A DNA stretch of 64,000 nucleotides from positions 2,356,001 to 2,420,000 of the forward strand of contig NZ_CP085036.1 in assembly GCF_020535405.1 (NCBI RefSeq). The letters run 5' to 3'. The position numbers and the translations under genes were made by a program. Source of the stretch: Antiquaquibacter oligotrophicus (GTDB lineage: Bacteria > Actinomycetota > Actinomycetes > Actinomycetales > Microbacteriaceae). This document shows positions 1 to 64,000 of this stretch, one piece after another; the first letter of the stretch is position 1, and every line of letters begins with the position of its first letter. The notes under the pieces are model-generated. The model was not told where the DNA came from and made no database searches. It saw only the letters and a program-made list of their open reading frames with translations.

Positions 1-745
1 GCGCGTGGCGGAATCGCGCGATCTCCTCGAGCGCCGCCACTCCTTTGGCGACGGATGCTGCGACCAACGCCGCGCCCTCTGCGGCGTTCGCCGTGGTGGG
101 GTCGCCCACCACTCCAGAGGCACCGAAGTCGTTCGACACCCACCCGAACGAGACGGACCCGCCGTTGAACTTCACCTGATCGAACTCGGCGAGATGGTCT
201 GGCACCCACCGCTCGGCGTCGTCGAGGGAGACGAGTTCCGGGCGCAGAGCCATGATGATCGACGTTTCGCCGTGTCCGCCGTGGATGCCGAACCCCGCCT
301 CGGTGTCACCCGCGGGCACCGAGGCGTTCATGAGGAATGTGCGCAGGCCCGTGCGGCGACGGATCTCACGTAGCGCTACCTGGATGAGCGCGATGTTGCC
401 GCCGTGCCCGTTGAAGAACACAAGGGTGCGCGCGGGGGTTTTCGCAACCGACTCACCGATCTCGATGACCGTGCGCATGAGGGTTTCCCACCCGATCCAG
501 ACCGTGCCGACGGCCCAGTCGTGCTCGTCGGACTTGGTGAAGGCGAGCGGGGGGAGGAGCCAGACATCCTGGTCACTGGCGTCGGCGATGCGCCTCGAGA
601 ACTCGTCGGCCATGATGAGGTCCGTCGACAGTGGCAGGTGCGGGCCGTGATGTTCGATCGAGCCGACCGGAAGCATGACGATCGACTCCGGGGTGAGTGT
701 CGTGGCGACCGCGGGGCCCGGTAGATCGGTGAGAAGACGAATCAC
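1..745 (-). CDS. Creatininase family amidohydrolase (3' end cut by window edge)
   Basis: This gene encodes a metal-dependent amidohydrolase of the creatininase family, whose members open cyclic amides such as creatinine or dehydrate formamidopyrimidines. The motif GSIEHHGPHLPLSTD supplies Glu31, His33 and Asp42. NGHGGN supplies His114, and HGGHGET near residues 155-161 supplies the last acidic ligand, so the known metal ligand set appears complete. Translation starts at a GTG that overlaps the stop of the upstream FAD oxidase by four bases. 248 residues are visible, and the family is usually about 240-260, so only the extreme C-terminus is missing. It is the last visible gene of the operon that starts near 6961. 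Family assignment is firm; the substrate is unknown. Confidence 0.85.
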   Translation of the reverse strand, partial: MIRLLTDLPGPAVATTLTPESIVMLPVGSIEHHGPHLPLSTDLIMADEFSRRIADASDQDVWLLPPLAFTKSDEHDWAVGTVWIGWETLMRTVIEIGESVAKTPARTLVFFNGHGGNIALIQVALREIRRRTGLRTFLMNASVPAGDTEAGFGIHGGHGETSIIMALRPELVSLDDAERWVPDHLAEFDQVKFNGGSVSFGWVSNDFGASGVVGDPTTANAAEGAALVAASVAKGVAALEEIARFRHA

Positions 746-2052
746 ACCTGGCTCCCCGTGGCGACCGCGGGTTTGGCCTGCAGCTTGCCGGGGTTGAGCA
801 GGTTCTCGGGGTCGGTCGTTTTTGCGAGCTCCGCTGTGCGCTCGGGCTCGTAGTCGACGAACCACTGGTGCGGGTTGTGGAAGCCGACGCCGAGGGCGGC
901 GAGCTTCTCGAAGCCCGCCCACACGTCATCCGCCGTCGTATACGTGCCAGCGAGCATGCCGATCGGGCGGCCTTTCTGCGCTTCGATGTGGAGCATGCCG
1001 CCAGGGTAGACCGCGTGCACCTCGTCGATGCGATCGACGAGCGCGTCGCCGGCGACCTCCACGTGGAAGTAAGTGTTGGGGTAGGCCTTCTGGAGCCATT
1101 CGATGGGGTGGTTGTAGCTCATCATCGAGAGTTTCATGGATTCCTGGGCGCCCTCGCGGACGTCCTCGACGCGGCCACCGGCACCCTCGACGAGAGCCGT
1201 CGCGGCCTCGAGGGATTCGGCATCCAGGATCGCCCGCAGGGATGCGCGCCCCGCCGGGATTGCGGGGTTGGCGGGAAGCGCCTCCGCGAGTGTCGGGAGG
1301 TCGGCGGAGACCAGTCGCGGTGTGGGCTCGAGGTCGGCGAAGGGGCGGATGACCGACAGCGCTTGCTCGAAGGTGTCGAAGCTCGCGTAGAAGGCCCGCC
1401 AGTCCTGCAGCGGCTCGAGGGCGACCGTCACCGTCGCGATGATGCCGGCGGTGCCGTAGTTGTGGATGTAGGGCTCGGTGTCCTTGCCCTCGAGGTGGAG
1501 GAGCGTGGCATCCGGAACCGCGTGGACCACGTCGAGGGCGAGCACGAAGTCCTCGTGCAGCATGCCGTGCTTGATCGAGCCCGTTCCCCCCGAACCTCCC
1601 GAGACGAAGCCCCCGATGGTCGAGTTCGCCGTCGACGGATACATCAGAACCTGCTGGTTCGCCTTGCCGGCCGCGAGCTCGATCGACACGAGGGTCGCAC
1701 CGGCCTCGGCCACGAGGTACCCGTCGCCGACCTCGAGGATCTTGCGTGCGCGCGACGTGTCGAGCACGAGACCCCCTTCGAAGGGGATCGCCTGTCCGTA
1801 GTTGCCCGTGCCCTTGCCTCGCGGCGTGATCGGTACACCGTGGCGCACCGCCGCCGCGACGGTTGCCGCGATGAGCTCGGACGACGGGGGGTAGGCGACG
1901 ATGTCGGCAAGGCCGAGCGGAAGCTGCTCGCTGATGACGGGGGACAGTCGCGCCCCGTCGATGGATGCCCGCTCCCGGGCCGCGAGGTCGGTGCTCACCG
2001 CAGCCTCCCCGAGCAATGCGCGTAGTTCTTCGGCGAGTGCTTCGACGTTCAT
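742..2052 (-). CDS. FAD-binding oxidase, GlcD/PCMH type
   Basis: A 436-residue flavoprotein of the glycolate oxidase GlcD / vanillyl-alcohol oxidase superfamily. The N-terminal half is a PCMH-type FAD domain with PRGKGTGNYGQ and STIGGFVSGGSGGTGS as the nucleotide-binding loops. The C-terminus ends in the NLLNPGK motif typical of GlcD-like proteins. The start chosen is the ATG that begins MNVEALAEELRALLG. Longer in-frame extensions run into the preceding SDR gene and lack homology. It lies 22 bases after the SDR gene and overlaps the creatininase gene, so it is co-transcribed. It probably oxidises a hydroxy-acid or hydroxylated intermediate of the operon's substrate, which is an inference. Confidence 0.8.
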   Translation of the reverse strand: MNVEALAEELRALLGEAAVSTDLAARERASIDGARLSPVISEQLPLGLADIVAYPPSSELIAATVAAAVRHGVPITPRGKGTGNYGQAIPFEGGLVLDTSRARKILEVGDGYLVAEAGATLVSIELAAGKANQQVLMYPSTANSTIGGFVSGGSGGTGSIKHGMLHEDFVLALDVVHAVPDATLLHLEGKDTEPYIHNYGTAGIIATVTVALEPLQDWRAFYASFDTFEQALSVIRPFADLEPTPRLVSADLPTLAEALPANPAIPAGRASLRAILDAESLEAATALVEGAGGRVEDVREGAQESMKLSMMSYNHPIEWLQKAYPNTYFHVEVAGDALVDRIDEVHAVYPGGMLHIEAQKGRPIGMLAGTYTTADDVWAGFEKLAALGVGFHNPHQWFVDYEPERTAELAKTTDPENLLNPGKLQAKPAVATGSQV

Positions 2053-2074
2053 GTGGTTCCGTTTCGTGGTGCGG

Positions 2075-2833
2075 TTAGTGCATGACCATGCCACCGGTGA
2101 CGTTGATCGCCTGGCCGGTGAGATAGCGGGAGTCCTCGCTCGCGAGGAAGAGGGCGACGGATGCGACATCCTCCGGCTCGCCGAGGCGCCCGAGGGGCGA
2201 GTAGCTCGACCACAGGTCGATCTTCTCCTGCGTGCGCGTCGCGGCGCCCATGTCGGTGAGGATGTAGCCGGGGCACAGTGAGTTCGCCCGGATTCCGTGC
2301 TCACCCCACTCGAGGGCGGCCGTGCGGGTGAGGGCGACAACGGCAGCTTTCGAGGCCGGGTAGGCGCCTTCGCCCGCTCCGCCCTTTTTGGCCGCCATAC
2401 TCGCGAGGTTGACGATGGAGCCGCCCGTTCCGGCGGCGATCATCGATCGGGCACACACCTGCATGGTTGTGAGCATCGCGCGAGTGTTGATGGAGAACGT
2501 CTCGTTCCACTCCTTCACGGTGAGCTCGAGGAGCGGGGTGAAGCGGAGAATGCCCGCCGAGTTGACGAGCACGTCGACGCCACCGAGGCCGTCGACGGCT
2601 GCTCGGGTCGCGCGCTCGGCGTCGACGGGGTCGAGGAGGTCGACCTCGTGGAAGTCTGCGCCGAGGCTCGAGGCGAGCCCCGCCCCCTCCTCGGCGAGGC
2701 GGTCGAGGATGCTCACCCGAGCACCCTCGACCGCGAAACGATGCGCGATCGCACCGCCGATACCGCGGGCCCCACCCGTGATCACAACACGCTTGCCGGT
2801 GAGCCTTGGCTCGGGCGTGACGGTGTCGATCAT
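2075..2833 (-). CDS. SDR family NAD(P)-dependent oxidoreductase
   Basis: A 252-residue classical short-chain dehydrogenase/reductase. The cofactor motif TGGARGIGG lies at about residues 20-28, the NNAG equivalent reads VNSAG, and the catalytic Ser and YPASK follow at about residues 144-162. The C-terminal GQAINVTGGMVMH is typical of FabG-like members. It sits between the substrate-binding protein and the FAD oxidase in the same operon, suggesting oxidation or reduction of a transported substrate or its product. The family is certain; substrate and cofactor preference are not readable. Confidence 0.85.
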   Translation of the reverse strand: MIDTVTPEPRLTGKRVVITGGARGIGGAIAHRFAVEGARVSILDRLAEEGAGLASSLGADFHEVDLLDPVDAERATRAAVDGLGGVDVLVNSAGILRFTPLLELTVKEWNETFSINTRAMLTTMQVCARSMIAAGTGGSIVNLASMAAKKGGAGEGAYPASKAAVVALTRTAALEWGEHGIRANSLCPGYILTDMGAATRTQEKIDLWSSYSPLGRLGEPEDVASVALFLASEDSRYLTGQAINVTGGMVMH

Positions 2834-2860
2834 GGGTGGGGCCTCTCGGGTTACTGCTGG

Positions 2861-4033
2861 CTAGAAGCCGATGGACGGGTCGATGAACTTGTCCGTGAAG
2901 ATGTCCTCGGCCGTGAGCCCCGGCGTGATGTTCTTCTCGGTGTCATCGGCGTAGATGCCGTAGGCGATGTCCACGAGCGACTGAACGCGGTCGTAGTCGA
3001 CGTTGCCGACGGTGTCGTCCGGTCCGTTACCCACGAGACCGATCTCCTGCTGGGTTGCGACCGAGAAGTCGGCAACACCCTGGCTGTAGACCCAGAACGT
3101 GTCGAACGTCTCGACGGCGTCGAGGATCAGGGCGTTGGTGTCGGCCGGGTCGGCGTAGTAGTCGACGCTCGCCTGCTGCAGCACCGGCACGAGCGCCGTG
3201 AGGCACTCCTCGTACTCGGTGATGTTCTCGGGGATGACCGAGACGACCGCCGCGTACTTCGGGTAGCCAGCGTCGTTGATCAGCTGGTAGTCGACGGGCT
3301 TGCCCCAGTCCGCGATCTCGTTCTCGTAGATGTAGGGCTCGGCCGAAGCGAAGCCCTGCTGGGCGACGGATCCGTTAGCGGCGACGAACCCTGCGGGGGA
3401 ACCGTCGTAGCTGTAGTCGAGCTGCTCCTCCTTGAGGATGCCCTCCGAGAGGAAGTAGTCGATGTAGAAGCCGCCGGGGAACAGGCGGATCGACGTGCCC
3501 GCAGTGCCGAGGTCGGCGATCGACGTGACATCCGGAAGCGTCTCCGGGTCCCACATGATCATCTGGGGGTCCTTCTCGAGCGGCGCGAAGACACCGACCG
3601 TGGGGAACTCACCAGAGTGGACAACGGCCTCGTCGGAGCCGACGTAGCCCATGAAGATGGTGTCGTCGGAGTACATCATGGCGTCCGGCTGCAGGAACGC
3701 GGAGCTGGCAGCACCACCGGAGATGACGGTCACGTCGACACCCGTGTACTCGCCGCTGGCCATGAGCGGGCCGGTGACGGAGTACTCGGACTCGGTCTCG
3801 ACGGTGTAGTCGTCGCCGATGAGCTCGTACAGGTGACCGTGTTCTGCCTCAGGGAACCAGTCGGTGGCGATACGGATGTTGGCGGGGCAGCCGGCGGCGG
3901 CGAGATCGATCGAGCCGATCGTCAGATCGCCTCCGGTCTCCTCCTCCGCTGCCGGTGCGGCGCAGGCTGCGAGCGCCAGCGTGGCGGCGGTGAGGCCGGC
4001 CACGACGATCGCACGAGTGCGGGATGTGCGCAT
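2861..4033 (-). CDS. ABC transporter substrate-binding lipoprotein (NitT/TauT type)
   Basis: A 390-residue exported solute-binding protein. The N-terminus is a lipoprotein signal, a basic MRTSRTR followed by a hydrophobic stretch and the lipobox LALAAC, so the mature protein is probably tethered by Cys to the outer face of the membrane. The start at 4033 is preceded by a strong AAGGAGA ribosome site; 26 additional in-frame upstream residues are not credible. The body resembles NMT1/NrtA/SsuA-like binding proteins, fitting the permease and ATPase encoded downstream of the amidohydrolase. The ligand is unknown; the operon suggests a small N-containing ring compound. Confidence 0.8.
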   Translation of the reverse strand: MRTSRTRAIVVAGLTAATLALAACAAPAAEEETGGDLTIGSIDLAAAGCPANIRIATDWFPEAEHGHLYELIGDDYTVETESEYSVTGPLMASGEYTGVDVTVISGGAASSAFLQPDAMMYSDDTIFMGYVGSDEAVVHSGEFPTVGVFAPLEKDPQMIMWDPETLPDVTSIADLGTAGTSIRLFPGGFYIDYFLSEGILKEEQLDYSYDGSPAGFVAANGSVAQQGFASAEPYIYENEIADWGKPVDYQLINDAGYPKYAAVVSVIPENITEYEECLTALVPVLQQASVDYYADPADTNALILDAVETFDTFWVYSQGVADFSVATQQEIGLVGNGPDDTVGNVDYDRVQSLVDIAYGIYADDTEKNITPGLTAEDIFTDKFIDPSIGF

Positions 4034-4095
4034 GGGATCTCCTTCTGTGTGTGGTGCGTGGTGTGGTGCAGGGTGGGCAGGAAACGTTCGAGGGG

Positions 4096-4956
4096 TCAGT
4101 TGTCGTACCACTTGCCGACGGCGATCTTCGAGAGAAGGCCAAACAGCAGGAAGACGAGAACACCGAAGAGCACGGCGACGAGCACGGTGGCGAGAAGCTC
4201 CGCGTTGTCCACGCGGCTCTGGTATTTGCGCATGAGCGCACCGAGGCCGAGCACACCGCGCTGGAAGAAGAAGTCACCGACGATCGCGCCGACCACCGCA
4301 AGGCCGGCGGAGATCCGCAGGCCGGCGAAGATCGCGGGTGTCGCTGCGGGCAGCTCGAGCTTGCGCAGCACCGTGAAACGGGACGCCTTCTGCAGCTTGA
4401 ACAGTTCACGGTGACCACGATCGACCGACTGCAGACCGAAGAGCGTGTTGGAGACCATGGGGAACAGCGCGATGAGCACACACACGATCGTGCGGGCCCA
4501 GAACGCGTCGTTGACCCAGATGGTGATGACCGGGGCGATGGCGAGGATCGGCACCGCCTGCAGGATGACGGCGTAGGGGAACGTCGAACGCTCGACCCAC
4601 CGCGCCACGTTCATGGTGATCGCCCAGACAATGCCGATCACCGAGGCGATCACAAGACCGATGAGTGCGACCTGAGCCGTGCTGAGGAACGACGTGATGA
4701 CATCGTTGCGGGTCTTCTCCACGAGCAGGGTGCCGAGCACCTCGTTGGGAGGGGGGAGCAGGAACGAGCGCTCGCCGAGCACAACGAGCGAGATGAAGAA
4801 CCATCCGCCGATGACGGCCGCGAGGACCAGGAGCGGCGGGCCCCAGACGTAGATCTTGCCAGGGCCGTCCGGAAGCTTGCGGCGGTGCGGGGTGCCGCCC
4901 GTTGCCGGTGCGGCGACGATCATGTCGTCGGATGCGGTGAGGGTCGTGTCGGCCAT
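4096..4956 (-). CDS. ABC transporter permease (SsuC/TauC type)
   Basis: A 286-residue inner-membrane permease with about six hydrophobic segments after a roughly 30-residue cytoplasmic lead. The EAA-like loop region (about residues 190-215, with LPAATPAIFAGLRIS) is the coupling motif of the nitrate/sulfonate/taurine permease family. Its start codon overlaps the stop of the ATPase gene by one base, and the substrate-binding gene follows 62 bases later, completing one importer. No frameshift or missing segment is seen. Confidence 0.88.
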   Translation of the reverse strand: MADTTLTASDDMIVAAPATGGTPHRRKLPDGPGKIYVWGPPLLVLAAVIGGWFFISLVVLGERSFLLPPPNEVLGTLLVEKTRNDVITSFLSTAQVALIGLVIASVIGIVWAITMNVARWVERSTFPYAVILQAVPILAIAPVITIWVNDAFWARTIVCVLIALFPMVSNTLFGLQSVDRGHRELFKLQKASRFTVLRKLELPAATPAIFAGLRISAGLAVVGAIVGDFFFQRGVLGLGALMRKYQSRVDNAELLATVLVAVLFGVLVFLLFGLLSKIAVGKWYDN

Positions 4957-5717
4957 CAGGCGTGCCCTTCTCTCAGTGCGTGCGAAACCTTGCCGACGAG
5001 ATCCCCGAACTCCGCCGTGAACCGAATCTCTGGGTCACGCGGCATGTCGAACGGGACCTCGAACTCGTCCACGATGTGTCCCGGTCTGCCCGACATGACG
5101 ATGACCTTCGTCGAGAGGTACACCGCTTCGGACACCGAGTGCGTGATGAACAGTCCGGCGAACTGCTTCTCATGGAACAGGCGCAAGAGTTCGTCGTTGA
5201 GTCGCTCTCGCGTGATCTCGTCGAGCGCGCCGAACGGCTCATCGAAGAGGAAGATCTCCGGTTCGAGAGTGAGCGAGCGAGCGAGCGACGTGCGCATGCG
5301 CATACCGCCCGACAACGCCTTGGGGAGATGCTTTTCGAACCCGGAGAGGCCAACAAGCTGGATGGCTTCCTCGGCCTTGGCCGCGCGTTCCGCTTTCGGG
5401 ATCTTGTTGAGCTCGGCGAGGAGTTCGACGTTCGAGCGCACGTCCCGCCACGGGAGGAGCGTCGCATCCTGGAACACGTAGCCGATGCGGTCGGTGTTGA
5501 CCTGGGCGGTGCCGTGGGATGCCGTCTCCAAACCCGACGCGATGCGCAGGAGAGTCGACTTGCCACAACCGGACGGGCCGACGACGGTCACGAATTCGCC
5601 GCGCTTGACGGTGAGATCGACACCGGAGAGGGCGACCGTGCCGTCGGGGAAGGTCATTGCGACGTCCTCGAAATCGAGGAGCGTATCGGTGAGAGTTGCT
5701 GTCGGCATCGTGGTCAT
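4956..5717 (-). CDS. ABC transporter ATP-binding protein (SsuB/TauB type)
   Basis: A 253-residue ATPase. Walker A GPSGCGKSTLL, the Q-loop region FQDATLLPWRDV, signature LSGGM, Walker B IFLFDEPFGALD and the switch His in FITHSVSEAV are all present. The start ATG overlaps the stop of the amidohydrolase gene by one base (TGATG), so translation is probably coupled. It energises the importer encoded by the next two genes. Length and motifs are normal for nitrate/sulfonate/taurine family ATPases. Confidence 0.9.
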   Translation of the reverse strand: MTTMPTATLTDTLLDFEDVAMTFPDGTVALSGVDLTVKRGEFVTVVGPSGCGKSTLLRIASGLETASHGTAQVNTDRIGYVFQDATLLPWRDVRSNVELLAELNKIPKAERAAKAEEAIQLVGLSGFEKHLPKALSGGMRMRTSLARSLTLEPEIFLFDEPFGALDEITRERLNDELLRLFHEKQFAGLFITHSVSEAVYLSTKVIVMSGRPGHIVDEFEVPFDMPRDPEIRFTAEFGDLVGKVSHALREGHA

Positions 5718-6961
5718 CACCTCGTTTCGAGTAGGGGTGTGCGGGAGGGGAGAGCCATGTCGGTGACAACGTGGCTGCGGGAGACGAGTCGGCCCGCGTG
5801 AATGACAAATCGGTCGGCGGGAGCGTTTGCCACGACGTCGGAGAGACTCGAGCCGCGCACCGCCACCAGCTCGGCCCGCGATCCGACGGAGACCCCGGCG
5901 GGCGGCAGGGACATGACCGAACGTGCTCCCGTGCTCACGGCAGCCCATGCTTCCTCGAGCGAAAGATGTCCGGCGGTCACGAGCAGGGATGCCGTCTCGA
6001 AGGCGTCGCTACGGCCAACCGGGTTGAACGGGTCACGCACGTTGTCGGCTCCTGCGCCCACTCGCACACCCGCGTCGAGCAGCGCACGGAGAGCTGTCAG
6101 GCCGCGCGGAGTGGACACCGGGTGGTTCCAGCCCTGCAGGTAAAGGTTCGTGATAGGCAGCGAGATGATGCCGATGTTGCTCGCGAGCACCTCGGTGATG
6201 ACGTCGTCGAGTTCGTGCTGCTCGAGAGTTCCGAGGCGTACGCAGTGGCCAGCGGACACGGGCCGCGACCACCCGCGCACAAGCCGGGCGTACTCCATGA
6301 TCGTCACGTCATTGGTGAGGCTCTCATCGGTGTGGAGGTCGATACCGACACCTCGCCGGTCCGCGATCGCCACGAGTCGGCGCAGATCGGCGAGAGGGTC
6401 GGGCGCGAGGTGGGGGGCGCCGCCCACGAGGTCGACACCCAGGTCGAGAGCGGCCTCGACCGTGGCATCCGGCGCCTGCCAACCGGCGAGGGCGACAAGT
6501 TCGATGTCGATGAGCTCGGAGAGTTCGTCCCGGACGCGCACGAGTGCTTCGACTCCACGCAGGGGAGCGGGGCCGAGAAGAAGGTCGATATGGGTTCGGA
6601 TGGCCGTGGTGCCGTTGCGGAGCATGGCAAGTGCCTGGGTGCGGGCACGGTCGGCGATCGAGTCGACCGACATCTCGACGGAATAAGCCTGCCACGACGC
6701 GATCGCCTGCTCGAGGTCACCGGCCGGCGGGTTGATGATGTCCCACGTGAGCGCCTTGTCGAGGTGAGCGTGAGGCTCCGCGGCAGCGGGAAGAAGCACA
6801 AAGCCGGTGAGGTCTAACTCGCTCGAGCCGACCTCACCGGGGCGGCCCTCAGAGGGTCGCACCCCGCGGACAACGTCATCGATCAGTTCGACATCGCACA
6901 CGGAGCCGTCTGAGAGCGTGACATTCCTCAGCTGCGAGAGAGGCAGGGGAAGTAGTGTCAC
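5717..6961 (-). CDS. Cytosine-deaminase-like amidohydrolase
   Basis: A 414-residue metal-dependent hydrolase of the amidohydrolase superfamily, closest in pattern to cytosine deaminase CodA. EPHAHLDKAL carries the first His-X-His pair, IDLHTDES matches the H-x-D-E strand, SAGHC carries the next His, and GADNVRDPFNPVG aligns with the CodA loop GHDDVFDPWYPLG that holds the catalytic Asp. It is the first gene of the minus-strand operon and is followed directly by the importer, so it probably deaminates or hydrolyses the imported compound in the cytoplasm. Substitutions around the CodA substrate loop argue against assuming cytosine itself. Confidence 0.8.
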   Translation of the reverse strand: MTLLPLPLSQLRNVTLSDGSVCDVELIDDVVRGVRPSEGRPGEVGSSELDLTGFVLLPAAAEPHAHLDKALTWDIINPPAGDLEQAIASWQAYSVEMSVDSIADRARTQALAMLRNGTTAIRTHIDLLLGPAPLRGVEALVRVRDELSELIDIELVALAGWQAPDATVEAALDLGVDLVGGAPHLAPDPLADLRRLVAIADRRGVGIDLHTDESLTNDVTIMEYARLVRGWSRPVSAGHCVRLGTLEQHELDDVITEVLASNIGIISLPITNLYLQGWNHPVSTPRGLTALRALLDAGVRVGAGADNVRDPFNPVGRSDAFETASLLVTAGHLSLEEAWAAVSTGARSVMSLPPAGVSVGSRAELVAVRGSSLSDVVANAPADRFVIHAGRLVSRSHVVTDMALPSRTPLLETR

Positions 6962-7026
6962 GCGTTCGGCCTTCGGGAGTCGGGGTGGAATGCCTCCACC
7001 ACGTCATTGGGCTGGGTGCACGCAAA

Positions 7027-7043
7027 TGTTGATGGACTCAACA
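7027..7043. promoter_or_regulatory. Candidate operator dyad in the divergent intergenic region
   Basis: A perfect inverted repeat, TGTTGA - 5 bases - TCAACA, lies between the amidohydrolase operon and the XRE-cupin regulator. Its position about 65 bases upstream of the operon start suits a binding site for the adjacent regulator. The arms are only 6 bp, so chance occurrence is possible. The rest of the 226-base region shows no other clear feature beyond a GAGGAG ribosome site at 7168-7173. Confidence 0.35.
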
Positions 7044-7187
7044 CTGACGAATCTATGCAGCGCGCATTTCTGGCACGTAACGCGATCGTTTCCACGTGTT
7101 AATTCAGCCTAGTTCCGGTCTGCGGCCTCCCCGTCCTGTGGTAGTTCTGGACATCACGACCCACCCCGAGGAGCCATCGTCACCGCC

Positions 7188-7766
7188 CTGACCGCCGCCA
7201 TCGACCACCAGGCCGAGCGCATCGGAAGCCGCATTCGCGAGCTTCGTCGAGCGCGCGGTTTGACGCTCGTGCAACTGGCCGCGGACGCCGAACTCTCGCA
7301 TCCGTTCCTCAGCCAACTCGAGCGGGGCCTCGCGCGACCGAGCATGGTCTCGCTCGAGAGAATCGCTCGAGCGCTCGGGAGCAGTCAGCTGGAACTCATC
7401 GCCGCGGCGGAGCAGACCGGCGAGGAGACCGAGGTCGCCGCCACCGTCGTGCGCAGCGGGGAGGGAACGCGGGGGCACTACGCCGAAGGTGAGGCACGGA
7501 TGCTCGTGCAGGGCATCCGTCGGTTCCATCCCATGGAGTTCACGGGAGCCAACGAGAGTTTCGGGGACTACTTCGTGCACGACGAGGACGAGTTTCTGCA
7601 CGTCGTCGAGGGTGCCGTCGAAGTCGACCTCGGGCCGCAGGGTGTTGTCACCGTGCTGCCCGGCGATTCGCTCTACTACGGTGGGGGAACCCCCCATCGG
7701 TGGCGGTCGGTCGCGCCAGGAGGGTTCCGTCTGTTCGTCGTGAAAGAGAAGCCGAAGCACCTATGA
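7188..7766 (+). CDS. XRE-family regulator with C-terminal cupin (start uncertain)
   Basis: A one-domain-plus-sensor transcription regulator: a helix-turn-helix (RIRELRRARGLTLVQLAADA onward, with SHPFLSQLERG as recognition helix) followed by a cupin (HDEDEFLHVVEGAVEVDLG and LPGDSLYYGGGTPHRW). The first canonical start, TTG at 7260, lies inside helix 1 and would destroy the fold. Upstream in frame there is no ATG, GTG or TTG before the stop at 7110. GAGGAG at 7168-7173 points to a start near 7179-7188; CTG at 7188 is used here as a compromise. It probably controls the divergent operon. It overlaps the reductase start by four bases. Confidence 0.7.
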   Translation: MTAAIDHQAERIGSRIRELRRARGLTLVQLAADAELSHPFLSQLERGLARPSMVSLERIARALGSSQLELIAAAEQTGEETEVAATVVRSGEGTRGHYAEGEARMLVQGIRRFHPMEFTGANESFGDYFVHDEDEFLHVVEGAVEVDLGPQGVVTVLPGDSLYYGGGTPHRWRSVAPGGFRLFVVKEKPKHL

Positions 7767-8713
7767 CCGCTCACGTCGCCGGAGAATTCGACGTCGTCAT
7801 CGCGGGGATGACCCGCGCCGCAGACGACGTTGTACTGTTCGACCTCGCCCTTCCCTCCGGAGTGCCGCTGCCTCGGTGGCAGCCCGGATCCCATATCGAC
7901 GTGCTGCTGCCCGACGGCGATGCCCGCCAATACTCGCTCTGCGGGGTTCCCGGTGAGGCGACGTGGCGTATCGGGGTGCTGCGCGAGGCGGACGGACGCG
8001 GCGGATCGCTGTGGCTACACGATCGAGCGGTGGGTGACACGATCACGATCGCGGGCCCCCGCAACCATTTCGAGTTCGTCCCGGAGCGCGGCACGAGCTA
8101 CCTGTTCATCGCCGGAGGGATCGGCATTACCCCGATCTCCGCGATGGTGGCGTCCGCGGCATCCGCGGGCGTCGACTATCGGCTCGAGTATGCGGGCCGT
8201 TCGCGCTCAACGATGGCACTGCTCGACGAGCTGTCGGCCGCCCACCCCGATCGAGTTTCGGCCTACCCGGCCGATGAGGGCCTCCGGCTCGACCTCGAGG
8301 CGCTCTTCGCCGACCTCAAGCCCTTCACGACCACCTACTGCTGCGGTCCGGCACGTCTCATCGCCGCGGTCGAGGAGGCCGCCCGCGGGCGTCAGCTGAA
8401 GGTTGAGCGTTTCGAGCCGAAGGAGTTCGGCCCTCCCGTGCTCGCTGGCCCGTTCGAGGTCGAGCTCGCCTACTCGGGGCTCGTGCTCGAGGTTCCCCCG
8501 GAGAGGTCGGTGCTCGACGTCATCGAAGAGGCCGGCGTGCTGGTGCTCTCCTCATGCCGCGAGGGCACGTGCGGTACGTGTGAGACGCCCGTCATGGAGG
8601 GCGAGGTCGACCACCGCGACTCGATCCTCACCCCGGACGAGCAGGCGGCGAACACGGTGATGTACCCGTGTGTCTCCCGCGCGGCCTGCCCCCGCCTTCT
8701 GCTTGAGCTGTAG
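7763..8713 (+). CDS. PDR/VanB-type flavin and [2Fe-2S] oxidoreductase
   Basis: A 316-residue reductase of the phthalate dioxygenase reductase / vanillate demethylase B family. In order it has a flavin-binding barrel (RQYSLCGVP), an NAD-binding domain (FIAGGIGITPISAM, CGPARLI) and a C-terminal plant-type ferredoxin with CREGTCGTCETPV plus a downstream Cys in MYPCVSRA. Such proteins pass electrons from NADH to a Rieske oxygenase or similar partner. No oxygenase gene lies beside it here. Its ATG overlaps the stop of the regulator gene (ATGA). The last six codons and stop are tandemly duplicated just downstream. Confidence 0.85.
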   Translation: MTAHVAGEFDVVIAGMTRAADDVVLFDLALPSGVPLPRWQPGSHIDVLLPDGDARQYSLCGVPGEATWRIGVLREADGRGGSLWLHDRAVGDTITIAGPRNHFEFVPERGTSYLFIAGGIGITPISAMVASAASAGVDYRLEYAGRSRSTMALLDELSAAHPDRVSAYPADEGLRLDLEALFADLKPFTTTYCCGPARLIAAVEEAARGRQLKVERFEPKEFGPPVLAGPFEVELAYSGLVLEVPPERSVLDVIEEAGVLVLSSCREGTCGTCETPVMEGEVDHRDSILTPDEQAANTVMYPCVSRAACPRLLLEL

Positions 8714-8734
8714 CGTCTTCTGCTTGAGCTGTAG
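8696..8734. repeat. 18-bp tandem duplication across a stop codon
   Basis: The 18-bp block CTTCTGCTTGAGCTGTAG occurs at 8696-8713 and again at 8717-8734 with a 3-base spacer. It duplicates the last codons and the stop of the PDR-type reductase in the same frame, so readthrough of the first stop would add a few residues and meet an identical stop. Confidence 0.85.
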
Positions 8735-8745
8735 GCGGAGCTAAA

Positions 8746-8804
8746 CCGATGCCCGGGACGGGCATCGGCGCTGCGTCGCGGCGAAGGCCAGAAATGGCCT
8801 TCGC
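8746..8804. terminator. Two perfect hairpins between convergent genes
   Basis: The first hairpin pairs CCGATGCCC (8746-8754) with GGGCATCGG (8760-8768) around a 5-base loop. The second pairs GCGAAGGCCA (8781-8790) with TGGCCTTCGC (8795-8804) around a GAAA tetraloop. No U-tract follows either one. They lie between the convergent reductase and amidohydrolase genes and probably act as a bidirectional transcription barrier. Confidence 0.6.
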
Positions 8805-8821
8805 TCCTAGCTCCAGCGCGC

Positions 8822-10093
8822 TCAGCGACGTCCCACTCGACGGGCGAGGGATGCCACGAGCCCGCGTTCGTCGGCGGTGACGAGTTCGTAGTCCCGCACC
8901 ACGACCTGCCCAGCAACCACGACGTGGCGGGGACGCCGGCCAGGGGCCGCCCACAGCAAACCCGCTACGGGGTCGGCGACCCCGGCATCCGCGGCGCCCG
9001 ACACGTCCCACACGCACACATCGGCGGCCGATCCGACGCGCAGGTTGCCGAGCTCCGGTCGGCCGAGTCCCGCAGCCGAGCCCGCCATTGCCATCGCGAG
9101 CACCTCGCGGGCGGGCACGGGAGGCCCAACCAGCGGTGCGACCTGCATGGCGAGCCGAGCATCCGCGAGCAGGTGTCCTGCGTCGTTGCTGCCGCCGCCG
9201 CTCGTGCCGAGACCGACGGTGATTCCGGCGGCTTTCAGTGCGGCGACGGGGGCGATTCCCCAGCCCATCGGAAGGTCGCATCCGGGCGCGTGGGTCGCCG
9301 TGACCCCGGCAGCGGCGAGTCGCCCGATCTCCTCGGTCGACACGTCGCACAGATGGGCGAGCGTGACATCGTCGGCGATCCAGCCCCACTCGTCGAGCAG
9401 GTCGATCGGTCGCCGTCCGTACTGCTCGAGGGCAATGGCGACATCCACTTGCTCATTGGCTTGGGTGCGCCGCCTCAGCCCGTGCTGCGTCGCGACCTCC
9501 GCGAGAAGCTCGAAGGTCTCCCGCGAGTCGCTGTGCACACCAGCCGGACCCACGGCGAGCTGCAGCATGCCGTCGGCCGTGCGGGGGGCGAGTGCCGTCG
9601 CAATGGCGTCGGCGGATGCGGCAGCCTCCTGCGGATCATCGCGCGCCGAGCCGCGCACGAACACGAGCCTGGCCCCGAGTGCGCGGGCGGCATCCGCGGT
9701 GGCGGTCGCGATGGCGACAGTGTCCGCGCCGCTCGGCCACGTGAGGTGATGGTCCGCGACGGTAGTGACCCCGCACAGCAGCGCCTCGGCGAGGCCAACG
9801 GATGCTGCGACCGACGCGAGTTCGGCATCCACCCCCACCTCGGTGTAGGCCGCCGCCATCGTCGGCAGCCACTGCGCCATGGGCACACCGCGCGTGCCGG
9901 GGAGGGTGCGGAACGCCGTCTGGAGCAGGTGATGGTGGGCGTTGATGAGGCCGGGGGTGACGATGCATCCTGTCGCGTCGAGGATGTCCCCGCTCGCTGC
10001 ACCGGCCACGAGGCCGTCAGCGAGGTGGAGGTCGCCCGCCGTTTCGGTGTGTTCGTCGACGACGATGGCGGTGGCGCCGGTGATGGTCAGCAT
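8822..10093 (-). CDS. Amidohydrolase, 8-oxoguanine deaminase/TrzN-like, altered metal site
   Basis: A 423-residue amidohydrolase of the COG0402 type (8-oxoguanine deaminase, hydroxyatrazine hydrolases). The first metal motif INAHHHLLQT is normal, and LAHLCDV keeps the fourth-strand His. The usual H-x-x-E motif instead reads TQANEQ, with Gln replacing the metal-binding His. The loop usually read GVDGSASND here reads GTSGGGSND, with Ser in place of the conserved Asp. TrzN-type enzymes are known to lack that Asp, so the protein may still be active with different chemistry. It stands alone, convergent with the reductase and near the xanthine dehydrogenase genes, hinting at purine-like substrates. 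Confidence 0.75.
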   Translation of the reverse strand: MLTITGATAIVVDEHTETAGDLHLADGLVAGAASGDILDATGCIVTPGLINAHHHLLQTAFRTLPGTRGVPMAQWLPTMAAAYTEVGVDAELASVAASVGLAEALLCGVTTVADHHLTWPSGADTVAIATATADAARALGARLVFVRGSARDDPQEAAASADAIATALAPRTADGMLQLAVGPAGVHSDSRETFELLAEVATQHGLRRRTQANEQVDVAIALEQYGRRPIDLLDEWGWIADDVTLAHLCDVSTEEIGRLAAAGVTATHAPGCDLPMGWGIAPVAALKAAGITVGLGTSGGGSNDAGHLLADARLAMQVAPLVGPPVPAREVLAMAMAGSAAGLGRPELGNLRVGSAADVCVWDVSGAADAGVADPVAGLLWAAPGRRPRHVVVAGQVVVRDYELVTADERGLVASLARRVGRR

Positions 10094-10135
10094 GCTGACG
10101 TTTTTACCAGCGCTGTGTGTCGCCGGTGTATCGCG

Positions 10136-10396
10136 CTAGTCGCCGTAGTGATACCGGCAGCCCGCGATCCGGACCTCGTCGCCTTCGATGCGGTAGACCA
10201 GCCGATGCTCGTCGGTTATGCGGCGCGACCAGTAACCGTGGAAGCCGTGCTTGAGTGCTTCCGGCTTACCGATGCCCTCGTTGCCATTGCGGGAGATGTC
10301 TCGCAGCAGCAGGTTGATGCGCTTGAGCACCTTTCGATCCTGGGTCTGCCACCACTCGTAGTCCAGCCAGGCACTCTCGTGCCACACGTACTTCAC
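10136..10396 (-). CDS. yoeB: YoeB/Txe-type mRNA interferase toxin
   Basis: An 86-residue ribosome-dependent ribonuclease toxin. The sequence follows YoeB closely: W..YE.W..QD.K.L.RIN.L..D, then GIGKPEALKHGFHGYWSRRITDEHRLVY, and it ends in CRYHY. The Glu, Arg and C-terminal His/Tyr catalytic positions are present. It begins at GTG overlapping the stop of the antitoxin by four bases (GTGA), the normal antitoxin-first order, so expression is coupled to its neutraliser. Confidence 0.93.
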   Translation of the reverse strand: MKYVWHESAWLDYEWWQTQDRKVLKRINLLLRDISRNGNEGIGKPEALKHGFHGYWSRRITDEHRLVYRIEGDEVRIAGCRYHYGD

Positions 10397-10644
10397 TCGA
10401 CGAGGTCGTGGGCGACCCCAGAGCCCGACTCGAGTTCATCGATCGCGCGAAGCAGGCGGCGTGCGTTCGCCGGGCTGCGCAAGAGGTACGCGGTCTCCTT
10501 GAGTGATTCGTAGTCATCGAGGGACACCATGACGACGGGCTCGTGACCAGCGCGCGTGATGATGATCTCCTCGCGGTTGTCGACAACGGCCGAGAGAACT
10601 TCGGCGTAGCGTGCTCGCGACTCGGAGTAGCTGATGCTGCGCAT
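10393..10644 (-). CDS. yefM: YefM/Phd-family antitoxin
   Basis: An 83-residue antitoxin with the Phd/YefM N-terminal DNA-binding fold (MRSISYSESRARYAEVLSAV, then IIITRAGHEPVVMVSLDDYESL) and a flexible C-terminal tail that would wrap YoeB. It is the first gene of a two-gene operon. A TGTACA-based dyad lies about ten bases upstream of its start, matching the core of characterised YefM operators, so autorepression by the YefM-YoeB complex is expected. Confidence 0.93.
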   Translation of the reverse strand: MRSISYSESRARYAEVLSAVVDNREEIIITRAGHEPVVMVSLDDYESLKETAYLLRSPANARRLLRAIDELESGSGVAHDLVE

Positions 10645-10652
10645 GAATGAAT

Positions 10653-10669
10653 TGTACAGGATTCTGTAC
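10653..10669. promoter_or_regulatory. YefM-type operator
   Basis: The inverted repeat GTACAG - GATT - CTGTAC includes the hexamer TGTACA, the known core of YefM-YoeB operators. It sits directly upstream of the yefM start at 10644 and also in front of the divergent xdhC-like gene at 10713. Confidence 0.7.
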
Positions 10670-10712
10670 GTCGCGTGATGCGCCCGAAATGCCCGTGTGC
10701 GACGCTGGGGGA

Positions 10713-11630
10713 ATGCACGAGATCGCGGATCGCCTCCTCGCCGCTGCGGCGGCCGGGCATCCCATCGCGGTCGCCACGGCGATCTCCGTCGAGGGGAGCG
10801 CCCCGCGCACCGTCGGCACCTCCATGGCTTACGACGGAATCGCCGTCATCGGCTCTATCGCCGGCGGATGTGTCGAAGGTGCCGTCGTCGACGCGTGCGA
10901 AGAGGTGCTCGCCGACGGCCGCCCGCGCACCGTCGAGTACGGGGTCGACGACGAGACGGCGTTCAGCGTCGGGCTTACGTGCGGTGGCCAACTGCGCATC
11001 CACGTGCAACTGCTCGACGATCGCCTGCTCGGTGCGCTCCGCGAGTCGCAGCCGCTCGAGGTGTGCCGCGACTACACGGAACCCGCGCCCGTGCAACGGC
11101 GCATGATCATCGTCGGTGCGATGGAGTTCTCCGCCGCGCTCTCCGCGGCGGCACGGATGCTCGGCTACGCGGTCACGGTGTGCGACCCAAGGCCGCTCTT
11201 CGCGACCCCGGAACGGTTTCCCGGGGCGTCCGTTGTGGTGCAGTGGCCTACCGAGTACCTCCGGTCGGTCGACCTCGACAACAACACTGCGGTGTGCGTT
11301 CTGAGCCACGACTGGCGGTTCGACTCCGAAGTGCTCGCCATGGCGCTGTCCTCGGGCGCGGGTTACGTCGGCGCGATGGGGTCGCGTCGCACGCACGAGA
11401 GACGTGTCGCGTCGTTGAAGGAACTCGGGGTAGGCGGCGAGGCGATCGCGCGGCTGCACTCGCCGATCGGACTGGATGTTGGGGCATCCACCCCCGAGGA
11501 GACGGCCGTGTCGATCCTCGCGGAGGTTCTCGCGGTGCGCACCGGCGCGAGCACCCGCTCCCTCGCGTCAACCCAGGGCCCCATCCACTCCGGGACGTCG
11601 CTCAGCGTCGCCCCGCGCGCTGAGGTTTGA
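10713..11630 (+). CDS. xdhC: XdhC/CoxI family protein
   Basis: A 305-residue XdhC-type maturation factor, which in known systems binds and sulfurates the molybdenum cofactor before insertion into xanthine-dehydrogenase enzymes. It shows the N-terminal XdhC_CoxI domain (SVEGSAPRTVGTSMAY, GSIAGGCVEGAVV, LTCGG) and the C-terminal Rossmann domain ending in GAMGSRRTHERR and HSPIGLDVGA. The start chosen is ATG at 10713, giving MHEIADRLL; the 22 upstream in-frame residues do not look like protein. It is convergent with the Mo hydroxylase genes it probably serves. Its last codons and stop lie inside a dispersed repeat element. Confidence 0.88.
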   Translation: MHEIADRLLAAAAAGHPIAVATAISVEGSAPRTVGTSMAYDGIAVIGSIAGGCVEGAVVDACEEVLADGRPRTVEYGVDDETAFSVGLTCGGQLRIHVQLLDDRLLGALRESQPLEVCRDYTEPAPVQRRMIIVGAMEFSAALSAAARMLGYAVTVCDPRPLFATPERFPGASVVVQWPTEYLRSVDLDNNTAVCVLSHDWRFDSEVLAMALSSGAGYVGAMGSRRTHERRVASLKELGVGGEAIARLHSPIGLDVGASTPEETAVSILAEVLAVRTGASTRSLASTQGPIHSGTSLSVAPRAEV

Positions 11631-11681
11631 GCCTGGCGCGGCCGTTTATACCTGCGCGCGGTCGGTAAACCTGCGCGCGAC
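11594..11681. repeat. Dispersed inverted-repeat element, copy 1
   Basis: The copy begins GACGTCGCTCAGCG and contains facing arms CGCGCTGAGGTTT and AAACCTGCGCGCG. Related copies lie at 28564-28654 and 56823-56917. This one starts inside xdhC and supplies its final codons and stop, then fills most of the gap to the convergent Mo hydroxylase gene. It may act as a terminator or a REP-like element. Confidence 0.7.
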
Positions 11682-11695
11682 GATGACGGCGAACG

Positions 11696-14305
11696 TCAGC
11701 CGTTGACGAGGCGCCACAGGCGGTCGCGCGACATCGGCAGTTCGAACGGACGAATGCCGAGCGCATCGCGTACCGCGTTGGCGAGGGCCGGGGCCACCGG
11801 GTTGTACGGCGCCTCGCTCATGGACTTCGCGCCGAGCGGGCCCAACTCGTCGAAGGTGTCGGCGAAGTACGTCTCGGTGTACGGCACATCCGCGAACTGG
11901 GGGATGTGGTAATTCCGCAAGGCCGCGGTCGTCACGGTACCCGCGCCGTCGAGTCGCACTTCCTCGTAGAGCGATGAACCGATCGCCTGTGCGGTTCCAC
12001 CCTCGAGTTGGCCGCGGAGTTGCTCCGGGTTGAGCACGGTTCCGGCATCCGCCGCCTGCACAGACTGCAGGATGCGCACCTCGCCGGTCGCGGGATTCAC
12101 CGCAACCCGGAACCCGTGCACGTTGAACGCGACCGAGCGCGGCGTTCCGTCGTTGCGCCCGCGCCCCATGAGCCCCGGGATCCGCCCCTGCGCGGCGATC
12201 TGCTCCCGCAGGTCCACGGCAGCGGCGTACAGCGCCTTGCCCGCGACGACGACCCCAGCGGACCCGAAGGCTCCCGTGTCGTAGGCGACGGCATCCGTGT
12301 CGGACTGCACGATCCGCACCTGTTCGGGTGTGAGACCCAGAACGGATGCCACGAGCTGGGCGTGGACGGTGGTTGTGCCGTTGCCGAACTCGGCCGTGCC
12401 GACACGAATCTCGACGTCGCCGCCCTCGAGGAGGGTCACCGTTCCTTCCGCGAAGTGACCGCGGGGCGGCAAGGTGGCGATCATCGAGAGCGCCATCCCT
12501 CGTCCGACCGGCCACCCGGCCGGAGCGTCGAGGCCGCGACCCGAGCCGAGCGCTTCCTCCACGATGTTGAGGCACTGATCGAGACCGTAGCTGTTGAGGC
12601 CGAGATCGGATTCCTCGTCAGGATCGGCGACCACCATGCGGTCGCCGGGCACGATCACGTTCCGTCGGCGCAGCTCGAAGGGGTCGATGCCGAGTTCCCT
12701 CGCGAGCTCGTCCATGGCCGATTCGATGGCGAAGATCACCTGACCGAGCCCGTATCCGCGGAACGCTCCCGATGGAAGGTTGTTGGTGTAGACCGACTGA
12801 GCGTGGATGCGCTTGTTTGTGCAGCGGTAGACCGAGACGGATTCGTGGATCGAGTGGTACATCACCCCAATGCCGTGGTTGCCGTAGGCACCCGTGTCCA
12901 TGAGCTGTTCGATGTCCATGGCGGTGAGAATCCCGTCGGCGTCGGCCGCGAGGGTCACGCTCACGCGCATCGGGTGTCGCGGTGAGGTCACGGTGAACTC
13001 CTGTTCGCGCGTGAGTTCGAGTTGCACGGCGCGACCCGTCTTGAGTACCGCGAGGGTGACGAGGTCTTCGGTGTAGAGCTCCTGCTTACCGCCGAAGCCG
13101 CCGCCCACACGACCCGTGAAGACCCTCACCCGTTCCTGCTCGAGGCCGAAGATGTGGCAGAGCTCATCGCGCACCAGGTACGGCACCTGGCTGGAGGTGC
13201 GCAGCACCAGTCGTCCGTCGGAGTCGAGCCAGCCGCGTGTTGCGTGTGTCTCGAGGGCGGCGTGGTTGACACGAGAGGTCTGCCACGTTCCGGTGACGGA
13301 TGCCGCGGCATCCGCTATCGCGCGTTCGACGTCTCCCGTCTCACCCGAGAACTCGGCGAGGGTATTGCGCCCGGCATCGAGGATGCGCTGGTCTGCACCC
13401 TTGTCGCCGTGCACGAGCGGCGCGCCCGGTTCTCGGGCGACGACGGGGTCGAACACGGCCGGGAGTTCTTCGTAGTCGACAACGATCGCGGCGAGGGCGA
13501 GTTCCGCTTCGGCCAGGGATTCGGCGACGACGGCGGCCACACGCTGGCCGCGGTAGCGCACGACGGTGTCGAAGACGAGGGTGTCGTCCGGGTCGTCGGT
13601 TCGGTGCTCGTGGCGGCCGGTGGAGAACAGCGTCGTGGGGGAGTCCCGGTAGTCGAGGACCGCGATCACACCCGGCATGGCGAGGGCGGCCGTCGAGTTG
13701 ATCGATCGTATGCGCGCATGGGCATATGGGCTCGCGAGCACCGCGAGGTGCGCAAGCGAGGTGGTGGTGAAGTCGAGTGTGTAGGGCTCACGGCCGGCAA
13801 CGACGCGGCGTGCGGCCGGCGCTGCGACCGATCGGCCAGCTGCCTCGCCCTCGGCGACGGTCTCGGTATTGGCGACACCGCAGATGGCGTCGCGGATGCT
13901 GCGATACCCCGTGCACCGGCACAGGTTGCCCTTGAGCAGCCGGGGCAGCTCCTCCTCGTCGACGGCACCCTCGGCCGTGATCGCCGCCGCGGTGACGACC
14001 ATCCCGGCCGTGCAGAACCCGCACTGGAATCCGCCTGCCTTGACGAAACTCTCCTGTACGGGGTGCAGGTGTTCCGGGTCTCCGAGTCCCGCCACCGTTG
14101 TCACATCCGCACCCTCGAGGCGTTGTGCCGGGTAGATACAGGAATGGATGGCGCTGCCGTCGAGCAGCACGGTGCACGCGCCGCAGTCGCCGGCGTCGCA
14201 GCCTTTCTTGACCTCGTAATGCTCGAGTTCGCGCAGGAGGGTGCGCAGCACTTGACCCGGTCGTGGTTCGGTTTCGACGGGTTCGCCGTTGACGGTGAAT
14301 CTCAC
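11696..14305 (-). CDS. Xanthine-dehydrogenase-type molybdenum hydroxylase, fused [2Fe-2S] and Mo subunits
   Basis: An 869-residue fusion of the iron-sulfur and molybdopterin subunits of a xanthine-dehydrogenase-like enzyme. Residues 1-80 are a plant-type ferredoxin with Cys36, 41, 44 and 56. A second [2Fe-2S] domain follows with QCGFCTAGM and LCRCTGY. From about residue 170 the Mo-binding domain runs to the end, with GRVGGGFGGKQ, SGAFRGYG, and GAKSMSEAPYNPVAPALANAV carrying the catalytic Glu. The GTG start overlaps the FAD-subunit stop. Purines are likely substrates given the nearby genes, but other N-heterocycles are possible. Confidence 0.87.
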   Translation of the reverse strand: MRFTVNGEPVETEPRPGQVLRTLLRELEHYEVKKGCDAGDCGACTVLLDGSAIHSCIYPAQRLEGADVTTVAGLGDPEHLHPVQESFVKAGGFQCGFCTAGMVVTAAAITAEGAVDEEELPRLLKGNLCRCTGYRSIRDAICGVANTETVAEGEAAGRSVAAPAARRVVAGREPYTLDFTTTSLAHLAVLASPYAHARIRSINSTAALAMPGVIAVLDYRDSPTTLFSTGRHEHRTDDPDDTLVFDTVVRYRGQRVAAVVAESLAEAELALAAIVVDYEELPAVFDPVVAREPGAPLVHGDKGADQRILDAGRNTLAEFSGETGDVERAIADAAASVTGTWQTSRVNHAALETHATRGWLDSDGRLVLRTSSQVPYLVRDELCHIFGLEQERVRVFTGRVGGGFGGKQELYTEDLVTLAVLKTGRAVQLELTREQEFTVTSPRHPMRVSVTLAADADGILTAMDIEQLMDTGAYGNHGIGVMYHSIHESVSVYRCTNKRIHAQSVYTNNLPSGAFRGYGLGQVIFAIESAMDELARELGIDPFELRRRNVIVPGDRMVVADPDEESDLGLNSYGLDQCLNIVEEALGSGRGLDAPAGWPVGRGMALSMIATLPPRGHFAEGTVTLLEGGDVEIRVGTAEFGNGTTTVHAQLVASVLGLTPEQVRIVQSDTDAVAYDTGAFGSAGVVVAGKALYAAAVDLREQIAAQGRIPGLMGRGRNDGTPRSVAFNVHGFRVAVNPATGEVRILQSVQAADAGTVLNPEQLRGQLEGGTAQAIGSSLYEEVRLDGAGTVTTAALRNYHIPQFADVPYTETYFADTFDELGPLGAKSMSEAPYNPVAPALANAVRDALGIRPFELPMSRDRLWRLVNG

Positions 14306-15078
14306 GACAACTCCTCCCGAAGCTCCTCAGCGAAGCGCAGACTCATCGCGCGCCGCCAGTCGGGGGCCCCGTGGGCGTCGTCGTACCAGTCGTCGATGCC
14401 GTCGACCGCGTCGGCGAGTGTGCGACTGTCGGGCGAGCTTGCGAAACGGAGCACGTACGGCCTGGGTGTTCCCCCGGTCACCCCAAAGACCGTTTCTCCG
14501 GAGGTTTCGCGTCGCGCGGTCACGAGCGTGCCCGTTCTCCCCAGCGGGGATAAGGCAATTCGCCGGAAGCCCTGACGCGACGAGAGCGAATGCTCCGGAA
14601 AAATGATCGAGCGGAGCACTTCGCCCGGCACGAGCGCTGTGTGCTGCACGCCGAGCACGAACTCGGATGCGGGCATCCGTCGTTCCCCGTCGGCCGACCA
14701 GATCACGACCTCGGCGTCGAGGGCGACGGCGAGCGACGTCATGGGGCCGGCGGGCAACGCGGTTGCGATATTGCCGCCCACCGTGGCGATGTGCTGAATC
14801 TTCCACGATGCGAGGAGCGAGTCGGCACACAGCGGGAACAGGGGTGAGTCTGGCAAGGCCCGCAGCGTTGCGATGGTGCACGTGGCGGCGATCTCGAGGG
14901 ATCCGTCGTCGTGTCGCACGACCGGGTCCCAGCCGAAGCCCAAGAGGTCGAGTACTTCGGTCACTCCGGGCTGAGGCTCCGAGAACAACCACGTGCCGCC
15001 ACCGATGACGCGGGCACCCAAGGCGAGGTCACTCCGGGTGGTAGCCACCCTGTACTCGCGAACGCCGACCAGATCCAT
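14302..15078 (-). CDS. Molybdenum hydroxylase FAD-binding subunit
   Basis: A 258-residue FAD subunit of the xanthine dehydrogenase/CoxM family. VIGGGTWLFSE and ATVGGNIATALPAGPMTSL are the two FAD-binding motifs, and the C-terminal CO_deh_flav_C region follows. It is transcribed first and overlaps the large fused subunit by four bases (GTGA), so the two form one enzyme: Mo centre to two iron-sulfur clusters to FAD to NAD or oxygen. Confidence 0.87.
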   Translation of the reverse strand: MDLVGVREYRVATTRSDLALGARVIGGGTWLFSEPQPGVTEVLDLLGFGWDPVVRHDDGSLEIAATCTIATLRALPDSPLFPLCADSLLASWKIQHIATVGGNIATALPAGPMTSLAVALDAEVVIWSADGERRMPASEFVLGVQHTALVPGEVLRSIIFPEHSLSSRQGFRRIALSPLGRTGTLVTARRETSGETVFGVTGGTPRPYVLRFASSPDSRTLADAVDGIDDWYDDAHGAPDWRRAMSLRFAEELREELS

Positions 15079-15163
15079 TGTTCATGCAGTCAACATCATT
15101 TCTGTGTCGGCGGCGTTACATGACGTGCCGGTCCGACGCTCGGCGAAGGAGGATACTGAAGGG

Positions 15164-15673
15164 GTGACCGTCCTGACGCAGATTCGTATCTGGTTGGCGA
15201 TCTTCATCGCCGCACTCGTGGTCAGCGGGGTGACGGCGTTCCCCCTCGAGACGGAGCTGCGCATCGGTTCCGACATCCTGCAGGCTTCCCCGGCACCTCA
15301 GTGGCTGCCGGGTCTCGTGCAGTGGATCGAGCAGGTTCGCGACGGCCTCATCGCAACAAACGACGCGTACCCGTTCCTCGCCTACGGCACCGACTGGCTC
15401 GCGTTCGCGCACCTCGTCATCGCGATCCTCTTCATCGGTCCATGGCGCGACCCGGTGCGCAACGTGTGGGTGATCCACTGGGGGATGATCGCCTGCATCG
15501 CCGTCATTCCGCTTGCCATCATCGCGGGGCCGATCCGCGGCATCCCGTGGGGATGGACGCTCATCGACATCTCGTTCGGGGTGTTCGGCATCATCCCGCT
15601 GCTCATCGTGCTGCGGCTCATTCGCCGGCTGGAACGGGAGCAGTCAGCGGTCAGCCCACTTCCAGCGCAGTAA
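15164..15673 (+). CDS. Membrane protein, four predicted helices, unknown function
   Basis: A 169-residue integral membrane protein with hydrophobic segments near residues 5-22, 80-97, 103-122 and 132-152. An extracytoplasmic stretch of about 55 residues lies between the first two. A GTG start at 15164 follows an AAGGAGG ribosome site. The 3' end overlaps the convergent zinc-ribbon gene by 23 bases. No family motif is recognised; conserved Trp and Pro residues in DWLAFAH and GPIRGIPWGW may be functional. Position next to redox genes could mean a quinone- or haem-linked role, but only four His are visible. Confidence 0.65.
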   Translation: MTVLTQIRIWLAIFIAALVVSGVTAFPLETELRIGSDILQASPAPQWLPGLVQWIEQVRDGLIATNDAYPFLAYGTDWLAFAHLVIAILFIGPWRDPVRNVWVIHWGMIACIAVIPLAIIAGPIRGIPWGWTLIDISFGVFGIIPLLIVLRLIRRLEREQSAVSPLPAQ

Positions 15674-15902
15674 CCCCGCGTAGGTCCACCCGCAGGCGCT
15701 CTCCCGCCTGCACGAGGGTCATGAGCACGTCGTCGCACACGTGGCAGCGCACACACCATCCGGGCGCGGCGTCGTAGACGACCGCTTCGGCGAGCACAGA
15801 GACGTCTCCGCAGTGTGCGCACCGCCCCGTGGCGGTGGTCATATCGGCGCGGAAGAGCTCCGAGAGGGGACCGGCCAGCACGTTGCCATCGAGGTGTGTC
15901 AT
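15651..15902 (-). CDS. DUF6510-type zinc-ribbon protein
   Basis: An 83-residue small protein with two CxxC pairs (GRCAHCGD and CVRCHVCDD) arranged as a zinc ribbon, matching the DUF6510 family as I recall it. ATG at 15902 is chosen because it overlaps the stop of the preceding flavin reductase gene (ATGA). It forms a three-gene module with that reductase and the sulfite-oxidase-like Mo protein. Function is unknown; a metal-binding assembly or electron-transfer helper is plausible. Confidence 0.7.
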   Translation of the reverse strand: MTHLDGNVLAGPLSELFRADMTTATGRCAHCGDVSVLAEAVVYDAAPGWCVRCHVCDDVLMTLVQAGERLRVDLRGVTALEVG

Positions 15903-16606
15903 CCGCCGAACCTCTCCGTTTTGATCGTCTCGGCCGGGTAGCCGAGTTCCACGAGCCACGTCGCGACGGCCTCAACGAAGGCGGTTGGCCCGCACACGAA
16001 AAACGCCGGGGTCTCCGACACGGGGAACACGGATGCCGCGAGCCGATCTTTCGTCAGTCGCCCTGGCCCCGTCGGCCATCCCGCGGGGACGGCTCTCGTG
16101 TAGACGTAGTCGACCTGCACGCCGGAACCCGCGAGTTCCTCGCGGTAGAACACGTCATCCGGCGTGCGAACCGAGTACAGCATTCGGAAGGGGGCATCCG
16201 ACCCGGATGCCGTGTGTGACCGCACCATCGACACGAGGGGTACCACACCAGAACCGCCGGCGATGAGTTGCACGGGGCCGGTCTGCTCGGGTTTCCAGAC
16301 GAACCATCCGCCGAGCGGACCGCGAAGCTCGAGCATGTCGCCGGGTTGCACGTCATCGACGAGGTACGGGGAGACCTCACCGGTCGGCAGCTTGTCGACG
16401 GCGAGTTCCACGAGTTCGGCCGGCCCAACCGAGGCGATCGAGTACGAGCGCACTGCCTGGTAACCGTCGGGTGCCGTAAGCCTCACGTCGACGTGCTGAC
16501 CGGCGATGTTGCCCGGCCACCCGGGCAGGGACACGGTGATGCTGCGACCGCTGGGGGTCAGCGTCGACGTCGACTCAACCGTGCCCACAAGCCAGCGCCC
16601 TACCAA
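15899..16606 (-). CDS. FAD/NAD(P)-binding ferredoxin-reductase-like oxidoreductase
   Basis: A reductase of about 235 residues of the ferredoxin-NADP reductase family, without an attached iron-sulfur domain. YQAVRSYSIASV is the flavin site, LIAGGSGVVPLVSMVR the NAD(P) phosphate site, and FVCGPTAFVEAVATWL the terminal motif. The start taken is TTG at 16606, which overlaps the stop of the Mo-protein gene by seven bases and follows an AGGAAGAG site. GTG at 16588 is the alternative. It probably supplies or accepts electrons for the sulfite-oxidase-like protein. Confidence 0.82.
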   Translation of the reverse strand: MVGRWLVGTVESTSTLTPSGRSITVSLPGWPGNIAGQHVDVRLTAPDGYQAVRSYSIASVGPAELVELAVDKLPTGEVSPYLVDDVQPGDMLELRGPLGGWFVWKPEQTGPVQLIAGGSGVVPLVSMVRSHTASGSDAPFRMLYSVRTPDDVFYREELAGSGVQVDYVYTRAVPAGWPTGPGRLTKDRLAASVFPVSETPAFFVCGPTAFVEAVATWLVELGYPAETIKTERFGG

Positions 16607-17190
16607 TACCGCTCTTCCTGCCAGGGGTCGCCGTACATGTGGTAGCCGTTCTGTTCCCAGAACCCGGGCTCGTCTTGCGGCAGCATCTCGAGGCCGCGCA
16701 CCCATTTTGCGCTCTTCCAGAAGTACAGGTGCGGCACGAGGAGGCGAGCGGGGCCGCCGTGCTCGGGGTGGAGGGGCTCGCCGTCGAACTCGAACGCGAT
16801 CCAGGCTTTGCCGTCGAGCAGGTCCTCGAGTGGCACGTTGGTGGTGTATCCGCCGTACGAGTGGGCCATCGTGAACTCGTAACTCGTGTCCACATCGGCG
16901 AAGAGAGTGTCGAGCGAGACCCCGCGCCAGCTGGTGCCGAGTTTCGACCAGCGGGTGACGCAGTGGATGTCCGTTCCCACCTCCTCGATGGGCAACGCCA
17001 TAAATTGTTCCCACGTCCACGAGTAGCGCTTGGTCTCGGTGGAGATGGTGAATTGCCAGTCCTCGGTGGCGATCTCCGGGGTGGGTCCCGCGGAGAGCAC
17101 CGGGAAGTCCTCGGTGAGGTACTGACCGGGCGGAAGATCGGGGTTATTGTCCCGGCCCCGGCCGGAGAATCCTCGCGTGAAGATGGTCAT
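16600..17190 (-). CDS. Sulfite-oxidase-like molybdopterin protein, cytoplasmic
   Basis: A 196-residue protein consisting of only the oxidoreductase molybdopterin-binding domain of the sulfite oxidase/MsrP family. DIHCVTRWS carries the Cys that binds Mo, and HGGPARLLVPHLYFWKSAKWV is the second conserved block. No signal peptide or Tat motif is seen, unlike MsrP, so it should stay in the cytoplasm. No haem or dimerisation domain follows. It leads a three-gene module and lies only 37 bases from the divergent moaA start, linking it to cofactor supply. Confidence 0.85.
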   Translation of the reverse strand: MTIFTRGFSGRGRDNNPDLPPGQYLTEDFPVLSAGPTPEIATEDWQFTISTETKRYSWTWEQFMALPIEEVGTDIHCVTRWSKLGTSWRGVSLDTLFADVDTSYEFTMAHSYGGYTTNVPLEDLLDGKAWIAFEFDGEPLHPEHGGPARLLVPHLYFWKSAKWVRGLEMLPQDEPGFWEQNGYHMYGDPWQEERYW

Positions 17191-17227
17191 GGTTCAGAGT
17201 ATCCAGTTCGCGACTTAGGGTGAAGAG

Positions 17228-18295
17228 ATGGCGCGCCTCGGCTTGGGTCTTCCCGCGATTCGTCGCGCGCCGGGCATCCGGCCCGATACGACGGGACGAC
17301 CGGATGACGCCGGCCTCATCGATCGCTTCGGCAGACGTGCCCACGACCTTCGTATTTCCCTCACCGAGAAGTGCTCGCTGCGCTGCACCTACTGCATGCC
17401 TGCCGAGGGGCTGCCCGCGATCGCGCGCGAGGACCTCCTCACACCCACCGAGATCGCGCGGCTCGTGCGTATCGCGGTGCGGGATCTGGGTGTGCGCGAT
17501 ATTCGGTTCACCGGGGGTGAGCCGCTGCTGCGGGCGGACCTCGAGCAGATCATCCGCCTGTCGAGGGAGTTCGCCGACGGCGCGAGCATGTCGCTCACGA
17601 CCAACGGCATCGGGCTGGACAAGCGGATCGACGGGCTGCTTGCGGCCGGGCTCGATCGGCTCAACATCTCCCTCGACACGGTTGACCGCGACCACTTCGC
17701 GCGGCTGACCCGCCGCGACCGCCTGCCAGCGGTGCTTGCGGGTATCGAGGCAGCGAAGCGTGCGGGAATCGCCCCGCTCAAGATCAACGCCGTGCTCATG
17801 CGCGACACCCTCCACGGGGCTGTCGACCTGCTCGAGTGGGCGCTCGAGAACGGTGCGCGACTGCGGTTCATCGAACAGATGCCCCTCGACGCCGACGAGG
17901 CCTGGGCACGGGACAACATGGTGGATGCCGCTGAGCTCCTCGACGTGCTCGGCACACGTTTCACCCTCACCCAGCCGCATCGCGACGACCCGTCGGCGCC
18001 GGCGGAGGAGTGGTTCGTCGATGGCGGACCCGCCACGGTCGGGATCATCGCGAGTGTGACCCGGAGCTTCTGCGCGGCATGCGACCGCACCCGCATCACG
18101 GCGGAGGGCACCGTGCGCTCGTGCCTCTTCGGTGACGACGAGACCGACCTGCGCGCGCTGCTGCGCGGGGGAGCAGACGACGACGAGCTCGCGGACCGCT
18201 GGCGTGCCGCTCAGTGGGGCAAGCAGGCGGGGCACGGCATGGAGAGGGCCGACTTCGTGCGGCCGGTGCGCAGCATGGGGGCGATCGGTGGTTGA
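17228..18295 (+). CDS. moaA: GTP 3',8-cyclase MoaA
   Basis: A 355-residue radical SAM enzyme that starts molybdenum cofactor synthesis by converting GTP to the cyclic precursor. The SAM cluster motif is [16 protein letters not shown] is the SAM-contact motif, and the C-terminal cluster Cys residues lie in FCAACDRTR and VRSCLF. The C-terminal Gly-Gly needed for activity is present. The gene overlaps moaD by eight bases. The start ATG at 17228 has a GAAGAG site. Length is slightly above typical because of about 30 N-terminal residues. Confidence 0.97.
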
Positions 18296-18524
18296 GGTCC
18301 GGTACTTTGCGGCGGCGCGTGATGCGGCGGGCCTTGCGTCCGAGCAGGTCGCCGGGGTGTCCACCGTGGGGGAGCTCAAGGAGCTGATCGTGGGGCGCTA
18401 CGGCGACGCGATGCGGCGGGTTGTGGCATCCGGTTCGTTCCTCGTCGACGGTGTGGTCAGCCGCGACGATGCGCGCGAACTCGGCGCGAGGGTGGATGTG
18501 TTGCCGCCCTTTGCCGGGGGCTGA
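18288..18524 (+). CDS. moaD: MoaD/ThiS-like sulfur carrier
   Basis: A 78-residue ubiquitin-fold protein ending in PPFAGG, the Gly-Gly tail that becomes a thiocarboxylate to feed sulfur to molybdopterin synthase. It begins with [15 protein letters not shown] at a GTG overlapping the 3' end of moaA, so the two are translationally coupled. Its partner MoaE is encoded convergently just six bases away. Confidence 0.92.
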
Positions 18525-18530
18525 TGAGAG

Positions 18531-18944
18531 CTAGAGACCGACCCATTCCGTAAGCCCGTCGGTGAGGTGCTGGCGCTTCCAGATGGGTACACGCTGCTTG
18601 ATGAGTTCCACGAGCTGCTCGCACGCCGCGAAGGCCTCAGCGCGGTGCGGTGCGGCGACGGATGCCACGAGCGCAACGTCTCCGATCTGCAGCGATCCCG
18701 TCCTGTGCCCAGCGGCGACCCGCAGCCCGCTCGCGTCACTCACCTCGGCGCAGCACGCGGCGAGGAACCCTTCGGCCTCGGGGTGGGCCTCGTACTCGAG
18801 CAGCGATACCGCGTGCCCGTGATCGTGGTTGCGGACGACCCCGCGGAAGGTGACGACGGCCCCGTCGGCGTCGCTCACGACGAACGCCTCGAAGACCTCG
18901 TCGTCGAGCGGCTGGTCACTGACGACGGCGAGCGAGTTACTCAT
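18531..18944 (-). CDS. moaE: Molybdopterin synthase catalytic subunit MoaE
   Basis: A 137-residue subunit that, with MoaD, adds dithiolene sulfur to the cyclic precursor. [11 protein letters not shown] matches the conserved loop, [14 protein letters not shown] and [12 protein letters not shown] carry the active-site region with its Lys. The start at 18944 overlaps the moaC-moaB fusion gene by eight bases, so it belongs to the minus-strand moeB-moeA-moaCB-moaE operon. Confidence 0.95.
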
Positions 18945-19872
18945 GGGCGCCGCCCCCCGCAATTTGGGCGACGACGTGGTCGAGAAGTTCGTCGAGCACG
19001 GCGAGTCCATCGGTCACACCGCCGCGCGATCCCGGCAGGTTGACGATGACGCTCCGGCCGGAGACGCCGGCGAGCCCCCGACTGAGTGCGGCGGTGGGCA
19101 CGTGCTCCAGTCCGCGGGCGCGGATTGCCTCGGCGATGCCGGGGAGTTCGCGGTCGAGCACGGCGCGAGTGGCCTCGGGGGTGGCATCCGTCGGCGAAAC
19201 ACCGGTGCCTCCCGTGGTGATGACCACGGCGGGGCCGGCGGCGAGCACGGCGTCCAGTTCGGTGGCGATGTCGGCGTCGGCGACAACACTGTGCTGCACC
19301 GAGTAGCCGCGCTCGGCGAGCCATGCCGCGATTACCGGTCCCGTGGTGTCCTCGCGTGTTCCCGCAGCTGCGCCCGTTGACGCGACGATGACGGCGGCGG
19401 TCCCGTCGACGATCGCCGGTCGTGTTCGACCGCCGGCCTTCGACAGCAGTCGGATGTCGCCGATCACCGAGTAGGGGTCGACCGCCTTTGTCATGTCGTG
19501 CAACGTCAGGGCGGCGATCGAGACGGCGGTGAGTGCTTCCATCTCGACACCGGTCTTGCCCGTGGTTTTGGCGGTGGCGACGATGTCGATCCACGACTCG
19601 CCGAACTCGAAGTCCACACTCACCGACGTGAGCGCCAACTGGTGACACAGGGGAATGAGCTCGCTCGTGCGTTTGGCACCGCCGATGCCAGCGAGTCGCG
19701 CCGTGGCGAGCACGTCAGCCTTCGGAAGGTCGTCGGATGCCACGAGCGCAATGACCTCGGGGGTCGACGTGAACCTCCCGCCCGCCGTGGCGGTGCGCTT
19801 GGTCACGGCCTTGTCGCCGACATCGACCATGCGCGCGCGTCCGTCGGAGTCGAGGTGGGTGAGCCTGCTCAT
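18937..19872 (-). CDS. moaC: Fused MoaC-MoaB/MogA molybdenum cofactor protein
   Basis: A 311-residue bifunctional protein. Residues 1-155 are MoaC, cyclic pyranopterin monophosphate synthase ([28 protein letters not shown], then [18 protein letters not shown]). Residues 160-311 are the MoaB/MogA adenylyltransferase domain ([18 protein letters not shown]). Both domains look intact. The start ATG at 19872 overlaps the moeA stop by four bases; ATG at 19881 is an alternative that adds three residues. Such fusions are known in actinobacteria. Confidence 0.92.
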
Positions 19873-21050
19873 AGTGCCCATGTTTCCACGGTCTCGCCCC
19901 CGGCGAGCTCGGTGACATCCTCCGGCACGATGACGAGCAGATCGGATGCCGCGAGCCCGGCAACGAGGTGGGAGCCCGGGCCGGCCACGATCTCGACGCC
20001 GTCGGCGCCCACGCCGCGCCCGCGCAGGAACTGCCGCTTGCCCGCCACCGAGCGGACCGGCCCGGCGAGGCGCCGCGGTCGGCGGTCGGCGGCCGGCAGC
20101 CCTGCTGCCGCGCGGAGGAGGGGCGCGAGGAACACCTCGAACGACACCTGGGTGCTCACGGGGTTGCCGGGGAAGGAGATCACGGGCACACCCTCGAACA
20201 CGGCGGTGGCCTGAGGGCCGCCGGGTTGCATAGCCACGTGACCGACCCGCGCGCCGCGCGGCTCGAGCAACTCGCGCACCACCTCGAAGTCGCCGTGCGA
20301 AATCCCGCCGGAGGTGACGATCACGTCGGCACCGGTCGCCTCGTCGAGCACGGCCAGCAACTGCGCGGGGTCGTCGACGACCCGGCGGACTAGGGTCACC
20401 TCGCCTCCGGCCGCGGTGACGGCGGCCACGAGCGCGACAGAGTTCGAGTCGAAGACCTGACCGGGTTGGGGCTCCGCTCCCGGGTCGAGCAGTTCGGCGC
20501 CCGTCGTCACGATGGCAACCGTGGGGCGGCCGAGTACCGAGACACGGGTGATGCCTGCCGCGGCCAGTGCGGCCAGATGCCGTGACGCGAGCATCGTTCC
20601 CGCGGTGAGAAGAAGTTCACCAGCACGGATGTCGGAGCCACGCTCGCGCACGAACTCGCCCGCCGCGCGGCCCCGGTGGATGACGACGGAGTCGCCATCA
20701 ACCGTCGTGTCCTCGACGGGGATGATCGTGTCGGCGCCATCCGGAACGGGGGCGCCCGTCATGATGCGCAGCGCCGTACGGGGTGCGAGGGCGGGCGGTG
20801 AGCCCACGGCGGCCGCGATGACACCCTCCACGGGGAGAGTGGTGGTGGGGGTGGCATCCGTCGCACGAACGGCGAAGCCGTCCATCTGCGAGTTGCGGAA
20901 CAGTGGCAGGTCGACGGGGGACAACACATCCGAACTCAGGACTCTGCCGAGAGCTTGGAGAAGCGGAACCGTCTCCGGCTCGATCTGCGCGAGGCGCGGT
21001 TCGACGAGACTCGCGACGAGCGCGGCGTGTTCTTCGACACTCGTGGCCAT
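19869..21050 (-). CDS. moeA: Molybdopterin molybdenumtransferase MoeA
   Basis: A 393-residue MoeA, which inserts molybdate into adenylylated molybdopterin. [40 protein letters not shown] and [17 protein letters not shown] are conserved MoeA signatures, and the C-terminal MoeA_C domain follows. The ATG overlaps the stop of the preceding MoeB-like gene by one base. The track of tightly overlapping genes shows a single operon. Confidence 0.95.
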
Positions 21051-22108
21051 CAGTAACGCTCCATCTCGGGGTCGATGCGTCGCGCCCACAAGTCGATGCC
21101 GCCTGCCAGGTGGGTGGCGCGGTAACCCTGTTCGACGAGGAACTGCCGTGCGCTCGCCGACCGCACCCCGTGGTGGCAGTACACAACGACCGGTCGCGAT
21201 CGATCGAGCTCCTCGAACCTGGTCGACAGTTCGCCGAGCGGGATAAGAACGGATCCGCGGATGCTCGCAATCTCGGCCTCCCACGGTTCCCGCACATCGA
21301 GCAGCACCGAGTCATCGGCGAGGGCGCTGACCTCGTCCGCGGTCACGGTGTCGATGCCGCAGAACGCCTCGTAGTCGATCAGACGCGTAACGGGTGTTGC
21401 ACTCGGATCGGGGAGGTAGTCGAGCGAGGAGAACTCTCCCGTGAGCGCGTCGAAGAGTGTGACCCGACCGCGAAGGGGGGAGCCGACACCGGAGAGGATC
21501 TTGAGCGCCTCCGTCGCCATGAGCCCGCCGATCACGGTCACCGCCGTCGGGAACACCCCGCCCGCCTCGCACGACAGCACCGATCCGGGGGGAGGGGGCG
21601 ACGGAAAGAGGTCGCGGTAACCCGGTCCGTCCGGCCAGGACACACTCGCCTGACCGCCGAACTGCGACACCGATCCCCAGACGAGCGGGATGCCCGTGAG
21701 GGAGGCCGCGTCGGCGGCGAGGTAGCGCGTGGCGAAGTTGTCGGACCCGTCGATCACGAGGTCGTACTCAGAAAGGATCGGGAGTGCGTTGGCCGACGTG
21801 AGTCGGTCGGTGCGGGTGATGACGAGTGTGCCGGGGTTGAGCGCGGCGATACTCTCCGCAGCTGACTCCGTCTTCGAGCGCCCAATGTCGTCAGTGCCGT
21901 GGATGTGCTGGCGATGCAGGTTGGTGGCGTCGACGGTGTCGTCGTCAACGATGCCGATCGTGCCGACACCCGCCCCGGCGAGTGTCGGCAACACCGCGCT
22001 CCCGAGTCCACCGGCGCCGATCACGAGGACACGTGCGGCGGAAAGCCGCCCCTGGGCGGCGGTGCCGAACCCGGGCAGGGCCACCTGGCGGGAGTAGCGG
22101 GCATCCAT
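21050..22108 (-). CDS. moeB: MoeB/ThiF-type adenylyltransferase with rhodanese domain
   Basis: A 352-residue E1-like activating enzyme that adenylates the Gly-Gly tail of MoaD (or ThiS), fused to a rhodanese. The N-terminal part has RYSRQVALPGFGTAAQGRL, the nucleotide loop VIGAGGLGSAVLPTLAGAG, VIDGSDNFATRY and SCEAGGVFP. From about residue 265 the rhodanese domain reads VLLDVREPWE and VVVYCHHGVRS, with its active-site Cys. It leads the cofactor operon. It could serve both molybdopterin and thiamine pathways. Confidence 0.92.
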   Translation of the reverse strand: MDARYSRQVALPGFGTAAQGRLSAARVLVIGAGGLGSAVLPTLAGAGVGTIGIVDDDTVDATNLHRQHIHGTDDIGRSKTESAAESIAALNPGTLVITRTDRLTSANALPILSEYDLVIDGSDNFATRYLAADAASLTGIPLVWGSVSQFGGQASVSWPDGPGYRDLFPSPPPPGSVLSCEAGGVFPTAVTVIGGLMATEALKILSGVGSPLRGRVTLFDALTGEFSSLDYLPDPSATPVTRLIDYEAFCGIDTVTADEVSALADDSVLLDVREPWEAEIASIRGSVLIPLGELSTRFEELDRSRPVVVYCHHGVRSASARQFLVEQGYRATHLAGGIDLWARRIDPEMERY

Positions 22109-22142
22109 GGTCTGATTCTTCCACCGCTGGTGACGACGTCGG

Positions 22143-22257
22143 CGGGGTTTCGAGACGCGCGCTTCGCGCGCTCCTCAACCGGCAGGTTGACAAGGGGCGC
22201 TCGAATTACTCCGGCGGTTGAGTAGCCGCGGCGCAGCCCGGCGTCATCGAAACCCCG
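22143..22257. repeat. REP/MITE-like palindromic element
   Basis: Perfect terminal inverted repeats CGGGGTTTCGA (22143-22153) and TCGAAACCCCG (22247-22257) bound an internal pair CTCCTCAACC and GGTTGAGTAG. It resembles short palindromic elements I recall as common in Microbacteriaceae genomes. It has no coding capacity and sits in the 283-base gap upstream of the MoeB-like gene; the remainder of that gap to 22391 shows nothing else recognisable. Confidence 0.75.
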
Positions 22258-22391
22258 GCCCACGACCACTGTTCACCTGACACGCACCTCGAGGTGGTTC
22301 GGAAGACGACGAGTTCATCGCGCGTGTTCGGTTTCAGCATCCGAAGCTCGTCAACACCGGGGCGGTGCTTGTCGCTCCGTAGTTGTCCAGT

Positions 22392-23009
22392 TCAGTCCTG
22401 CGGGTTCGGGTCCATGGACGGCATCTGGTCTGTGAGGGCCGTGATGCGTTGGGGATACCGCAGCGCCGCCGCGAACAACTGGCCCAGGTCGGTGCGCCGG
22501 CCGTCGCCGTGAAGTGCCCCGGACCAGCCCTTGGCCTGGTGGAACGCGTCGGCGGCGAAAAGCAGAGCCGAAGCGACAAACCAACGGCGCCACTCGGGTT
22601 TAACGAAAATCTGGTGCACGAGGCCGCCGTCGGGGTACCACCGCACCGCCCCCACCTGGTCGTCGTTGCTCACACCCGCGGTCGCGAATGTGAAGTGGGA
22701 GACGATCGTTCCCGGCACGAATCGCTCGTGCGAGAACGCCACGAGATTGGTCGCGGCCGGGGAGGCTCGAGGTTCGTCCACCCATACGAACCACAGCGGC
22801 GGATGCTCGGGCAGAGCATCGGGTGCGATTTCCACCCGCGCAAGCCCGGGAGAGGCCTCCACCACCGACCACAGTGCGGCCCCGTCGATGCCCTCTGCTT
22901 CAGCAATGGTGCCGTCGGCGATCGAGTCATCTTCGTATGCCCGAACTCGCCAGAGGTCGGAGGGCAGGCGGCCCTTTCTCACATAGTGCACGTGGCGTTT
23001 TGATGCCAT
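22392..23009 (-). CDS. Hypothetical protein with weak GNAT-like C-terminus
   Basis: A 205-residue protein of unknown function. The start ATG at 23009 gives MASKRHVHYVRKGRL; the 18 upstream in-frame residues overlap the promoter region of the divergent gene. Residues 120-175 (GAVRWYPDGGLVHQIFVKPEWRRWFVASALLFAA) resemble the core strand and helix of a GNAT acetyltransferase, but the acetyl-CoA loop R/Q-x-x-G-x-G/A is not clear. The N-terminal half is a beta-rich region without a recognised family. It is divergent from the LAXTG surface protein, with 95 bases between starts. Confidence 0.6.
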   Translation of the reverse strand: MASKRHVHYVRKGRLPSDLWRVRAYEDDSIADGTIAEAEGIDGAALWSVVEASPGLARVEIAPDALPEHPPLWFVWVDEPRASPAATNLVAFSHERFVPGTIVSHFTFATAGVSNDDQVGAVRWYPDGGLVHQIFVKPEWRRWFVASALLFAADAFHQAKGWSGALHGDGRRTDLGQLFAAALRYPQRITALTDQMPSMDPNPQD

Positions 23010-23104
23010 GGCAGTGAACTCCTCCGATCGGGACTCGCGGGCGCGCTCCGCATTACGTGACAACTGCTAACGTTTGGTCAAACGACTTTACGGGGACCAT
23101 CACA

Positions 23105-24127
23105 ATGAAGCGACTTGTAGCCATTCTCGGCGCATCCACTCTCGGAATTTTCTCCTTCGCGGCGGCTGCGCCCGCCCAGGCGGCCGACGTTCCGCCGGAT
23201 TGCGAGAACCTCGATTTCGAGAACCTCGACGACCTGCCCTTGCTCTCGGACTGCGTGCCCCAGTACGGCCTCGGCAAGGCTGAGTTCACGATCGTCCCGG
23301 ACAAGGACAACCCGAGCGCGACCTTCCCCGAGGGCTTCACGCCGCTCAACGAACTCACTCAGGCTGACGTCACGTCCACGACCTCGCCAGAGGACATCGC
23401 CGACTACTTCGGCGACCTCGAGCCCGAGGAAGGCGGATACCTCGCCAACATCATCCCGCTCGAATCCGGTAGCACCGTGTCGGCACCCTACGAGGGTGAG
23501 GCATTCGCGGATGCCCTCGCCGACCTCGGAGCACCGGCCTTCAGCGACGCGATCATCACCCCGACCTCCCACACCTATGACGCGGCCGTCATCACGCCCG
23601 TCGCCTCGGTCTCGGAGATCCCCAGCCCGGACGACGTGCCGGAGGGAATCTTCGAGGCGTGTGCGACTGACGCCGGCGAGTGGTTCGGCGGGATCCTCGT
23701 GAACTACGACCCCATCTGGACGACGTTCAGCCAGACGGTCGGCGGCGAGAACTGGAACTACACGATCACGGCGAACGCGAAGCCGACCTACATCCTGATC
23801 GGTGACATAGAGGGCGAGAACCCCGTGTGGTGCGCATCCGACGGCACCAACACGGTGGGCACGGGAACAGGCGCTGGCCTCGAGGAGTTCATCGTTGTGC
23901 TCGGTCTCCTCTGGACCCCGCTGCCCGACGGCGAGATCGACTACCCGTTCCCGAGCCTCGGCGTTTTCTCGCGTGACGTCCCTGTCGCGCCCGTGACACC
24001 GTCGAAGCCCGTGCTCGCCGCGACCGGTAACGACGTCTCCGGCGCGATTGCGCTCGCGGGTGGCCTCGGACTCCTCGGAGCGAGCGCTCTCGCCTTCGGC
24101 GCCCTGCGTCGTCGTCGCAGCGCCTAA
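23105..24127 (+). CDS. Secreted surface protein with LAXTG sortase signal
   Basis: A 340-residue exported protein. A Sec signal peptide (MKRLVAILGASTLGIFSFAAAAPAQAA) is followed by an acidic, low-lysine extracellular domain with several Cys. The C-terminus has LAATG, a hydrophobic span and RRRRSA, the layout of a class E sortase (LAXTG) wall anchor. Translation starts at ATG 23105; an upstream in-frame start at 23057 would put 16 polar residues in front of the signal peptide. A strong terminator follows. The extracellular domain is not recognised. Confidence 0.8.
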   Translation: MKRLVAILGASTLGIFSFAAAAPAQAADVPPDCENLDFENLDDLPLLSDCVPQYGLGKAEFTIVPDKDNPSATFPEGFTPLNELTQADVTSTTSPEDIADYFGDLEPEEGGYLANIIPLESGSTVSAPYEGEAFADALADLGAPAFSDAIITPTSHTYDAAVITPVASVSEIPSPDDVPEGIFEACATDAGEWFGGILVNYDPIWTTFSQTVGGENWNYTITANAKPTYILIGDIEGENPVWCASDGTNTVGTGTGAGLEEFIVVLGLLWTPLPDGEIDYPFPSLGVFSRDVPVAPVTPSKPVLAATGNDVSGAIALAGGLGLLGASALAFGALRRRRSA

Positions 24128-24136
24128 CGCCTCCTT

Positions 24137-24170
24137 CGAACGCCCGGCAGCTCAGGCTGCCGGGCGTTCG
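24137..24170 (+). terminator. Rho-independent-like terminator
   Basis: A 15-bp perfect stem: CGAACGCCCGGCAGC pairs with GCTGCCGGGCGTTCG around a TCAG loop. It lies ten bases after the stop of the LAXTG protein gene. The downstream stretch is only weakly T-rich. Confidence 0.8.
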
Positions 24171-24191
24171 TCGTTAAATCGTTGTCTGTTG

Positions 24192-24216
24192 CAATAGTGT
24201 GTGACGCACAGTATTG
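24192..24216. promoter_or_regulatory. PadR operator
   Basis: A 25-bp imperfect palindrome with outer arms CAATA and TATTG and inner GTGTG/CACAG blocks lies directly before the PadR gene. Its size and position fit PadR autoregulation. Because it covers the possible GTG start at 24201, the ATG at 24225 is preferred as the regulator start. Confidence 0.6.
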
Positions 24217-24224
24217 TGATCGAC

Positions 24225-24560
24225 ATGGAACCCGACGATCTCCTTGCCGCCCACCAGCAAGAGCTGCGACGCGGCACCGTGGTGCTCGCGTGCCTCCTCC
24301 GGCTGACGACACCCGACTACGGGTACGCGCTGCTCGAAGAACTTGATCGAGGCGGTTTCGCGGTCGATGCAAACACGCTGTACCCGCTGCTCCGACGACT
24401 CGAGAAACAGGGACTCCTCACGAGCGAGTGGAACACCGACGAGGCACGACCGCGCAAGTTCTACTCAACGACACCCGATGGTCGCGCCCTCGCGCGGGAC
24501 CTCCTCGACGACTGGTCGCGACTGGACGACGCGATCCGTTCCCTGAAAGGCACCTCATGA
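24225..24560 (+). CDS. PadR-family transcriptional regulator
   Basis: A 111-residue winged-helix repressor: RRGTVVLACLLRLTTPDYGYALLEEL, VDANTLYPLLRRLEKQGLL and RKFYSTTPDGRALARDLL are the standard PadR helices and wing. The C-terminal dimerisation helix is short. It is the first of three overlapping genes (regulator, membrane protein, dehydrogenase) and probably represses all three through the palindrome just upstream. Confidence 0.92.
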   Translation: MEPDDLLAAHQQELRRGTVVLACLLRLTTPDYGYALLEELDRGGFAVDANTLYPLLRRLEKQGLLTSEWNTDEARPRKFYSTTPDGRALARDLLDDWSRLDDAIRSLKGTS

Positions 24561-25510
24561 TCGCGACACTCACCGACCGGTACGTGGCGGAGCTCTCCCG
24601 GCTTCTGCCCGCGCGGCAGCGGAAAGACATCGAACGGGAGCTCCGGGCATCCATCGCCGACACAGTTGACGAGCGTGTGGAGCGAGGGATGACCCCGGCG
24701 CAGGCCGAACGCGACGCACTCGCCGAACTCGGTGACCCCGTGCTCCTCGCGGCCGACTACACCGACCGTCCAACATCGCTCATCGGACCGCACCACTTCG
24801 GTTCCTACCGCCGGATGCTCGGCATCGTGGTTACCGCGGGCCCGGGCGTCGCGATCGTCGTCGCCGTCGCGCAAGTGCTCTACGCCGTGCCGCTGTGGCA
24901 GGCACTTGTTTCCGGAGTCACGGCGGGGCTGATCGTTTCGGCTGTGGTCGTTGCTGCACTCACGCTTGTTTTCGCCATCATCGAGCGATTGCCGCGACGA
25001 GCGGCAGCGTGGGAACCGACGGCCCTGCCCGATCGCCAGGAAACAGTAGGGGGAACACTCGGGGGACTGGCATTTCTTCTCGGTGTGATCGCACTGCTCG
25101 TGCTCTCGCCCACCTTCACCGCCGTCACCGATGCCGAGGGGAACGCCATTCCGGTCATCGCCCCCGCCCTCTGGGCGAATTGGGCGCCGGTCATTGTGGG
25201 GATCGTCGTGCTCGCGATCGTGTTCAGCATTGTGATCGAGTACGCGGGGTGGAGCATCCCCATCGCTATCGTCAACGCGGCCGTCGTACTCGCGGGGTCC
25301 GCGCTCTTCGTGTGGTGGGCGACACACGACCTCTTTCTCAACCGCGAATTTTTTGCGGCCATCGGGTGGGACCCGGCGGTACCGGGTGTGATCACGGTGG
25401 TAGCTCTCGTCCTTCTCGGTATCAACGCGATCGTCGAGATCTCGGGGGGTTTCCTTCGGGCGGTGCGTTCCAATCGGGCCCGTCGTGACGCGAACGCGGT
25501 GCGGGCATGA
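24557..25510 (+). CDS. Permease-prefix / HAAS-type multipass membrane protein
   Basis: A 317-residue protein. Residues 1-70 form a helical domain like those that precede membrane modules in PadR-linked proteins (LSRLLPARQRKDIERELRAS, then ERGMTPAQAERDALAELGDP). About six to seven hydrophobic helices follow. The start overlaps the padR stop (ATGA), and such proteins are typically regulated by their PadR partner. No transport motif is seen, so the function is unknown. Confidence 0.75.
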   Translation: MIATLTDRYVAELSRLLPARQRKDIERELRASIADTVDERVERGMTPAQAERDALAELGDPVLLAADYTDRPTSLIGPHHFGSYRRMLGIVVTAGPGVAIVVAVAQVLYAVPLWQALVSGVTAGLIVSAVVVAALTLVFAIIERLPRRAAAWEPTALPDRQETVGGTLGGLAFLLGVIALLVLSPTFTAVTDAEGNAIPVIAPALWANWAPVIVGIVVLAIVFSIVIEYAGWSIPIAIVNAAVVLAGSALFVWWATHDLFLNREFFAAIGWDPAVPGVITVVALVLLGINAIVEISGGFLRAVRSNRARRDANAVRA

Positions 25511-26454
25511 AAGCGGTCGTTCGTGAGCGCTACGGTGCAGCGGGAGATGTGGTCGAGATTGTGGATGTCGACCGCCCGGCCCCGGGGCCAGGCGAGGTGC
25601 TCCTTCGTGTGTGCGCCGCCGGTCTGAACTCCGCAGACTGGCGTCTCACCGCGGCCGTCCCCGCGCTCGCTCGGCTCGGGGAAGGTCTGCGCGCGCCACG
25701 CAACCGCCGGCTCGGCATGGACGTCTCGGGCATCATCGACGCGGTGGGCGAAGGCGTCACGGCCTTCGCCGTCGGGGATGCGGTGTTCGGTGAAGCGCGC
25801 GGCTCCTTCGCGGAGTACGTCGTCGCACCGGTGGGCACGATTGCGTTCGCTCCGTCGAGCATCCCGCTCCGAGACGCGGCCGTGCTGGCGATCGCCGGGT
25901 CGACCGCGCTCCAAGCCCTCCGCCGCGGCGGCGACCTCACGGGCAAACGGGTGCTCGTCATCGGAGCGGGCGGCGGCGTCGGAAGTTTTGTCGTGGGCCT
26001 GGCGGCATCCCGCGGTGCGGTCGTGACGGCCGTCTGCAGCACCGACAAGGTCGAGCCCGTGAGAGCCCTCGGCGCGTCCCGCGTCATCGACTACACGCGT
26101 GAGACCATCAGCGGCAGCTACGACCTCATCGTCGAACTCGCCGTCGCGGCGTCACTGCGCGTGACCCGGTCCTGGCTCGCCGACGGCGGGAGCCTCGTGC
26201 TCTCCTCGGGCGACGGTGGGCGAATCGTCGGCCCGTTGGCCCGGATGCTCGGCTCGGTGGTCTTCGCGAATACCTCTGTGCTGTCATCCAGGGTCAGTGC
26301 TGACGACCTGCGCGAACTCGCGGCCGCGGTGGATGCGGGGGAGCTGCGACCAGTGATCAGCGCGAGCTACCCCCTGGCGGAGGCGGCCGCGGCCATCGAG
26401 CAACTCGGGCGCGAGAAAACCAGGGGCAAAGTTGTGCTCGACGTGGCCGCCTAG
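25507..26454 (+). CDS. Zinc-independent quinone-oxidoreductase-type dehydrogenase (MDR family)
   Basis: A 315-residue medium-chain dehydrogenase/reductase of the quinone oxidoreductase branch. It has the GroES-like N-domain (AAGLNSADWRL, GMDVSGIIDAVGEGV) and the Rossmann motif VLVIGAGGGVGSFVVGLA. Zinc-binding Cys residues are absent, as in that branch. The ATG overlaps the stop of the membrane-protein gene (ATGA), making it the last gene of the padR operon. Its 3' end overlaps the convergent DoxX gene by four bases. Confidence 0.88.
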   Translation: MKAVVRERYGAAGDVVEIVDVDRPAPGPGEVLLRVCAAGLNSADWRLTAAVPALARLGEGLRAPRNRRLGMDVSGIIDAVGEGVTAFAVGDAVFGEARGSFAEYVVAPVGTIAFAPSSIPLRDAAVLAIAGSTALQALRRGGDLTGKRVLVIGAGGGVGSFVVGLAASRGAVVTAVCSTDKVEPVRALGASRVIDYTRETISGSYDLIVELAVAASLRVTRSWLADGGSLVLSSGDGGRIVGPLARMLGSVVFANTSVLSSRVSADDLRELAAAVDAGELRPVISASYPLAEAAAAIEQLGREKTRGKVVLDVAA

Positions 26455-26828
26455 AGGGCGACGAACACGAGAAGTGCGATGAGGCCGAGCTGGGCTGCCA
26501 GCCTCGGCCAGAACGGGATAGCAGCGCGGCCGAAACGCTCGGGGTGCTGTGCCGCGTACGCGTTCGCGGGGAAAACCGCGATGAGGAACACGATGAGCGC
26601 GACGGCAGCGAGGGTGCGAACTCCCGGGACGAGGAGTCCGATGCCTCCCGCGATCTCGCACACCCCCGTGAATCTCACGATGAGCTTGCCGCTCACCCGC
26701 TTCCGGATCGCTGGCGGCACGATGGCTGCCATCCCGCGAGCGACGGTAGGCACGAAGTGCAGGATGCCCATGACAACGAACATCGTGGCGAGAGCGATCG
26801 CGGCCACCAGTCGCAGGGTTTCGAGCAT
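26451..26828 (-). CDS. DoxX-family membrane protein
   Basis: A 125-residue protein with four predicted helices. LVAAIALATMFVVMGILHFVP and FTGVCEIAGGIGLLVPGVRTLAA match the DoxX family. It is monocistronic and convergent with the MDR dehydrogenase. DoxX proteins are linked to redox stress or quinone chemistry in some actinobacteria, but nothing in the sequence fixes a role here. Confidence 0.85.
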   Translation of the reverse strand: MLETLRLVAAIALATMFVVMGILHFVPTVARGMAAIVPPAIRKRVSGKLIVRFTGVCEIAGGIGLLVPGVRTLAAVALIVFLIAVFPANAYAAQHPERFGRAAIPFWPRLAAQLGLIALLVFVAL

Positions 26829-26967
26829 CCCCCCATCGTCGCACCGTCACCTGGCATCGAGCGGTGGCTCTTCGCAGTAAAGTGGCATTCGTTGTGCGCT
26901 GGCGGAATGCCCGTGCCACACCGTTCCAGCGCTCTCGCGCATCCCGCTACCTGAAGGATCCGATCCC

Positions 26968-28560
26968 GTGGCCAAGCCGATCGTGCTGATCGCCGAAGAA
27001 CTTTCCCCCGCGACCGTCGAGGCCCTCGGCCCCGACTTCGACATCCGCACCGTCGACGGCACCGACCGCCCGGCGTTGCTCGCCGCGCTCGCCGAGGCGA
27101 ACGCAATCCTCATTCGTTCCGCGACCCAGGTCGACGCCGAAGCGATCGCCGCCGCGCCCAAGCTCAAAGTTGTCGCACGCGCGGGCGTCGGTCTCGACAA
27201 CGTCGACATCAAGGCCTCCACCGAGGCTGGAGTTATGGTCGTCAACGCGCCGACCTCCAACATCATCTCGGCAGCCGAGCTCACCGTCGGACACATCCTG
27301 AGCCTCGCCCGCCACATCCCGGCAGCGCACGCGAGCCTCGCTGCCGGAACGTGGAAGCGCTCCAAGTACACCGGTGTCGAACTCTTCGAGAAGACCGTCG
27401 GCATCATCGGCCTCGGTCGCATCGGTGCGCTCATCACCGAACGGCTCCAGGCCTTCGGCGTCAACGTCATCGCGTACGACCCCTACGTCACCTCCGCGCG
27501 CGCACAGCAGCTCGGTGTGACACTCGTGACGCTCGACGAACTACTCGCGCAGGCCGACTTCATCACGATCCACATGCCGAAAACGCCGGAGACGACCGGC
27601 ATGATCTCCACCGAGCAGCTCGCGCTCATGAAGCCGACCGCCTTCATCGTCAACGTCGCCCGAGGTGGACTCATCGACGAGGACGCACTGTTCGCAGCCC
27701 TCAAGTCGAACCGCATCGCCGGGGCCGGCCTCGACGTCTTCGTGAGCGAGCCGCCCACCGATTCGCCGCTCCTCGAGCTGGAGAACGTCGTCCTCACGCC
27801 GCACCTGGGCGCATCGACGGATGAGGCGCAGGAGAAGGCCGGGGTGTCCGTGGCACGTTCCGTCCGTCTGGCGCTCGACGGAGAGCTTGTGCCCGACGCG
27901 GTGAATGTCGCGGGCGGTGTGATCGACCCGACCGTTCGGCCGGGCATCCCGCTCATGGAGAAGCTCGGGCAGGTCTTCGCGGGTCTCGCGGATTCGCCCA
28001 TCACGAGCATTGATGTCGAGGTGCGCGGCGAGATCGTCGAGTTCGACGTGAACGTGCTGAAGCTTGCTGCCCTCAAGGGCATCTTCTCGAACATCGTGAG
28101 TGAGTCGGTGAGCTACGTGAATGCCCCGCTCCTCGCCGAGGCGCGCGGTGTCGATATCCGCCTCATCACGGATGCCGCGAGCGACGAGTACCGCAACCTG
28201 CTCAGCATCCGCGGCGCTCTGTCGGATGGCTCGCAGATCTCCGTCTCGGGAACCCTCACGGGCACCAAGCAGACCCAGAAGATCGTCGAGATCAACGGCT
28301 ACGACGTCGAGGTGCCGATGGCCGAGCATCTCATCGTCATGATGTACACCGATCGCCCGGGCATCGTCGCCGTCTACGGCAAGGAGTTCGGCGAGGCGAA
28401 GATCAACATCGCCGGCATGCAGATTGCCCGCCACAGCGCCGGGGGAGAGGCTCTCTCCGTGCTCACGGTGGACTCGCCGGTTCCGGACGAACTCCTCGAG
28501 ACGGTGCGCACGGCGATCGACGCGTCCCTCCTCCGAGAGATCGACATCACCGAGGCTTAG
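26968..28560 (+). CDS. serA: D-3-phosphoglycerate dehydrogenase
   Basis: A 530-residue type-1 phosphoglycerate dehydrogenase, first step of serine synthesis. The catalytic and NAD domains carry RAGVGLDNVD, VGIIGLGRIGALI and NVARGGLIDEDAL. The His-Glu pair and LTPHLGAST follow. An intervening domain and a C-terminal ACT domain (MYTDRPGIVAVYGKEFGEAKINIAGMQI) complete the long actinobacterial form, which is usually feedback-inhibited by serine. Translation starts at GTG 26968. It opens the conserved serA-leuB-ilvE block. Confidence 0.97.
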   Translation: MAKPIVLIAEELSPATVEALGPDFDIRTVDGTDRPALLAALAEANAILIRSATQVDAEAIAAAPKLKVVARAGVGLDNVDIKASTEAGVMVVNAPTSNIISAAELTVGHILSLARHIPAAHASLAAGTWKRSKYTGVELFEKTVGIIGLGRIGALITERLQAFGVNVIAYDPYVTSARAQQLGVTLVTLDELLAQADFITIHMPKTPETTGMISTEQLALMKPTAFIVNVARGGLIDEDALFAALKSNRIAGAGLDVFVSEPPTDSPLLELENVVLTPHLGASTDEAQEKAGVSVARSVRLALDGELVPDAVNVAGGVIDPTVRPGIPLMEKLGQVFAGLADSPITSIDVEVRGEIVEFDVNVLKLAALKGIFSNIVSESVSYVNAPLLAEARGVDIRLITDAASDEYRNLLSIRGALSDGSQISVSGTLTGTKQTQKIVEINGYDVEVPMAEHLIVMMYTDRPGIVAVYGKEFGEAKINIAGMQIARHSAGGEALSVLTVDSPVPDELLETVRTAIDASLLREIDITEA

Positions 28561-28563
28561 AAG

Positions 28564-28654
28564 GACGTCGCTCAGCGACGCATGCCGCGCAGAGGTTTGG
28601 TGCCAGCGCTGCGGTATGACCCTCAGCGCCCACACCAAACCTCAGCGCGGCGTC
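28564..28654. repeat. Dispersed inverted-repeat element, copy 2
   Basis: It begins GACGTCGCTCAGCG three bases after the serA stop and contains facing arms AGAGGTTTGGTG and CACCAAACCTC, then ends GCGCGGCGTC. It fills the space between the convergent serA and DUF6458 genes and can fold into a long hairpin. See also copies 1 and 3. Confidence 0.75.
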
Positions 28655-28663
28655 CCGATGCTC

Positions 28664-28927
28664 TTAGACGACGTCGGCGGGCGGGGTCGACGCGGTGCGA
28701 CGCTCGGTCACACCGGCACCCGTGGACGGGTCGACACCCGACTGCACCGTCGTCACCGTCTGGCGCTTGCGCACCAGCAGGATGATTCCGATAAGGAAGA
28801 CGATGGTTCCGGCACCCATCAAGAGGTAACCGACCATGTCGAGATCAACCACCGAGTTCTCGAGGTTGACGGCGAACGCAAGGATCGCGCCGATAACAAA
28901 GAGTGCAATTCCGGTTCCGATACTCAT
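28664..28927 (-). CDS. DUF6458-type small membrane protein
   Basis: An 87-residue protein with two helices (residues 4-22 and 32-50), a short basic loop RKRQ and a polar Thr/Ser-rich tail. The opening MSIGTGIALFVIGAILAFAV is characteristic of the DUF6458 family as I recall it, widespread in actinobacteria. Function is unknown. It is convergent with serA and divergent from leuB. Confidence 0.8.
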   Translation of the reverse strand: MSIGTGIALFVIGAILAFAVNLENSVVDLDMVGYLLMGAGTIVFLIGIILLVRKRQTVTTVQSGVDPSTGAGVTERRTASTPPADVV

Positions 28928-29013
28928 GGAGGTGACGGTACTCGCCCCCTATCCGGGGCACGTAGGGGTTGTGGTCGACGCCGCTCGTGCGCTAGGAGCG
29001 ATAGCCTGAACAG

Positions 29014-30060
29014 ATGCCCAGTTCGTTGAATCTCGCCGTCATCCCGGGTGACGGAATCGGTCCGGAAGTTATCGCTGAAGCCGTCAAGGTGCTGAAAGCC
29101 ACGGGGGTGGATGCCACGGTCACCGAGTACCCCTTCGGTGCAACGCATTACCTGGCGACGGGCAGCATCCTCGACCAGAGTGAACTCGACGCGCTCGCTC
29201 AACACGACGCCATCCTCCTCGGCGCGGTGGGCGGCGACCCGCAGGATCCGCGACTCAAGGGCGGCATCATCGAGCGCGGGCTCCTGCTCAAGCTGCGCTT
29301 CGCGTTCGACCACTACGTGAACCTGCGCCCGACGCGCATCTACCCGAGTGTTACCTCACCCCTCTCGAACCCGGGCGAGGTCGACTTCGTTGTCGTGCGC
29401 GAGGGCACCGAGGGTCCCTACGTGGGCAACGGTGGCAGCATCCGCACGGGCACACCCCACGAGATCGCCAACGAGGTGAGTGTCAACACGGCGTTCGGTG
29501 TTGAGCGGGTCGTGAAGTTCGCGTTCGAGCAGGCCGAGCAGCGTCGCGGCAAGGTCACGTTTGTGCACAAGACCAATGTGCTCACGTACGCCGGTGGGCT
29601 GTGGCAGCGCATCGTGCAGGCGGAGGCGGCCAATCATCCGTCGGTGGACTGGGATTACCTCCACGTGGACGCCGCGACCATCTTCTTGGTCACCAACCCT
29701 GCTAGGTTCGATGTCATCGTCACGGATAACCTCTTCGGCGATATCCTCACCGATCTCGCGGCCGCAATCAGCGGCGGCATCGGACTGGCGGCCTCGGGCA
29801 ACATCAACCCCGACGGCACGTTCCCCTCGATGTTCGAGCCGGTGCACGGTTCCGCTCCCGACATCGCGGGCAAGCAGCTCGCCGACCCCACCGCGGCGAT
29901 CCTGTCCGTTGCACTCATGTTGGCCCAGCAGGGCCATCCGGATGCCGCGGCTCGGGTTTCTGCGGCGGTCGAAGCCGACCTCGCCTCCCGTGGCGACGCG
30001 AAACGCAGCACCGCGGAGGTGGGCGACGCGATCGCGGCGGCTGTGGCATCCGCTGGCTGA
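29014..30060 (+). CDS. leuB: 3-isopropylmalate dehydrogenase
   Basis: A 348-residue NAD-dependent beta-decarboxylating dehydrogenase for leucine synthesis. [13 protein letters not shown] opens the fold; [27 protein letters not shown] is the metal and substrate signature, and [13 protein letters not shown] the cofactor loop. The family also includes tartrate/isocitrate enzymes, but linkage to ilvE and leuCD supports LeuB. It has its own 86-base upstream region; no leader peptide is evident there. Confidence 0.95.
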
Positions 30061-30119
30061 GTTTTCCGAACCTCACCGGCGTAACATCGACATACTTCAC
30101 TTCCTTCGAAGGACCGATC

Positions 30120-31226
30120 ATGAAGAACCTCCTGGCCCCTCAGACCCTCGAGTTCGCCGTGACGCGCAACGAGTCAGCGCGCGACGCAGCAGAGCACGCC
30201 GACATCATTGCCGAGCCCGGCTTCGGCAAGCACTTCACCGACCACATGGTCGACATCTGCTGGTCGGAGTGGGGTGGGTGGCACCGCCCGCGTGTGCAGC
30301 CTTACGGTCCCATTCAGCTCGACCCGGCCGCCGCCGTACTGCACTACGCGCAGGAGATCTTTGAGGGTCTCAAGGCGTACCGGTGGGCGGATGGCTCGAT
30401 CTGGTCGTTCCGCCCGGAGGCCAACGCCGCGCGGCTGCAGCGCTCTGCTGTGCGTATGGCGCTGCCGGAGCTGCCGACCGAGTACTTCATCGAGTCGCTC
30501 AAGCAGCTCATCGCTGTTGATGGCCGCTGGGTGCCGAGCGCGCCGGAGACGAGCCTGTACCTCCGCCCCTTCATGTTCGCGAAGGAGGCGTTCCTCGGTG
30601 TGCGCCCCGCGAAGAAGGTCAATTACTACGTGATCGCGAGTCCCGCCGGGCCATACTTCTCCGGCGGTGTGGCGCCGCTGTCGATCTGGCTCTCCGAGGA
30701 CTACTCCCGCGCAGGCAAGGGCGGCACGGGTGCGGCGAAGACGGGCGGCAACTACGCGTCGAGTCTCGTCGCCCAGCAGGAGGCCTACGACAACGGGTGC
30801 GCCCAGGTGCTCTTCCTCGACTCGCAGGAGGGCAAGTGGATCGAGGAACTCGGCGGTATGAACGTGGTGCTCGTGAAGAAGGACGGCACGCTCGTGACGC
30901 CTGACTCCGACAGCATCCTCGAGGGCATCACGCGAGACTCGGTGCTGCAGCTCGCCGAGGACCGTGGCCACAAGGTGGAGCGCCGCAAGGTGAGCATCGA
31001 GGAGTGGCGTGAGGGTGTCGCTAACGGCGACGTGACCGAGGTGTTCGCGTGCGGCACCGCCGCCGTCATCACCCCGATCGGGTTGCTGAAGGCTCGCGAT
31101 TTCACGGTGGGCGATGCGGATGCCCAGGCGGGCGAACTAACAATGTCGCTGCGCGAGGAGCTCACCGACATCCAGTACGGCCGTCGCCCCGACCCGCACG
31201 GCTGGATGACACGTCTCGACGCGTAA
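30120..31226 (+). CDS. ilvE: Branched-chain amino acid aminotransferase
   Basis: A 368-residue class IV PLP aminotransferase, last step of valine, leucine and isoleucine synthesis and first step of their breakdown. [17 protein letters not shown], the PLP-Lys region [18 protein letters not shown], and the C-terminal [15 protein letters not shown] are standard for the BCAT2-type actinobacterial enzyme. It follows leuB by 59 bases. Confidence 0.96.
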
Positions 31227-31237
31227 CGCGGGCCGAC

Positions 31238-31873
31238 CTACGGTCTTGTGACCCTCGTCGCGAAGGACGCAACTACCTCGGCTGCTTCTGCGAGGTTCTG
31301 CGCGTAGGTGCGTCCGCTGATCGCCTTGCGCGGCCGCAGGCTGTGGTCGCCGTCGCCGAGCCAGTGCACGTCGATCGCCGGCGGGAGGTCGTAGCTGGCC
31401 ACCTCATCCGGGGTGCCGAACTCGTCTCGTGTGCCCTGGCAGATCTGCGTGGGAGCGGTCAGGTCGATGAGGTGCGCCGTACGGAGCTGCTCCGGTTTTG
31501 CCGGGGGATGGAACGGGTAGGAGAAGCACACGAGTCCCGCGATCGTTCCCGCGTCGTAGAGGCCCTGGGCAACCATGCTCGCGACCCGGCCACCCATCGA
31601 GTGCCCGCCGATGAGCAGGGGGCGATCCGTGACGTCGGCGACGGCATCCAGATACTCACCCTGCAGGCTGTCTCCGCGCGGGGGCGGCTTGCGCACACCC
31701 TGCCTGCGGCCTGCCATATACGCGAACTCGAATCGTGCGACACGGATGCCCTGCTCGACGAGCGCGGACGTGATGGCGTTCATCCCCGCACTGTCCATGG
31801 CTGCACCCGCGCCGTGCGCGAGCAGCAAGGTCACGGATGCATCGTCGGGCCCGTCCCACAGCAGCTCCACCAT
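31238..31873 (-). CDS. Alpha/beta hydrolase, TEX30/dienelactone-hydrolase-like
   Basis: A 211-residue alpha/beta hydrolase. LLLAHGAGAAMDS is the oxyanion segment, GGHSMGGRVASM the nucleophile elbow Ser, QGTRDEFG the Asp region, and GDGDHSL the His. It belongs to the small KANL3/TEX30-like group rather than to true lipases. It is convergent with ilvE, 11 bases away. Substrate unknown. Confidence 0.82.
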   Translation of the reverse strand: MVELLWDGPDDASVTLLLAHGAGAAMDSAGMNAITSALVEQGIRVARFEFAYMAGRRQGVRKPPPRGDSLQGEYLDAVADVTDRPLLIGGHSMGGRVASMVAQGLYDAGTIAGLVCFSYPFHPPAKPEQLRTAHLIDLTAPTQICQGTRDEFGTPDEVASYDLPPAIDVHWLGDGDHSLRPRKAISGRTYAQNLAEAAEVVASFATRVTRP

Positions 31874-31901
31874 GCAGCCGAGCCTAGCCAGCCCTCAACC
31901 A

Positions 31902-31977
31902 CTTCTCCGGAGCTTTCGAGTCCCAGTCACACTGGTTACAGGATGCCGCGGCGTGTCACCCGAACCCTCCGGAGAAG
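31902..31977. repeat. Spaced inverted repeat upstream of the FAH gene
   Basis: CTTCTCCGGAG (31902-31912) and CTCCGGAGAAG (31967-31977) are perfect 11-bp inverted arms 54 bases apart, each with the self-complementary core CTCCGGAG. They lie in the divergent gap between the hydrolase and the FAH-family gene and could be paired operator sites. Confidence 0.5.
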
Positions 31978-32019
31978 AGTCACATGAACCGCGGCGGGAG
32001 GGTCACGTAGGCTCGTCGG

Positions 32020-32778
32020 GTGAAGATTGCGCGGTTCAGCCACGAGGGCGACATCAGGTTCGGCATCATCGACGACGACGAGGTGGTGGTGCTGGCCAAC
32101 GACCCCATGTTCGCCGGATACGAGACCCTCGACGAGCGTCTGCCCCTGTCCGAGGTGAAGCTCATCGCGCCCGTCATCCCGCGATCGAAGGTGATCGCGT
32201 TCGGTCGTAACTACCGGGACCACGCGACCGAGCTCGGCAACGAGGTGCCGGCCGAGCCGCTCATGTTTTTGAAGCCCAACACGTCGGTGATCGGCCCGGG
32301 TGACACCATCGTGCTGCCGCCGCAGAGCGAGAACGTCGCCTTCGAGGGCGAACTCGCCGTGGTGATCGGCGCCATCGCCAAAAACGTCTCGGCCGAAAAG
32401 GCGGAGAGCGTGATCTTCGGCTTCACCATCGCCAATGACGTCACCGCTCGTGACCTCCAGACCCGCGACGGTCAGTGGTCGCGCGCGAAGGGCTTCGACA
32501 CGTTCTGCCCGATCGGCCCGGTGATCGAGACCGAGTTCGCGGTCATCCGTCAGCACATCGTGACACGTGTCAACGGTGACGTGAAGCAGGACGGCCCGGT
32601 CTCCGACATGCTCCACGGTGTCGCGGAGTTGATCGAGTACGCGTCATCCGTCTTCACGCTGCTGCCCGGGGATCTACTCCTGACCGGAACGCCCGCCGGT
32701 GTCGGACCGCTCGTGAGCGGGGACACGGTGGATGTCACGATCGAGGGTATCGGAACGCTCTCGAACCCGGTGCGCTAG
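32020..32778 (+). CDS. Fumarylacetoacetate hydrolase family protein
   Basis: A 252-residue FAH-fold enzyme; relatives are acylpyruvases or oxaloacetate decarboxylases. FGRNYRDHATELG opens the catalytic domain, FEGELAVVIG gives the metal-binding Glu pair, and ANDVTARDLQTRDGQW the Asp. GTG at 32020 is the start. From memory, a close relative sits next to gltX in mycobacteria, so this gene marks the left border of the lipoprotein island. Its last 29 bp recur exactly at 37066-37094. It overlaps the convergent lipoprotein gene by four bases. Confidence 0.88.
   Translation: MKIARFSHEGDIRFGIIDDDEVVVLANDPMFAGYETLDERLPLSEVKLIAPVIPRSKVIAFGRNYRDHATELGNEVPAEPLMFLKPNTSVIGPGDTIVLPPQSENVAFEGELAVVIGAIAKNVSAEKAESVIFGFTIANDVTARDLQTRDGQWSRAKGFDTFCPIGPVIETEFAVIRQHIVTRVNGDVKQDGPVSDMLHGVAELIEYASSVFTLLPGDLLLTGTPAGVGPLVSGDTVDVTIEGIGTLSNPVR
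32750..32778. repeat. 29-bp direct repeat, left copy (within FAH 3' end)
   Basis: The block starts TCGGAACGCTCTCGAACCC and ends GGTGCGCTAG, encoding the last residues and stop of the FAH-family protein. An identical 29-bp copy is found at 37066-37094 in the same orientation. Confidence 0.9.
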
Positions 32779-33629
32779 CCGCTCGTGCTGGAGTGAGGCT
32801 CGAGACGGAGCAACTCCCGGCCTCTCGAATCGAAGAGGTGGAGGATCGCGCCATCGGCTCCCACCACTCTCACGGCGGTCACTAAAGAGCCGACCTGGAG
32901 GCCAGGGCAGCCGATCGAGGCGACCATGCCCGGGGTGTTGGTCACCACGTACCCATGATCTAGCTCCGCGTAGCGTCCGCTCGAGCCACACGCGCCTGGA
33001 GTATCGACGAACGACTTCCAGTCGCCGTCGCGAAACTCGAGGAAGGTGTCGTCATCGCCGAAGATCGGCGCTCCCGTGTCCTCCGCGAGCGGCATGGCTT
33101 CGGACACGGCCCACGTGATGTGCCAGGTTCCCGTGAGCGAGGCAGGTGACAGGTTCGCGTCGAGGGGCCGGATGGCCTCCATCGTCGGCTCCGCAGGAAC
33201 GCCTCGAGTGAGGCGGCCGTTCAGCGCGCCTGTCGTAGTGCCGCCGGAATCCGTGAACAACCACCCCGAGTCATGAGCTTCGAGCCGCTCTGTGGTCGTG
33301 AGCCACGGCACATCGAGTTGGCCGTCGCGCACGCATCCGGGGTCGATCAGTCCAGGGCTCCCGAGCCAGGCATCACCGAGAGTGATCCAGGTTCCCGACA
33401 CCTCGCCGCACGCGGCGCCGTACGTGAATCCGTCCTCCAGCATCGTCAGCTCGCCGACGTGCCCGCTGGGCTCGCTGAGGGTCCAGGTCCCGATGAGATC
33501 GGCCGCGACGCTTTCGGGCGCGGGCGGATGCGGAGTGGGCGTGGCCGTCGGGGCGGGGGCGGGCGCCGAGCACCCGGCGAGAAGAGTGATCGCAGCGGCG
33601 AGGCACGAGAGCACGCGGGGAGTGGACAT
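32775..33629 (-). CDS. Lipoprotein of the local paralogous family (two-module), no. 2
   Basis: A 284-residue predicted lipoprotein: signal peptide with lipobox LLAGC, then a Pro/Thr-rich linker (residues 20-40). Two modules follow, each of the form L-x-GTW-x-L...CG..SG.W.......C....W, the second starting near SLTGTWHITW. It ends near LFDSRGRELLRLE. It is one of five related genes at 32.8-39.6 kb. The modules recall META/HslJ-like domains but I cannot prove that. The ATG overlaps the stop of the three-module paralog (TGATG), so it is the last gene of the sigma-factor operon. Confidence 0.8.
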   Translation of the reverse strand: MSTPRVLSCLAAAITLLAGCSAPAPAPTATPTPHPPAPESVAADLIGTWTLSEPSGHVGELTMLEDGFTYGAACGEVSGTWITLGDAWLGSPGLIDPGCVRDGQLDVPWLTTTERLEAHDSGWLFTDSGGTTTGALNGRLTRGVPAEPTMEAIRPLDANLSPASLTGTWHITWAVSEAMPLAEDTGAPIFGDDDTFLEFRDGDWKSFVDTPGACGSSGRYAELDHGYVVTNTPGMVASIGCPGLQVGSLVTAVRVVGADGAILHLFDSRGRELLRLEPHSSTSG

Positions 33630-34774
33630 CAGTTCTCCGAATGGTTCGAGACGGGTACGAGTCGATCGAGTTCGGCGCCTGTATTGTCCAGCATCACGAG
33701 TGTCTCACCGTCGAATCCTGCGAGGCGGACCCGCCAGTCCCACTCTTCGATCGGACGCTCACCGCAGTACATCAAGGTCATGACGCTCTGGACGACCACC
33801 AGTACTCGCCCATCCTGTAGAGGCGCCCATCTCCCGAGCTGATCGTTACAGTCGTCCGTTCCGCGGAGAGTGCCGTCAGGATCGAAATGGACGCTCGACG
33901 CTCGCTCGCTCGTGAGCGAAGTCCACTCGCCGGCAATTGATCCGGGACTGAGCGACGCGGGAAGCGCCACTGGGTCAGCTAGCTCGGCTGCGACCTCCTC
34001 AGCAGAGAAAGCTGGCCAGCCTCCGGATGCCGAGTCCGGATCCCGTTCAAGCCGCGCTAGGACTGATCCGTCCTCGTCCCTGAGGCTCAGCGTTCCGTCG
34101 TCGAGATCGGCCTCCCGTGCGCCGACGAGCCAAGGGATCTCGTCGTCCGCGAGGCGGCAACCTCCGCTGCCCCACACCATCGCGAGGAAGACGCCGTCGA
34201 GGGAGCCCCAGTCGCCCATGAGTTCACCGCATGGCATCGTGAGGATGTACATGCGAGGAGCGAATTCGAGGGTGGACCCGGCGATATTTTCCGGGTCGGT
34301 GACCGTCCAGGCGCCGACGAGGTCGCGAGAGTGCCAGTCGACCCCGGATTCGGGGACAGGCGAGAGTCGCCCGACTTCCTCCGCCTCGGCATCGAGAAGC
34401 ACGACCACTCCTTTCTCGATGCCAGCGAGACTCGTCCGATCGAGCCACGACACGAGCACCGATCCTGGACAGTGTGCCGGGATGGGTGCGGTGCGCCGCG
34501 AGATCGAGACGCGGCCATCCTCGTGAGTCTGCCAGGTGCCGCGGGCCACGCAACGAGCCTCCTGTGTCGCCTCGCCGAACCCCTCGACCCGCCAGTTGTT
34601 TCCCTCGATCACCAGGGTCGCTGTGCCCGGCGACGTCCCCGCTGCCGCCCACCGCCCGTCCACCGGGGCGGGAACGAGCCCTTCCGGCAGTCGCGGAACT
34701 GAACTCCCGAGCGGCACGCAGCCCGAGAGAGCGGCCACGAGTAGGGTGCCGACGGCGACGTGCCTAGCCCACAT
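33629..34774 (-). CDS. Lipoprotein of the local paralogous family (three-module)
   Basis: A 381-residue predicted lipoprotein with lipobox ALSGC and three repeats of the family module: near residues 40-130, 148-240 and 270-370. Each has conserved Trp and a Cys pair, and the last two end VLARLERD and LVMLDNTGAELDRLV. It is co-transcribed with the sigma factor and membrane partner upstream (11-base overlap). Longer than its paralogs because of the extra N-terminal module. Function unknown; a surface sensor or target of the sigma system is an inference. Confidence 0.8.
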   Translation of the reverse strand: MWARHVAVGTLLVAALSGCVPLGSSVPRLPEGLVPAPVDGRWAAAGTSPGTATLVIEGNNWRVEGFGEATQEARCVARGTWQTHEDGRVSISRRTAPIPAHCPGSVLVSWLDRTSLAGIEKGVVVLLDAEAEEVGRLSPVPESGVDWHSRDLVGAWTVTDPENIAGSTLEFAPRMYILTMPCGELMGDWGSLDGVFLAMVWGSGGCRLADDEIPWLVGAREADLDDGTLSLRDEDGSVLARLERDPDSASGGWPAFSAEEVAAELADPVALPASLSPGSIAGEWTSLTSERASSVHFDPDGTLRGTDDCNDQLGRWAPLQDGRVLVVVQSVMTLMYCGERPIEEWDWRVRLAGFDGETLVMLDNTGAELDRLVPVSNHSEN

Positions 34775-35648
34775 AGAACTCCCCGATCACGGTTGTGCCG
34801 TCCGGCGCGTAGAGCGGGATAACCCTGTCGGGATCGCGTGACGCGGGGGTTGCGTGCATGTCGAGTGGCCCCTGTGTGAGGTCGTCCGTGGAGCGCGACT
34901 GCCCGGACACACCGGGGAGGAGAGCATCGCCGGACGGCCCTCCCGAGTTGAACTCGACAATGCCGTCGTCGTACGGGGGAACGAGGTCGCGAACAGCCGC
35001 GCTTTCGACGTATCCCAGGGTTCCGTCGACTCCGACAGCCGCCAGCAGGTCGGGCGTCCCGAGACGAGGCGAGGCGACTCCGTAGGTCTGACCCTGGGCG
35101 TTGACCCCCCACTCGGTCTCTGTCTTCACGAGGTACTGCAGCGAGACCACGACCTCGGCTCCCGGTTCGGGCGACGCGAAGAGGGAAGAATTGTCATCGG
35201 AGAGGGCCAGGTCGCTCCACGTCTCGGTGCGGTCGTCTCCCGTGCACGTCGATGTCAACGCGACAGTGGTGGGGGAGAAGCCAACCTTCGTCACCCCGGA
35301 AGTGAGACACGTGATTCGCACCCGCACGTCTGTCGCACCGACAGGGGGCTGAAGAGGGACAAGCGCGGGCCCGCTCACTCGCGTGCTTCCTGCGTCTTCG
35401 ACGATCGTGACGACGGATGCCCCGGGCCAAACACCATCGGGAAGCGCGGGCCCGCTCGCCACCGTCACAGGTTCCTCAGAGAGGGTCGACGCGACGGCGG
35501 CCGTGAGACCGACACCGACGAGCGCGCCCGCGAGCACGGCAGCCGCCAGCAGGCTGGCGTGGGGGCTCCGGTGCCCCGATTCGACGTTCGTCGCCAGTCC
35601 CGCCCGAATGGCGGCGGATCGCTCGGGGTCGAACTGTGGCGTGGTCAT
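34764..35648 (-). CDS. One-pass membrane protein, putative anti-sigma partner
   Basis: A 294-residue protein with about 30 cytoplasmic residues, one transmembrane helix (residues 33-55, LLAAAVLAGALVGVGLTAAVAS) and an extracytoplasmic domain of about 240 residues. It overlaps the ECF sigma gene by four bases (ATGA), the usual place of an anti-sigma factor. However, the cytoplasmic part has no H-x3-C-x2-C zinc anti-sigma motif and is shorter than a normal anti-sigma domain. Assignment as a sigma partner rests on position and topology only. Confidence 0.65.
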   Translation of the reverse strand: MTTPQFDPERSAAIRAGLATNVESGHRSPHASLLAAAVLAGALVGVGLTAAVASTLSEEPVTVASGPALPDGVWPGASVVTIVEDAGSTRVSGPALVPLQPPVGATDVRVRITCLTSGVTKVGFSPTTVALTSTCTGDDRTETWSDLALSDDNSSLFASPEPGAEVVVSLQYLVKTETEWGVNAQGQTYGVASPRLGTPDLLAAVGVDGTLGYVESAAVRDLVPPYDDGIVEFNSGGPSGDALLPGVSGQSRSTDDLTQGPLDMHATPASRDPDRVIPLYAPDGTTVIGEFYVG

Positions 35649-36241
35649 GATGGGTGCCTTTCACTCTCGAAGAGCACGGTGGGGAGGGTCGGATGGATGC
35701 CGCGGGCTCGCCGTCGAGCACGCGAGAGTCTCTGGCGCGCGGCATCCGTGGTGATGCCGAGCACGTCGGCGGTGTGGGCGAGGCTGAGCTCCTCCACGAG
35801 TACGAGCGCGATGATCTCGGCGTCAGCAGGGGGAAGAGCATCCAGGATCGCGGCAAGGTGCTGGGAACGATCGTGATGCTCGCTGCGCTCCTGCGCGATC
35901 GTCTCGGCCGAGGGCTCGGTGCCCGGCGGTGGGAGACGCTCGAGAAAGGCGCGGTGTCGCCGCTGGTATCGCGCGAGGTTGCGCACGACGTTGTGGGTCG
36001 TGGTCAGCAGCCAGGGGAGCACAGAGCCGTCGACCAGTCGCACGGAGCGCCGCTTGCGCCACAACTCGAGAAAGGCGGCGGCGACGGCATCCTCGGCGTC
36101 CGTCGGTGAGGCCGTTCGTGCGAGTGCGCTCCGGAATAGTCGATCACGATGGGTGTCAAAGAGTCGAGCGAAAGCGTCACCGTCGCCGGAGAGGGCACGC
36201 CGCCACCATAGGGCTTCTGAGGAGGGCGTTTCGCGGCTCAC
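35645..36241 (-). CDS. ECF-family RNA polymerase sigma factor
   Basis: A 198-residue sigma-70 family factor. Region 2 runs about residues 22-95 (LFDTHRDRLFRSALARTAS, DAVAAAFLELWRKR), and region 4 about 125-180 (LPPADAEIIALVLVEELSLAHTADVLGITTDAARQRLSRARR). It is the first gene of a four-gene operon with the membrane partner and two lipoproteins, a layout that suggests surface-signal-controlled expression. No target promoter can be defined from this window alone. Confidence 0.92.
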   Translation of the reverse strand: MSRETPSSEALWWRRALSGDGDAFARLFDTHRDRLFRSALARTASPTDAEDAVAAAFLELWRKRRSVRLVDGSVLPWLLTTTHNVVRNLARYQRRHRAFLERLPPPGTEPSAETIAQERSEHHDRSQHLAAILDALPPADAEIIALVLVEELSLAHTADVLGITTDAARQRLSRARRRARGIHPTLPTVLFESERHPS

Positions 36242-36351
36242 AATGGGGACTGTCCGCTCAGGCCACAGTGTGACAGCACCCGCTCAGGGTAGCGATTGCT
36301 CATTCACCCATGATGCTGTCCTCGGACGCTATCCCCAGCAGTCGTGGCTTG

Positions 36352-36378
36352 AAACGTATGGCACCCTGCCATACGTTT
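36352..36378. promoter_or_regulatory. VapB operator palindrome
   Basis: A perfect palindrome of 12-bp arms, AAACGTATGGCA and TGCCATACGTTT, with a 3-base centre, ends seven bases before the vapB start. Toxin-antitoxin operons are normally autorepressed through such sites. The 110 bases between it and the divergent sigma gene start show nothing else clear. Confidence 0.75.
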
Positions 36379-36384
36379 AGTGTC

Positions 36385-36612
36385 ATGGGAATGGTAAAGA
36401 CGACCCTCTATCTCCCGGAGTCGCTCAAGCGCGACATCGAGCGAATCGCGCGTGAACGCGGAGTGAGCGAGGCGGACGTGATTCGGGAGTCTCTGGCCGT
36501 GTCGGTCAGTGAGCGCCGTCCGCGACCCCGCGCTGGGGTCGTGGCGATCACGGGTCAGCCGCCCATCGACTGGAACTCGCGCGACCATCTCCAAGGCTTC
36601 GGGGACCCGTGA
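36385..36612 (+). CDS. vapB: Ribbon-helix-helix antitoxin (VapB-like)
   Basis: A 75-residue CopG/RHH antitoxin: MVKTTLYLPESLKRDIERIARERGVSEADVIRESL is the DNA-binding ribbon and two helices. The C-terminal tail (ITGQPPIDWNSRDHLQGFG) is the toxin-binding part. ATG at 36385 or 36391 could be the start; neither has a strong ribosome site, and the transcript may be nearly leaderless. It overlaps vapC by four bases (GTGA). Confidence 0.88.
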   Translation: MGMVKTTLYLPESLKRDIERIARERGVSEADVIRESLAVSVSERRPRPRAGVVAITGQPPIDWNSRDHLQGFGDP

Positions 36613-37019
36613 TCCTCGACACGAGCGTGCTCCTCTCGTATCTGGATCGCAACGAACCCGCTCACGACAGGGCGACCGCTCTCATCGACACCTATCGTGG
36701 ATCTCTTGTCGTCTCGCCCCTGGTCCTCGCCGAGGTTGACTACCTTCTTTTGACGCGCGGCGGACTCGACGCGGAGATCGCTGGGATGCGCGAACTTGCC
36801 AGTGGCGCGTGGGAGATTGCGTCGTTCACTAGCGAGGATCTCTTGGATGCGCTCGGAGTTGTGGAGCGCTATCCGGCGCTCGCCGTGGGAGCCACTGACG
36901 CTTCCCTCGTGGTGCTCGCCCACCGATACGGCACTCGCACGATCGCAACACTCGACCGGCGACACTTTGAGGTGTTGCGTTCCCTCGACGGAAAGCCGTT
37001 CGACGTGGTGCCGGGCTAG
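36609..37019 (+). CDS. vapC: PIN-domain ribonuclease toxin (VapC-like)
   Basis: A 136-residue PIN-domain toxin. MILDTSVLLSYLD carries the first catalytic Asp, SPLVLAEVDYLL the Glu, GATDASLVVLAHR the second Asp pair, and TIATLDRRHF the last Asp. All acidic residues expected for a Mg-dependent RNase are present. GTG start coupled to vapB. Its 3' end lies 47 bases before the duplicated FAH-end sequence. Confidence 0.9.
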   Translation: MILDTSVLLSYLDRNEPAHDRATALIDTYRGSLVVSPLVLAEVDYLLLTRGGLDAEIAGMRELASGAWEIASFTSEDLLDALGVVERYPALAVGATDASLVVLAHRYGTRTIATLDRRHFEVLRSLDGKPFDVVPG

Positions 37020-37065
37020 GGGCGAATCGCCCCGCCCGCACCGAACGCCGGTGGCGCGAAGGGCT

Positions 37066-37094
37066 TCGGAACGCTCTCGAACCCGGTGCGCTAG
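37066..37094. repeat. 29-bp direct repeat, right copy (FAH 3'-end remnant)
   Basis: This is a perfect copy of 32750-32778, the end of the FAH-family gene including its stop codon, here without the rest of that gene. Like the left copy it lies just downstream of the 3' end of a convergent family lipoprotein gene. It suggests the locus was duplicated together with the FAH tail. Confidence 0.9.
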
Positions 37095-37108
37095 GCGCGG
37101 GGCATCGC

Positions 37109-37966
37109 TCAGCCCGCCTTTACGAACCGCCCTAGCTCATCCCCGTCGGCGTCAAAGAGCACGAGCAATTGGTTCTGAAACCCAAACGCTCGAGCGGAAT
37201 GAAACCACGGTGCGACAGTTGCCAGGCCACAGTCGGGGAGTGTGGTCGAGAGCTGCGGCGGGCTCGTCAGAACTCGGCCACGCACGCTGATGTTCCATTC
37301 ACCGCTGACGGCCCCGCACTCGGATTCGACGGTCCACATCGAGTCGTCAATCGTCGCCCCGGCGAGAATCCCTTGGTCGAGCGGGATCCAGCGTCCACCC
37401 GCATAGCCAAGGACGAAACTCGCAGGGAGTCCTCCCGGAGCGATGGAAAGCATTGCAGGCGAAAGTTCCGCGGGAACACTAAGCTCATTCGACCGCGACT
37501 GGGTATCACTGGGCGCGAGAGAAACCACGAGAGAGGCCTCGTTATCGAGCAGGCTCCATCCATCACCGTCGGTTTCGACGTGAGTGGCTGACTCCAGCCA
37601 CGGCGGAGTTGGCTGGCCCGATGCATCACAGCCCGAACCGTCCTGGATCTCGAGAGTTGTGCTGATAAGCCCGTCGAGCGTGGCCCAATTGCCGAATATT
37701 GTGCAATCGGCCATAGAAATTACAAGTCCGTCAACGTCGAAGTTCGCCGTGGCAATTTCGTCGCCGTCCTGGAGCACCGACCAGCTCCCCAGCAGACCCG
37801 CGACGTTTGGGTCGGTATTGATGGGCAGCGCAGCCTGCGTGGGACTCGGAGATGTTGTTTCGTCGGTCGTGTCACCTTGTGTGGAGCTGCACGCCACTGA
37901 GCTAGACATGATTAGCAGAGCTAATATCAATCCGATGATGCGAGAACGCCTTAGCGAAAGTTGCAC
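37109..37966 (-). CDS. Lipoprotein of the local paralogous family, no. 3
   Basis: A 285-residue predicted lipoprotein with signal SRIIGLILALLIMSSSVAC, a Thr/Ser linker, and two family modules ending LLVLFDADGDELGRFVKAG. The start is taken as GTG 37966 (VQLSLRRSRIIG); the long upstream in-frame extension overlaps the next paralog and is not credible. Its DNA is visibly richer in A/T than its neighbours around 37.7-37.95 kb, which may mean a different origin or relaxed selection. It is the last of three co-directional paralogs. Confidence 0.75.
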   Translation of the reverse strand: MQLSLRRSRIIGLILALLIMSSSVACSSTQGDTTDETTSPSPTQAALPINTDPNVAGLLGSWSVLQDGDEIATANFDVDGLVISMADCTIFGNWATLDGLISTTLEIQDGSGCDASGQPTPPWLESATHVETDGDGWSLLDNEASLVVSLAPSDTQSRSNELSVPAELSPAMLSIAPGGLPASFVLGYAGGRWIPLDQGILAGATIDDSMWTVESECGAVSGEWNISVRGRVLTSPPQLSTTLPDCGLATVAPWFHSARAFGFQNQLLVLFDADGDELGRFVKAG

Positions 37967-37985
37967 GTCTTCACTATGGCATCTC

Positions 37986-38783
37986 CTAGCCGCGGGCGAA
38001 GCGCACCAGTTCATCCCCGGACGCGTCGAACAGCACCAGTTCGTCACCGTCGAATCCCGCGGTACGCATCTGCGAGACGAGCCCATTGACCTCGTCCGCC
38101 TCACAGCCGAGACTCGCGCCGAAACCCAGAGTTATGGCGAGGACAAACCCGTCGCCGAGTTCGGCGTATCGACCGCCAGCGCAGAGGCCGCTCATACGTG
38201 TGGAGGCCACCCACGAGCCATCGCGAAACACGACCGTCACGGCACGTCGGAGCGTCTTGCCGCCAATCTCGGACGTGACCCATTCGCCCTCGATGCTGCT
38301 TGCCGTGAGATCGGGTGGCAGGGGTCGCGCGGTGTACGCCCCGTCAGCATTGGTTTGCGCCGCTGAGGCATCGCTGAGGCTCACAAGCGTGGTGCCTTGT
38401 GCATTGGTGAGGTCCCACCCTGTGTTCGTGGGATTGATGCCGATCACGGAGTCGATCCACGTGAGTATCGATCGGTTGTCGTGAACACAATCGGGATCGC
38501 TGCGCTCGGCGATGGCCAACCACGTCGAGTCGGCCGTGACCCAGCTTCCCGACGTCACACCACAGGCAAGCTCCGCTGTGAAGGCCCGCGGTGTCGAGAA
38601 CGTCAGGGTTCCCGTTTCGCCGGTCACGGCATCCGTCAGGGTCCATGTGCCGAGCAATTGTGTGTCCACTGAGGCGGGGGCGGTGCGTGAGGGAGCAGGG
38701 TGCGGACGGGGTGGCACCGCGGTACATGCCGCGAGTGGCATAACTGCCACGAGCGTGACCGCGAGGCTTCGGGCCAGCGTCAT
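37986..38783 (-). CDS. Lipoprotein of the local paralogous family, no. 4
   Basis: A 265-residue predicted lipoprotein: MTLARSLAVTLVAVMPLAAC signal, Pro-rich linker, module one (LLGTWTLTD to WIDSV) and module two (SIEGEWVTSE to LVLFDASGDELVRFARG) with the GRYAELGDGFVLA segment also seen in paralog no. 2. The ATG overlaps the stop of paralog no. 5 (ATGA). Function unknown. Confidence 0.8.
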   Translation of the reverse strand: MTLARSLAVTLVAVMPLAACTAVPPRPHPAPSRTAPASVDTQLLGTWTLTDAVTGETGTLTFSTPRAFTAELACGVTSGSWVTADSTWLAIAERSDPDCVHDNRSILTWIDSVIGINPTNTGWDLTNAQGTTLVSLSDASAAQTNADGAYTARPLPPDLTASSIEGEWVTSEIGGKTLRRAVTVVFRDGSWVASTRMSGLCAGGRYAELGDGFVLAITLGFGASLGCEADEVNGLVSQMRTAGFDGDELVLFDASGDELVRFARG

Positions 38784-39580
38784 GTGGCCGCGATGAGGCG
38801 CCCTAGTTCGACGCCTCTGGAGTCGAACAACACCAGCTGTTCGTCGTCGAAGCCAGCGGTTCGGGCGGCACCGACCCACTCGGCAACGGGGACGTTTTCG
38901 CATCCGATCATCGTCGATATCGATGACGGGGTGGCCAAGAGGTAACCGCCACCCAAATCGACCCATCTGCCGCCGTTTCCGTTGCACCCGTCGGAGGACT
39001 GCCAGACTCCCGTCCCAAATTCCACGTAGGAGTCGCCCGGCGTCTCGACGATCGGCGCCCAGCGTCCTTCGACATGTCCGACGGTGAAGCCTTGCGGCAG
39101 CGGCTGAATGGGCTCGTCTTGCGGTGGCTCGCTTTCCAACGTGCCACCAGTGAGCGAACCGGTGACAGCGCCGGCAGCATCCGTCAGAGTCCACCCATCT
39201 TCGCTCGCGACGATTCGCTCGGTCTTCTCGACCCACTCGAGTGAGGGCTGCGGGTCGATGTTATCGATGCAGCCCATGTCACCTCCCCAACTCATCGCGA
39301 GGAACGCGTCGCCCAACGATGCCCACTCCCCGTTGATGCCGCCGCACTCGTATGCCCCCTCCCACATCCCAGAGTCCCGCAGGGTGATGGTCGCGCTCAT
39401 GCCGTCGCTGGGATCGACCAGCGTCCATGTGCCAACGATCTCGGCCGCGGTGTTCACGGGAGCGGCGGCTCGGGGTTCGAAGGTGGGAGTGGGGGTTGGC
39501 GTTGACAGTGGAACCGCGGAGGTGCACGCGGCAAGACCGGCAGTCAGGAGCGCTACGGGGGCGAGCATCCGGATTCGCAT
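38780..39580 (-). CDS. Lipoprotein of the local paralogous family, no. 5
   Basis: A 266-residue predicted lipoprotein with lipobox GLAAC, a Thr-Pro linker (STPTPTPTFEP) and two modules, the first EIVGTWTLVDPSDG and the second HVEGRWAPIVETPG to LVLFDSRGVELGRLIAAT. CGGINGEW and GCENVPVAEW hold the conserved Cys and Trp. First gene of the three-lipoprotein operon. No promoter motif is obvious upstream. Confidence 0.8.
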   Translation of the reverse strand: MRIRMLAPVALLTAGLAACTSAVPLSTPTPTPTFEPRAAAPVNTAAEIVGTWTLVDPSDGMSATITLRDSGMWEGAYECGGINGEWASLGDAFLAMSWGGDMGCIDNIDPQPSLEWVEKTERIVASEDGWTLTDAAGAVTGSLTGGTLESEPPQDEPIQPLPQGFTVGHVEGRWAPIVETPGDSYVEFGTGVWQSSDGCNGNGGRWVDLGGGYLLATPSSISTMIGCENVPVAEWVGAARTAGFDDEQLVLFDSRGVELGRLIAAT

Positions 39581-39610
39581 CGTCCCAGGCTACCTACACC
39601 TGAAGATATG

Positions 39611-40768
39611 TCACACCGCCAGCGCTCCGTCCCCAGCGAACGCAAGCGCGGCGAAGCGCTCGCCGATGAGGCGTTGGGTGTCCGCGTCGGGGTGGAGAGC
39701 ATCGGGGAGCGGATGTTCCGTGGCATCCGTCTGCCCGTAGAGTTCCAGCCCGTCAAGGTAGTGCAGATTGGCATCCGCCCGCGCGGCGACGATGCGCTCC
39801 AGCTCGCGTCGGATCACCGTGAGGGTGAGTTTGCCCGCGGCGACCTCTGCAGGGTCACCGGTCGCCCGAAACTGCATACGACCCGCCATAAACGCCTCCG
39901 GATCGAAGGCGCCGGGGCCGGGGGTGTTTTCGTGGATTTCGCAGTAGATGGGCGAGACCACAAGCAGGGGAGTGGTGCGATGCCCCTCGCGGATGGTGTC
40001 GAGGAAGCCGTGCACGGCCGGCCCGAAAGCGCGAAGGCGCATGAGGTCGGCGTTCACGATGTTGATGCCGAGCTTGAGGCTGATGACATCGGCGGGGGTG
40101 TCGCGGATGGTGCGTGCCGTGAACGGGTCGAGCAGAGCGCTGCCGCCGAACCCGAGACTGACGAGGTTCACGTCGGCGATGCGGCTCGCGACGGCGGGCC
40201 ACGTGCCAAGTGGATGTGTCGCATTCGAGCCGTGACTGATCGAGCTGCCGTGGTGCACCCACGTGCGGCGAGTGTCTACCCGCGGGGTGACGGGGGCGTC
40301 CGTTCGGAGTGCCACGAGCTCGATGGTCTCGTTGTGGGGGAGCCAGAGTTCCACGGTTTTGGTGCGCGGCGGCAGGTCGGCGAAACGGGAAACGTGCGCG
40401 GCGCCGTGCGTGGTGGTCGGCGTTCCGGTAGCCGGATCGAGCACGATCGCGGTGCCGGCGGTCGTGGCATCCTCCGCCGTGGGGGTGCCGTCGACGACCA
40501 GTTGCACGATGCCGTCGGGGCGAAGTGTGAGCCCTGCATAGTTGACGGTCGTGCGTATGAGTTCGAGCTCGATGGTCGTCGCTGCGGTGTCGAAGACGAG
40601 GCGCACGCCCGAGGGTTGCGATTCGGCCTTCGCGAGCTGTGGGTCCGTGTTCTGGGCACGCGCCCACGCCGGGAGGCGGTGGGGCAGAAGCCCGCGCTGG
40701 GTCGGCTCGAGTTCGGCCGCGCCGTGAACGAGATCGTCGGTTAGCGGGATGGTGATGAGGTCAGTCAT
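39611..40768 (-). CDS. SGNH/GDSL-family hydrolase
   Basis: A 385-residue esterase-like protein. A beta-rich N-terminal domain (residues 1-165) precedes the SGNH domain: HHGSSISHG holds the nucleophile Ser, LVSLGFGGSALLD the Gly, LKLGINIVNAD the Asn, and LPDALHPD the Asp-x-x-His pair. No signal peptide, so it acts in the cytoplasm. The start ATG at 40768 overlaps the TetR gene by eight bases, so the regulator probably controls it. Acetyl or acyl ester of a sugar is a plausible substrate. Confidence 0.85.
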   Translation of the reverse strand: MTDLITIPLTDDLVHGAAELEPTQRGLLPHRLPAWARAQNTDPQLAKAESQPSGVRLVFDTAATTIELELIRTTVNYAGLTLRPDGIVQLVVDGTPTAEDATTAGTAIVLDPATGTPTTTHGAAHVSRFADLPPRTKTVELWLPHNETIELVALRTDAPVTPRVDTRRTWVHHGSSISHGSNATHPLGTWPAVASRIADVNLVSLGFGGSALLDPFTARTIRDTPADVISLKLGINIVNADLMRLRAFGPAVHGFLDTIREGHRTTPLLVVSPIYCEIHENTPGPGAFDPEAFMAGRMQFRATGDPAEVAAGKLTLTVIRRELERIVAARADANLHYLDGLELYGQTDATEHPLPDALHPDADTQRLIGERFAALAFAGDGALAV

Positions 40769-41333
40769 GGTCGGTCCAGGTGGTGATGAGGGTGTCGAGC
40801 GAACGGAGGATTTCGTGCCAACTCGTGTCGGCGTCCGGTGAGCTGTGGTCGAACGATCCGCCACGCTCGAGAGTGATGAAGCCGCGGATGGTGCTGCCGA
40901 TGAGTCGAATCGCGTGCACACGCGCGGCGGGGTCGAGGTCGTATCCGTCGAGGATCGCCTCGAGTAGGCGCGCGTGACGCGGGCCAGCGCTCGCGGCGGC
41001 GGTCTCTGCGTCGAGCGGCACCAGCGTGGCGGCGAAGCGACCCGGATGCTCGCGCGCGTAGCCGCGGTAGGCATCCGCGAGCCCCATCAGAGCATCGAAC
41101 CGCGACTTGCCCACGGTGGCATCGGATGCCCGCACCGCGAGTTCGTCGAGGGCGAGGAGGCTGATGCGCACACTCAGGTCGGCGCTGCTCGCCACGTGCG
41201 AGTACAGGCTTGGCGTGCGCACGCCAAGCCGCCGCGCGACCTCGGCGACGGTGACGTGCTCGAAGCCGATCTCGTCGGCGAGTTCCGCACCGGTCGCCGT
41301 AACGCGCCCCAGTGTGATTCCTGCTCGTGGCAT
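40761..41333 (-). CDS. TetR-family transcriptional regulator
   Basis: A 190-residue regulator with an N-terminal HTH (GFEHVTVAEVARRLGVRTPSLYSHV) and a WHG-type C-terminal ligand domain. Start is ATG 41333. It is transcribed with the SGNH hydrolase and divergent from gltX, with palindromic sites in the 72-base gap. It likely represses its own operon in the absence of a ligand. Confidence 0.9.
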   Translation of the reverse strand: MPRAGITLGRVTATGAELADEIGFEHVTVAEVARRLGVRTPSLYSHVASSADLSVRISLLALDELAVRASDATVGKSRFDALMGLADAYRGYAREHPGRFAATLVPLDAETAAASAGPRHARLLEAILDGYDLDPAARVHAIRLIGSTIRGFITLERGGSFDHSSPDADTSWHEILRSLDTLITTWTDHD

Positions 41334-41336
41334 CGT

Positions 41337-41379
41337 TTTCCTAACTAAGTGAGGCTTAAACCTAAAGCATTTAGGAAAC
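41337..41379. promoter_or_regulatory. TetR operator region
   Basis: Two nested dyads: CCTAAAGCATTTAGG at 41361-41375, and TTTCCTAA (41337-41344) facing TTAGGAAA (41372-41379). They occupy the gap between the TetR gene and gltX. The 15-bp inner palindrome is the better operator candidate. Confidence 0.55.
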
Positions 41380-41405
41380 GTGCGCAAGCTCTAGACTTAC
41401 CCCCG

Positions 41406-42881
41406 ATGTCTGCACCCTTCTCCACTGCCACCGGAGCCGACGTTCGCGTCCGCTTCTGCCCCTCGCCCACCGGCACCCCGCACGTCGGTCTCGTGCGCAC
41501 CGCCCTCTTCAACTGGGCGTATGCGCGCCACACCGGCGGCAAGCTCGTGTTCCGCATCGAGGACACGGATGCCGCCCGCGACAGCGAGGAGAGCTACCTC
41601 CAGTTGCTCGACGCGATGCGCTGGCTGGGACTCACGTGGGACGAAGGTGTCGAGGTGGGTGGGCCGCACGCTCCGTACCGCCAGTCGCAGCGCACCGAGA
41701 TCTACCTCGACGTGATCGAGAAGTTGCGGGCATCCGGTCACCTCTACGAGTCGTTCGTGACGCCGGAGGAGATGGAAGCGCGCAACGGCGCGAACGGCCG
41801 CGACCCCAAGCAGGGCTACGACAACTTCGAGCGTGACCTCACGGACGCGCAGCGTGAGGCGTTCAAGGCCGAGGGTCGTCAGCCGGCGCTGCGGCTCAAG
41901 GTGCCGGACACCGACCTGAGCTTCGACGATCTGGTGCGTGGGGAGATCACCTTCCCGGCAGGGTCGTTCACCGACTTCGTTGTGGTGCGCCCGAACGGGG
42001 CGCCGCTCTACACGTTCGTGAACCCGGTGGATGACGCGCTCATGGGTGTCACCCACGTGCTGCGCGGTGAGGACCTGCTGTCGTCAACTCCTCGCCAGAT
42101 CGCGCTGTACACGGCGCTCATCGAGATCGGGCTCACCGACTTCATCCCGCGTTTTGGTCACCTTCCGTACGTGATGGGGGAGGGCAACAAGAAGCTCTCC
42201 AAGCGCGACCCCGAGTCGAACCTGTTCCACCACCGCGACCGTGGCTTCATCCCGGAGGGGCTCCTCAACTACCTGTCGTTGCTCGGCTGGTCGCTAGCGC
42301 CCGACCGCGACGTGTTCGGGTCGGATGAACTGATCGCCGCGTTCGATGTCGTGAACGTCAACCCGAACCCGGCCCGCTTCGACCTCAAGAAGGCCGAGTC
42401 CATCAACGGGGACCACATTCGCCTGCTCTCCGCCGACGACCTCGCCGCGCGCCTCGAGCCGTACCTCGAGGGTCTCATTCACACGGATGCCGACCGCCAG
42501 CTGCTGCGCGAAGCAACACCCCTCGTGCAGGAGCGTATGCAGCTCCTCGGTGAGGCGCCCGGGCTGCTCGGGTTCCTGTTCACCGCCGACGACGAGCTTG
42601 TGGTCGAACAGGATGCCCTCCCCGGTGCAGACGGAGCTGCGGTGCTCGACGCGGCCCTGCGAGTGCTGCCGGGCATCCCGAGTTTCGGGCACGAAGCGAT
42701 CGAGCAGGCGCTGCGTGCCGAGCTCATCGACGGCATGGGTCTGAAGCCGCGTCTCGCGTTCGGCCCGCTGCGGTCGGCGATTTCGGGTCGCCGCATCAGC
42801 CCGCCGCTCTTCGAGTCGATGGAACTCCTCGGCAAGGAGTCGACCCTCCGCCGCATCGAGAAGTTGCGCGCGGCGCTCTAA
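41406..42881 (+). CDS. gltX: Glutamyl-tRNA synthetase
   Basis: A 491-residue class I synthetase. The HIGH-type motif reads [19 protein letters not shown], and KMSKS reads KLSKRD. The C-terminal anticodon-binding domain is complete. ATG 41406 is the start; an earlier in-frame TTG/ATG would add residues from the regulatory gap. It is divergent from the TetR gene and followed closely by tRNA-Gln, the second half of the conserved FAH-gltX-tRNA order. Confidence 0.97.
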
Positions 42882-43219
42882 CTCGCGGGATCGTAGCCGA
42901 ACTCGCGCAGCTCCTGCGCGCACTGGCACGCTTGCGCCACCCTCCGCGCCCACTCCACGGCCTCGGCCCGCGTCTTCACTTCGAGCACAAGAAACCCGCC
43001 AGTCACGCGAGACCCCGGGTACAGGTCATCCGTGACCCGTCCGTCTCCCGAGACGAGCACCGGATGCACACTCTCATCGATTCCGCCGCCGAAAACGTAC
43101 ACCCCCGCGGCCTTCGCGTCTTGGATGACGTCGTGCGAATCGACAGACGCCCGGGCGAGGTCATCGGGGCTCAGCGCAGCCATCGCTTCGGCGGGAAAGG
43201 AGATCAAATACTTGGTCAC
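42878..43219 (-). CDS. YCII-related domain protein
   Basis: A 113-residue small protein with the YCII/dimeric barrel layout: [32 protein letters not shown] and [20 protein letters not shown]. The 3' end overlaps gltX by four bases in convergent orientation. Some relatives are encoded beside ECF sigma factors; here no such neighbour is adjacent. Function unknown. Confidence 0.8.
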
Positions 43220-43291
43220 CCTCCGATGGTGCCCGACGCCCTCCCGGGTGCGCTAGAGTTGTTAGTCGGTTCGGCCCCGGTCGAACGCCCT

Positions 43292-43366
43292 TGGGGTATG
43301 GTGTAATTGGCAACACGGCTGATTCTGGTTCAGTTGTTCTTGGTTCGAGTCCAGGTACCCCAGCCA
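43292..43366 (+). tRNA. tRNA-Gln (CUG anticodon)
   Basis: Acceptor arms TGGGGTA and TACCCCA pair fully; the anticodon loop is TTCTGGT with anticodon CTG; the T-arm has GGTTCGAGTCC. Discriminator G is followed by an encoded CCA. It is 72 bases plus CCA, the usual size for tRNA-Gln. It follows gltX, as in other actinobacteria. Confidence 0.96.
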
Positions 43367-43386
43367 GCTCTTGTGCATCGCGCGGT

Positions 43387-44328
43387 TCACTTACTCGCTG
43401 CCGCATTTCGCTTCGCCAGCACCCCGAACGCCTCCGCGAGTTCCCGGGGCGCCACGACCTCGAGGTCGGCGTCGAAACGCCCGAGCGACGCCGCTAGTGC
43501 GACCCACGACCACGAGCCGGAGGTGTACTCGCAGCGCCCGTCGCCGAGGTCTACTACCGTTCCGTCTCCCGCGAAGGGGAGCACGGCGGATGCTGGTCGT
43601 TGCAGGATGACCGTGCCCACGCACGGCCATCCGCCAGTCTGCGAACCCTTGAAGCGGGCCTCGACGTACTCGCGCGCGCTGCCGCTCGGGATCTCGCGGG
43701 GTGCGAAGCGAACCCCGGTGCTCTCTTGGCGTGTGATGCGGTCCGCGCGAAAGATGCGCCAGTCGTCGGCGCTGCGATCCCACGCCAGCAGGTACCACCG
43801 CATCCCGAACCAGAGAACGTCGTGGGGTTCCACGCGTCGCGGGATTTCATCGGACCCGTAGATCATGCGCACCACGTCGCGTGTCTGGGCGGCGGATGAC
43901 AGGGCAATAAGCAACTCGGGCTCCACCGGTCCAGCTGACACCGGCGACGAGACCGTGAAGCGAATTCCGTCGAGCCGGTGTTTGAGTCGCGACGGCATGA
44001 CCTGTTGCAGAGTCGTGAGTGCGCGCAGCGCCGACTCCTCGATGCCGGCCCCGGCGACCGCGGCCGTTCTCAGGGCCACCGTGAGCGCTACGTACTGTTC
44101 GTCGTCGAAGAGCAGCGGGGGAAGGTGTTCGCCCGCACCGAGACGGTAGCCGCCGTCAGACCCCATGGTCGCCGAGATGCGATACCCCAACTCGCGGAGG
44201 CGATCGATATCGCGCCGCACTGTGCGGGGGCTCACCCCGAGCCGCGAGGCGAGCACGGTGCCCGGCCATTCACGCTGCGACTGAAGAAGCGACAGCAATT
44301 CGAGGAGTCTCGAAGTCGGTGCCGCCAT
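43387..44328 (-). CDS. WYL-domain transcriptional regulator (YafY type)
   Basis: A 313-residue regulator. The N-terminal winged helix (LLELLSLLQSQREWPGTVLASRLGVSPRTVRRDIDRLRELGY) is followed by a WYL domain (MIYGSDEIPRRVEPHDVLWFGMRWYLLAWDRSADDWRIFRADRI). It is divergent from a PhnB-like gene 94 bases away, which is a common arrangement and suggests control of that gene. Confidence 0.92.
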   Translation of the reverse strand: MAAPTSRLLELLSLLQSQREWPGTVLASRLGVSPRTVRRDIDRLRELGYRISATMGSDGGYRLGAGEHLPPLLFDDEQYVALTVALRTAAVAGAGIEESALRALTTLQQVMPSRLKHRLDGIRFTVSSPVSAGPVEPELLIALSSAAQTRDVVRMIYGSDEIPRRVEPHDVLWFGMRWYLLAWDRSADDWRIFRADRITRQESTGVRFAPREIPSGSAREYVEARFKGSQTGGWPCVGTVILQRPASAVLPFAGDGTVVDLGDGRCEYTSGSWSWVALAASLGRFDADLEVVAPRELAEAFGVLAKRNAAASK

Positions 44329-44422
44329 GGTTCAAGACTATGAACATCTAGGACAGAAACTGACCTATACGTCCGGGATCGTGATTTGTGCCGGGAAACA
44401 CCCGCGCAGAACAGGATCAGCC

Positions 44423-44872
44423 ATGAGCATCACGACCACCACTCACCTCAATTTCCGCGGCGACGCACGCGAGGCTCTCGAGTTCTACCAGTCCGTCTTC
44501 GGAGGTGAGCTCTCGATAGCCACCTATGGCGACTTCGGTATGCCCGCGGAGGCACCCGGAGCCGACAAGGTCGTTTTCGGGTCCGTCGCGGCCGACAACG
44601 GCTTCCGCGTGATGGCGTACGACATTCCCGGGCAGAGCGGCGGCAGTGCAGCATCCGGCTCCACACGTCGCGAGAATGGCGTGACCCTCACCGGCCAGCC
44701 GTTTTTCGTGTCCGTTCGGGGCGAGACTCTTGCCGAAGTCGAGGGTTTCTGGGACGGCCTTTCCGCGGGCGCCGAAGTAGTCGAACCATTGGCGGCGTCC
44801 GCCTGGAGTGCGGGCTTCGGGATGCTCACCGACCGGTTCGGTGTGACGTGGGTGCTCGACGTGGCGAGCTGA
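44423..44872 (+). CDS. PhnB-like VOC superfamily protein
   Basis: A 149-residue glyoxalase/bleomycin-resistance-fold protein of the PhnB/3-demethylubiquinone-methyltransferase-like group: THLNFRGDAREALEFYQSVFGGELSI at the N-terminus and MLTDRFGVTWVLDV at the end. The start ATG at 44423 follows an AGGATCAGCC stretch. It is probably a target of the divergent WYL regulator. Substrate unknown. Confidence 0.85.
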   Translation: MSITTTTHLNFRGDAREALEFYQSVFGGELSIATYGDFGMPAEAPGADKVVFGSVAADNGFRVMAYDIPGQSGGSAASGSTRRENGVTLTGQPFFVSVRGETLAEVEGFWDGLSAGAEVVEPLAASAWSAGFGMLTDRFGVTWVLDVAS

Positions 44873-44904
44873 CCGGAGGGGCAGCCTCCCCGCGCGGGCT
44901 GTCC

Positions 44905-45783
44905 CTACTCCGCGACTCGCGCCCGGAGCGCCCGGATGACGGCAGCCATGTCGTCCTCGCTGAAGCCCAGGCCGTTCGTCTCCTCGTAAAGCCTCGCGCT
45001 GGCCTCCATGAGGGGCGCTGCGCTCCCGTTGCGGTGGGCCTCGTCGACGACGAAACGGCTGTTCTTGAGCACGTCCCGGATCGCGGCATCCGGTGACCAC
45101 TCCACGTCAACGATCTTGTGCGCCTTCGATCGCGAAACCGGCGACGCCATGGGCCCCGCGTCGAGGATGCGCTCGAGCACCCCCAGGTCGAGCCCGGCTG
45201 TCTCCGCGAAATGGAACGATTCGGCGAGCCCCGTCACCATCGTGATGAGAAAGGTGTTGACCGCGAGCTTCATCGTGAGCGCGTTCGGCGGTGCGCCGCA
45301 CACGAAGATGCTCGAGCACATCGCCTCGAGGTGCGGGCGAACCCGTTCGATGTCGGCATCATCGCCCGCCACCATCGCGACGAGCTGACCGGCGACGGCG
45401 GGTCGTCGCGACCCAGAGACGGGAGCCTCCACGTAGCGCCCGCCGGCCGAGGTTACACGTTCGGCGAGCCGAGCGGAGTACTCGGGTGTCATCGTGCCCA
45501 TTTGCACGATGGTGCGGTCGCGGTAGTCGACACTCCCGTCGAAGGGCAGTACCGCATTCGTTGCCGACTCATCGCGCAGCATCACAAAGATCACGGATGC
45601 CCGCTCCGCGACTTCGCTCGGTGAGCCGGCGATCTCCGCCCCCTTCGTCGCAAGCTCTTCCGCCGCGCCGCGCGTGCGGTTCCACACCAGGAGCGGACCG
45701 GCGGCCGCGAGGTTCGCTGCCATGGGCGCCCCCATGATGCCGAGGCCCAGGAATCCCACGTCGTGGGTGAGTTGCCGTGTCAT
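44905..45783 (-). CDS. 3-hydroxyisobutyrate dehydrogenase-like NAD(P)-dependent oxidoreductase
   Basis: A 292-residue beta-hydroxyacid dehydrogenase. VGFLGLGIMGAPMAANLA is the cofactor motif, EAPVSGSRRPAVAGQL the substrate loop, and NALTMKLAVNTFL contains the catalytic Lys. Start is ATG 45783. It could act on 3-hydroxyisobutyrate, fitting the hydroxyisobutyryl-CoA hydrolase gene 4 kb downstream, or on glyoxylate/succinic semialdehyde like other family members. Confidence 0.85.
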   Translation of the reverse strand: MTRQLTHDVGFLGLGIMGAPMAANLAAAGPLLVWNRTRGAAEELATKGAEIAGSPSEVAERASVIFVMLRDESATNAVLPFDGSVDYRDRTIVQMGTMTPEYSARLAERVTSAGGRYVEAPVSGSRRPAVAGQLVAMVAGDDADIERVRPHLEAMCSSIFVCGAPPNALTMKLAVNTFLITMVTGLAESFHFAETAGLDLGVLERILDAGPMASPVSRSKAHKIVDVEWSPDAAIRDVLKNSRFVVDEAHRNGSAAPLMEASARLYEETNGLGFSEDDMAAVIRALRARVAE

Positions 45784-45871
45784 TCGCGAGGTCTCCGATC
45801 TCGTTGCGGCCCGAAGGCCATCCAAACGAGTTCGGTGCGGGTTCGCGCGGTCCAGTCGCGCGACACTGGCA

Positions 45872-46312
45872 CTAACCGACGAGCTTTTCCACGATCTTCG
45901 CGACCCGGCGGTCCCGAGTCTCCTCGGTTTTCGCTTCGGCCACCGAGGCAGCGTGGGCTTTCTTCTGCGATGGTGCGGTCTTCTCCCACGCTGCCGCAGC
46001 GGCGGGGTTCGCGTCGAGTGCTTTCTGCAGGGCATCCGGCACCTCCACGGTGCGCGGTGCCGTGTCGACTTCAAGGGTCACCTCGATCTCATCGCCGATA
46101 CCCTTGCCGGTTCTTGCTCGCGTGTCGGCGTTGAAGCTGATGAGGTTCTTACCGCCCATGACGGCGGTTGTTGAGCGATACGTGTACTCGCCAACGGTCA
46201 CGACGACGGGTACACGTTTGCCCGCGTTGAGGGAGGCGAGAACGTCATCCGGAACAACGATTCCCGCGTTACGGCCGTCGCCGCTCCACAGCACGGTACG
46301 AAATGTTGGCAT
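45872..46312 (-). CDS. DUF1905 / YdeI-OmpD-associated domain protein
   Basis: A 146-residue protein with an N-terminal DUF1905 barrel (GIVVPDDVLASLNAGKRVPVVVTV) and a C-terminal YdeI-like helical tail with PDALQKALDANPAAAAAWE. Start ATG 46312. Function unknown. It lies four bases after the alpha/beta hydrolase gene and is probably cotranscribed with it. Confidence 0.82.
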   Translation of the reverse strand: MPTFRTVLWSGDGRNAGIVVPDDVLASLNAGKRVPVVVTVGEYTYRSTTAVMGGKNLISFNADTRARTGKGIGDEIEVTLEVDTAPRTVEVPDALQKALDANPAAAAAWEKTAPSQKKAHAASVAEAKTEETRDRRVAKIVEKLVG

Positions 46313-46316
46313 GGCC

Positions 46317-47129
46317 TCAGTCTGTCTTTTCGAGTAGAAAGCGCAAGATCTGTGGGCGAAGTGCCGCGGGCGACACCTGGTGCGTCTGTCCGTCGAGCAC
46401 GGCGTGTTCCGCCCCGGGGATGCTCGCCGCGACCTTTTCCTGCGCGGCGAGCATCTCGGGTGCTGCTTTGCTCCCGCACAGCACGAGCGTCGGCACGGAA
46501 ACATCCGCGAGTTCCGCAGGCGGCGTGAACTCCGACCCCATGATGGCCGCGTCGTACCGCAGCGTCGGAGCGACACCGAGGAGCGTTCGCCAGGCCTTAC
46601 GCGACATGAAGCGCATCATCAGGGGGACAAATCGCGGCGCCCCGATCATGTCGACCATGAAGTACGAGATGGCCTTGTCGTTGGCGCCCGCGTCGATGAG
46701 CCGATCGAGGTCGGCGTGGTACTGCTTGCGGGTGCCGTCCTTACCAGTGCGCAGGCCAACCCAGGGCGCCTCGTATCCGATGAGACGAGTCGTCGGAACT
46801 CCGTGCGCCGCAGCGCGATAGGAGAGTGCCGCACCAGAGGACTGACCGAGGACGGAAGCCTCGCCGCCGACCGCGGCGATAACGGCACGGAGATCCTCGA
46901 ACTCCCGCTCGGGCGCGTATGGGAGGGTGTTCTCACTCTCACCGCGACCTCGACGGTCGTAGATGACGACCGTAAAGCGGTCGCGCAACTCCTTCGCGAC
47001 GTCGCGCGACGGTCCGAACTCACGGAAACAGAATGCCCCGTCAACGAGCACTAGCACGGGGCCACTGCCCGAGCGTTCGAACGCGATACGTGTGCCGTCG
47101 GCGGAGGTGGCGTATTCGGTCTCACTCAC
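46317..47129 (-). CDS. Alpha/beta hydrolase
   Basis: A 270-residue alpha/beta hydrolase. VYDRRGRGES marks the strand 4 loop, LGQSSGAALSYRAA the nucleophile Ser, VLCGSKAAPEM the acid region, and VLDGQTHQV the His. The ATG overlaps the stop of the AHSA1 gene by four bases, so the order ArsR, AHSA1, hydrolase, DUF1905 forms one operon. Substrate unknown. Confidence 0.85.
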   Translation of the reverse strand: MSETEYATSADGTRIAFERSGSGPVLVLVDGAFCFREFGPSRDVAKELRDRFTVVIYDRRGRGESENTLPYAPEREFEDLRAVIAAVGGEASVLGQSSGAALSYRAAAHGVPTTRLIGYEAPWVGLRTGKDGTRKQYHADLDRLIDAGANDKAISYFMVDMIGAPRFVPLMMRFMSRKAWRTLLGVAPTLRYDAAIMGSEFTPPAELADVSVPTLVLCGSKAAPEMLAAQEKVAASIPGAEHAVLDGQTHQVSPAALRPQILRFLLEKTD

Positions 47130-47614
47130 GCTGCGTCTCCTTCGATGACGGCATCCATCTTGTCGAACGATTCCAGCCAGCCGTCGCGCGTCATGTCGCG
47201 GAACTGGGGCTCGAACGGTCCCTGGTGCAGGGTCATGCGGGTTTTGTCACCGTGATCGTGGAGCCAGATGCGCAGCACAACACGGTCGAACGGTCCGCCC
47301 TGCGCCACAGCGGGAGAGGGGTGATACCCCTCGAGGTACTCGGGCGGGATGACGACGGTGAGGTGCACAAGCATCGGGTAGTGCTCGCCGGACTCGTTGT
47401 CGACCATGTCGAGCCCCCAAACGCCGCCCTCTCGCAGGTTGACGCGCACCGTAGAGAGATCGACGTGCACGGATGCCGGGCCAAACCATCGCGCGAGAAA
47501 CTCGGGTTTCGTGAAGAACTGCCAGACGACCTCTCGCGGCGCGGCGAACGCGCGCGTGATGAAGACGTCGGTGTCGGCCGCGACGGGTACGTCGGGAATC
47601 GTGTTGTCGCTCAT
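47126..47614 (-). CDS. AHSA1/SRPBCC domain protein
   Basis: A 162-residue START-like fold protein: FITRAFAAPREVVWQFFTKPEFLARWFGP is the diagnostic N-terminus and GWLESFDKMD the terminal helix. Such proteins are commonly coupled to ArsR regulators, as here where its ATG overlaps the ArsR stop. Ligand unknown. Confidence 0.9.
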   Translation of the reverse strand: MSDNTIPDVPVAADTDVFITRAFAAPREVVWQFFTKPEFLARWFGPASVHVDLSTVRVNLREGGVWGLDMVDNESGEHYPMLVHLTVVIPPEYLEGYHPSPAVAQGGPFDRVVLRIWLHDHGDKTRMTLHQGPFEPQFRDMTRDGWLESFDKMDAVIEGDAA

Positions 47615-47970
47615 TGCTCTCTCTTCTCCTGTTCGTCGACCATGTACTCGGCGAGGGCCGCGTCGAGGCGGTCGAAGCTGTCGTTCCAGAACTGTTTGTA
47701 GCGCTGCATCCACTCGACGGCTTCTTTGAGTGCGTCGGCTTCGAGATGACTGAGGCGAGTCGTGGCAACTTGGCTGCGCGAGATGAGGCCTGCCCGCTCC
47801 AGCACCTTCAGGTGCTTCGACACCGCTGGCTGGCTCATCGAGAGCGGCTCGGTGAGTTGGCTCACACTTGCGTCGCCGTCGGCAAGGCGGCTCAGGATGG
47901 CGCGGCGAGTGGGGTCCGCGAGTGCGGCGAAGACCGCATCGAGAGTACGGTCGTCGGCGAGTGTGGCCAT
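47611..47970 (-). CDS. ArsR-family transcriptional regulator
   Basis: A 119-residue winged-helix regulator: ALADPTRRAILSRLADGDASVSQLTEPLSMSQPAVSKHLKVLERAGLI. No metal-binding Cys motif is seen, so it belongs to the non-metal, AHSA1-linked group. First gene of the four-gene minus-strand operon. Confidence 0.92.
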   Translation of the reverse strand: MATLADDRTLDAVFAALADPTRRAILSRLADGDASVSQLTEPLSMSQPAVSKHLKVLERAGLISRSQVATTRLSHLEADALKEAVEWMQRYKQFWNDSFDRLDAALAEYMVDEQEKREQ

Positions 47971-48045
47971 TACATAACCTCCTGGTTTTCATAACCTAGT
48001 GGTTATTCATGCCAGGCACAAGTCGCCTTTCGACCACCGGGGTTC

Positions 48046-48969
48046 TCATCGCTCCCGCGAGATCACCGTTCCGCCGAGCGACGCGATGGCCTTCAGCACC
48101 GACGGTCGCGCCGCAACCCACGCGACGATCATCACCACGAGGGAGACGCAGAAGATGGCAAACCCAAGCCAGCCGGCATCCTCGCTGCTCGCGTACATGT
48201 GGCTGAGGTTACGCAGGGCGCCCGTTGTGAATACGAGGAAGACGTGCACGATCGTGAACCCGACGAACCACAGCATCACCCAGAAGTGCACCTTTTTTGT
48301 GACGGCGAAGGGCACGATGCGATCGAACCGGCGGAATCGCGCCGACCACAGGGGCGACAGCCGCAGGCCGGTGACGATCGCCAGCGGTGCGGCGATGAAC
48401 ACGGTCACGAAGTAGGTGAGAAGTTGCAGGGCGTTGTAGTTGACCCAACTGTTCTCGACGGGCCACTCGAGGGAGGCGTATTGGAGGCCTGCGGAGATTG
48501 CGTTGGGGATGACATCCCAGTGGGTGGGAACCAGACGCACCCACTGACCGGTCGCAAACAGCAGCACAACAAACACAACACCGTTGAGCACCCACACCGC
48601 GTCGAGGCTCAGGTGGAACCACGAGGTGAGTGTGAGCCGGGTCGGCGGGTTTTTGGTGCGGATGAGCCCGTCGTTCTTGCGAGTCCAGAACACCGTCGGT
48701 CGCTTTTGCGTGCGCAACTGCCAACCCGTGCGCACGATGAGCAGCAAAAAGAAGCTGTTGAGAAAGTGCTGCCATCCGACCCACGCGGGGATGCCGACGG
48801 GAGCTCCGTCGGGGAGTGTCGACTGACCCGGGTACTGTGCGACCCACGCCGCGACATCCGGCATCTCACGGAGCCATCGGGCAACCACCACAACCGCGAC
48901 GGCCAGAACGAGGGCGGCCGGCACCACCCAGACGAGCGCAAACCAGCGGCTCTGGCGGAACCCCGTCAC
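48046..48969 (-). CDS. Cytochrome b/b561-type membrane protein
   Basis: A 307-residue membrane protein with about six helices. It resembles the di-haem cytochrome b subunits paired with molybdopterin or hydrogenase enzymes: His residues in WVGWQHFLNSFF, SWFHLSLDAVWV, KKVHFWVMLWFVGFTIVHVFLVF could hold two haems. The GTG at 48969 is the only sensible start after the divergent gene. No partner catalytic subunit is adjacent; the sulfite-oxidase-like protein 31 kb away is soluble and unlikely to pair. Confidence 0.75.
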   Translation of the reverse strand: MTGFRQSRWFALVWVVPAALVLAVAVVVVARWLREMPDVAAWVAQYPGQSTLPDGAPVGIPAWVGWQHFLNSFFLLLIVRTGWQLRTQKRPTVFWTRKNDGLIRTKNPPTRLTLTSWFHLSLDAVWVLNGVVFVVLLFATGQWVRLVPTHWDVIPNAISAGLQYASLEWPVENSWVNYNALQLLTYFVTVFIAAPLAIVTGLRLSPLWSARFRRFDRIVPFAVTKKVHFWVMLWFVGFTIVHVFLVFTTGALRNLSHMYASSEDAGWLGFAIFCVSLVVMIVAWVAARPSVLKAIASLGGTVISRER

Positions 48970-49051
48970 GAGCGCACCCGGGCAACAAGATGCGGGGCGT
49001 GGTTCACGATTCGACCTTACCGAAAGTCGGTCAGCGGCTACGGTGGAAACG

Positions 49052-50125
49052 ATGGATGACGCCGCCGCGACAACCGACGTGCGCTTCGCCGTGACCGGAG
49101 CGCTGGGTACCATCACGCTCGATCGCCCTCGCGCGCTCAACGCCTTCAACCACGGGATGGTCACGGCGATCACGAGACAACTCGTGGTGTGGCGCGACGA
49201 CCCCGCGGTCGAGCGCGTGCTCATCGAGTCCACGGGTGACCGCGCATTTTGCGCCGGCGGCGACATCGTGCCGATCTACCGCGATGCCCTGATCCGGCGG
49301 AATGGAGAGAGCGGCGGTGACGGCACCGAGCAGTTCTGGCGCGACGAGTATGCGCTCAATTCGCTCATGGCCCACTACCCGAAGCCGATTGTCACCTTCA
49401 TGGCGGGTCTCGTTCTCGGCGGGGGAGTGGGGCTCGGTTCCCACGCGAGCCATCGCATCGTCACCGAGACGTCGAAGGTGGGTATGCCCGAGGTTACGAT
49501 CGGGTTCGTTCCCGACGTGGGTGGCACGTGGTTGCTGAGCCACGCGCCGGGAGAGCTCGGCACACGCATGGCGCTCACGGGGGAGTCGGTGGGCGCGGCC
49601 AGCGCCATTCACGTGGGCCTCGCGGATTACTTTGTGCCCTCGGAACGGCTGCGCGGGCTGCGGGAGGCGCTTTCGACGAGGGCTCCGGATGACGCGATCG
49701 CTGACGTTGTGGCCGATGCCGGGCATCCGGCCATCACCGACGACCAGGCGCTGCTCGATGCGTGTTTCGCTCACAACGACGTGGGCGACATCCTCGCGGC
49801 GCTGCGCGCTGCCGACCGCTCGGATCTCGCCGACGTGATCGAGTCGAAGTCGCCGACCGCATTGGTACTCACCCTCGAGTCGTTGCGGCGTGCGCGCACT
49901 CTGGGTGGCCTCGACGCGGCGCTTATCCAGGAGTTCCGGGTCGCGATGGCCTGCCTCGATCTGCCGGACCTGGCGGAGGGCATCCGCGCGCAGGTCATCG
50001 ACAAGGATCGCTCGCCACGTTGGCGCCCGAGCGCTGTCGCCGAGGTTGATCGCGCGGTCATCGATGCCGCGTTCGCGCCGCGGCGCCACGACTTGCACGT
50101 ACCAACACGAGAGGAAGCACCATGA
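49052..50125 (+). CDS. 3-hydroxyisobutyryl-CoA hydrolase (enoyl-CoA hydratase family)
   Basis: A 357-residue crotonase-fold enzyme, longer than hydratases, as in HIBYL-CoA hydrolases. [14 protein letters not shown] and [42 protein letters not shown] are the oxyanion and active-site segments. The start ATG at 49052 or GTG at 49043. It overlaps the next hydratase gene by four bases. Role in valine breakdown fits the 3-hydroxyisobutyrate-dehydrogenase-like gene nearby. Confidence 0.88.
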
Positions 50126-50892
50126 CGGAAACGATCCGAATCGAGACACGCGGCTCCGTTGGGCTCATCACCCTCGATCGACCGGAGGCGCTCAACGCAC
50201 TCAACGACGCCGTCATGCGGGAGGTGGTCGCGGCGGCAGAAACCTTCGAGGCCGATGCGAGTGTGGGAGCGATCGTCATCACCGGCTCCGATAAGGCGTT
50301 CGCGGCCGGTGCCGACATCAAGGCGATGGCGGCGCTGACGTACACGGATGTCTCGGCCGACGACCCACTCGCCGACTGGGATCGCCTCCTCGCGATTCGC
50401 ATCCCGGTGATCGCGGCGGTGTCCGGTTACGCGCTCGGTGGCGGGTGCGAGCTCGCGATGATGTGCGACACGGTGTTCGCGTCGGAGACCGCGAAGTTCG
50501 GTCAGCCGGAGATCCTCCTGGGGATCATCCCCGGCATCGGCGGAACTCAGCGACTGACTCGCGCCGTCGGCAAGGCGGTCGCGATGGATCTTGTTCTCAC
50601 GGGGCGCACCATCGACGCGGACGAGGCTCTGCGCATCGGTCTGGTAGCCCGCGTGCTCCCTGCCGACTCACTGCTCGAGGAGACGATCGCGGTCGCCGAA
50701 CAGATCGCCCAGCGCTCGCGGCTGGCCAACGCGGCAGCGAAGCGCGCCGTAAATGCCGCGTTCGAGTTGCCTCTCGTTGACGGCCTGGCCGCAGAGCGAG
50801 CCGAGTTCCTCGATCTTTTCGCCACGGAGGACCGCGCCGAGGGAATGGCAGCGTTCATCGAGAAGCGACCGGCGAACTTCCGCCACCGCTAG
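50122..50892 (+). CDS. Enoyl-CoA hydratase
   Basis: A 256-residue crotonase. [10 protein letters not shown] and [44 protein letters not shown] carry the oxyanion hole and both catalytic Glu residues, so true hydratase activity is likely. It is translationally coupled (ATGA) to the hydroxyisobutyryl-CoA hydrolase gene, consistent with a valine or short-chain acyl-CoA route. Confidence 0.92.
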
Positions 50893-50902
50893 CGGCGTCG
50901 CG

Positions 50903-51538
50903 CTAGTGGTCGAGTGACTCTCCGGGCTCGAGCACGATGTAGTCGCCGCCGCCAGCGTCAACCACGCCACCGAGGCGTGCGTTGTGCATCTTCTTGCCGA
51001 TGGCCGACAGCGTCATTTCGTGCACCGGGAAGGCCCGTTTCGGGGCGACGGCGGCGACGAAGTCCATCGCCTCGCCGATTTTGAGCCACGGCGCTCCGAC
51101 CGGTGCGGCGAGCACCTCCACGGACGCGTCGGGCACCGTGTACGAGTCGCCCGGGTAGTACAGCGTCTCGTTGACGAGTACCCCCAGGTTGTCGATCACG
51201 GGGATCGATTCGTGGATGATGTTGTGCTTGCCACCGAAGAACGTGAGGGTGAAGGGCTCGATCTCCACGGTGTCACCAGCGGCAACAACCTCGACGGTGT
51301 AGTCCTTGATCGCCGCGGCCACCCCCGCCGGGCCGAGGATGCGGGCATGGGGGTTGAGCGCGAGAAGCGCGTCAAGGTGGGTGGATGACCAATGGTCGTC
51401 GTGCTCATGCGTGATGACGATGGCGACAACATCCATGAGGTCGGCGAGGGGCAGTGTGAACGAGCCCGGATCGATCACGAGATTCTTGCCCGCAACTTCG
51501 ACGACCTGACAGGCATGTTCGTGCTTCGTGATCTTCAT
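50903..51538 (-). CDS. Metallo-beta-lactamase fold hydrolase (UlaG-like)
   Basis: A 211-residue MBL-fold protein with the metal motif THEHDDHW, a later GDSY metal position, and PVHEM near the end. It is most like the UlaG/YtnP small-hydrolase group. Convergent with the hydratase gene. Substrate unknown. Confidence 0.82.
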   Translation of the reverse strand: MKITKHEHACQVVEVAGKNLVIDPGSFTLPLADLMDVVAIVITHEHDDHWSSTHLDALLALNPHARILGPAGVAAAIKDYTVEVVAAGDTVEIEPFTLTFFGGKHNIIHESIPVIDNLGVLVNETLYYPGDSYTVPDASVEVLAAPVGAPWLKIGEAMDFVAAVAPKRAFPVHEMTLSAIGKKMHNARLGGVVDAGGGDYIVLEPGESLDH

Positions 51539-51729
51539 CCGACGAGCCTACGCGGGGGTCTCCCACGGGAGAAGACGAGGAGGCGCAATGTTGATCACAT
51601 CGACAGAGACACGAACTGCACTCAGCGAATCGGTCCCCGATTGTTTCACGATGGAAACAATTTCCCTCCCAGTGTTACGAGGCTGTGAACTGGGCCAGGG
51701 AGAGTCATGTGCATTGCTAAGCAGGAAAC

Positions 51730-54318
51730 ATGAGTATCCATACGCATGAACATGCCGCTGTCCGAAAACGATCACGACTGACTCGACGGGGAGCCATCGC
51801 CGGTGCCGTCGCCCTCGCCATCGTCTCGAGTGCAGCGGTCACCCCCATGGCGGCCATCGCGGCCACGCCGCCCGGTATCACCATCGCCGACGGCAAGTCC
51901 GCTGTGGCGTACAGCTACGAGACGGCGATCCGCGAGCGAGTCTTCATCCCCGTCGCTGGCGTCGACCAGGATCTTGACGGGCAGACGGATGTCACTGCCG
52001 TCGACATCATCCGGCCCAACGACCCCACGGGAGCACTCAAGTCTCCCGCCATCATCGACCCCAGCCCCTACTACACGACCCTGGGCCGTGGAACCGAAGC
52101 GCAGCTGCTCAACAACCTTGGTGACGGCGTGACCAATCTGTTCCCGCTCTACTACGACAACTACTTTGTGCCTCGCGGGTACGCGATGTTGCACGCGCAG
52201 ATGAACGGCACGGCGTTCTCCACCGGATGCCCCAACCACGGTGGTCCCGGAGACATCGAGAGCATGAAGGTTGTCGTCGACTGGCTGAACGGTCGTGTCG
52301 CGGCCTACGACGCCGAGGGCAACCCGGTTGTGGCCGATTGGCACAACGGCAAGTCGTCGATGATCGGCAAGTCTTACGACGGAACGCTCGCCAACGGCGT
52401 GGCGGCAACCGGCGTCGACGGACTCAGCACCATCGTTCCGATCGAGTCGATCAGCGATTGGTACAAGTACTCGCGTACGAACGGCATCCGCCACAACACC
52501 AACTACCCGCAGAGCCTCTCGAACACCGTCACCAACCCCGACCGGAGGTCGCTGTGTGCCCCGGTGCGGGACTCGTGGGTGCCGTTGATCGGTGAGCCCT
52601 CCGGTGATGTCACCCCCTTCTGGGATGACCGCAACTACCTGCTGGACGTCGACAACGTGAAGGCCTCGGTCTTCGCCATCCAGGGCCTCAACGATGACAA
52701 TGTGCGGATGAGCCAGTTCGGAGAATGGTGGAGCGCACTGGCGGAGAACGAGGTGCCTCGAAAGGTGTGGCTGCCCAAGATCGGGCACGTCGACCCGTTC
52801 GACTTCCGACGCGAGGTCTGGGTTGACACCCTTCACCGGTGGTTCGACTACTGGTTGCTCGACATCGACAACGGCATCATGACGGAGCCCATGGCCACTG
52901 TCGAGACCGCTCCCGGTGAGTTCACCGATGAGAGCACGTGGCCGGCACCCGGTACCGAGCCGGTTGCCCTCAACCTCACCGGAACAGAAGCCGGAGTGGC
53001 GGGAGCCCTCGCGCTGCAGCCCGTGAGTGAGCTCGAGACGCTGAGCTTCACGGGTGTGACGGGTGCGTCGATCAGCGAGACCAACCTCGTCACCGATCCG
53101 ACCGGCCAGCAGGCAACACGCCTGGCGTTCCTCTCGGCACCGCTCGAGACGGAACTTCGACTGTCGGGTACGCCGATCGTGAACCTCGCGGCATCCATCA
53201 ACACAACGCAGGCGAACTTCGGTGTCGCGCTCGTCGACTACGGGCCCGCGACCCTCACGCCGCGCAGCCCCGGCGATGGTTCGCTCAAGACCGACCAGCT
53301 CACCTGCTGGGGTGAGTCGAACGAGTTCGACAGCGCGTGCTTCCCGGAGTCGGTGCTGCGTTCGGCCGATGTCGACCTGTGGCGCATCTCGCGCGGAGCG
53401 CTCGACTCGACGAACCGCGACACCCTCGTCGAGGGGCTCGGCACACCCGTTGTTGCTGGCCAGGAGTACCTGTACGACTTCCCGATGGAGCCGTACGACC
53501 ACACGGTTCCCGCCGGTCACCGGATCGGTCTGCTTGTCACCACGAACCTGTCGGGGTACAACAACGACGGCACCCGAGGTGTCTCCGTCACCGTTGATGT
53601 GCAGGAGAGCACGATCATCCTGCCGATCGTCGGTGGTCTCGCGGCCGCCGCAGCATCGGGCGGTCTCGGGGTTCCGGCACCCGTCGAGCTCAGTTTCGAC
53701 ATGGGTGGCCATGGCGACCCCATCGAGGCGCAATCGGTGGCGTATGGTGCGACCGGCACCGTTCCCGAGGACCCGACCGTCGAGGGCTACGTCTTCACAG
53801 GATGGTTCGCGGACGCCGAGTTCACGACCCCCTTCGACTTCGCAGCGCCGCTCGTGACGGACGCCGTTGCATACGCGCACTGGATGACCGTCGAAGAGTA
53901 TGTCGCGAGCCTCGAGATCACGGCGAGCAGCCTGACCGTGAAGAAGGGCGGCAGCGTGACCGTCTCGGTGGAGGGCTTCGGCCCGGACAGCGAGTCGATC
54001 GGTGACGTCACGGAGCTTGTGACTCTCACGAGTTCTGTCGCGACAGATGTCATCGACGGCGACACGATCACGTTCCCCACCGCGAGCGCGCACACCATCA
54101 CCGCGACCCTCGGCGAGGTCAGAGCGAGCGTGGTCATCGACGTGACGGTCGAGGCGGCCCAGCCGCCGGCATCCGAGGATGCCCCGCCGGCGGGCCTCGC
54201 GTTCACCGGTGCAACCCCGCTCCTCGCGGCGGGCCTGATTGCGGCACTGATGGCGCTCGCCGGGGCGGCCCTGCTTATCGCGCGTCGCCGCGCGCAGGCG
54301 GGAGCTGCTAGCGAGTAG
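51730..54318 (+). CDS. Secreted S15-type X-Pro dipeptidyl-peptidase with InlB-like repeat and LAFTG anchor
   Basis: An 862-residue exported peptidase. The N-terminus has a twin-arginine pattern (RSRLTRRGAIAGAVALA), so Tat export is likely. Residues 50-400 form the S15 alpha/beta-hydrolase domain: GKSYDGTLANG (Ser), QGLNDDNVRM (Asp) and KIGHVDPF (His). The C-terminal PepX beta domain follows. Residues about 655-715 (VELSFDMGGHG...GYVFTGWFADAEFTTPFDF) form a Listeria-Bacteroides/InlB-type repeat, then a Big-like domain, then LAFTG, a hydrophobic helix and RRR for sortase anchoring. The 191-base upstream gap has a GTTTC..GAAAC dyad and no other clear feature. Confidence 0.88.
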   Translation: MSIHTHEHAAVRKRSRLTRRGAIAGAVALAIVSSAAVTPMAAIAATPPGITIADGKSAVAYSYETAIRERVFIPVAGVDQDLDGQTDVTAVDIIRPNDPTGALKSPAIIDPSPYYTTLGRGTEAQLLNNLGDGVTNLFPLYYDNYFVPRGYAMLHAQMNGTAFSTGCPNHGGPGDIESMKVVVDWLNGRVAAYDAEGNPVVADWHNGKSSMIGKSYDGTLANGVAATGVDGLSTIVPIESISDWYKYSRTNGIRHNTNYPQSLSNTVTNPDRRSLCAPVRDSWVPLIGEPSGDVTPFWDDRNYLLDVDNVKASVFAIQGLNDDNVRMSQFGEWWSALAENEVPRKVWLPKIGHVDPFDFRREVWVDTLHRWFDYWLLDIDNGIMTEPMATVETAPGEFTDESTWPAPGTEPVALNLTGTEAGVAGALALQPVSELETLSFTGVTGASISETNLVTDPTGQQATRLAFLSAPLETELRLSGTPIVNLAASINTTQANFGVALVDYGPATLTPRSPGDGSLKTDQLTCWGESNEFDSACFPESVLRSADVDLWRISRGALDSTNRDTLVEGLGTPVVAGQEYLYDFPMEPYDHTVPAGHRIGLLVTTNLSGYNNDGTRGVSVTVDVQESTIILPIVGGLAAAAASGGLGVPAPVELSFDMGGHGDPIEAQSVAYGATGTVPEDPTVEGYVFTGWFADAEFTTPFDFAAPLVTDAVAYAHWMTVEEYVASLEITASSLTVKKGGSVTVSVEGFGPDSESIGDVTELVTLTSSVATDVIDGDTITFPTASAHTITATLGEVRASVVIDVTVEAAQPPASEDAPPAGLAFTGATPLLAAGLIAALMALAGAALLIARRRAQAGAASE

Positions 54319-54331
54319 TCGATCCACCCGA

Positions 54332-54373
54332 ACGGGGTGTCCGCGGCCTGCGGGTCGCGGGCACCCCGTTTTC
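54332..54373 (+). terminator. Rho-independent terminator
   Basis: ACGGGGTGTCCGCGGCC pairs with GGGTCGCGGGCACCCCGT with one or two mismatches around a short loop and is followed by TTTTC. It separates the S15 peptidase gene from the CsoR operator. Confidence 0.85.
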
Positions 54374-54398
54374 TCGTTCCATCGAAACGATGACACCT

Positions 54399-54415
54399 AT
54401 ACCCCCTAGGGGTAT
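54399..54415. promoter_or_regulatory. CsoR operator
   Basis: The palindrome ATACCCC - CTA - GGGGTAT is the classic CsoR/RcnR-type site (runs of C and G flanked by AT). It lies immediately before the csoR start and should repress the csoR-copB operon until metal binds. Confidence 0.85.
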
Positions 54416-54425
54416 GCTGGACGAC

Positions 54426-54701
54426 ATGATCGACGACATCAAAAAGCGTGCACTGCATCGGAGCCGCATCCTCGAAGGGCAATTGCGCGGCATCACCAAG
54501 ATGATCGAGAACGAGGACTACTGCGTCGACATCATCACGCAGTCGCTCGCAATCCAGAACTCGCTGCGCAGCCTCAACAAGCTCCTGGTCGAAAACCACC
54601 TCAAGACCCACGTTGCGCACATGTTCGAGCACGGCGAGCAGGACACAGCCATCGACGAGCTGCTGCGGGTCTACGAGCTGAACAACAACCGGGCGGAGTG
54701 A
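54426..54701 (+). CDS. csoR: CsoR/RcnR-family metal-sensing repressor
   Basis: A 91-residue all-helical repressor: KKRALHRSRILEGQLRGITKMIENEDYCVDIITQSLAIQNSL. Metal ligand positions read Cys in DYCVD, then His-x3-His in ENHLKTH. Copper CsoR has Cys-His-Cys at these positions, while RcnR has Cys-His-His. ATG at 54426 is favoured; ATG 54414 overlaps the operator. It is four bases from the CopB ATPase gene, so export of the sensed metal is under its control. Confidence 0.88.
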   Translation: MIDDIKKRALHRSRILEGQLRGITKMIENEDYCVDIITQSLAIQNSLRSLNKLLVENHLKTHVAHMFEHGEQDTAIDELLRVYELNNNRAE

Positions 54702-54705
54702 GCGC

Positions 54706-56820
54706 ATGAGCCACAACCACAACCACAACCACAACCACAGCGACCACGGCCACGACACGCACTCGCACCACGACCACGGGTCCCACGAAGGGCACGAGGC
54801 GCACGAGACTGACCACGCGCACGCCGGACACGACGCTCACGCCGGGCATGCCGGGCACGGCGACCATTCCGGTCACGATCCCAAGATCTTCCGCTCGAAG
54901 TTCTGGATCAGCCTTGCCTTGACCGTGCCCACCCTGGTCTTCTCCGAGGGACTGCAGGACATCCTGGGTCTCACGGGCCCGCGGTTCCCCGGCAGCCAGT
55001 TCATTCCTGCGGCCTTCGGCATCGTGATCTTCTTCTACGGCGGTCTCGTTTTCCTCCGTGGGGCCGTCGCTGAACTCCGATCGCGCCAGCCGGGCATGAT
55101 GACACTCATCTCTCTCGCGATCCTGGTCGCGTTCGGGTACAGCCTCGCGGTGACCCTCGGCCTGCCTGGCATGGACTTCTGGTGGGAGCTCGCCACCCTC
55201 ATCACGATCATGCTGCTCGGGCATTGGATCGAGATGTCGGCGGTCATGAGCGCCCAGGACGCGCTCGGAGAACTCGCGAAGCTCCTGCCCGACGAAGCCG
55301 ATGTCGTCCACGGTGATCACGTCATGCCGATGCCCGTCGCGAGTCTGACCGTCGGCGACGTTGTCCTCGTGAGGCCCGGCGCCACCGTGCCCATCGACGG
55401 CGAGGTGATCGAGGGGGAGTCCGAGATCAACGAGTCGCTCATCACGGGCGAATCGGCACCGGTCTCCAAGGCCGTCGGAGACATCGTGATCGGCGGCGCG
55501 GTGAACGGGCCTGGATCGCTCACCGTTCGGGTGACAAAGGTGGGAAGCGAAACCGCGCTCGCGGGCATCATGAAGCTCGTCAGCGACGCCCAAGCGAGCA
55601 AGTCCGGAGCGCAGGTGCTCGCCGATCGCGCCGCCGCACTGCTCTTCTACGTCGCGCTCGGAGCAGCCATCATCACGCTCGTCGCGTGGCTCTTCCTCGC
55701 TCCGGATGACCCGGCATTTGTACTCGAACGGGTCGTGAGTGTTCTCGTCATCGCTTGCCCGCACGCCCTGGGCCTCGCGATACCTCTCGTCTCCCAAATC
55801 TCGACGGCACTCGGCGCCCGTCGCGGGATCCTCGTCAAGAACAAGCTCGCCCTCGAGGCCGCCCGCTCCATCGACGTTGTGCTCTTCGACAAGACCGGAA
55901 CCCTCACCACCGGCACGCTCGGTGTGGCCGCCATCGCGGCAACATCGGGCAGCGACGATGAGGTGCTCGCGCTCGCGGCAGCGGTCGAGTCGAAGTCCGA
56001 GCATCCCATCGCCCGCGCCATCGTTGCCGAGGCCCACGACCGCGGGCTGGCGGTCGCCGAGTCGACGCAGTTCACCGCTTTGGCGGGCCGCGGTGCTCAG
56101 GCTGTCGTCGACGGCCGCGACCTCGTTGTGGCCAGCCACCGCGTGGTTGTCGAACGCGCGATCACACTCCCGGTCGAGCTCGTTCAGGCGGCACGGGATG
56201 CGACCACCGCGGGCAACACGATCGTGTACCTACTCGAAGGCGAGGCTGTGCTCGGGATGTTCGCGCTCGCCGACACCGTCCGCCCGGAGTCCCTCGAGGC
56301 TGTTCGGGATCTCAAAGAGCGCGGCGTTCGTGTGGCCATGCTCACCGGCGACTCCCACGAGGTCGCGATCACGGTGGCGGCACAGCTCGGCATCGACGAG
56401 GTGTTCGCTCACGTGCTGCCGGGGGAGAAGGCGGACGTGGTGGCGAAACTCCAAGAATCCGGCTCCGTGGCCATGGTCGGTGACGGTATCAACGACGCGC
56501 CGGCTCTCGCGCGCGCCGACGTCGGTATCGCCATCGGTGCGGGAACGGATGTCGCCATCGACTCGGCCGGCATCGTGCTGGCCTCGAGCGATCCGCGTGC
56601 CGTCGGCGCGCTGCTGAAGCTCAGCAAGGCCACGTGGCGTAAAGAGCTGCAGAACCTCTTCTGGGCGACCGGGTACAACGCGATCGGCATTCCGCTCGCC
56701 GCCGGTGTGCTGTTCGGTGCGGGCATCCTGCTTCCGCCCGCGCTCGCCGCGGTCTTCATGTCGGTGTCGACGATCATCGTCGCTATCAACGCGCAACTGC
56801 TCCGATTCACCAGGTTGTAG
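54706..56820 (+). CDS. copB: P1B-type metal-transporting ATPase, CopB (CPH) class
   Basis: A 704-residue heavy-metal ATPase. The first 60 residues are His-rich (NHNHNHNHSDHGHDTHSHHDH), in place of a CxxC metal domain. Eight membrane helices, phosphatase loop LITGESAPVSK, the metal motif ACPHALG (CPH, typical of the P1B-3/CopB class), phosphorylation motif FDKTGTLTTG and GDGINDAPALARAD are all present. It exports copper or silver from the cytoplasm in known systems. Directly follows csoR. Repeat copy 3 lies just after its stop. Confidence 0.95.
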   Translation: MSHNHNHNHNHSDHGHDTHSHHDHGSHEGHEAHETDHAHAGHDAHAGHAGHGDHSGHDPKIFRSKFWISLALTVPTLVFSEGLQDILGLTGPRFPGSQFIPAAFGIVIFFYGGLVFLRGAVAELRSRQPGMMTLISLAILVAFGYSLAVTLGLPGMDFWWELATLITIMLLGHWIEMSAVMSAQDALGELAKLLPDEADVVHGDHVMPMPVASLTVGDVVLVRPGATVPIDGEVIEGESEINESLITGESAPVSKAVGDIVIGGAVNGPGSLTVRVTKVGSETALAGIMKLVSDAQASKSGAQVLADRAAALLFYVALGAAIITLVAWLFLAPDDPAFVLERVVSVLVIACPHALGLAIPLVSQISTALGARRGILVKNKLALEAARSIDVVLFDKTGTLTTGTLGVAAIAATSGSDDEVLALAAAVESKSEHPIARAIVAEAHDRGLAVAESTQFTALAGRGAQAVVDGRDLVVASHRVVVERAITLPVELVQAARDATTAGNTIVYLLEGEAVLGMFALADTVRPESLEAVRDLKERGVRVAMLTGDSHEVAITVAAQLGIDEVFAHVLPGEKADVVAKLQESGSVAMVGDGINDAPALARADVGIAIGAGTDVAIDSAGIVLASSDPRAVGALLKLSKATWRKELQNLFWATGYNAIGIPLAAGVLFGAGILLPPALAAVFMSVSTIIVAINAQLLRFTRL

Positions 56821-56822
56821 CT

Positions 56823-56917
56823 GACGTCGCTCAGCGCCGCTCGCCGCGCTGCGGTTTGCTTCCTCCGCTGGTGTTCGTACCCCAGCGCGGCTCGCAAACC
56901 TCAGCGCGGCCGGCGTC
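56823..56917. repeat. Dispersed inverted-repeat element, copy 3
   Basis: It starts GACGTCGCTCAGCG two bases after the copB stop and holds facing arms CCGCGCTGCGGTTTG and CAAACCTCAGCGCGG, ending near GGCGTC. Occupies nearly all of the gap before the lipid-kinase gene and may act as the copB terminator. Confidence 0.75.
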
Positions 56918-56932
56918 GACCATACTTGCCAC

Positions 56933-57856
56933 ATGACGATGACGCACCTCCGCCTCGTGGTCGCCATCAACCCGACAGCCTCGTTCGGTAAAGGCCGCGA
57001 CGTCGGCCCCGCCGTTGTTGCAGCACTCCGGGCGGAGGGCCACGACGTGACGAGTCTCCAGGAGGCAAGCTTCGACAAGCTCATGGCAGCAGGACGCCGG
57101 GCGGTCGCGTCGCAACCCGACGCCCTCATCGTTGTCGGGGGCGACGGCATGGTCAACCTCGGCACCAACCTCGTTGTCGGCACGGACGTGCCGCTCGGCA
57201 TTGTGCCCTCCGGTACAGGCAACGACATGGCACGGGGACTCGGCATCCCGCACGAGAGCACGGATGCGGCGATCGCAGCACTCATCTCGGCGTTGGCCCG
57301 CCCACCGCGCACGATCGACACGGGCCGCATCGAGTACACGGATGCCACGACCGGCGCCCCCGCGACCCGCTGGTTCGCGTGTGTGCTGTCGGCTGGCTTC
57401 GACGCGACCGTCAACGAGCGCGCAAACCGGATGCGTCACCCCAAAGGTGCCAGTCGCTACATCGTCGCGCTCGTGCTGGAACTCGTCGGGCTCCGCCCCA
57501 TCGCCTACCGTCTCGGTCTCGACGGTCGGCAGAAGCACCTCGACGCTCTCCTCGTGACGATTGGCAACAATGTTTCGCTCGGCGGCGGTATGAAAGTCAC
57601 CCCCGATGCGGTCGTCGACGATGGGCTCTTGGACGTCATGACTGTTCGCCCGCTCTCTCGTGTCGCCTTCTTGCGCATCTTCCCGCGTGTTTTCAAGGGC
57701 ACGCACGTGAGCGACCCGCGTGTGACGATCGATCGGGCAAGGGTTGTCACTATCGATTCGCCGACCGCTGTTGCTTATGCGGACGGGGAGCGCATCGGGC
57801 GGTTGCCCGTCACGGTGACCGTCGACCCGCTCTCGATGAAGTTGCTCGGGGCGTAG
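56933..57856 (+). CDS. Diacylglycerol kinase family lipid kinase
   Basis: A 307-residue lipid kinase of the YegS/BmrU type. VVGGDGMVN is the nucleotide loop, with Met where GGDGT usually has Thr, and IVPSGTGNDMARGLGI the second motif. The C-terminal beta-sandwich is complete. ATG 56933 or 56939 may be the start. Probably makes phosphatidic acid or a related lipid phosphate at the membrane. Confidence 0.88.
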   Translation: MTMTHLRLVVAINPTASFGKGRDVGPAVVAALRAEGHDVTSLQEASFDKLMAAGRRAVASQPDALIVVGGDGMVNLGTNLVVGTDVPLGIVPSGTGNDMARGLGIPHESTDAAIAALISALARPPRTIDTGRIEYTDATTGAPATRWFACVLSAGFDATVNERANRMRHPKGASRYIVALVLELVGLRPIAYRLGLDGRQKHLDALLVTIGNNVSLGGGMKVTPDAVVDDGLLDVMTVRPLSRVAFLRIFPRVFKGTHVSDPRVTIDRARVVTIDSPTAVAYADGERIGRLPVTVTVDPLSMKLLGA

Positions 57857-57862
57857 CGGCCA

Positions 57863-58315
57863 CTAACCCTCGGCGGAGACGATCGGGGCATCCGTTGCGA
57901 GGCACGAATATTCGGTGAGCTGCTCGCCGTCCTCCTCGATGGTGGCCGAGATGAACTGCTGATCGGGTCGAACGCCCTCGGCGACGGTCTCCATGAAGTC
58001 GGCGAAGGGCTCGTCGCACGCGGCGTTGATGGCGATCTGCTTGTCGCCGGCAGCAGCGATCGCGGCGTCGTCGAGTGTGCCCTGACCGATCACCCGGAAC
58101 TCGTGCTCGACGTCGCACGGCACCACCGTTGAGGTCGCGAGGTTGCTGCCTTCGTCGAACGTGAAGCAGTCCCCGGTGAGCAGGTCAGCTGAGTTGATCT
58201 GCGTGGGTTCGGAGAACTGCCCGTCGGGGCCACGCGAGGGCCCGAGGAACGAACATCCCGCGAGCGCAAGCATGGCGGTGGTGCAGAACAGGATCGCTGC
58301 GGCGCGACCGATCAT
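57863..58315 (-). CDS. Septum-formation-domain-like lipoprotein
   Basis: A 150-residue predicted lipoprotein: signal peptide with lipobox LALAGC, then a domain with LLTGDCFTF and STVVPCDVEHEFRVIGQG, resembling the actinobacterial septum-formation family. The ribosome site GAGGAG favours ATG 58315 (MIGRAAAIL) rather than ATG 58321, which would be only one base away from it. Convergent with the lipid kinase. Confidence 0.78.
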   Translation of the reverse strand: MIGRAAAILFCTTAMLALAGCSFLGPSRGPDGQFSEPTQINSADLLTGDCFTFDEGSNLATSTVVPCDVEHEFRVIGQGTLDDAAIAAAGDKQIAINAACDEPFADFMETVAEGVRPDQQFISATIEEDGEQLTEYSCLATDAPIVSAEG

Positions 58316-58389
58316 CGGCATTCTCCTCGGGTCTGGAGCCAGTTTGGTGTGCCCAGTCGGGTATGACATACTCTTGTAGTTGTCGTGAC

Positions 58390-58465
58390 GGCCCCATCGT
58401 ATAGAGGCCTAGTACGCCGCCCTCTCACGGCGGTAACGCGGGTTCGAATCCCGCTGGGGTCACCA
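58390..58465 (+). tRNA. tRNA-Glu (CUC anticodon)
   Basis: Acceptor GGCCCCA pairs with TGGGGTC (one G-T). The anticodon stem CCGCC/GGCGG encloses loop CTCTCAC with anticodon CTC. The T-arm has GGTTCGAATCC. Discriminator A and an encoded CCA follow. In other actinobacteria it lies close to tRNA-Gln; here 15 kb separates them. Confidence 0.96.
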
Positions 58466-58512
58466 ACAAACTGCTTCATCGCACAGTAATGGGTGCACGC
58501 GTTTCGGCGCTG

Positions 58513-60078
58513 TTACGTCGTGTGCGCGTCGCTTCCTCGGCCTTCCGCGACACGCGTGATCTGCGCCGCCATGCCCGCGAAGATCGCGCCGTGAAATGGC
58601 AGAACGGCAAGCCAATACAGCCGGCCGCTGAGTCCGCGAGGAAAGAAGACGGCGCGCTGCTCATAGACCGAGCCCGAGCCTCTCGGCACGGCCCGCAGCT
58701 CGAGCCACGCGGACCCCGGCACCTTCATCTCGGCGCGCAACCGCAGGAGCCCGCCGCGCGCGCCTTTCGGGTCCTCGACGGCTTCGACCCGCCAGAAGTC
58801 GATGGCGTCGCCAACACGCGCTTCGCTCCGGCTCCGTCGGCCACGTCGAAGTCCGACACCGCCGACGAGCCGGTCCATCCATCCGCGCACAGCCCACAGG
58901 AACGGCGACGAGTACCAGCCGTTGCTACCGCCGATGCCCTCGATGACCTGCCATAGTCGGTCGACGGATGCCCGTGTCTCCAGTGTCCGCGCGTCCGTGA
59001 ACACCGTCTTCCCGGCCCAGTCCGGATCGCTCGGCAGCGGATCGCTCGGCGCGCCGGACACCTCGGCGTCCTGCCAACTGGTCTCGATCGTGTCATCCCG
59101 CGATCGGCCGATCGCAAGCGCCACCGCCGTGCGGTACGGGGTCAACCCATCCTCGGGTCGGGGGATGAGGTCGTCTACCGCGTGGTTCTTCACGACGCAC
59201 TCGTTCTGCAGCGACGCGACGAGCGGCCGCGCGATCGATCGGGGCACGGGCGTCACGAGGTTCACCCAGTGCGATGCGAGACCGGGTGTGAGCACGGGGA
59301 GCGAGGCGATGGCGCGCTGCGGAAGGCCCGCCTCGACGGCGTACCCGTTCATCATCTGTCCGTAGCGCAACACGTCGGGTCCGCCGATGTCGACCGCACT
59401 ATTGACGCTCGTGTCGACTCGTGCGGCACCCAAGAGGTAGTGGAGCACGTCGCGGATCGCGATCGGCTGGATGTGATTGCGCACCCACTTCGGCGCCGGC
59501 ATGTAGGGGAGCACCTCGGTCAGGTGGCGGATCATCTCGAACGACGCGGAGCCGGATCCGATCACGACACCGGCCTGGAGCACGAGTGTGGGAACACCTG
59601 ACTCGAGGAAGATCTCCCCGACCCGCACGCGCGAGCGCAGATGCGGTGACAGCTTCGCATCGTCGGGGTGGAGCCCACCGAGGTAGACGATCCGACGGAC
59701 TCCCGCCTTCGAGGCGGCTGCGGCAACGGTTTCCGCGGCTCTCTCGTCCGCGCGCTCGAAGCCGCCCTTACCCTCGCCCATCGAATGGATGAGGTAGTAG
59801 ACGACGTCCACGTCGTCGATGGCTCGTGCAACGGCGTCCGCATCATTCGCCGAACCCTCAACGATCTCGCACTCGGCACCCCACGGAAACGAAGCCGCTC
59901 GTGCCGCGTCCCGAGCCAACACGCGCACCCGATACCCGGCGGCGATGAGCCTCGGCGTGAGGCGGCCGCCGATGTACCCGGTCGCGCCGAGAACGAGCGC
60001 TCGTGGCGCGGAGCCATCCTCGCGAGCAACCGCGCGCAGCGCCTCTTCGTGTCCGGTGGGCTGCGTCAGCTCGGTCAT
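58513..60078 (-). CDS. SDR/NAD-epimerase with C-terminal DUF2867
   Basis: A 521-residue protein. Residues 25-330 are an atypical SDR with cofactor motif LVLGATGYIGGRL, and residues 340-521 are a DUF2867 domain, a START-like fold often fused this way. The combination is known in actinobacteria but its substrate is not. ATG 60078 is the start. Confidence 0.82.
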   Translation of the reverse strand: MTELTQPTGHEEALRAVAREDGSAPRALVLGATGYIGGRLTPRLIAAGYRVRVLARDAARAASFPWGAECEIVEGSANDADAVARAIDDVDVVYYLIHSMGEGKGGFERADERAAETVAAAASKAGVRRIVYLGGLHPDDAKLSPHLRSRVRVGEIFLESGVPTLVLQAGVVIGSGSASFEMIRHLTEVLPYMPAPKWVRNHIQPIAIRDVLHYLLGAARVDTSVNSAVDIGGPDVLRYGQMMNGYAVEAGLPQRAIASLPVLTPGLASHWVNLVTPVPRSIARPLVASLQNECVVKNHAVDDLIPRPEDGLTPYRTAVALAIGRSRDDTIETSWQDAEVSGAPSDPLPSDPDWAGKTVFTDARTLETRASVDRLWQVIEGIGGSNGWYSSPFLWAVRGWMDRLVGGVGLRRGRRSRSEARVGDAIDFWRVEAVEDPKGARGGLLRLRAEMKVPGSAWLELRAVPRGSGSVYEQRAVFFPRGLSGRLYWLAVLPFHGAIFAGMAAQITRVAEGRGSDAHTT

Positions 60079-60136
60079 GGCTCGAGCGTAGGCGGACGCC
60101 CTCGCGTCAGCACCCCCTTGCGGAGCGAGGTGACGA

Positions 60137-60795
60137 TTGCGCTACTGTCAGCGGATAGGCTTCGAAGGATTCCCCGCGGATGCGTTTGTGTTCTACGACG
60201 ACGTTGCGCGCAACCAGACGCGTGAGTGTGGTGGTCAGCCAACAAAGCGCGCTACGAGTCGAGCGTGCGGGAGCCGGCGGAGGCGCTCGCGGGCGAACTC
60301 GAACCAGAGTTCGGTGGTCTCAAAATCTTCCGCCCCCATCGTGACGTGCGCTTCAGTGCGGACAAGAGGCCGTACAAGGAGCACCTTGGGCTCGTGAGTT
60401 CACGGATGAACGAGCCGGCGCTGTACTTCCAGCTCTCCGCCGAAGGGGTCATGGTCGGGGGTGGGCTCTACCAACCCGACCGCGACAGGCTCGCGCGATT
60501 CCGAGCGCTCCTGGATGATCCGGCGTCAGCGGAAGACGTTCTGCACGCGGTCGAGGAGACGAAGCGCGCGGGGTTCGAGTTGCTCGTGGAGGGTGCGCTC
60601 GCGACCGCTCCGCGCGGGTTCAGCGTTGAGCATCCGCACATCGAACTCCTGCGACTGAAGCACCTGGCGATCGGCAAACGACTCGACCGCCGGGATGTGC
60701 CGACCGATTCGACCCTGATCGAGATCGTCAGCGAAGCGTGGTCGGTCGTCGAAAGGTGGAACCAGTGGCTGTCGACATCCGTAACGGCGGAGTGA
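60137..60795 (+). pseudogene. DUF2461 family gene with frameshift
   Basis: The downstream frame from 60226 reads WWSANKARYESSVREPAEAL and then a complete DUF2461 body to 60795. The conserved N-terminus (GFEGFPADAFVFYDDVARN) is found just upstream in another frame, starting at TTG 60137 with a GAGG site. The frames join near 60223-60228, where removing two bases (TG) from GAGTGTGGTGG restores E-W-W. Either the gene is inactivated, or there is a sequencing error, or the protein starts at GTG 60226 without its first helix. Confidence 0.75.
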
Positions 60796-61062
60796 CTAGC
60801 TCTTCTTCATTCGCTCGACTTCGGCGTCGATCGCGCTGTCGGTGATCACACCGCTTCGGCCGAACACGTCGATCGCCTGGAAGAGGGCCGCGATGCCCAT
60901 TCCGCCGATCACCCACACGGGCCAGAAGTAGCCCATGCCGCTGAGGGCCCACACGCCGGTCACGATGATGGAGACCGCGAGCCAGACGAAGAGGTACTTG
61001 TAGAAGTCCGAGCGAGCCTTCAGACGCTTGGCCGCAACGGAGCGGAGCTCATCATCGTTCAT
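60796..61062 (-). CDS. 2TM-domain membrane protein
   Basis: An 88-residue protein with two helices (about residues 23-42 and 45-65) and flanking polar segments, matching the actinobacterial 2TM domain (AAKRLKARSDFYKYLFVWLAVS). Start ATG 61062. It is convergent with the DUF2461 gene, one base apart. Function unknown. Confidence 0.82.
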   Translation of the reverse strand: MNDDELRSVAAKRLKARSDFYKYLFVWLAVSIIVTGVWALSGMGYFWPVWVIGGMGIAALFQAIDVFGRSGVITDSAIDAEVERMKKS

Positions 61063-61149
61063 GCAGCCGAGACTAGCGCCGGATGCCCGGCCTCGGGTAC
61101 CCCTCGGCGGTGTCGATTCTGGAGCCCCCGCATCCGCTAGGCTGACTCC

Positions 61150-61258
61150 CACGAAGGGGAGTATCCCACTCCGCTATCCCGTCAAGACGAACCCCGACGC
61201 CGTGGTTCCGGGATTGCGACGTGCTTCGGGCGCGGGGGAGAGACTTTCGAGCCCCCAC
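61150..61258 (+). promoter_or_regulatory. yybP-ykoY (manganese) riboswitch-like leader
   Basis: The leader of the TerC gene contains AAGGGGAGTA (61154-61163), a CCGTCAAGAC segment, and the 3' block GGGGGAGAGACTTTCGAG. These match the conserved pieces of the yybP-ykoY motif, which senses Mn2+ and often precedes terC or mntP genes. Boundaries are approximate because I aligned by eye. Confidence 0.75.
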
Positions 61259-61283
61259 CTGCCCTCCTCGTGAATGGACGTTC

Positions 61284-62315
61284 ATGGAAGCTGCACTGCC
61301 CGCTTGGTTCGAGATCACGGCGTTTGTCGTGCTCCTCCTCATCCTCGCCGCCGATCTGACCCTCGCCTTCAAGCGACCGCACATCCCGTCGACGCGAGAG
61401 TCGGCTTTGTGGGTGAGCTTCTACGTCGCCCTAGCGCTCATTTTCGCGCTGCTCATGCTGTGGCAGGGCTCACCCGATCACGCCGGAGAGTTCATCGCCG
61501 GTTGGGTGACCGAGTACTCGTTGTCGATCGACAACCTCTTCGTCTTCGTCATCATCATGGCGAGGTTCTCGGTGCCGAGGAAGTACCAGCAGGAGGTGCT
61601 CATGGTGGGCATCCTCATCGCCCTCGTGTTGCGCGGAATCTTCATCCTCCTCGGTGCCCAGCTCATCGAGAACTTCTCCTGGATCTTCTACGTCTTCGGT
61701 GCATTCCTCCTCTACACGGCCGTGCGTCAGGTGTTCGAGAAGCACGACGACATGGAGGAGACCGAGAACGGCATCATCCGCTTCCTCCGTAAGCGCGTCG
61801 CCATTACCGACACTTACGACGGCGCGAAGCTGCGCACCGTCATCGACGGCAAGAAGGTCTTCACCCCGATCCTCGTTGTGTTCATCGCGCTCGGCCTGAC
61901 CGACCTCGTGTTCGCGATCGACTCGATCCCCGCGATCTTCGGCATCACGCAGGACCCGTTCATCGTCTTCACCGCGAACGTCTTCGCCCTGATGGGTCTT
62001 CGCCAGCTGTACTTCCTCCTCGGCGACCTCATCGACAAGCTCGAGTACCTCCACTACGGCATCGCGTTCATCCTCGGCTTCATCGGTGTGAAGCTGTTCT
62101 TCCACGCCCTCCACGTCAACGAGCTGCCGTTCATCAACGGTGGAGAACACGTCGACTGGGCGCCCGAGATCTCCACGTGGACGTCGCTCGCGGTGATCCT
62201 CGCCGCCATGGCGGTCGCCGTCGTCGCCAGCCTCATCAAGATCAAGGTCGACTCGAACCGTTCACTCCGCGAGGAGATCAAGGAGAGCAGCATCCCGGGG
62301 CCCGACGCCGAGTAG
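61284..62315 (+). CDS. TerC-family membrane protein
   Basis: A 343-residue protein with about eight to nine helices. EYSLSIDNLFVFVII and LVFAIDSIPAIFGITQDPFIVF are the two TerC signatures with paired acidic residues in the membrane. Members are linked to manganese export and metal loading of exported proteins, which fits the riboswitch-like leader upstream. ATG 61284 is used. Confidence 0.93.
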   Translation: MEAALPAWFEITAFVVLLLILAADLTLAFKRPHIPSTRESALWVSFYVALALIFALLMLWQGSPDHAGEFIAGWVTEYSLSIDNLFVFVIIMARFSVPRKYQQEVLMVGILIALVLRGIFILLGAQLIENFSWIFYVFGAFLLYTAVRQVFEKHDDMEETENGIIRFLRKRVAITDTYDGAKLRTVIDGKKVFTPILVVFIALGLTDLVFAIDSIPAIFGITQDPFIVFTANVFALMGLRQLYFLLGDLIDKLEYLHYGIAFILGFIGVKLFFHALHVNELPFINGGEHVDWAPEISTWTSLAVILAAMAVAVVASLIKIKVDSNRSLREEIKESSIPGPDAE

Positions 62316-62327
62316 CTGGCCTCCGAG

Positions 62328-62336
62328 TGCTACCCT
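62328..62336 (+). promoter_or_regulatory. Extended -10 promoter of the leuCD transcript
   Basis: TGC followed by TACCCT forms an extended -10 element. Start of transcription would fall about 6-7 bases downstream, at or next to the leader-peptide ATG (62343), so the leader may be translated from a leaderless mRNA. Confidence 0.45.
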
Positions 62337-62340
62337 CAGA

Positions 62341-62468
62341 GGATGCGTTTCGAGCTTCTTCTTCGTCGCCGCGACGAGGTCTAGTCCACCGGCCTCCCTC
62401 GTCGCGGAGTCCGACTGCGCCAGGCAGCGACACGGGCTGGGCACTCGAAACGAAGAAGGACAGCATCC
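62341..62468 (+). promoter_or_regulatory. leuC attenuator: leader codons pair with ribosome-binding site
   Basis: CTTCTTCGT (62358-62366), overlapping the Leu codons, is exactly complementary to ACGAAGAAG (62450-62458), part of the leuC ribosome site GAAGAAGGA. A competing pairing joins GTTTCGAG (62347-62354) and CTCGAAAC (62444-62451). A hairpin CCGCGACGAG (62369-62378)/CTCGTCGCGG (62398-62407) lies between. A ribosome stalled on the Leu codons would free the leuC site, giving induction at low leucine. Confidence 0.65.
62343..62384 (+). CDS. Leucine leader peptide of leuCD
   Basis: A 13-residue open frame, MRFELLLRRRDEV, too short for routine gene calling. It holds three consecutive Leu codons, all CTT, a codon the neighbouring genes use rarely. 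Typical of amino-acid attenuation leaders. It lies 85 bases before leuC with complementary segments linking it to the leuC ribosome site (next entry). Confidence 0.8.
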   Translation: MRFELLLRRRDEV

Positions 62469-63902
62469 ATGACTGAATCATCGCGACCTCGCACCCTCGC
62501 TGAGAAAGTGTGGGACGACCACCTGGTGGTCAAGGGCGAGAACGGCAGCCCCGACCTCATCTACATCGACCTTCACCTGGTCCACGAGGTCACGAGCCCT
62601 CAGGCATTCGACGGGCTTCGGATGGCGGGTCGCCCCGTGCGCCGCCCCGATCTGACGATCGCGACCGAGGATCACAACACTCCGACGCTCCTCATCGACC
62701 GCCCTATCGCGGACCCGATCAGTCGCACCCAGATCGAGACGCTTCGCGCCAACGCCAAGGAGTTCGGCATCCGCCTGCACTCGCTGGGTGACATCGAGCA
62801 GGGCATCGTGCACGTCGTCGGACCGCAGCTGGGCCTCACCATGCCGGGCATCACCGTCGTGTGCGGCGACTCGCACACCTCGACCCACGGCGCGTTCGGT
62901 GCGATGGCGTTCGGTATCGGCACGAGCGAAGTCGAGCACGTCATGGCGACGCAGACGCTGCCGCTCAAGCCCTTCAAGACGATGGCGATCACCGTCGAGG
63001 GTGAGCTGAAGCCGGGTGTGACAGCGAAAGACATCATCCTCGCCGTCATCGCGAAGATTGGCACGGGTGGTGGCCAGGGCTACGTGCTCGAGTACCGTGG
63101 CAGCGCCATCCGCTCGCTCTCCATGGAGGGCCGCATGACGATCTGCAACATGTCCATCGAGGCAGGCGCCCGCGCCGGCATGGTGGCACCGGATGAAACG
63201 ACCTACGCCTACCTGAAGGGCCGCCCTCACGCGCCGGAGGGTCAGGACTGGGACGACGCGGTGACCTACTGGAACACGCTGCGCACCGACGACGACGCTG
63301 TCTTCGACGCCGAGGTGTACCTCGACGCGAACGAGCTGGAGCCGTTCGTCACGTGGGGCACCAACCCCGGTCAGGGTGTGTCGCTGAGCGGCACGGTTCC
63401 GCAGCCCACCGACTTCGATGACCCCAACGACAGGGCAGCCGCCGAGCGCGCGCTCGAGTACATGGACCTCACCCCGGGAACCCCGCTCAAGGAGATCCCC
63501 GTCGACGCGGTTTTCATGGGCTCGTGCACGAACAGCCGCATCGAGGACCTGCGAGCGTTCGCCGCGATCATCAAGGGCCAGAAGAAGGCCGACGGCGTGC
63601 GTGTCATGGTCGTACCGGGTTCAGCGCGTGTGCGCATCGAGGCTGAGGCTGAAGGAATCGACAAGATCGTCGAGGAGTTCGGTGCCGAATGGCGTTTTGC
63701 CGGATGCTCGATGTGCCTCGGTATGAACCCCGACCAGCTCGCCCCGGGGGAGCGGTGCGCGTCCACGTCGAACCGCAACTTCGAGGGTCGGCAGGGTAAG
63801 GGCGGTCGCACGCACCTCGTGTCGCCCGTCGTGGCCGCGGCCACCGCCATTCGCGGAACCCTCTCAAGCCCGAGCGACCTGCGCGTGGAGGTGGGCGTCT
63901 GA
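62469..63902 (+). CDS. leuC: 3-isopropylmalate dehydratase large subunit
   Basis: A 477-residue aconitase-family subunit. [22 protein letters not shown] is the first signature; the 4Fe-4S ligands are in GSCTNSR and [10 protein letters not shown]. It makes up isopropylmalate isomerase with LeuD, the second committed step of leucine synthesis. It overlaps leuD by one base (TGATG). Confidence 0.97.
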
Positions 63903-64000
63903 TGGAACCGATCAGCACCGTCACCGGCATTGCCGTTCCCCTGCAGCGCTCGAACGTCGACACCGACCAGATCATCCCGGCGCAGTTCCTGAAGCGCGTG
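63902..64000 (+). CDS. leuD: 3-isopropylmalate dehydratase small subunit (cut by window edge)
   Basis: The first 33 codons are visible: [20 protein letters not shown], then [13 protein letters not shown], the conserved N-terminus of LeuD. The ATG overlaps the leuC stop by one base, so translation is coupled. The rest lies beyond the window. Confidence 0.95.

Follow-up and report, generated by a model that had tools for sequence, protein, structure and literature searches.

SIG, an ECF sigma factor, probably held by its one-pass membrane partner ASF via an unusually short tail, seems to activate the operon in which it is encoded. We judge it moderately likely that the locus is an ECF switch that activates itself, has a minimal anti-sigma peptide, for which binding to the sigma factor is proposed here, and makes lipoproteins as its output. 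A sequence-only reading of the window (the whole stretch of DNA analyzed, 64,000 nucleotides) had described five paralogous lipoproteins together with an ECF sigma factor and a one-pass partner at positions 32775-39580, and this observation was confirmed (Table 1). Its interpretation is partly supported, as the operon and the short partner held up but the conserved gene order and the promoter at LP5 did not. The seven genes form two units, SIG-ASF-LP2-LP1 and LP5-LP4-LP3, the latter behind a TetR/GDSL pair.

Table 1. Features of the locus, with positions counted in the window.
Feature	Position	Strand	Evidence or remark
FAH-family gene, intact, ending at LP1; source of relic	32020..32778	+	
LP1, two modules, last gene in SIG operon	32775..33629	-	lipoprotein
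LP2, three META-like modules, SIG operon	33629..34774	-	lipoprotein
ASF, one-pass membrane partner of SIG, 294 aa	34764..35648	-	beta-rich outer domain in model
ASF sole hydrophobic segment, residues 34-52	35493..35549	-	hydropathy
ASF residues 6-18, FDPERSAAIRAGL, conserved cytoplasmic peptide, proposed sigma-binding helix	35595..35633	-	13-residue motif
SIG, ECF sigma factor	35645..36241	-	Sigma70_r2 6.4e-11, Sigma70_r4_2 4.2e-9
Proposed autoregulatory ECF promoter of SIG, GTCAC-N13-CGGACA	36251..36274	-	motif of related sigma genes
VapB-like ribbon-helix-helix antitoxin, start codon inferred	36379..36612	+	RHH_1 2.6e-5
VapC-like PIN-domain toxin	36609..37019	+	PIN 1.9e-16
FAH gene relic, downstream of LP3	37054..37094	+	identity to intact FAH gene
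LP3, two modules, outside SIG operon, GTG start	37109..37966	-	lipoprotein
LP4, two modules, outside SIG operon	37986..38783	-	lipoprotein
LP5, two modules, first lipoprotein of GDSL-linked group	38780..39580	-	model: two barrel-like domains
GDSL esterase, upstream of LP5	39611..40774	-	Lipase_GDSL_3 4.6e-8; order same in G158
TetR-type regulator, upstream of GDSL	40761..41387	-	TetR_C_33 3.7e-22

SIG, which starts with GTG, scores above the Pfam cut-offs for both Sigma70_r2 (42.3 bits, cut-off 24) and Sigma70_r4_2 (36.4 bits, cut-off 25.7), and thus has regions 2 and 4 as ECF (group IV) sigma70 factors do. Head-to-tail overlaps of 4 nt (SIG/ASF), 11 nt (ASF/LP2) and 1 nt (LP2/LP1) make the four genes look like one operon, and because of these overlaps we infer cotranscription of LP2 and LP1 with SIG and ASF, in line with the earlier reading. 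Its inclusion of LP3-LP5 in the same system was not borne out, as these belong to the separate TetR-GDSL unit, in which the gap between GDSL and LP5 is 30 nt. Between LP3 and SIG, in a gap of 867 nt, sits a VapBC pair absent from that reading, recognized by a ribbon-helix-helix antitoxin gene overlapping that of a PIN-domain toxin (36379-37019, + strand).

Hydropathy gives ASF a single hydrophobic segment, and only about 33 residues precede it. The earlier reading had called this cytoplasmic part too short for a normal anti-sigma domain, and neither a class I nor a zinc anti-sigma domain would fit into it; ASF also has no HxxxCxxC zinc motif, because its only cysteines (114 and 135) lie past the segment. 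Of 64 related sigma loci (part of those listed, mostly the strongest), 62, including one artefact, have by a single rule a one-pass protein after the sigma gene. These partners have a median of 34 residues ahead of the membrane, and none of the 62 has an Hx3Cx2C motif. The partners share an FDPxRSxAIRxxL-type peptide while their outer domains differ, and the 13-residue motif was found in 56 non-redundant partner peptides (one an artefact); the shuffles used for peptide and promoter preserve residue or base composition only, not relatedness. Pfam anti-sigma domains matched none of the 11 members of A5 at E 0.1. The structure model of ASF places one helix at residues 8-24 (pLDDT about 70) and is poor over residues 24 to 65; fold matches to it are too weak to use, and Foldseek searches with this model and that of LP5 found nothing in the PDB at E <= 0.001.

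The pattern G(G/T)AAC-N13-14-CGGACA was present in 48 of 63 upstream regions of related sigma genes. The copy at SIG, which ends 9 nt before the GTG start, is a weaker GTCAC variant with a score of 8.7 against a counting threshold of 9.5, and in the shuffle control 11% reach a score of 9 somewhere in 250 nt. With the pattern widened so as to include the copy at SIG, the genome contains 7 matches, two of which lie at the two sigma genes of the group. The other five are somewhat above the backwards control (2), and none of them ends 10 nt or less from the start of a frame of at least 80 aa, the nearest distances being 20 nt (L263, within a longer same-strand frame) and 74 nt (L267, ahead of a plausible window gene); they are at most candidate sites of further regulon members. 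A promoter motif shared between 36241 and 39580, which had been suggested as a check, was found at SIG in this weaker form but not at LP5, where the nearest CGGACA (39679-39684) has no -35 element at the right spacing.

All ten pairs among LP1-LP5 match by BLASTP with E 1e-41 to 2e-8, so their likeness is beyond chance and the claim of five paralogs stands. Cysteine pairs and motifs give three modules in LP2 and two in each of the others; LP1 (LAGC), LP2 (LSGC), LP4 (LAAC) and LP5 (LAAC) carry a standard lipobox, and LP3 has S-V-A-C only. A lipocalin-like barrel is the predicted fold of the module, as modeled in both barrel-like domains of LP5, and LP5 and LP2 carry a D-x-CN...GRW stretch with a second cysteine, as in META/HslJ. 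Against META (PF03724), LP2 gave E 6.5e-5 and 23.3 bits, just below the gathering score of 24, which none of LP1-LP5 reached (12.6 bits for LP4, none reported for LP1, LP3 and LP5). At E 0.01, LP1, LP3, LP4 and LP5 were unmatched, and 9 of 15 non-window relatives in alignment A4 matched. The module is likely related to META/HslJ, a family without settled function. In the lipoprotein tree, from which G021 was left out, LP1, LP4 and LPc of G158 form a clade with support 100/97; because LP2, LP3 and both halves of the G158 four-module protein have long branches, only this clade and that of LP5 are relied on. For the LP5 clade (P0008-P0013), no genome with an equally close match was found among 299 relatives.

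A search for the sigma-partner-lipoprotein order in other genomes had been suggested as a check, and the order is not conserved. SIG adjoins ASF in 21 of 21 loci examined (19 of 36 non-own places, mostly the strongest, one further place, and L116, where the likeness to ASF is confined to its front end), and a conserved three-part system was rejected, as these stretches contain no match to the LP proteins at E 1e-3. The earlier reading had named two outcomes as refuting it; one of these was found, since the sigma gene occurs without these lipoproteins at all 21 loci, and the other, a module from a well-known family with settled function, was not, the module lying near META/HslJ. Nor was SIG-ASF present in any of the 22 lipoprotein stretches examined (mostly the strongest places, three of them 10 kb or less). 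As neither family has the other alongside in these loci, the combination looks local, judged from gene neighborhoods. Across 398 genomes, the two co-occur at chance level (6 observed, 5.9 expected).

By reading, the third place after sigma and partner holds no lipoprotein in 38 of 42 other entries, which include many frames resembling non-genes, which means that the switch can do without the lipoproteins. Unrelated lipoproteins take the third place at a few loci, and at L258 the gene next after SIG-ASF, overlapping by 4 nt, encodes a beta-lactamase-family lipoprotein. G093 is a partial exception, in that about 4 kb containing further genes separates a META-like protein from a different sigma gene of this group. 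In the same genus, the G158 locus reads FAH-lipoproteins-GDSL-TetR-gltX without SIG-ASF, with two lipoprotein genes by reading, one of four modules. The FAH relic in the window consists of 15 bp identical to the middle of the FAH gene leading into 29 bp identical to its 3' end, and together with the G158 locus it points to rearrangement in the history of the locus.

In the mechanism we propose, SIG and ASF would be a sigma/anti-sigma pair in which the cytoplasmic peptide of ASF inhibits SIG, and an envelope signal sensed by the outer domain of ASF would release it. Freed SIG would read its own operon from the promoter immediately before its start codon, and the levels of SIG, ASF, LP2 and LP1 would rise together. 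LP2 and LP1 would be the output, lipid-anchored strings of lipocalin-like, META-like barrels that may take up a small hydrophobic ligand or protect envelope proteins on the outer side of the membrane. Their relatives LP5-LP4-LP3 lie in the adjoining TetR-GDSL unit, without the SIG promoter.

The lipoproteins could instead be sensors on ASF, comparable to CnrX on CnrY or RseB on RseA, with ligand-bound barrels making ASF release SIG. This is unlikely, as nearly all related sigma genes (62 of 64) have the partner, whereas these lipoproteins are missing from the surroundings of all 21 SIG-ASF loci examined, and the unrelated third-place lipoproteins fit exchangeable cargo better. That SIG-ASF landed by chance beside an existing lipoprotein array, leaving LP2 and LP1 downstream without a functional link, would agree with the G158 locus, the FAH relic and the lack of genome-level association between the families. 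We nevertheless consider it improbable, as the overlaps and the proposed autoregulated promoter would give SIG control of LP2 and LP1 regardless of where these came from. In addition, P0004 (an ASF relative, 45% identity) and P0013 (an LP5 relative, 49%) each lie on a contig 174,503 bases long, probably shared, which would mean that the families may be linked outside this locus as well.

A further explanation, which we regard as quite doubtful, is that ASF is not an anti-sigma factor at all, with SIG controlled mainly by transcription and ASF serving as a membrane target or co-activator. The cytoplasmic part of ASF is below the 50-residue limit for class I candidates given in PMC7406223, and transcriptionally controlled ECF factors are described in PMC8999054. 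However, the cytoplasmic peptide is common to partners with unlike outer domains, and contact with a shared cytoplasmic protein is therefore the easiest explanation, the obvious such protein being the sigma factor encoded alongside. Conservation of the peptide could also reflect common descent of the front end, a cause other than sigma binding.

Beyond the switch itself, it is possible, at a little under even, that the group constitutes an order-wide one-helix anti-sigma class, in which the roughly 13-residue FDPxRSxAIRxxL peptide would suffice to hold the sigma factor, the outer domain and third gene would be swapped, the self-activating CGGACA promoter would be near-leaderless, and the cargo in the window would be a tandem lipocalin-like lipoprotein pair akin to the local array. 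Related bacteria share both the short tail and the promoter. Should the peptide make up the entire anti-sigma element, its size would be below that of two-helix CnrY, the smallest anti-sigma class in the literature examined, and this would explain sigma partners missed by profile searches, which discard candidates of fewer than 50 residues. The common promoter gives a direct handle on regulons across a large actinobacterial group, and the swapped outer domains and third genes (barrel lipoproteins in the window, the beta-lactamase-family lipoprotein in one relative) are natural experiments that could show which signal each switch responds to and which threat it guards against. No description of the peptide or promoter was found in the literature searched, which covered the classification of ECF factors, anti-sigma factors that are short or of class II, Microbacteriaceae and related genera, the promoter sequence, actinobacterial ECF surveys and META; the SIG group may already have an ECF number.

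Among known systems, the class I (RseA, RsiW) and zinc anti-sigma proteins are likewise membrane partners whose genes adjoin that of an ECF sigma factor. Class I domains average 101 +/- 33 residues, with candidates under 50 dropped (PMC7406223), and the ZASD requires HxxxCxxC (PMC4598750), whereas ASF has neither the length nor the zinc motif and falls outside both classes. Likened by description, class II CnrY is closer, as the cytoplasmic part of ASF is short and zinc-free and its gene adjoins that of an ECF sigma factor, but CnrY wraps CnrH with two helices (PMC7406223, PMC4598750), compared with the one helix in the ASF model. The lipoproteins resemble META/HslJ (PF03724) in the cysteine-containing stretch of LP5 and LP2 and in the predicted lipocalin-like barrel of the LP5 model, and differ from it in having two or three modules in tandem and sub-threshold profile scores. 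Finally, although from a different phylum and likened by description rather than by regulator homology, sigmaP-RsiP of Bacillus thuringiensis is reported to control beta-lactam resistance, and the beta-lactamase-family lipoprotein gene after SIG-ASF at L258 recalls such ECF control.

The minus-strand genes of the window run in the order TetR, GDSL esterase, the lipoproteins LP5, LP4 and LP3, the ECF sigma factor SIG, its one-pass membrane partner ASF, and the lipoproteins LP2 and LP1, with VapBC on the opposite strand between LP3 and SIG, and end at the end of the FAH-family gene; all five lipoproteins are paralogous. As SIG and ASF overlap by 4 nt, ASF and LP2 by 11 nt, and LP2 and LP1 by 1 nt, these four genes would most simply form a single operon. 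LP5-LP4-LP3, separated from the GDSL gene by 30 nt, are a distinct unit. A palindrome between VapB and the SIG promoter, immediately 5' of the inferred VapB start, is likely the antitoxin operator. For SIG-ASF the likeliest reading is an ECF switch that activates itself and uses a minimal anti-sigma peptide of class II character, with LP2 and LP1 as its cargo.

SIG relatives were drawn from 199 family genomes (30 loci and further stretches) and from stretches fetched earlier, and partners were called where an ATG or GTG at -30 to +40 nt relative to the sigma stop codon opened a frame of at least 100 aa whose hydrophobic segment begins at residue 12-75. This rule yielded a one-pass partner in 62 of 64 distinct sigma loci, one of the 62 being an artefact in which a broken sigma gene (L189) was misread as the partner, and none at L214 and L250. 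In the partners found, a median of 34 residues (range 25-60) precedes the hydrophobic segment, with no zinc motif or cytoplasmic cysteine in any of them. The 56 non-redundant peptides share a motif, roughly F/M/L-D-P-x-R/F-S/A-x-A-I/V/L-R-x-x-L, scoring 1136 bits, whereas none of 12 shuffled sets exceeded 419, and in the predicted model of ASF a helix at residues 8-24 spans most of the peptide. The outer parts of the partners are unlike in length and sequence. Two very short partners (L218, 183 aa; L234, 180 aa) retain both the peptide on the cytoplasmic side and, at the C-terminus, a VYKSDGxTVVGxF element. Among 28 loci examined from 297 genomes of the order, 22 had a partner and 18 a promoter at a score of at least 9.5 (17/23 and 14/23 with five same-family loci left out).

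The promoter motif, G(G/T)AAC-N13-14-CGGACA, was found at a score of at least 9.5 upstream of 48 of 63 sigma genes, a score reached by 0.95% of 315 mononucleotide shuffles. In 35 of these 48, only 0-9 nt lie between the motif and the inferred start codon, which would leave the transcript almost without a leader. SIG itself carries GTCAC-N13-CGGACA (score 8.7, below 9.5), 9 nt before its GTG start. With the -35 part widened to GKMAC, the pattern had 7 matches in the whole genome versus 2 for a backwards control, 2 of the 7 sitting precisely 9 nt upstream of sigma genes that belong to this group; between 30 and 43 kb of the window, no such promoter was found except at SIG. The second of these sigma genes (L239, at 1899344 on its contig) is preceded by the complete GGAAC form and its partner begins MTTQRDDALRAELV; no gene on the same strand follows the pair within 120 nt. 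A further match (L267) could be another sigma target or chance.

Features located in the window and in related loci
Feature	Location	Remark
Palindrome	36352-36378	perfect 12-nt arms, AAACGTATGGCA-GGG-TGCCATACGTTT
FAH relic	37054-37094	downstream of LP3
Promoter match	46387-46410 (L267)	GGAAC-N13-CGGACA; a plausible 146-aa gene starts 74 nt downstream
Second sigma-partner pair	L239 2800-4316	in the window's genome; full GGAAC-N14-CGGACA match
VapC-like or VapBC-like matches, FAH-gltX interval	L112 11877-12095; L115 3738-4153	same-genus genomes, no SIG or lipoproteins there
Four-module lipoprotein of G158	L096 10081-11583	~522 aa
Beta-lactamase-family lipoprotein locus	L258 (G192:C1:349000-356000)	

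Judged by gene neighbourhood, the lipoproteins are not members of a conserved SIG-ASF system. Among the loci examined, mostly the strongest matches, ASF adjoins SIG in 21/21, none of these 21 has a related lipoprotein in the fetched stretch, and none of 22 lipoprotein stretches (three of at most 10 kb) contains SIG-ASF. Across 398 family genomes at E 1e-8, ASF was detected in 34 and LP in 69, and the two together in 6 versus 5.9 expected. P0004, a relative of ASF, and P0013, a relative of LP5, are each encoded on one 174,503-base contig, so the two families may be linked in uncultured relatives.

To follow the history of the locus, 20 same-genus loci around FAH were fetched and the FAH-gltX interval was compared. 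No lipoprotein match was detected in 19 of them, two of which have the VapC-like or VapBC-like matches tabulated, and the gap may therefore be an insertion hot spot. The exception, G158, has an FAH 85% identical to that of the window, followed by lipoprotein genes (on reading, one four-module and one two-module protein), GDSL, TetR and gltX, with no SIG or ASF match at this locus. When the genus was surveyed (27 genomes), LP matched strongly in that of the window and in G158, G170 and G173; ASF was detected in the former and, as a single weak match, in G172. LP1, LP4 and the last lipoprotein of G158 form one clade (support 100/97). The FAH relic, in which 29 bp identical to the FAH 3' end (32750-32778) lie beside 15 bp identical to the FAH middle, is evidence of past duplication or recombination. 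The simplest story would be that two lipoprotein-FAH units were joined by recombination, one bringing SIG-ASF, and that one FAH copy then decayed; the SIG-ASF difference could reflect either gain in the window's genome or loss in G158.

The gene after the partner was inspected in 42 entries besides the window, two of them from the broken sigma gene and one without a partner. By reading, 4 of the 42 (L195, L053, L248, L258) have a lipoprotein in third place, a rough count because many other third-place frames resemble non-genes. A lipobox rule picked L258, L248 and L050, the last set aside as an unlikely gene; L195 and L053, whose lipoproteins are near-identical at 160 aa, were recognised by eye. 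Of the three proteins scanned, those of L195 and L248 matched no Pfam family at E 0.01, and that of L258 matches Beta-lactamase2 at 1.4e-38. The L258 gene overlaps the end of the sigma-partner gene by 4 nt and therefore may be under ECF control.

Binding of SIG by the ASF peptide, the identity of the signal and the ligand of the predicted lipocalin-like barrels in the lipoprotein modules are inferences. In the literature searched, neither the shared partner peptide nor the promoter motif of these sigma genes was found described; the central ECF re-classification lay outside that search, and the SIG group may therefore already carry an ECF number. The closest known anti-sigma factor to ASF is CnrY (PMC7406223, PMC4598750).
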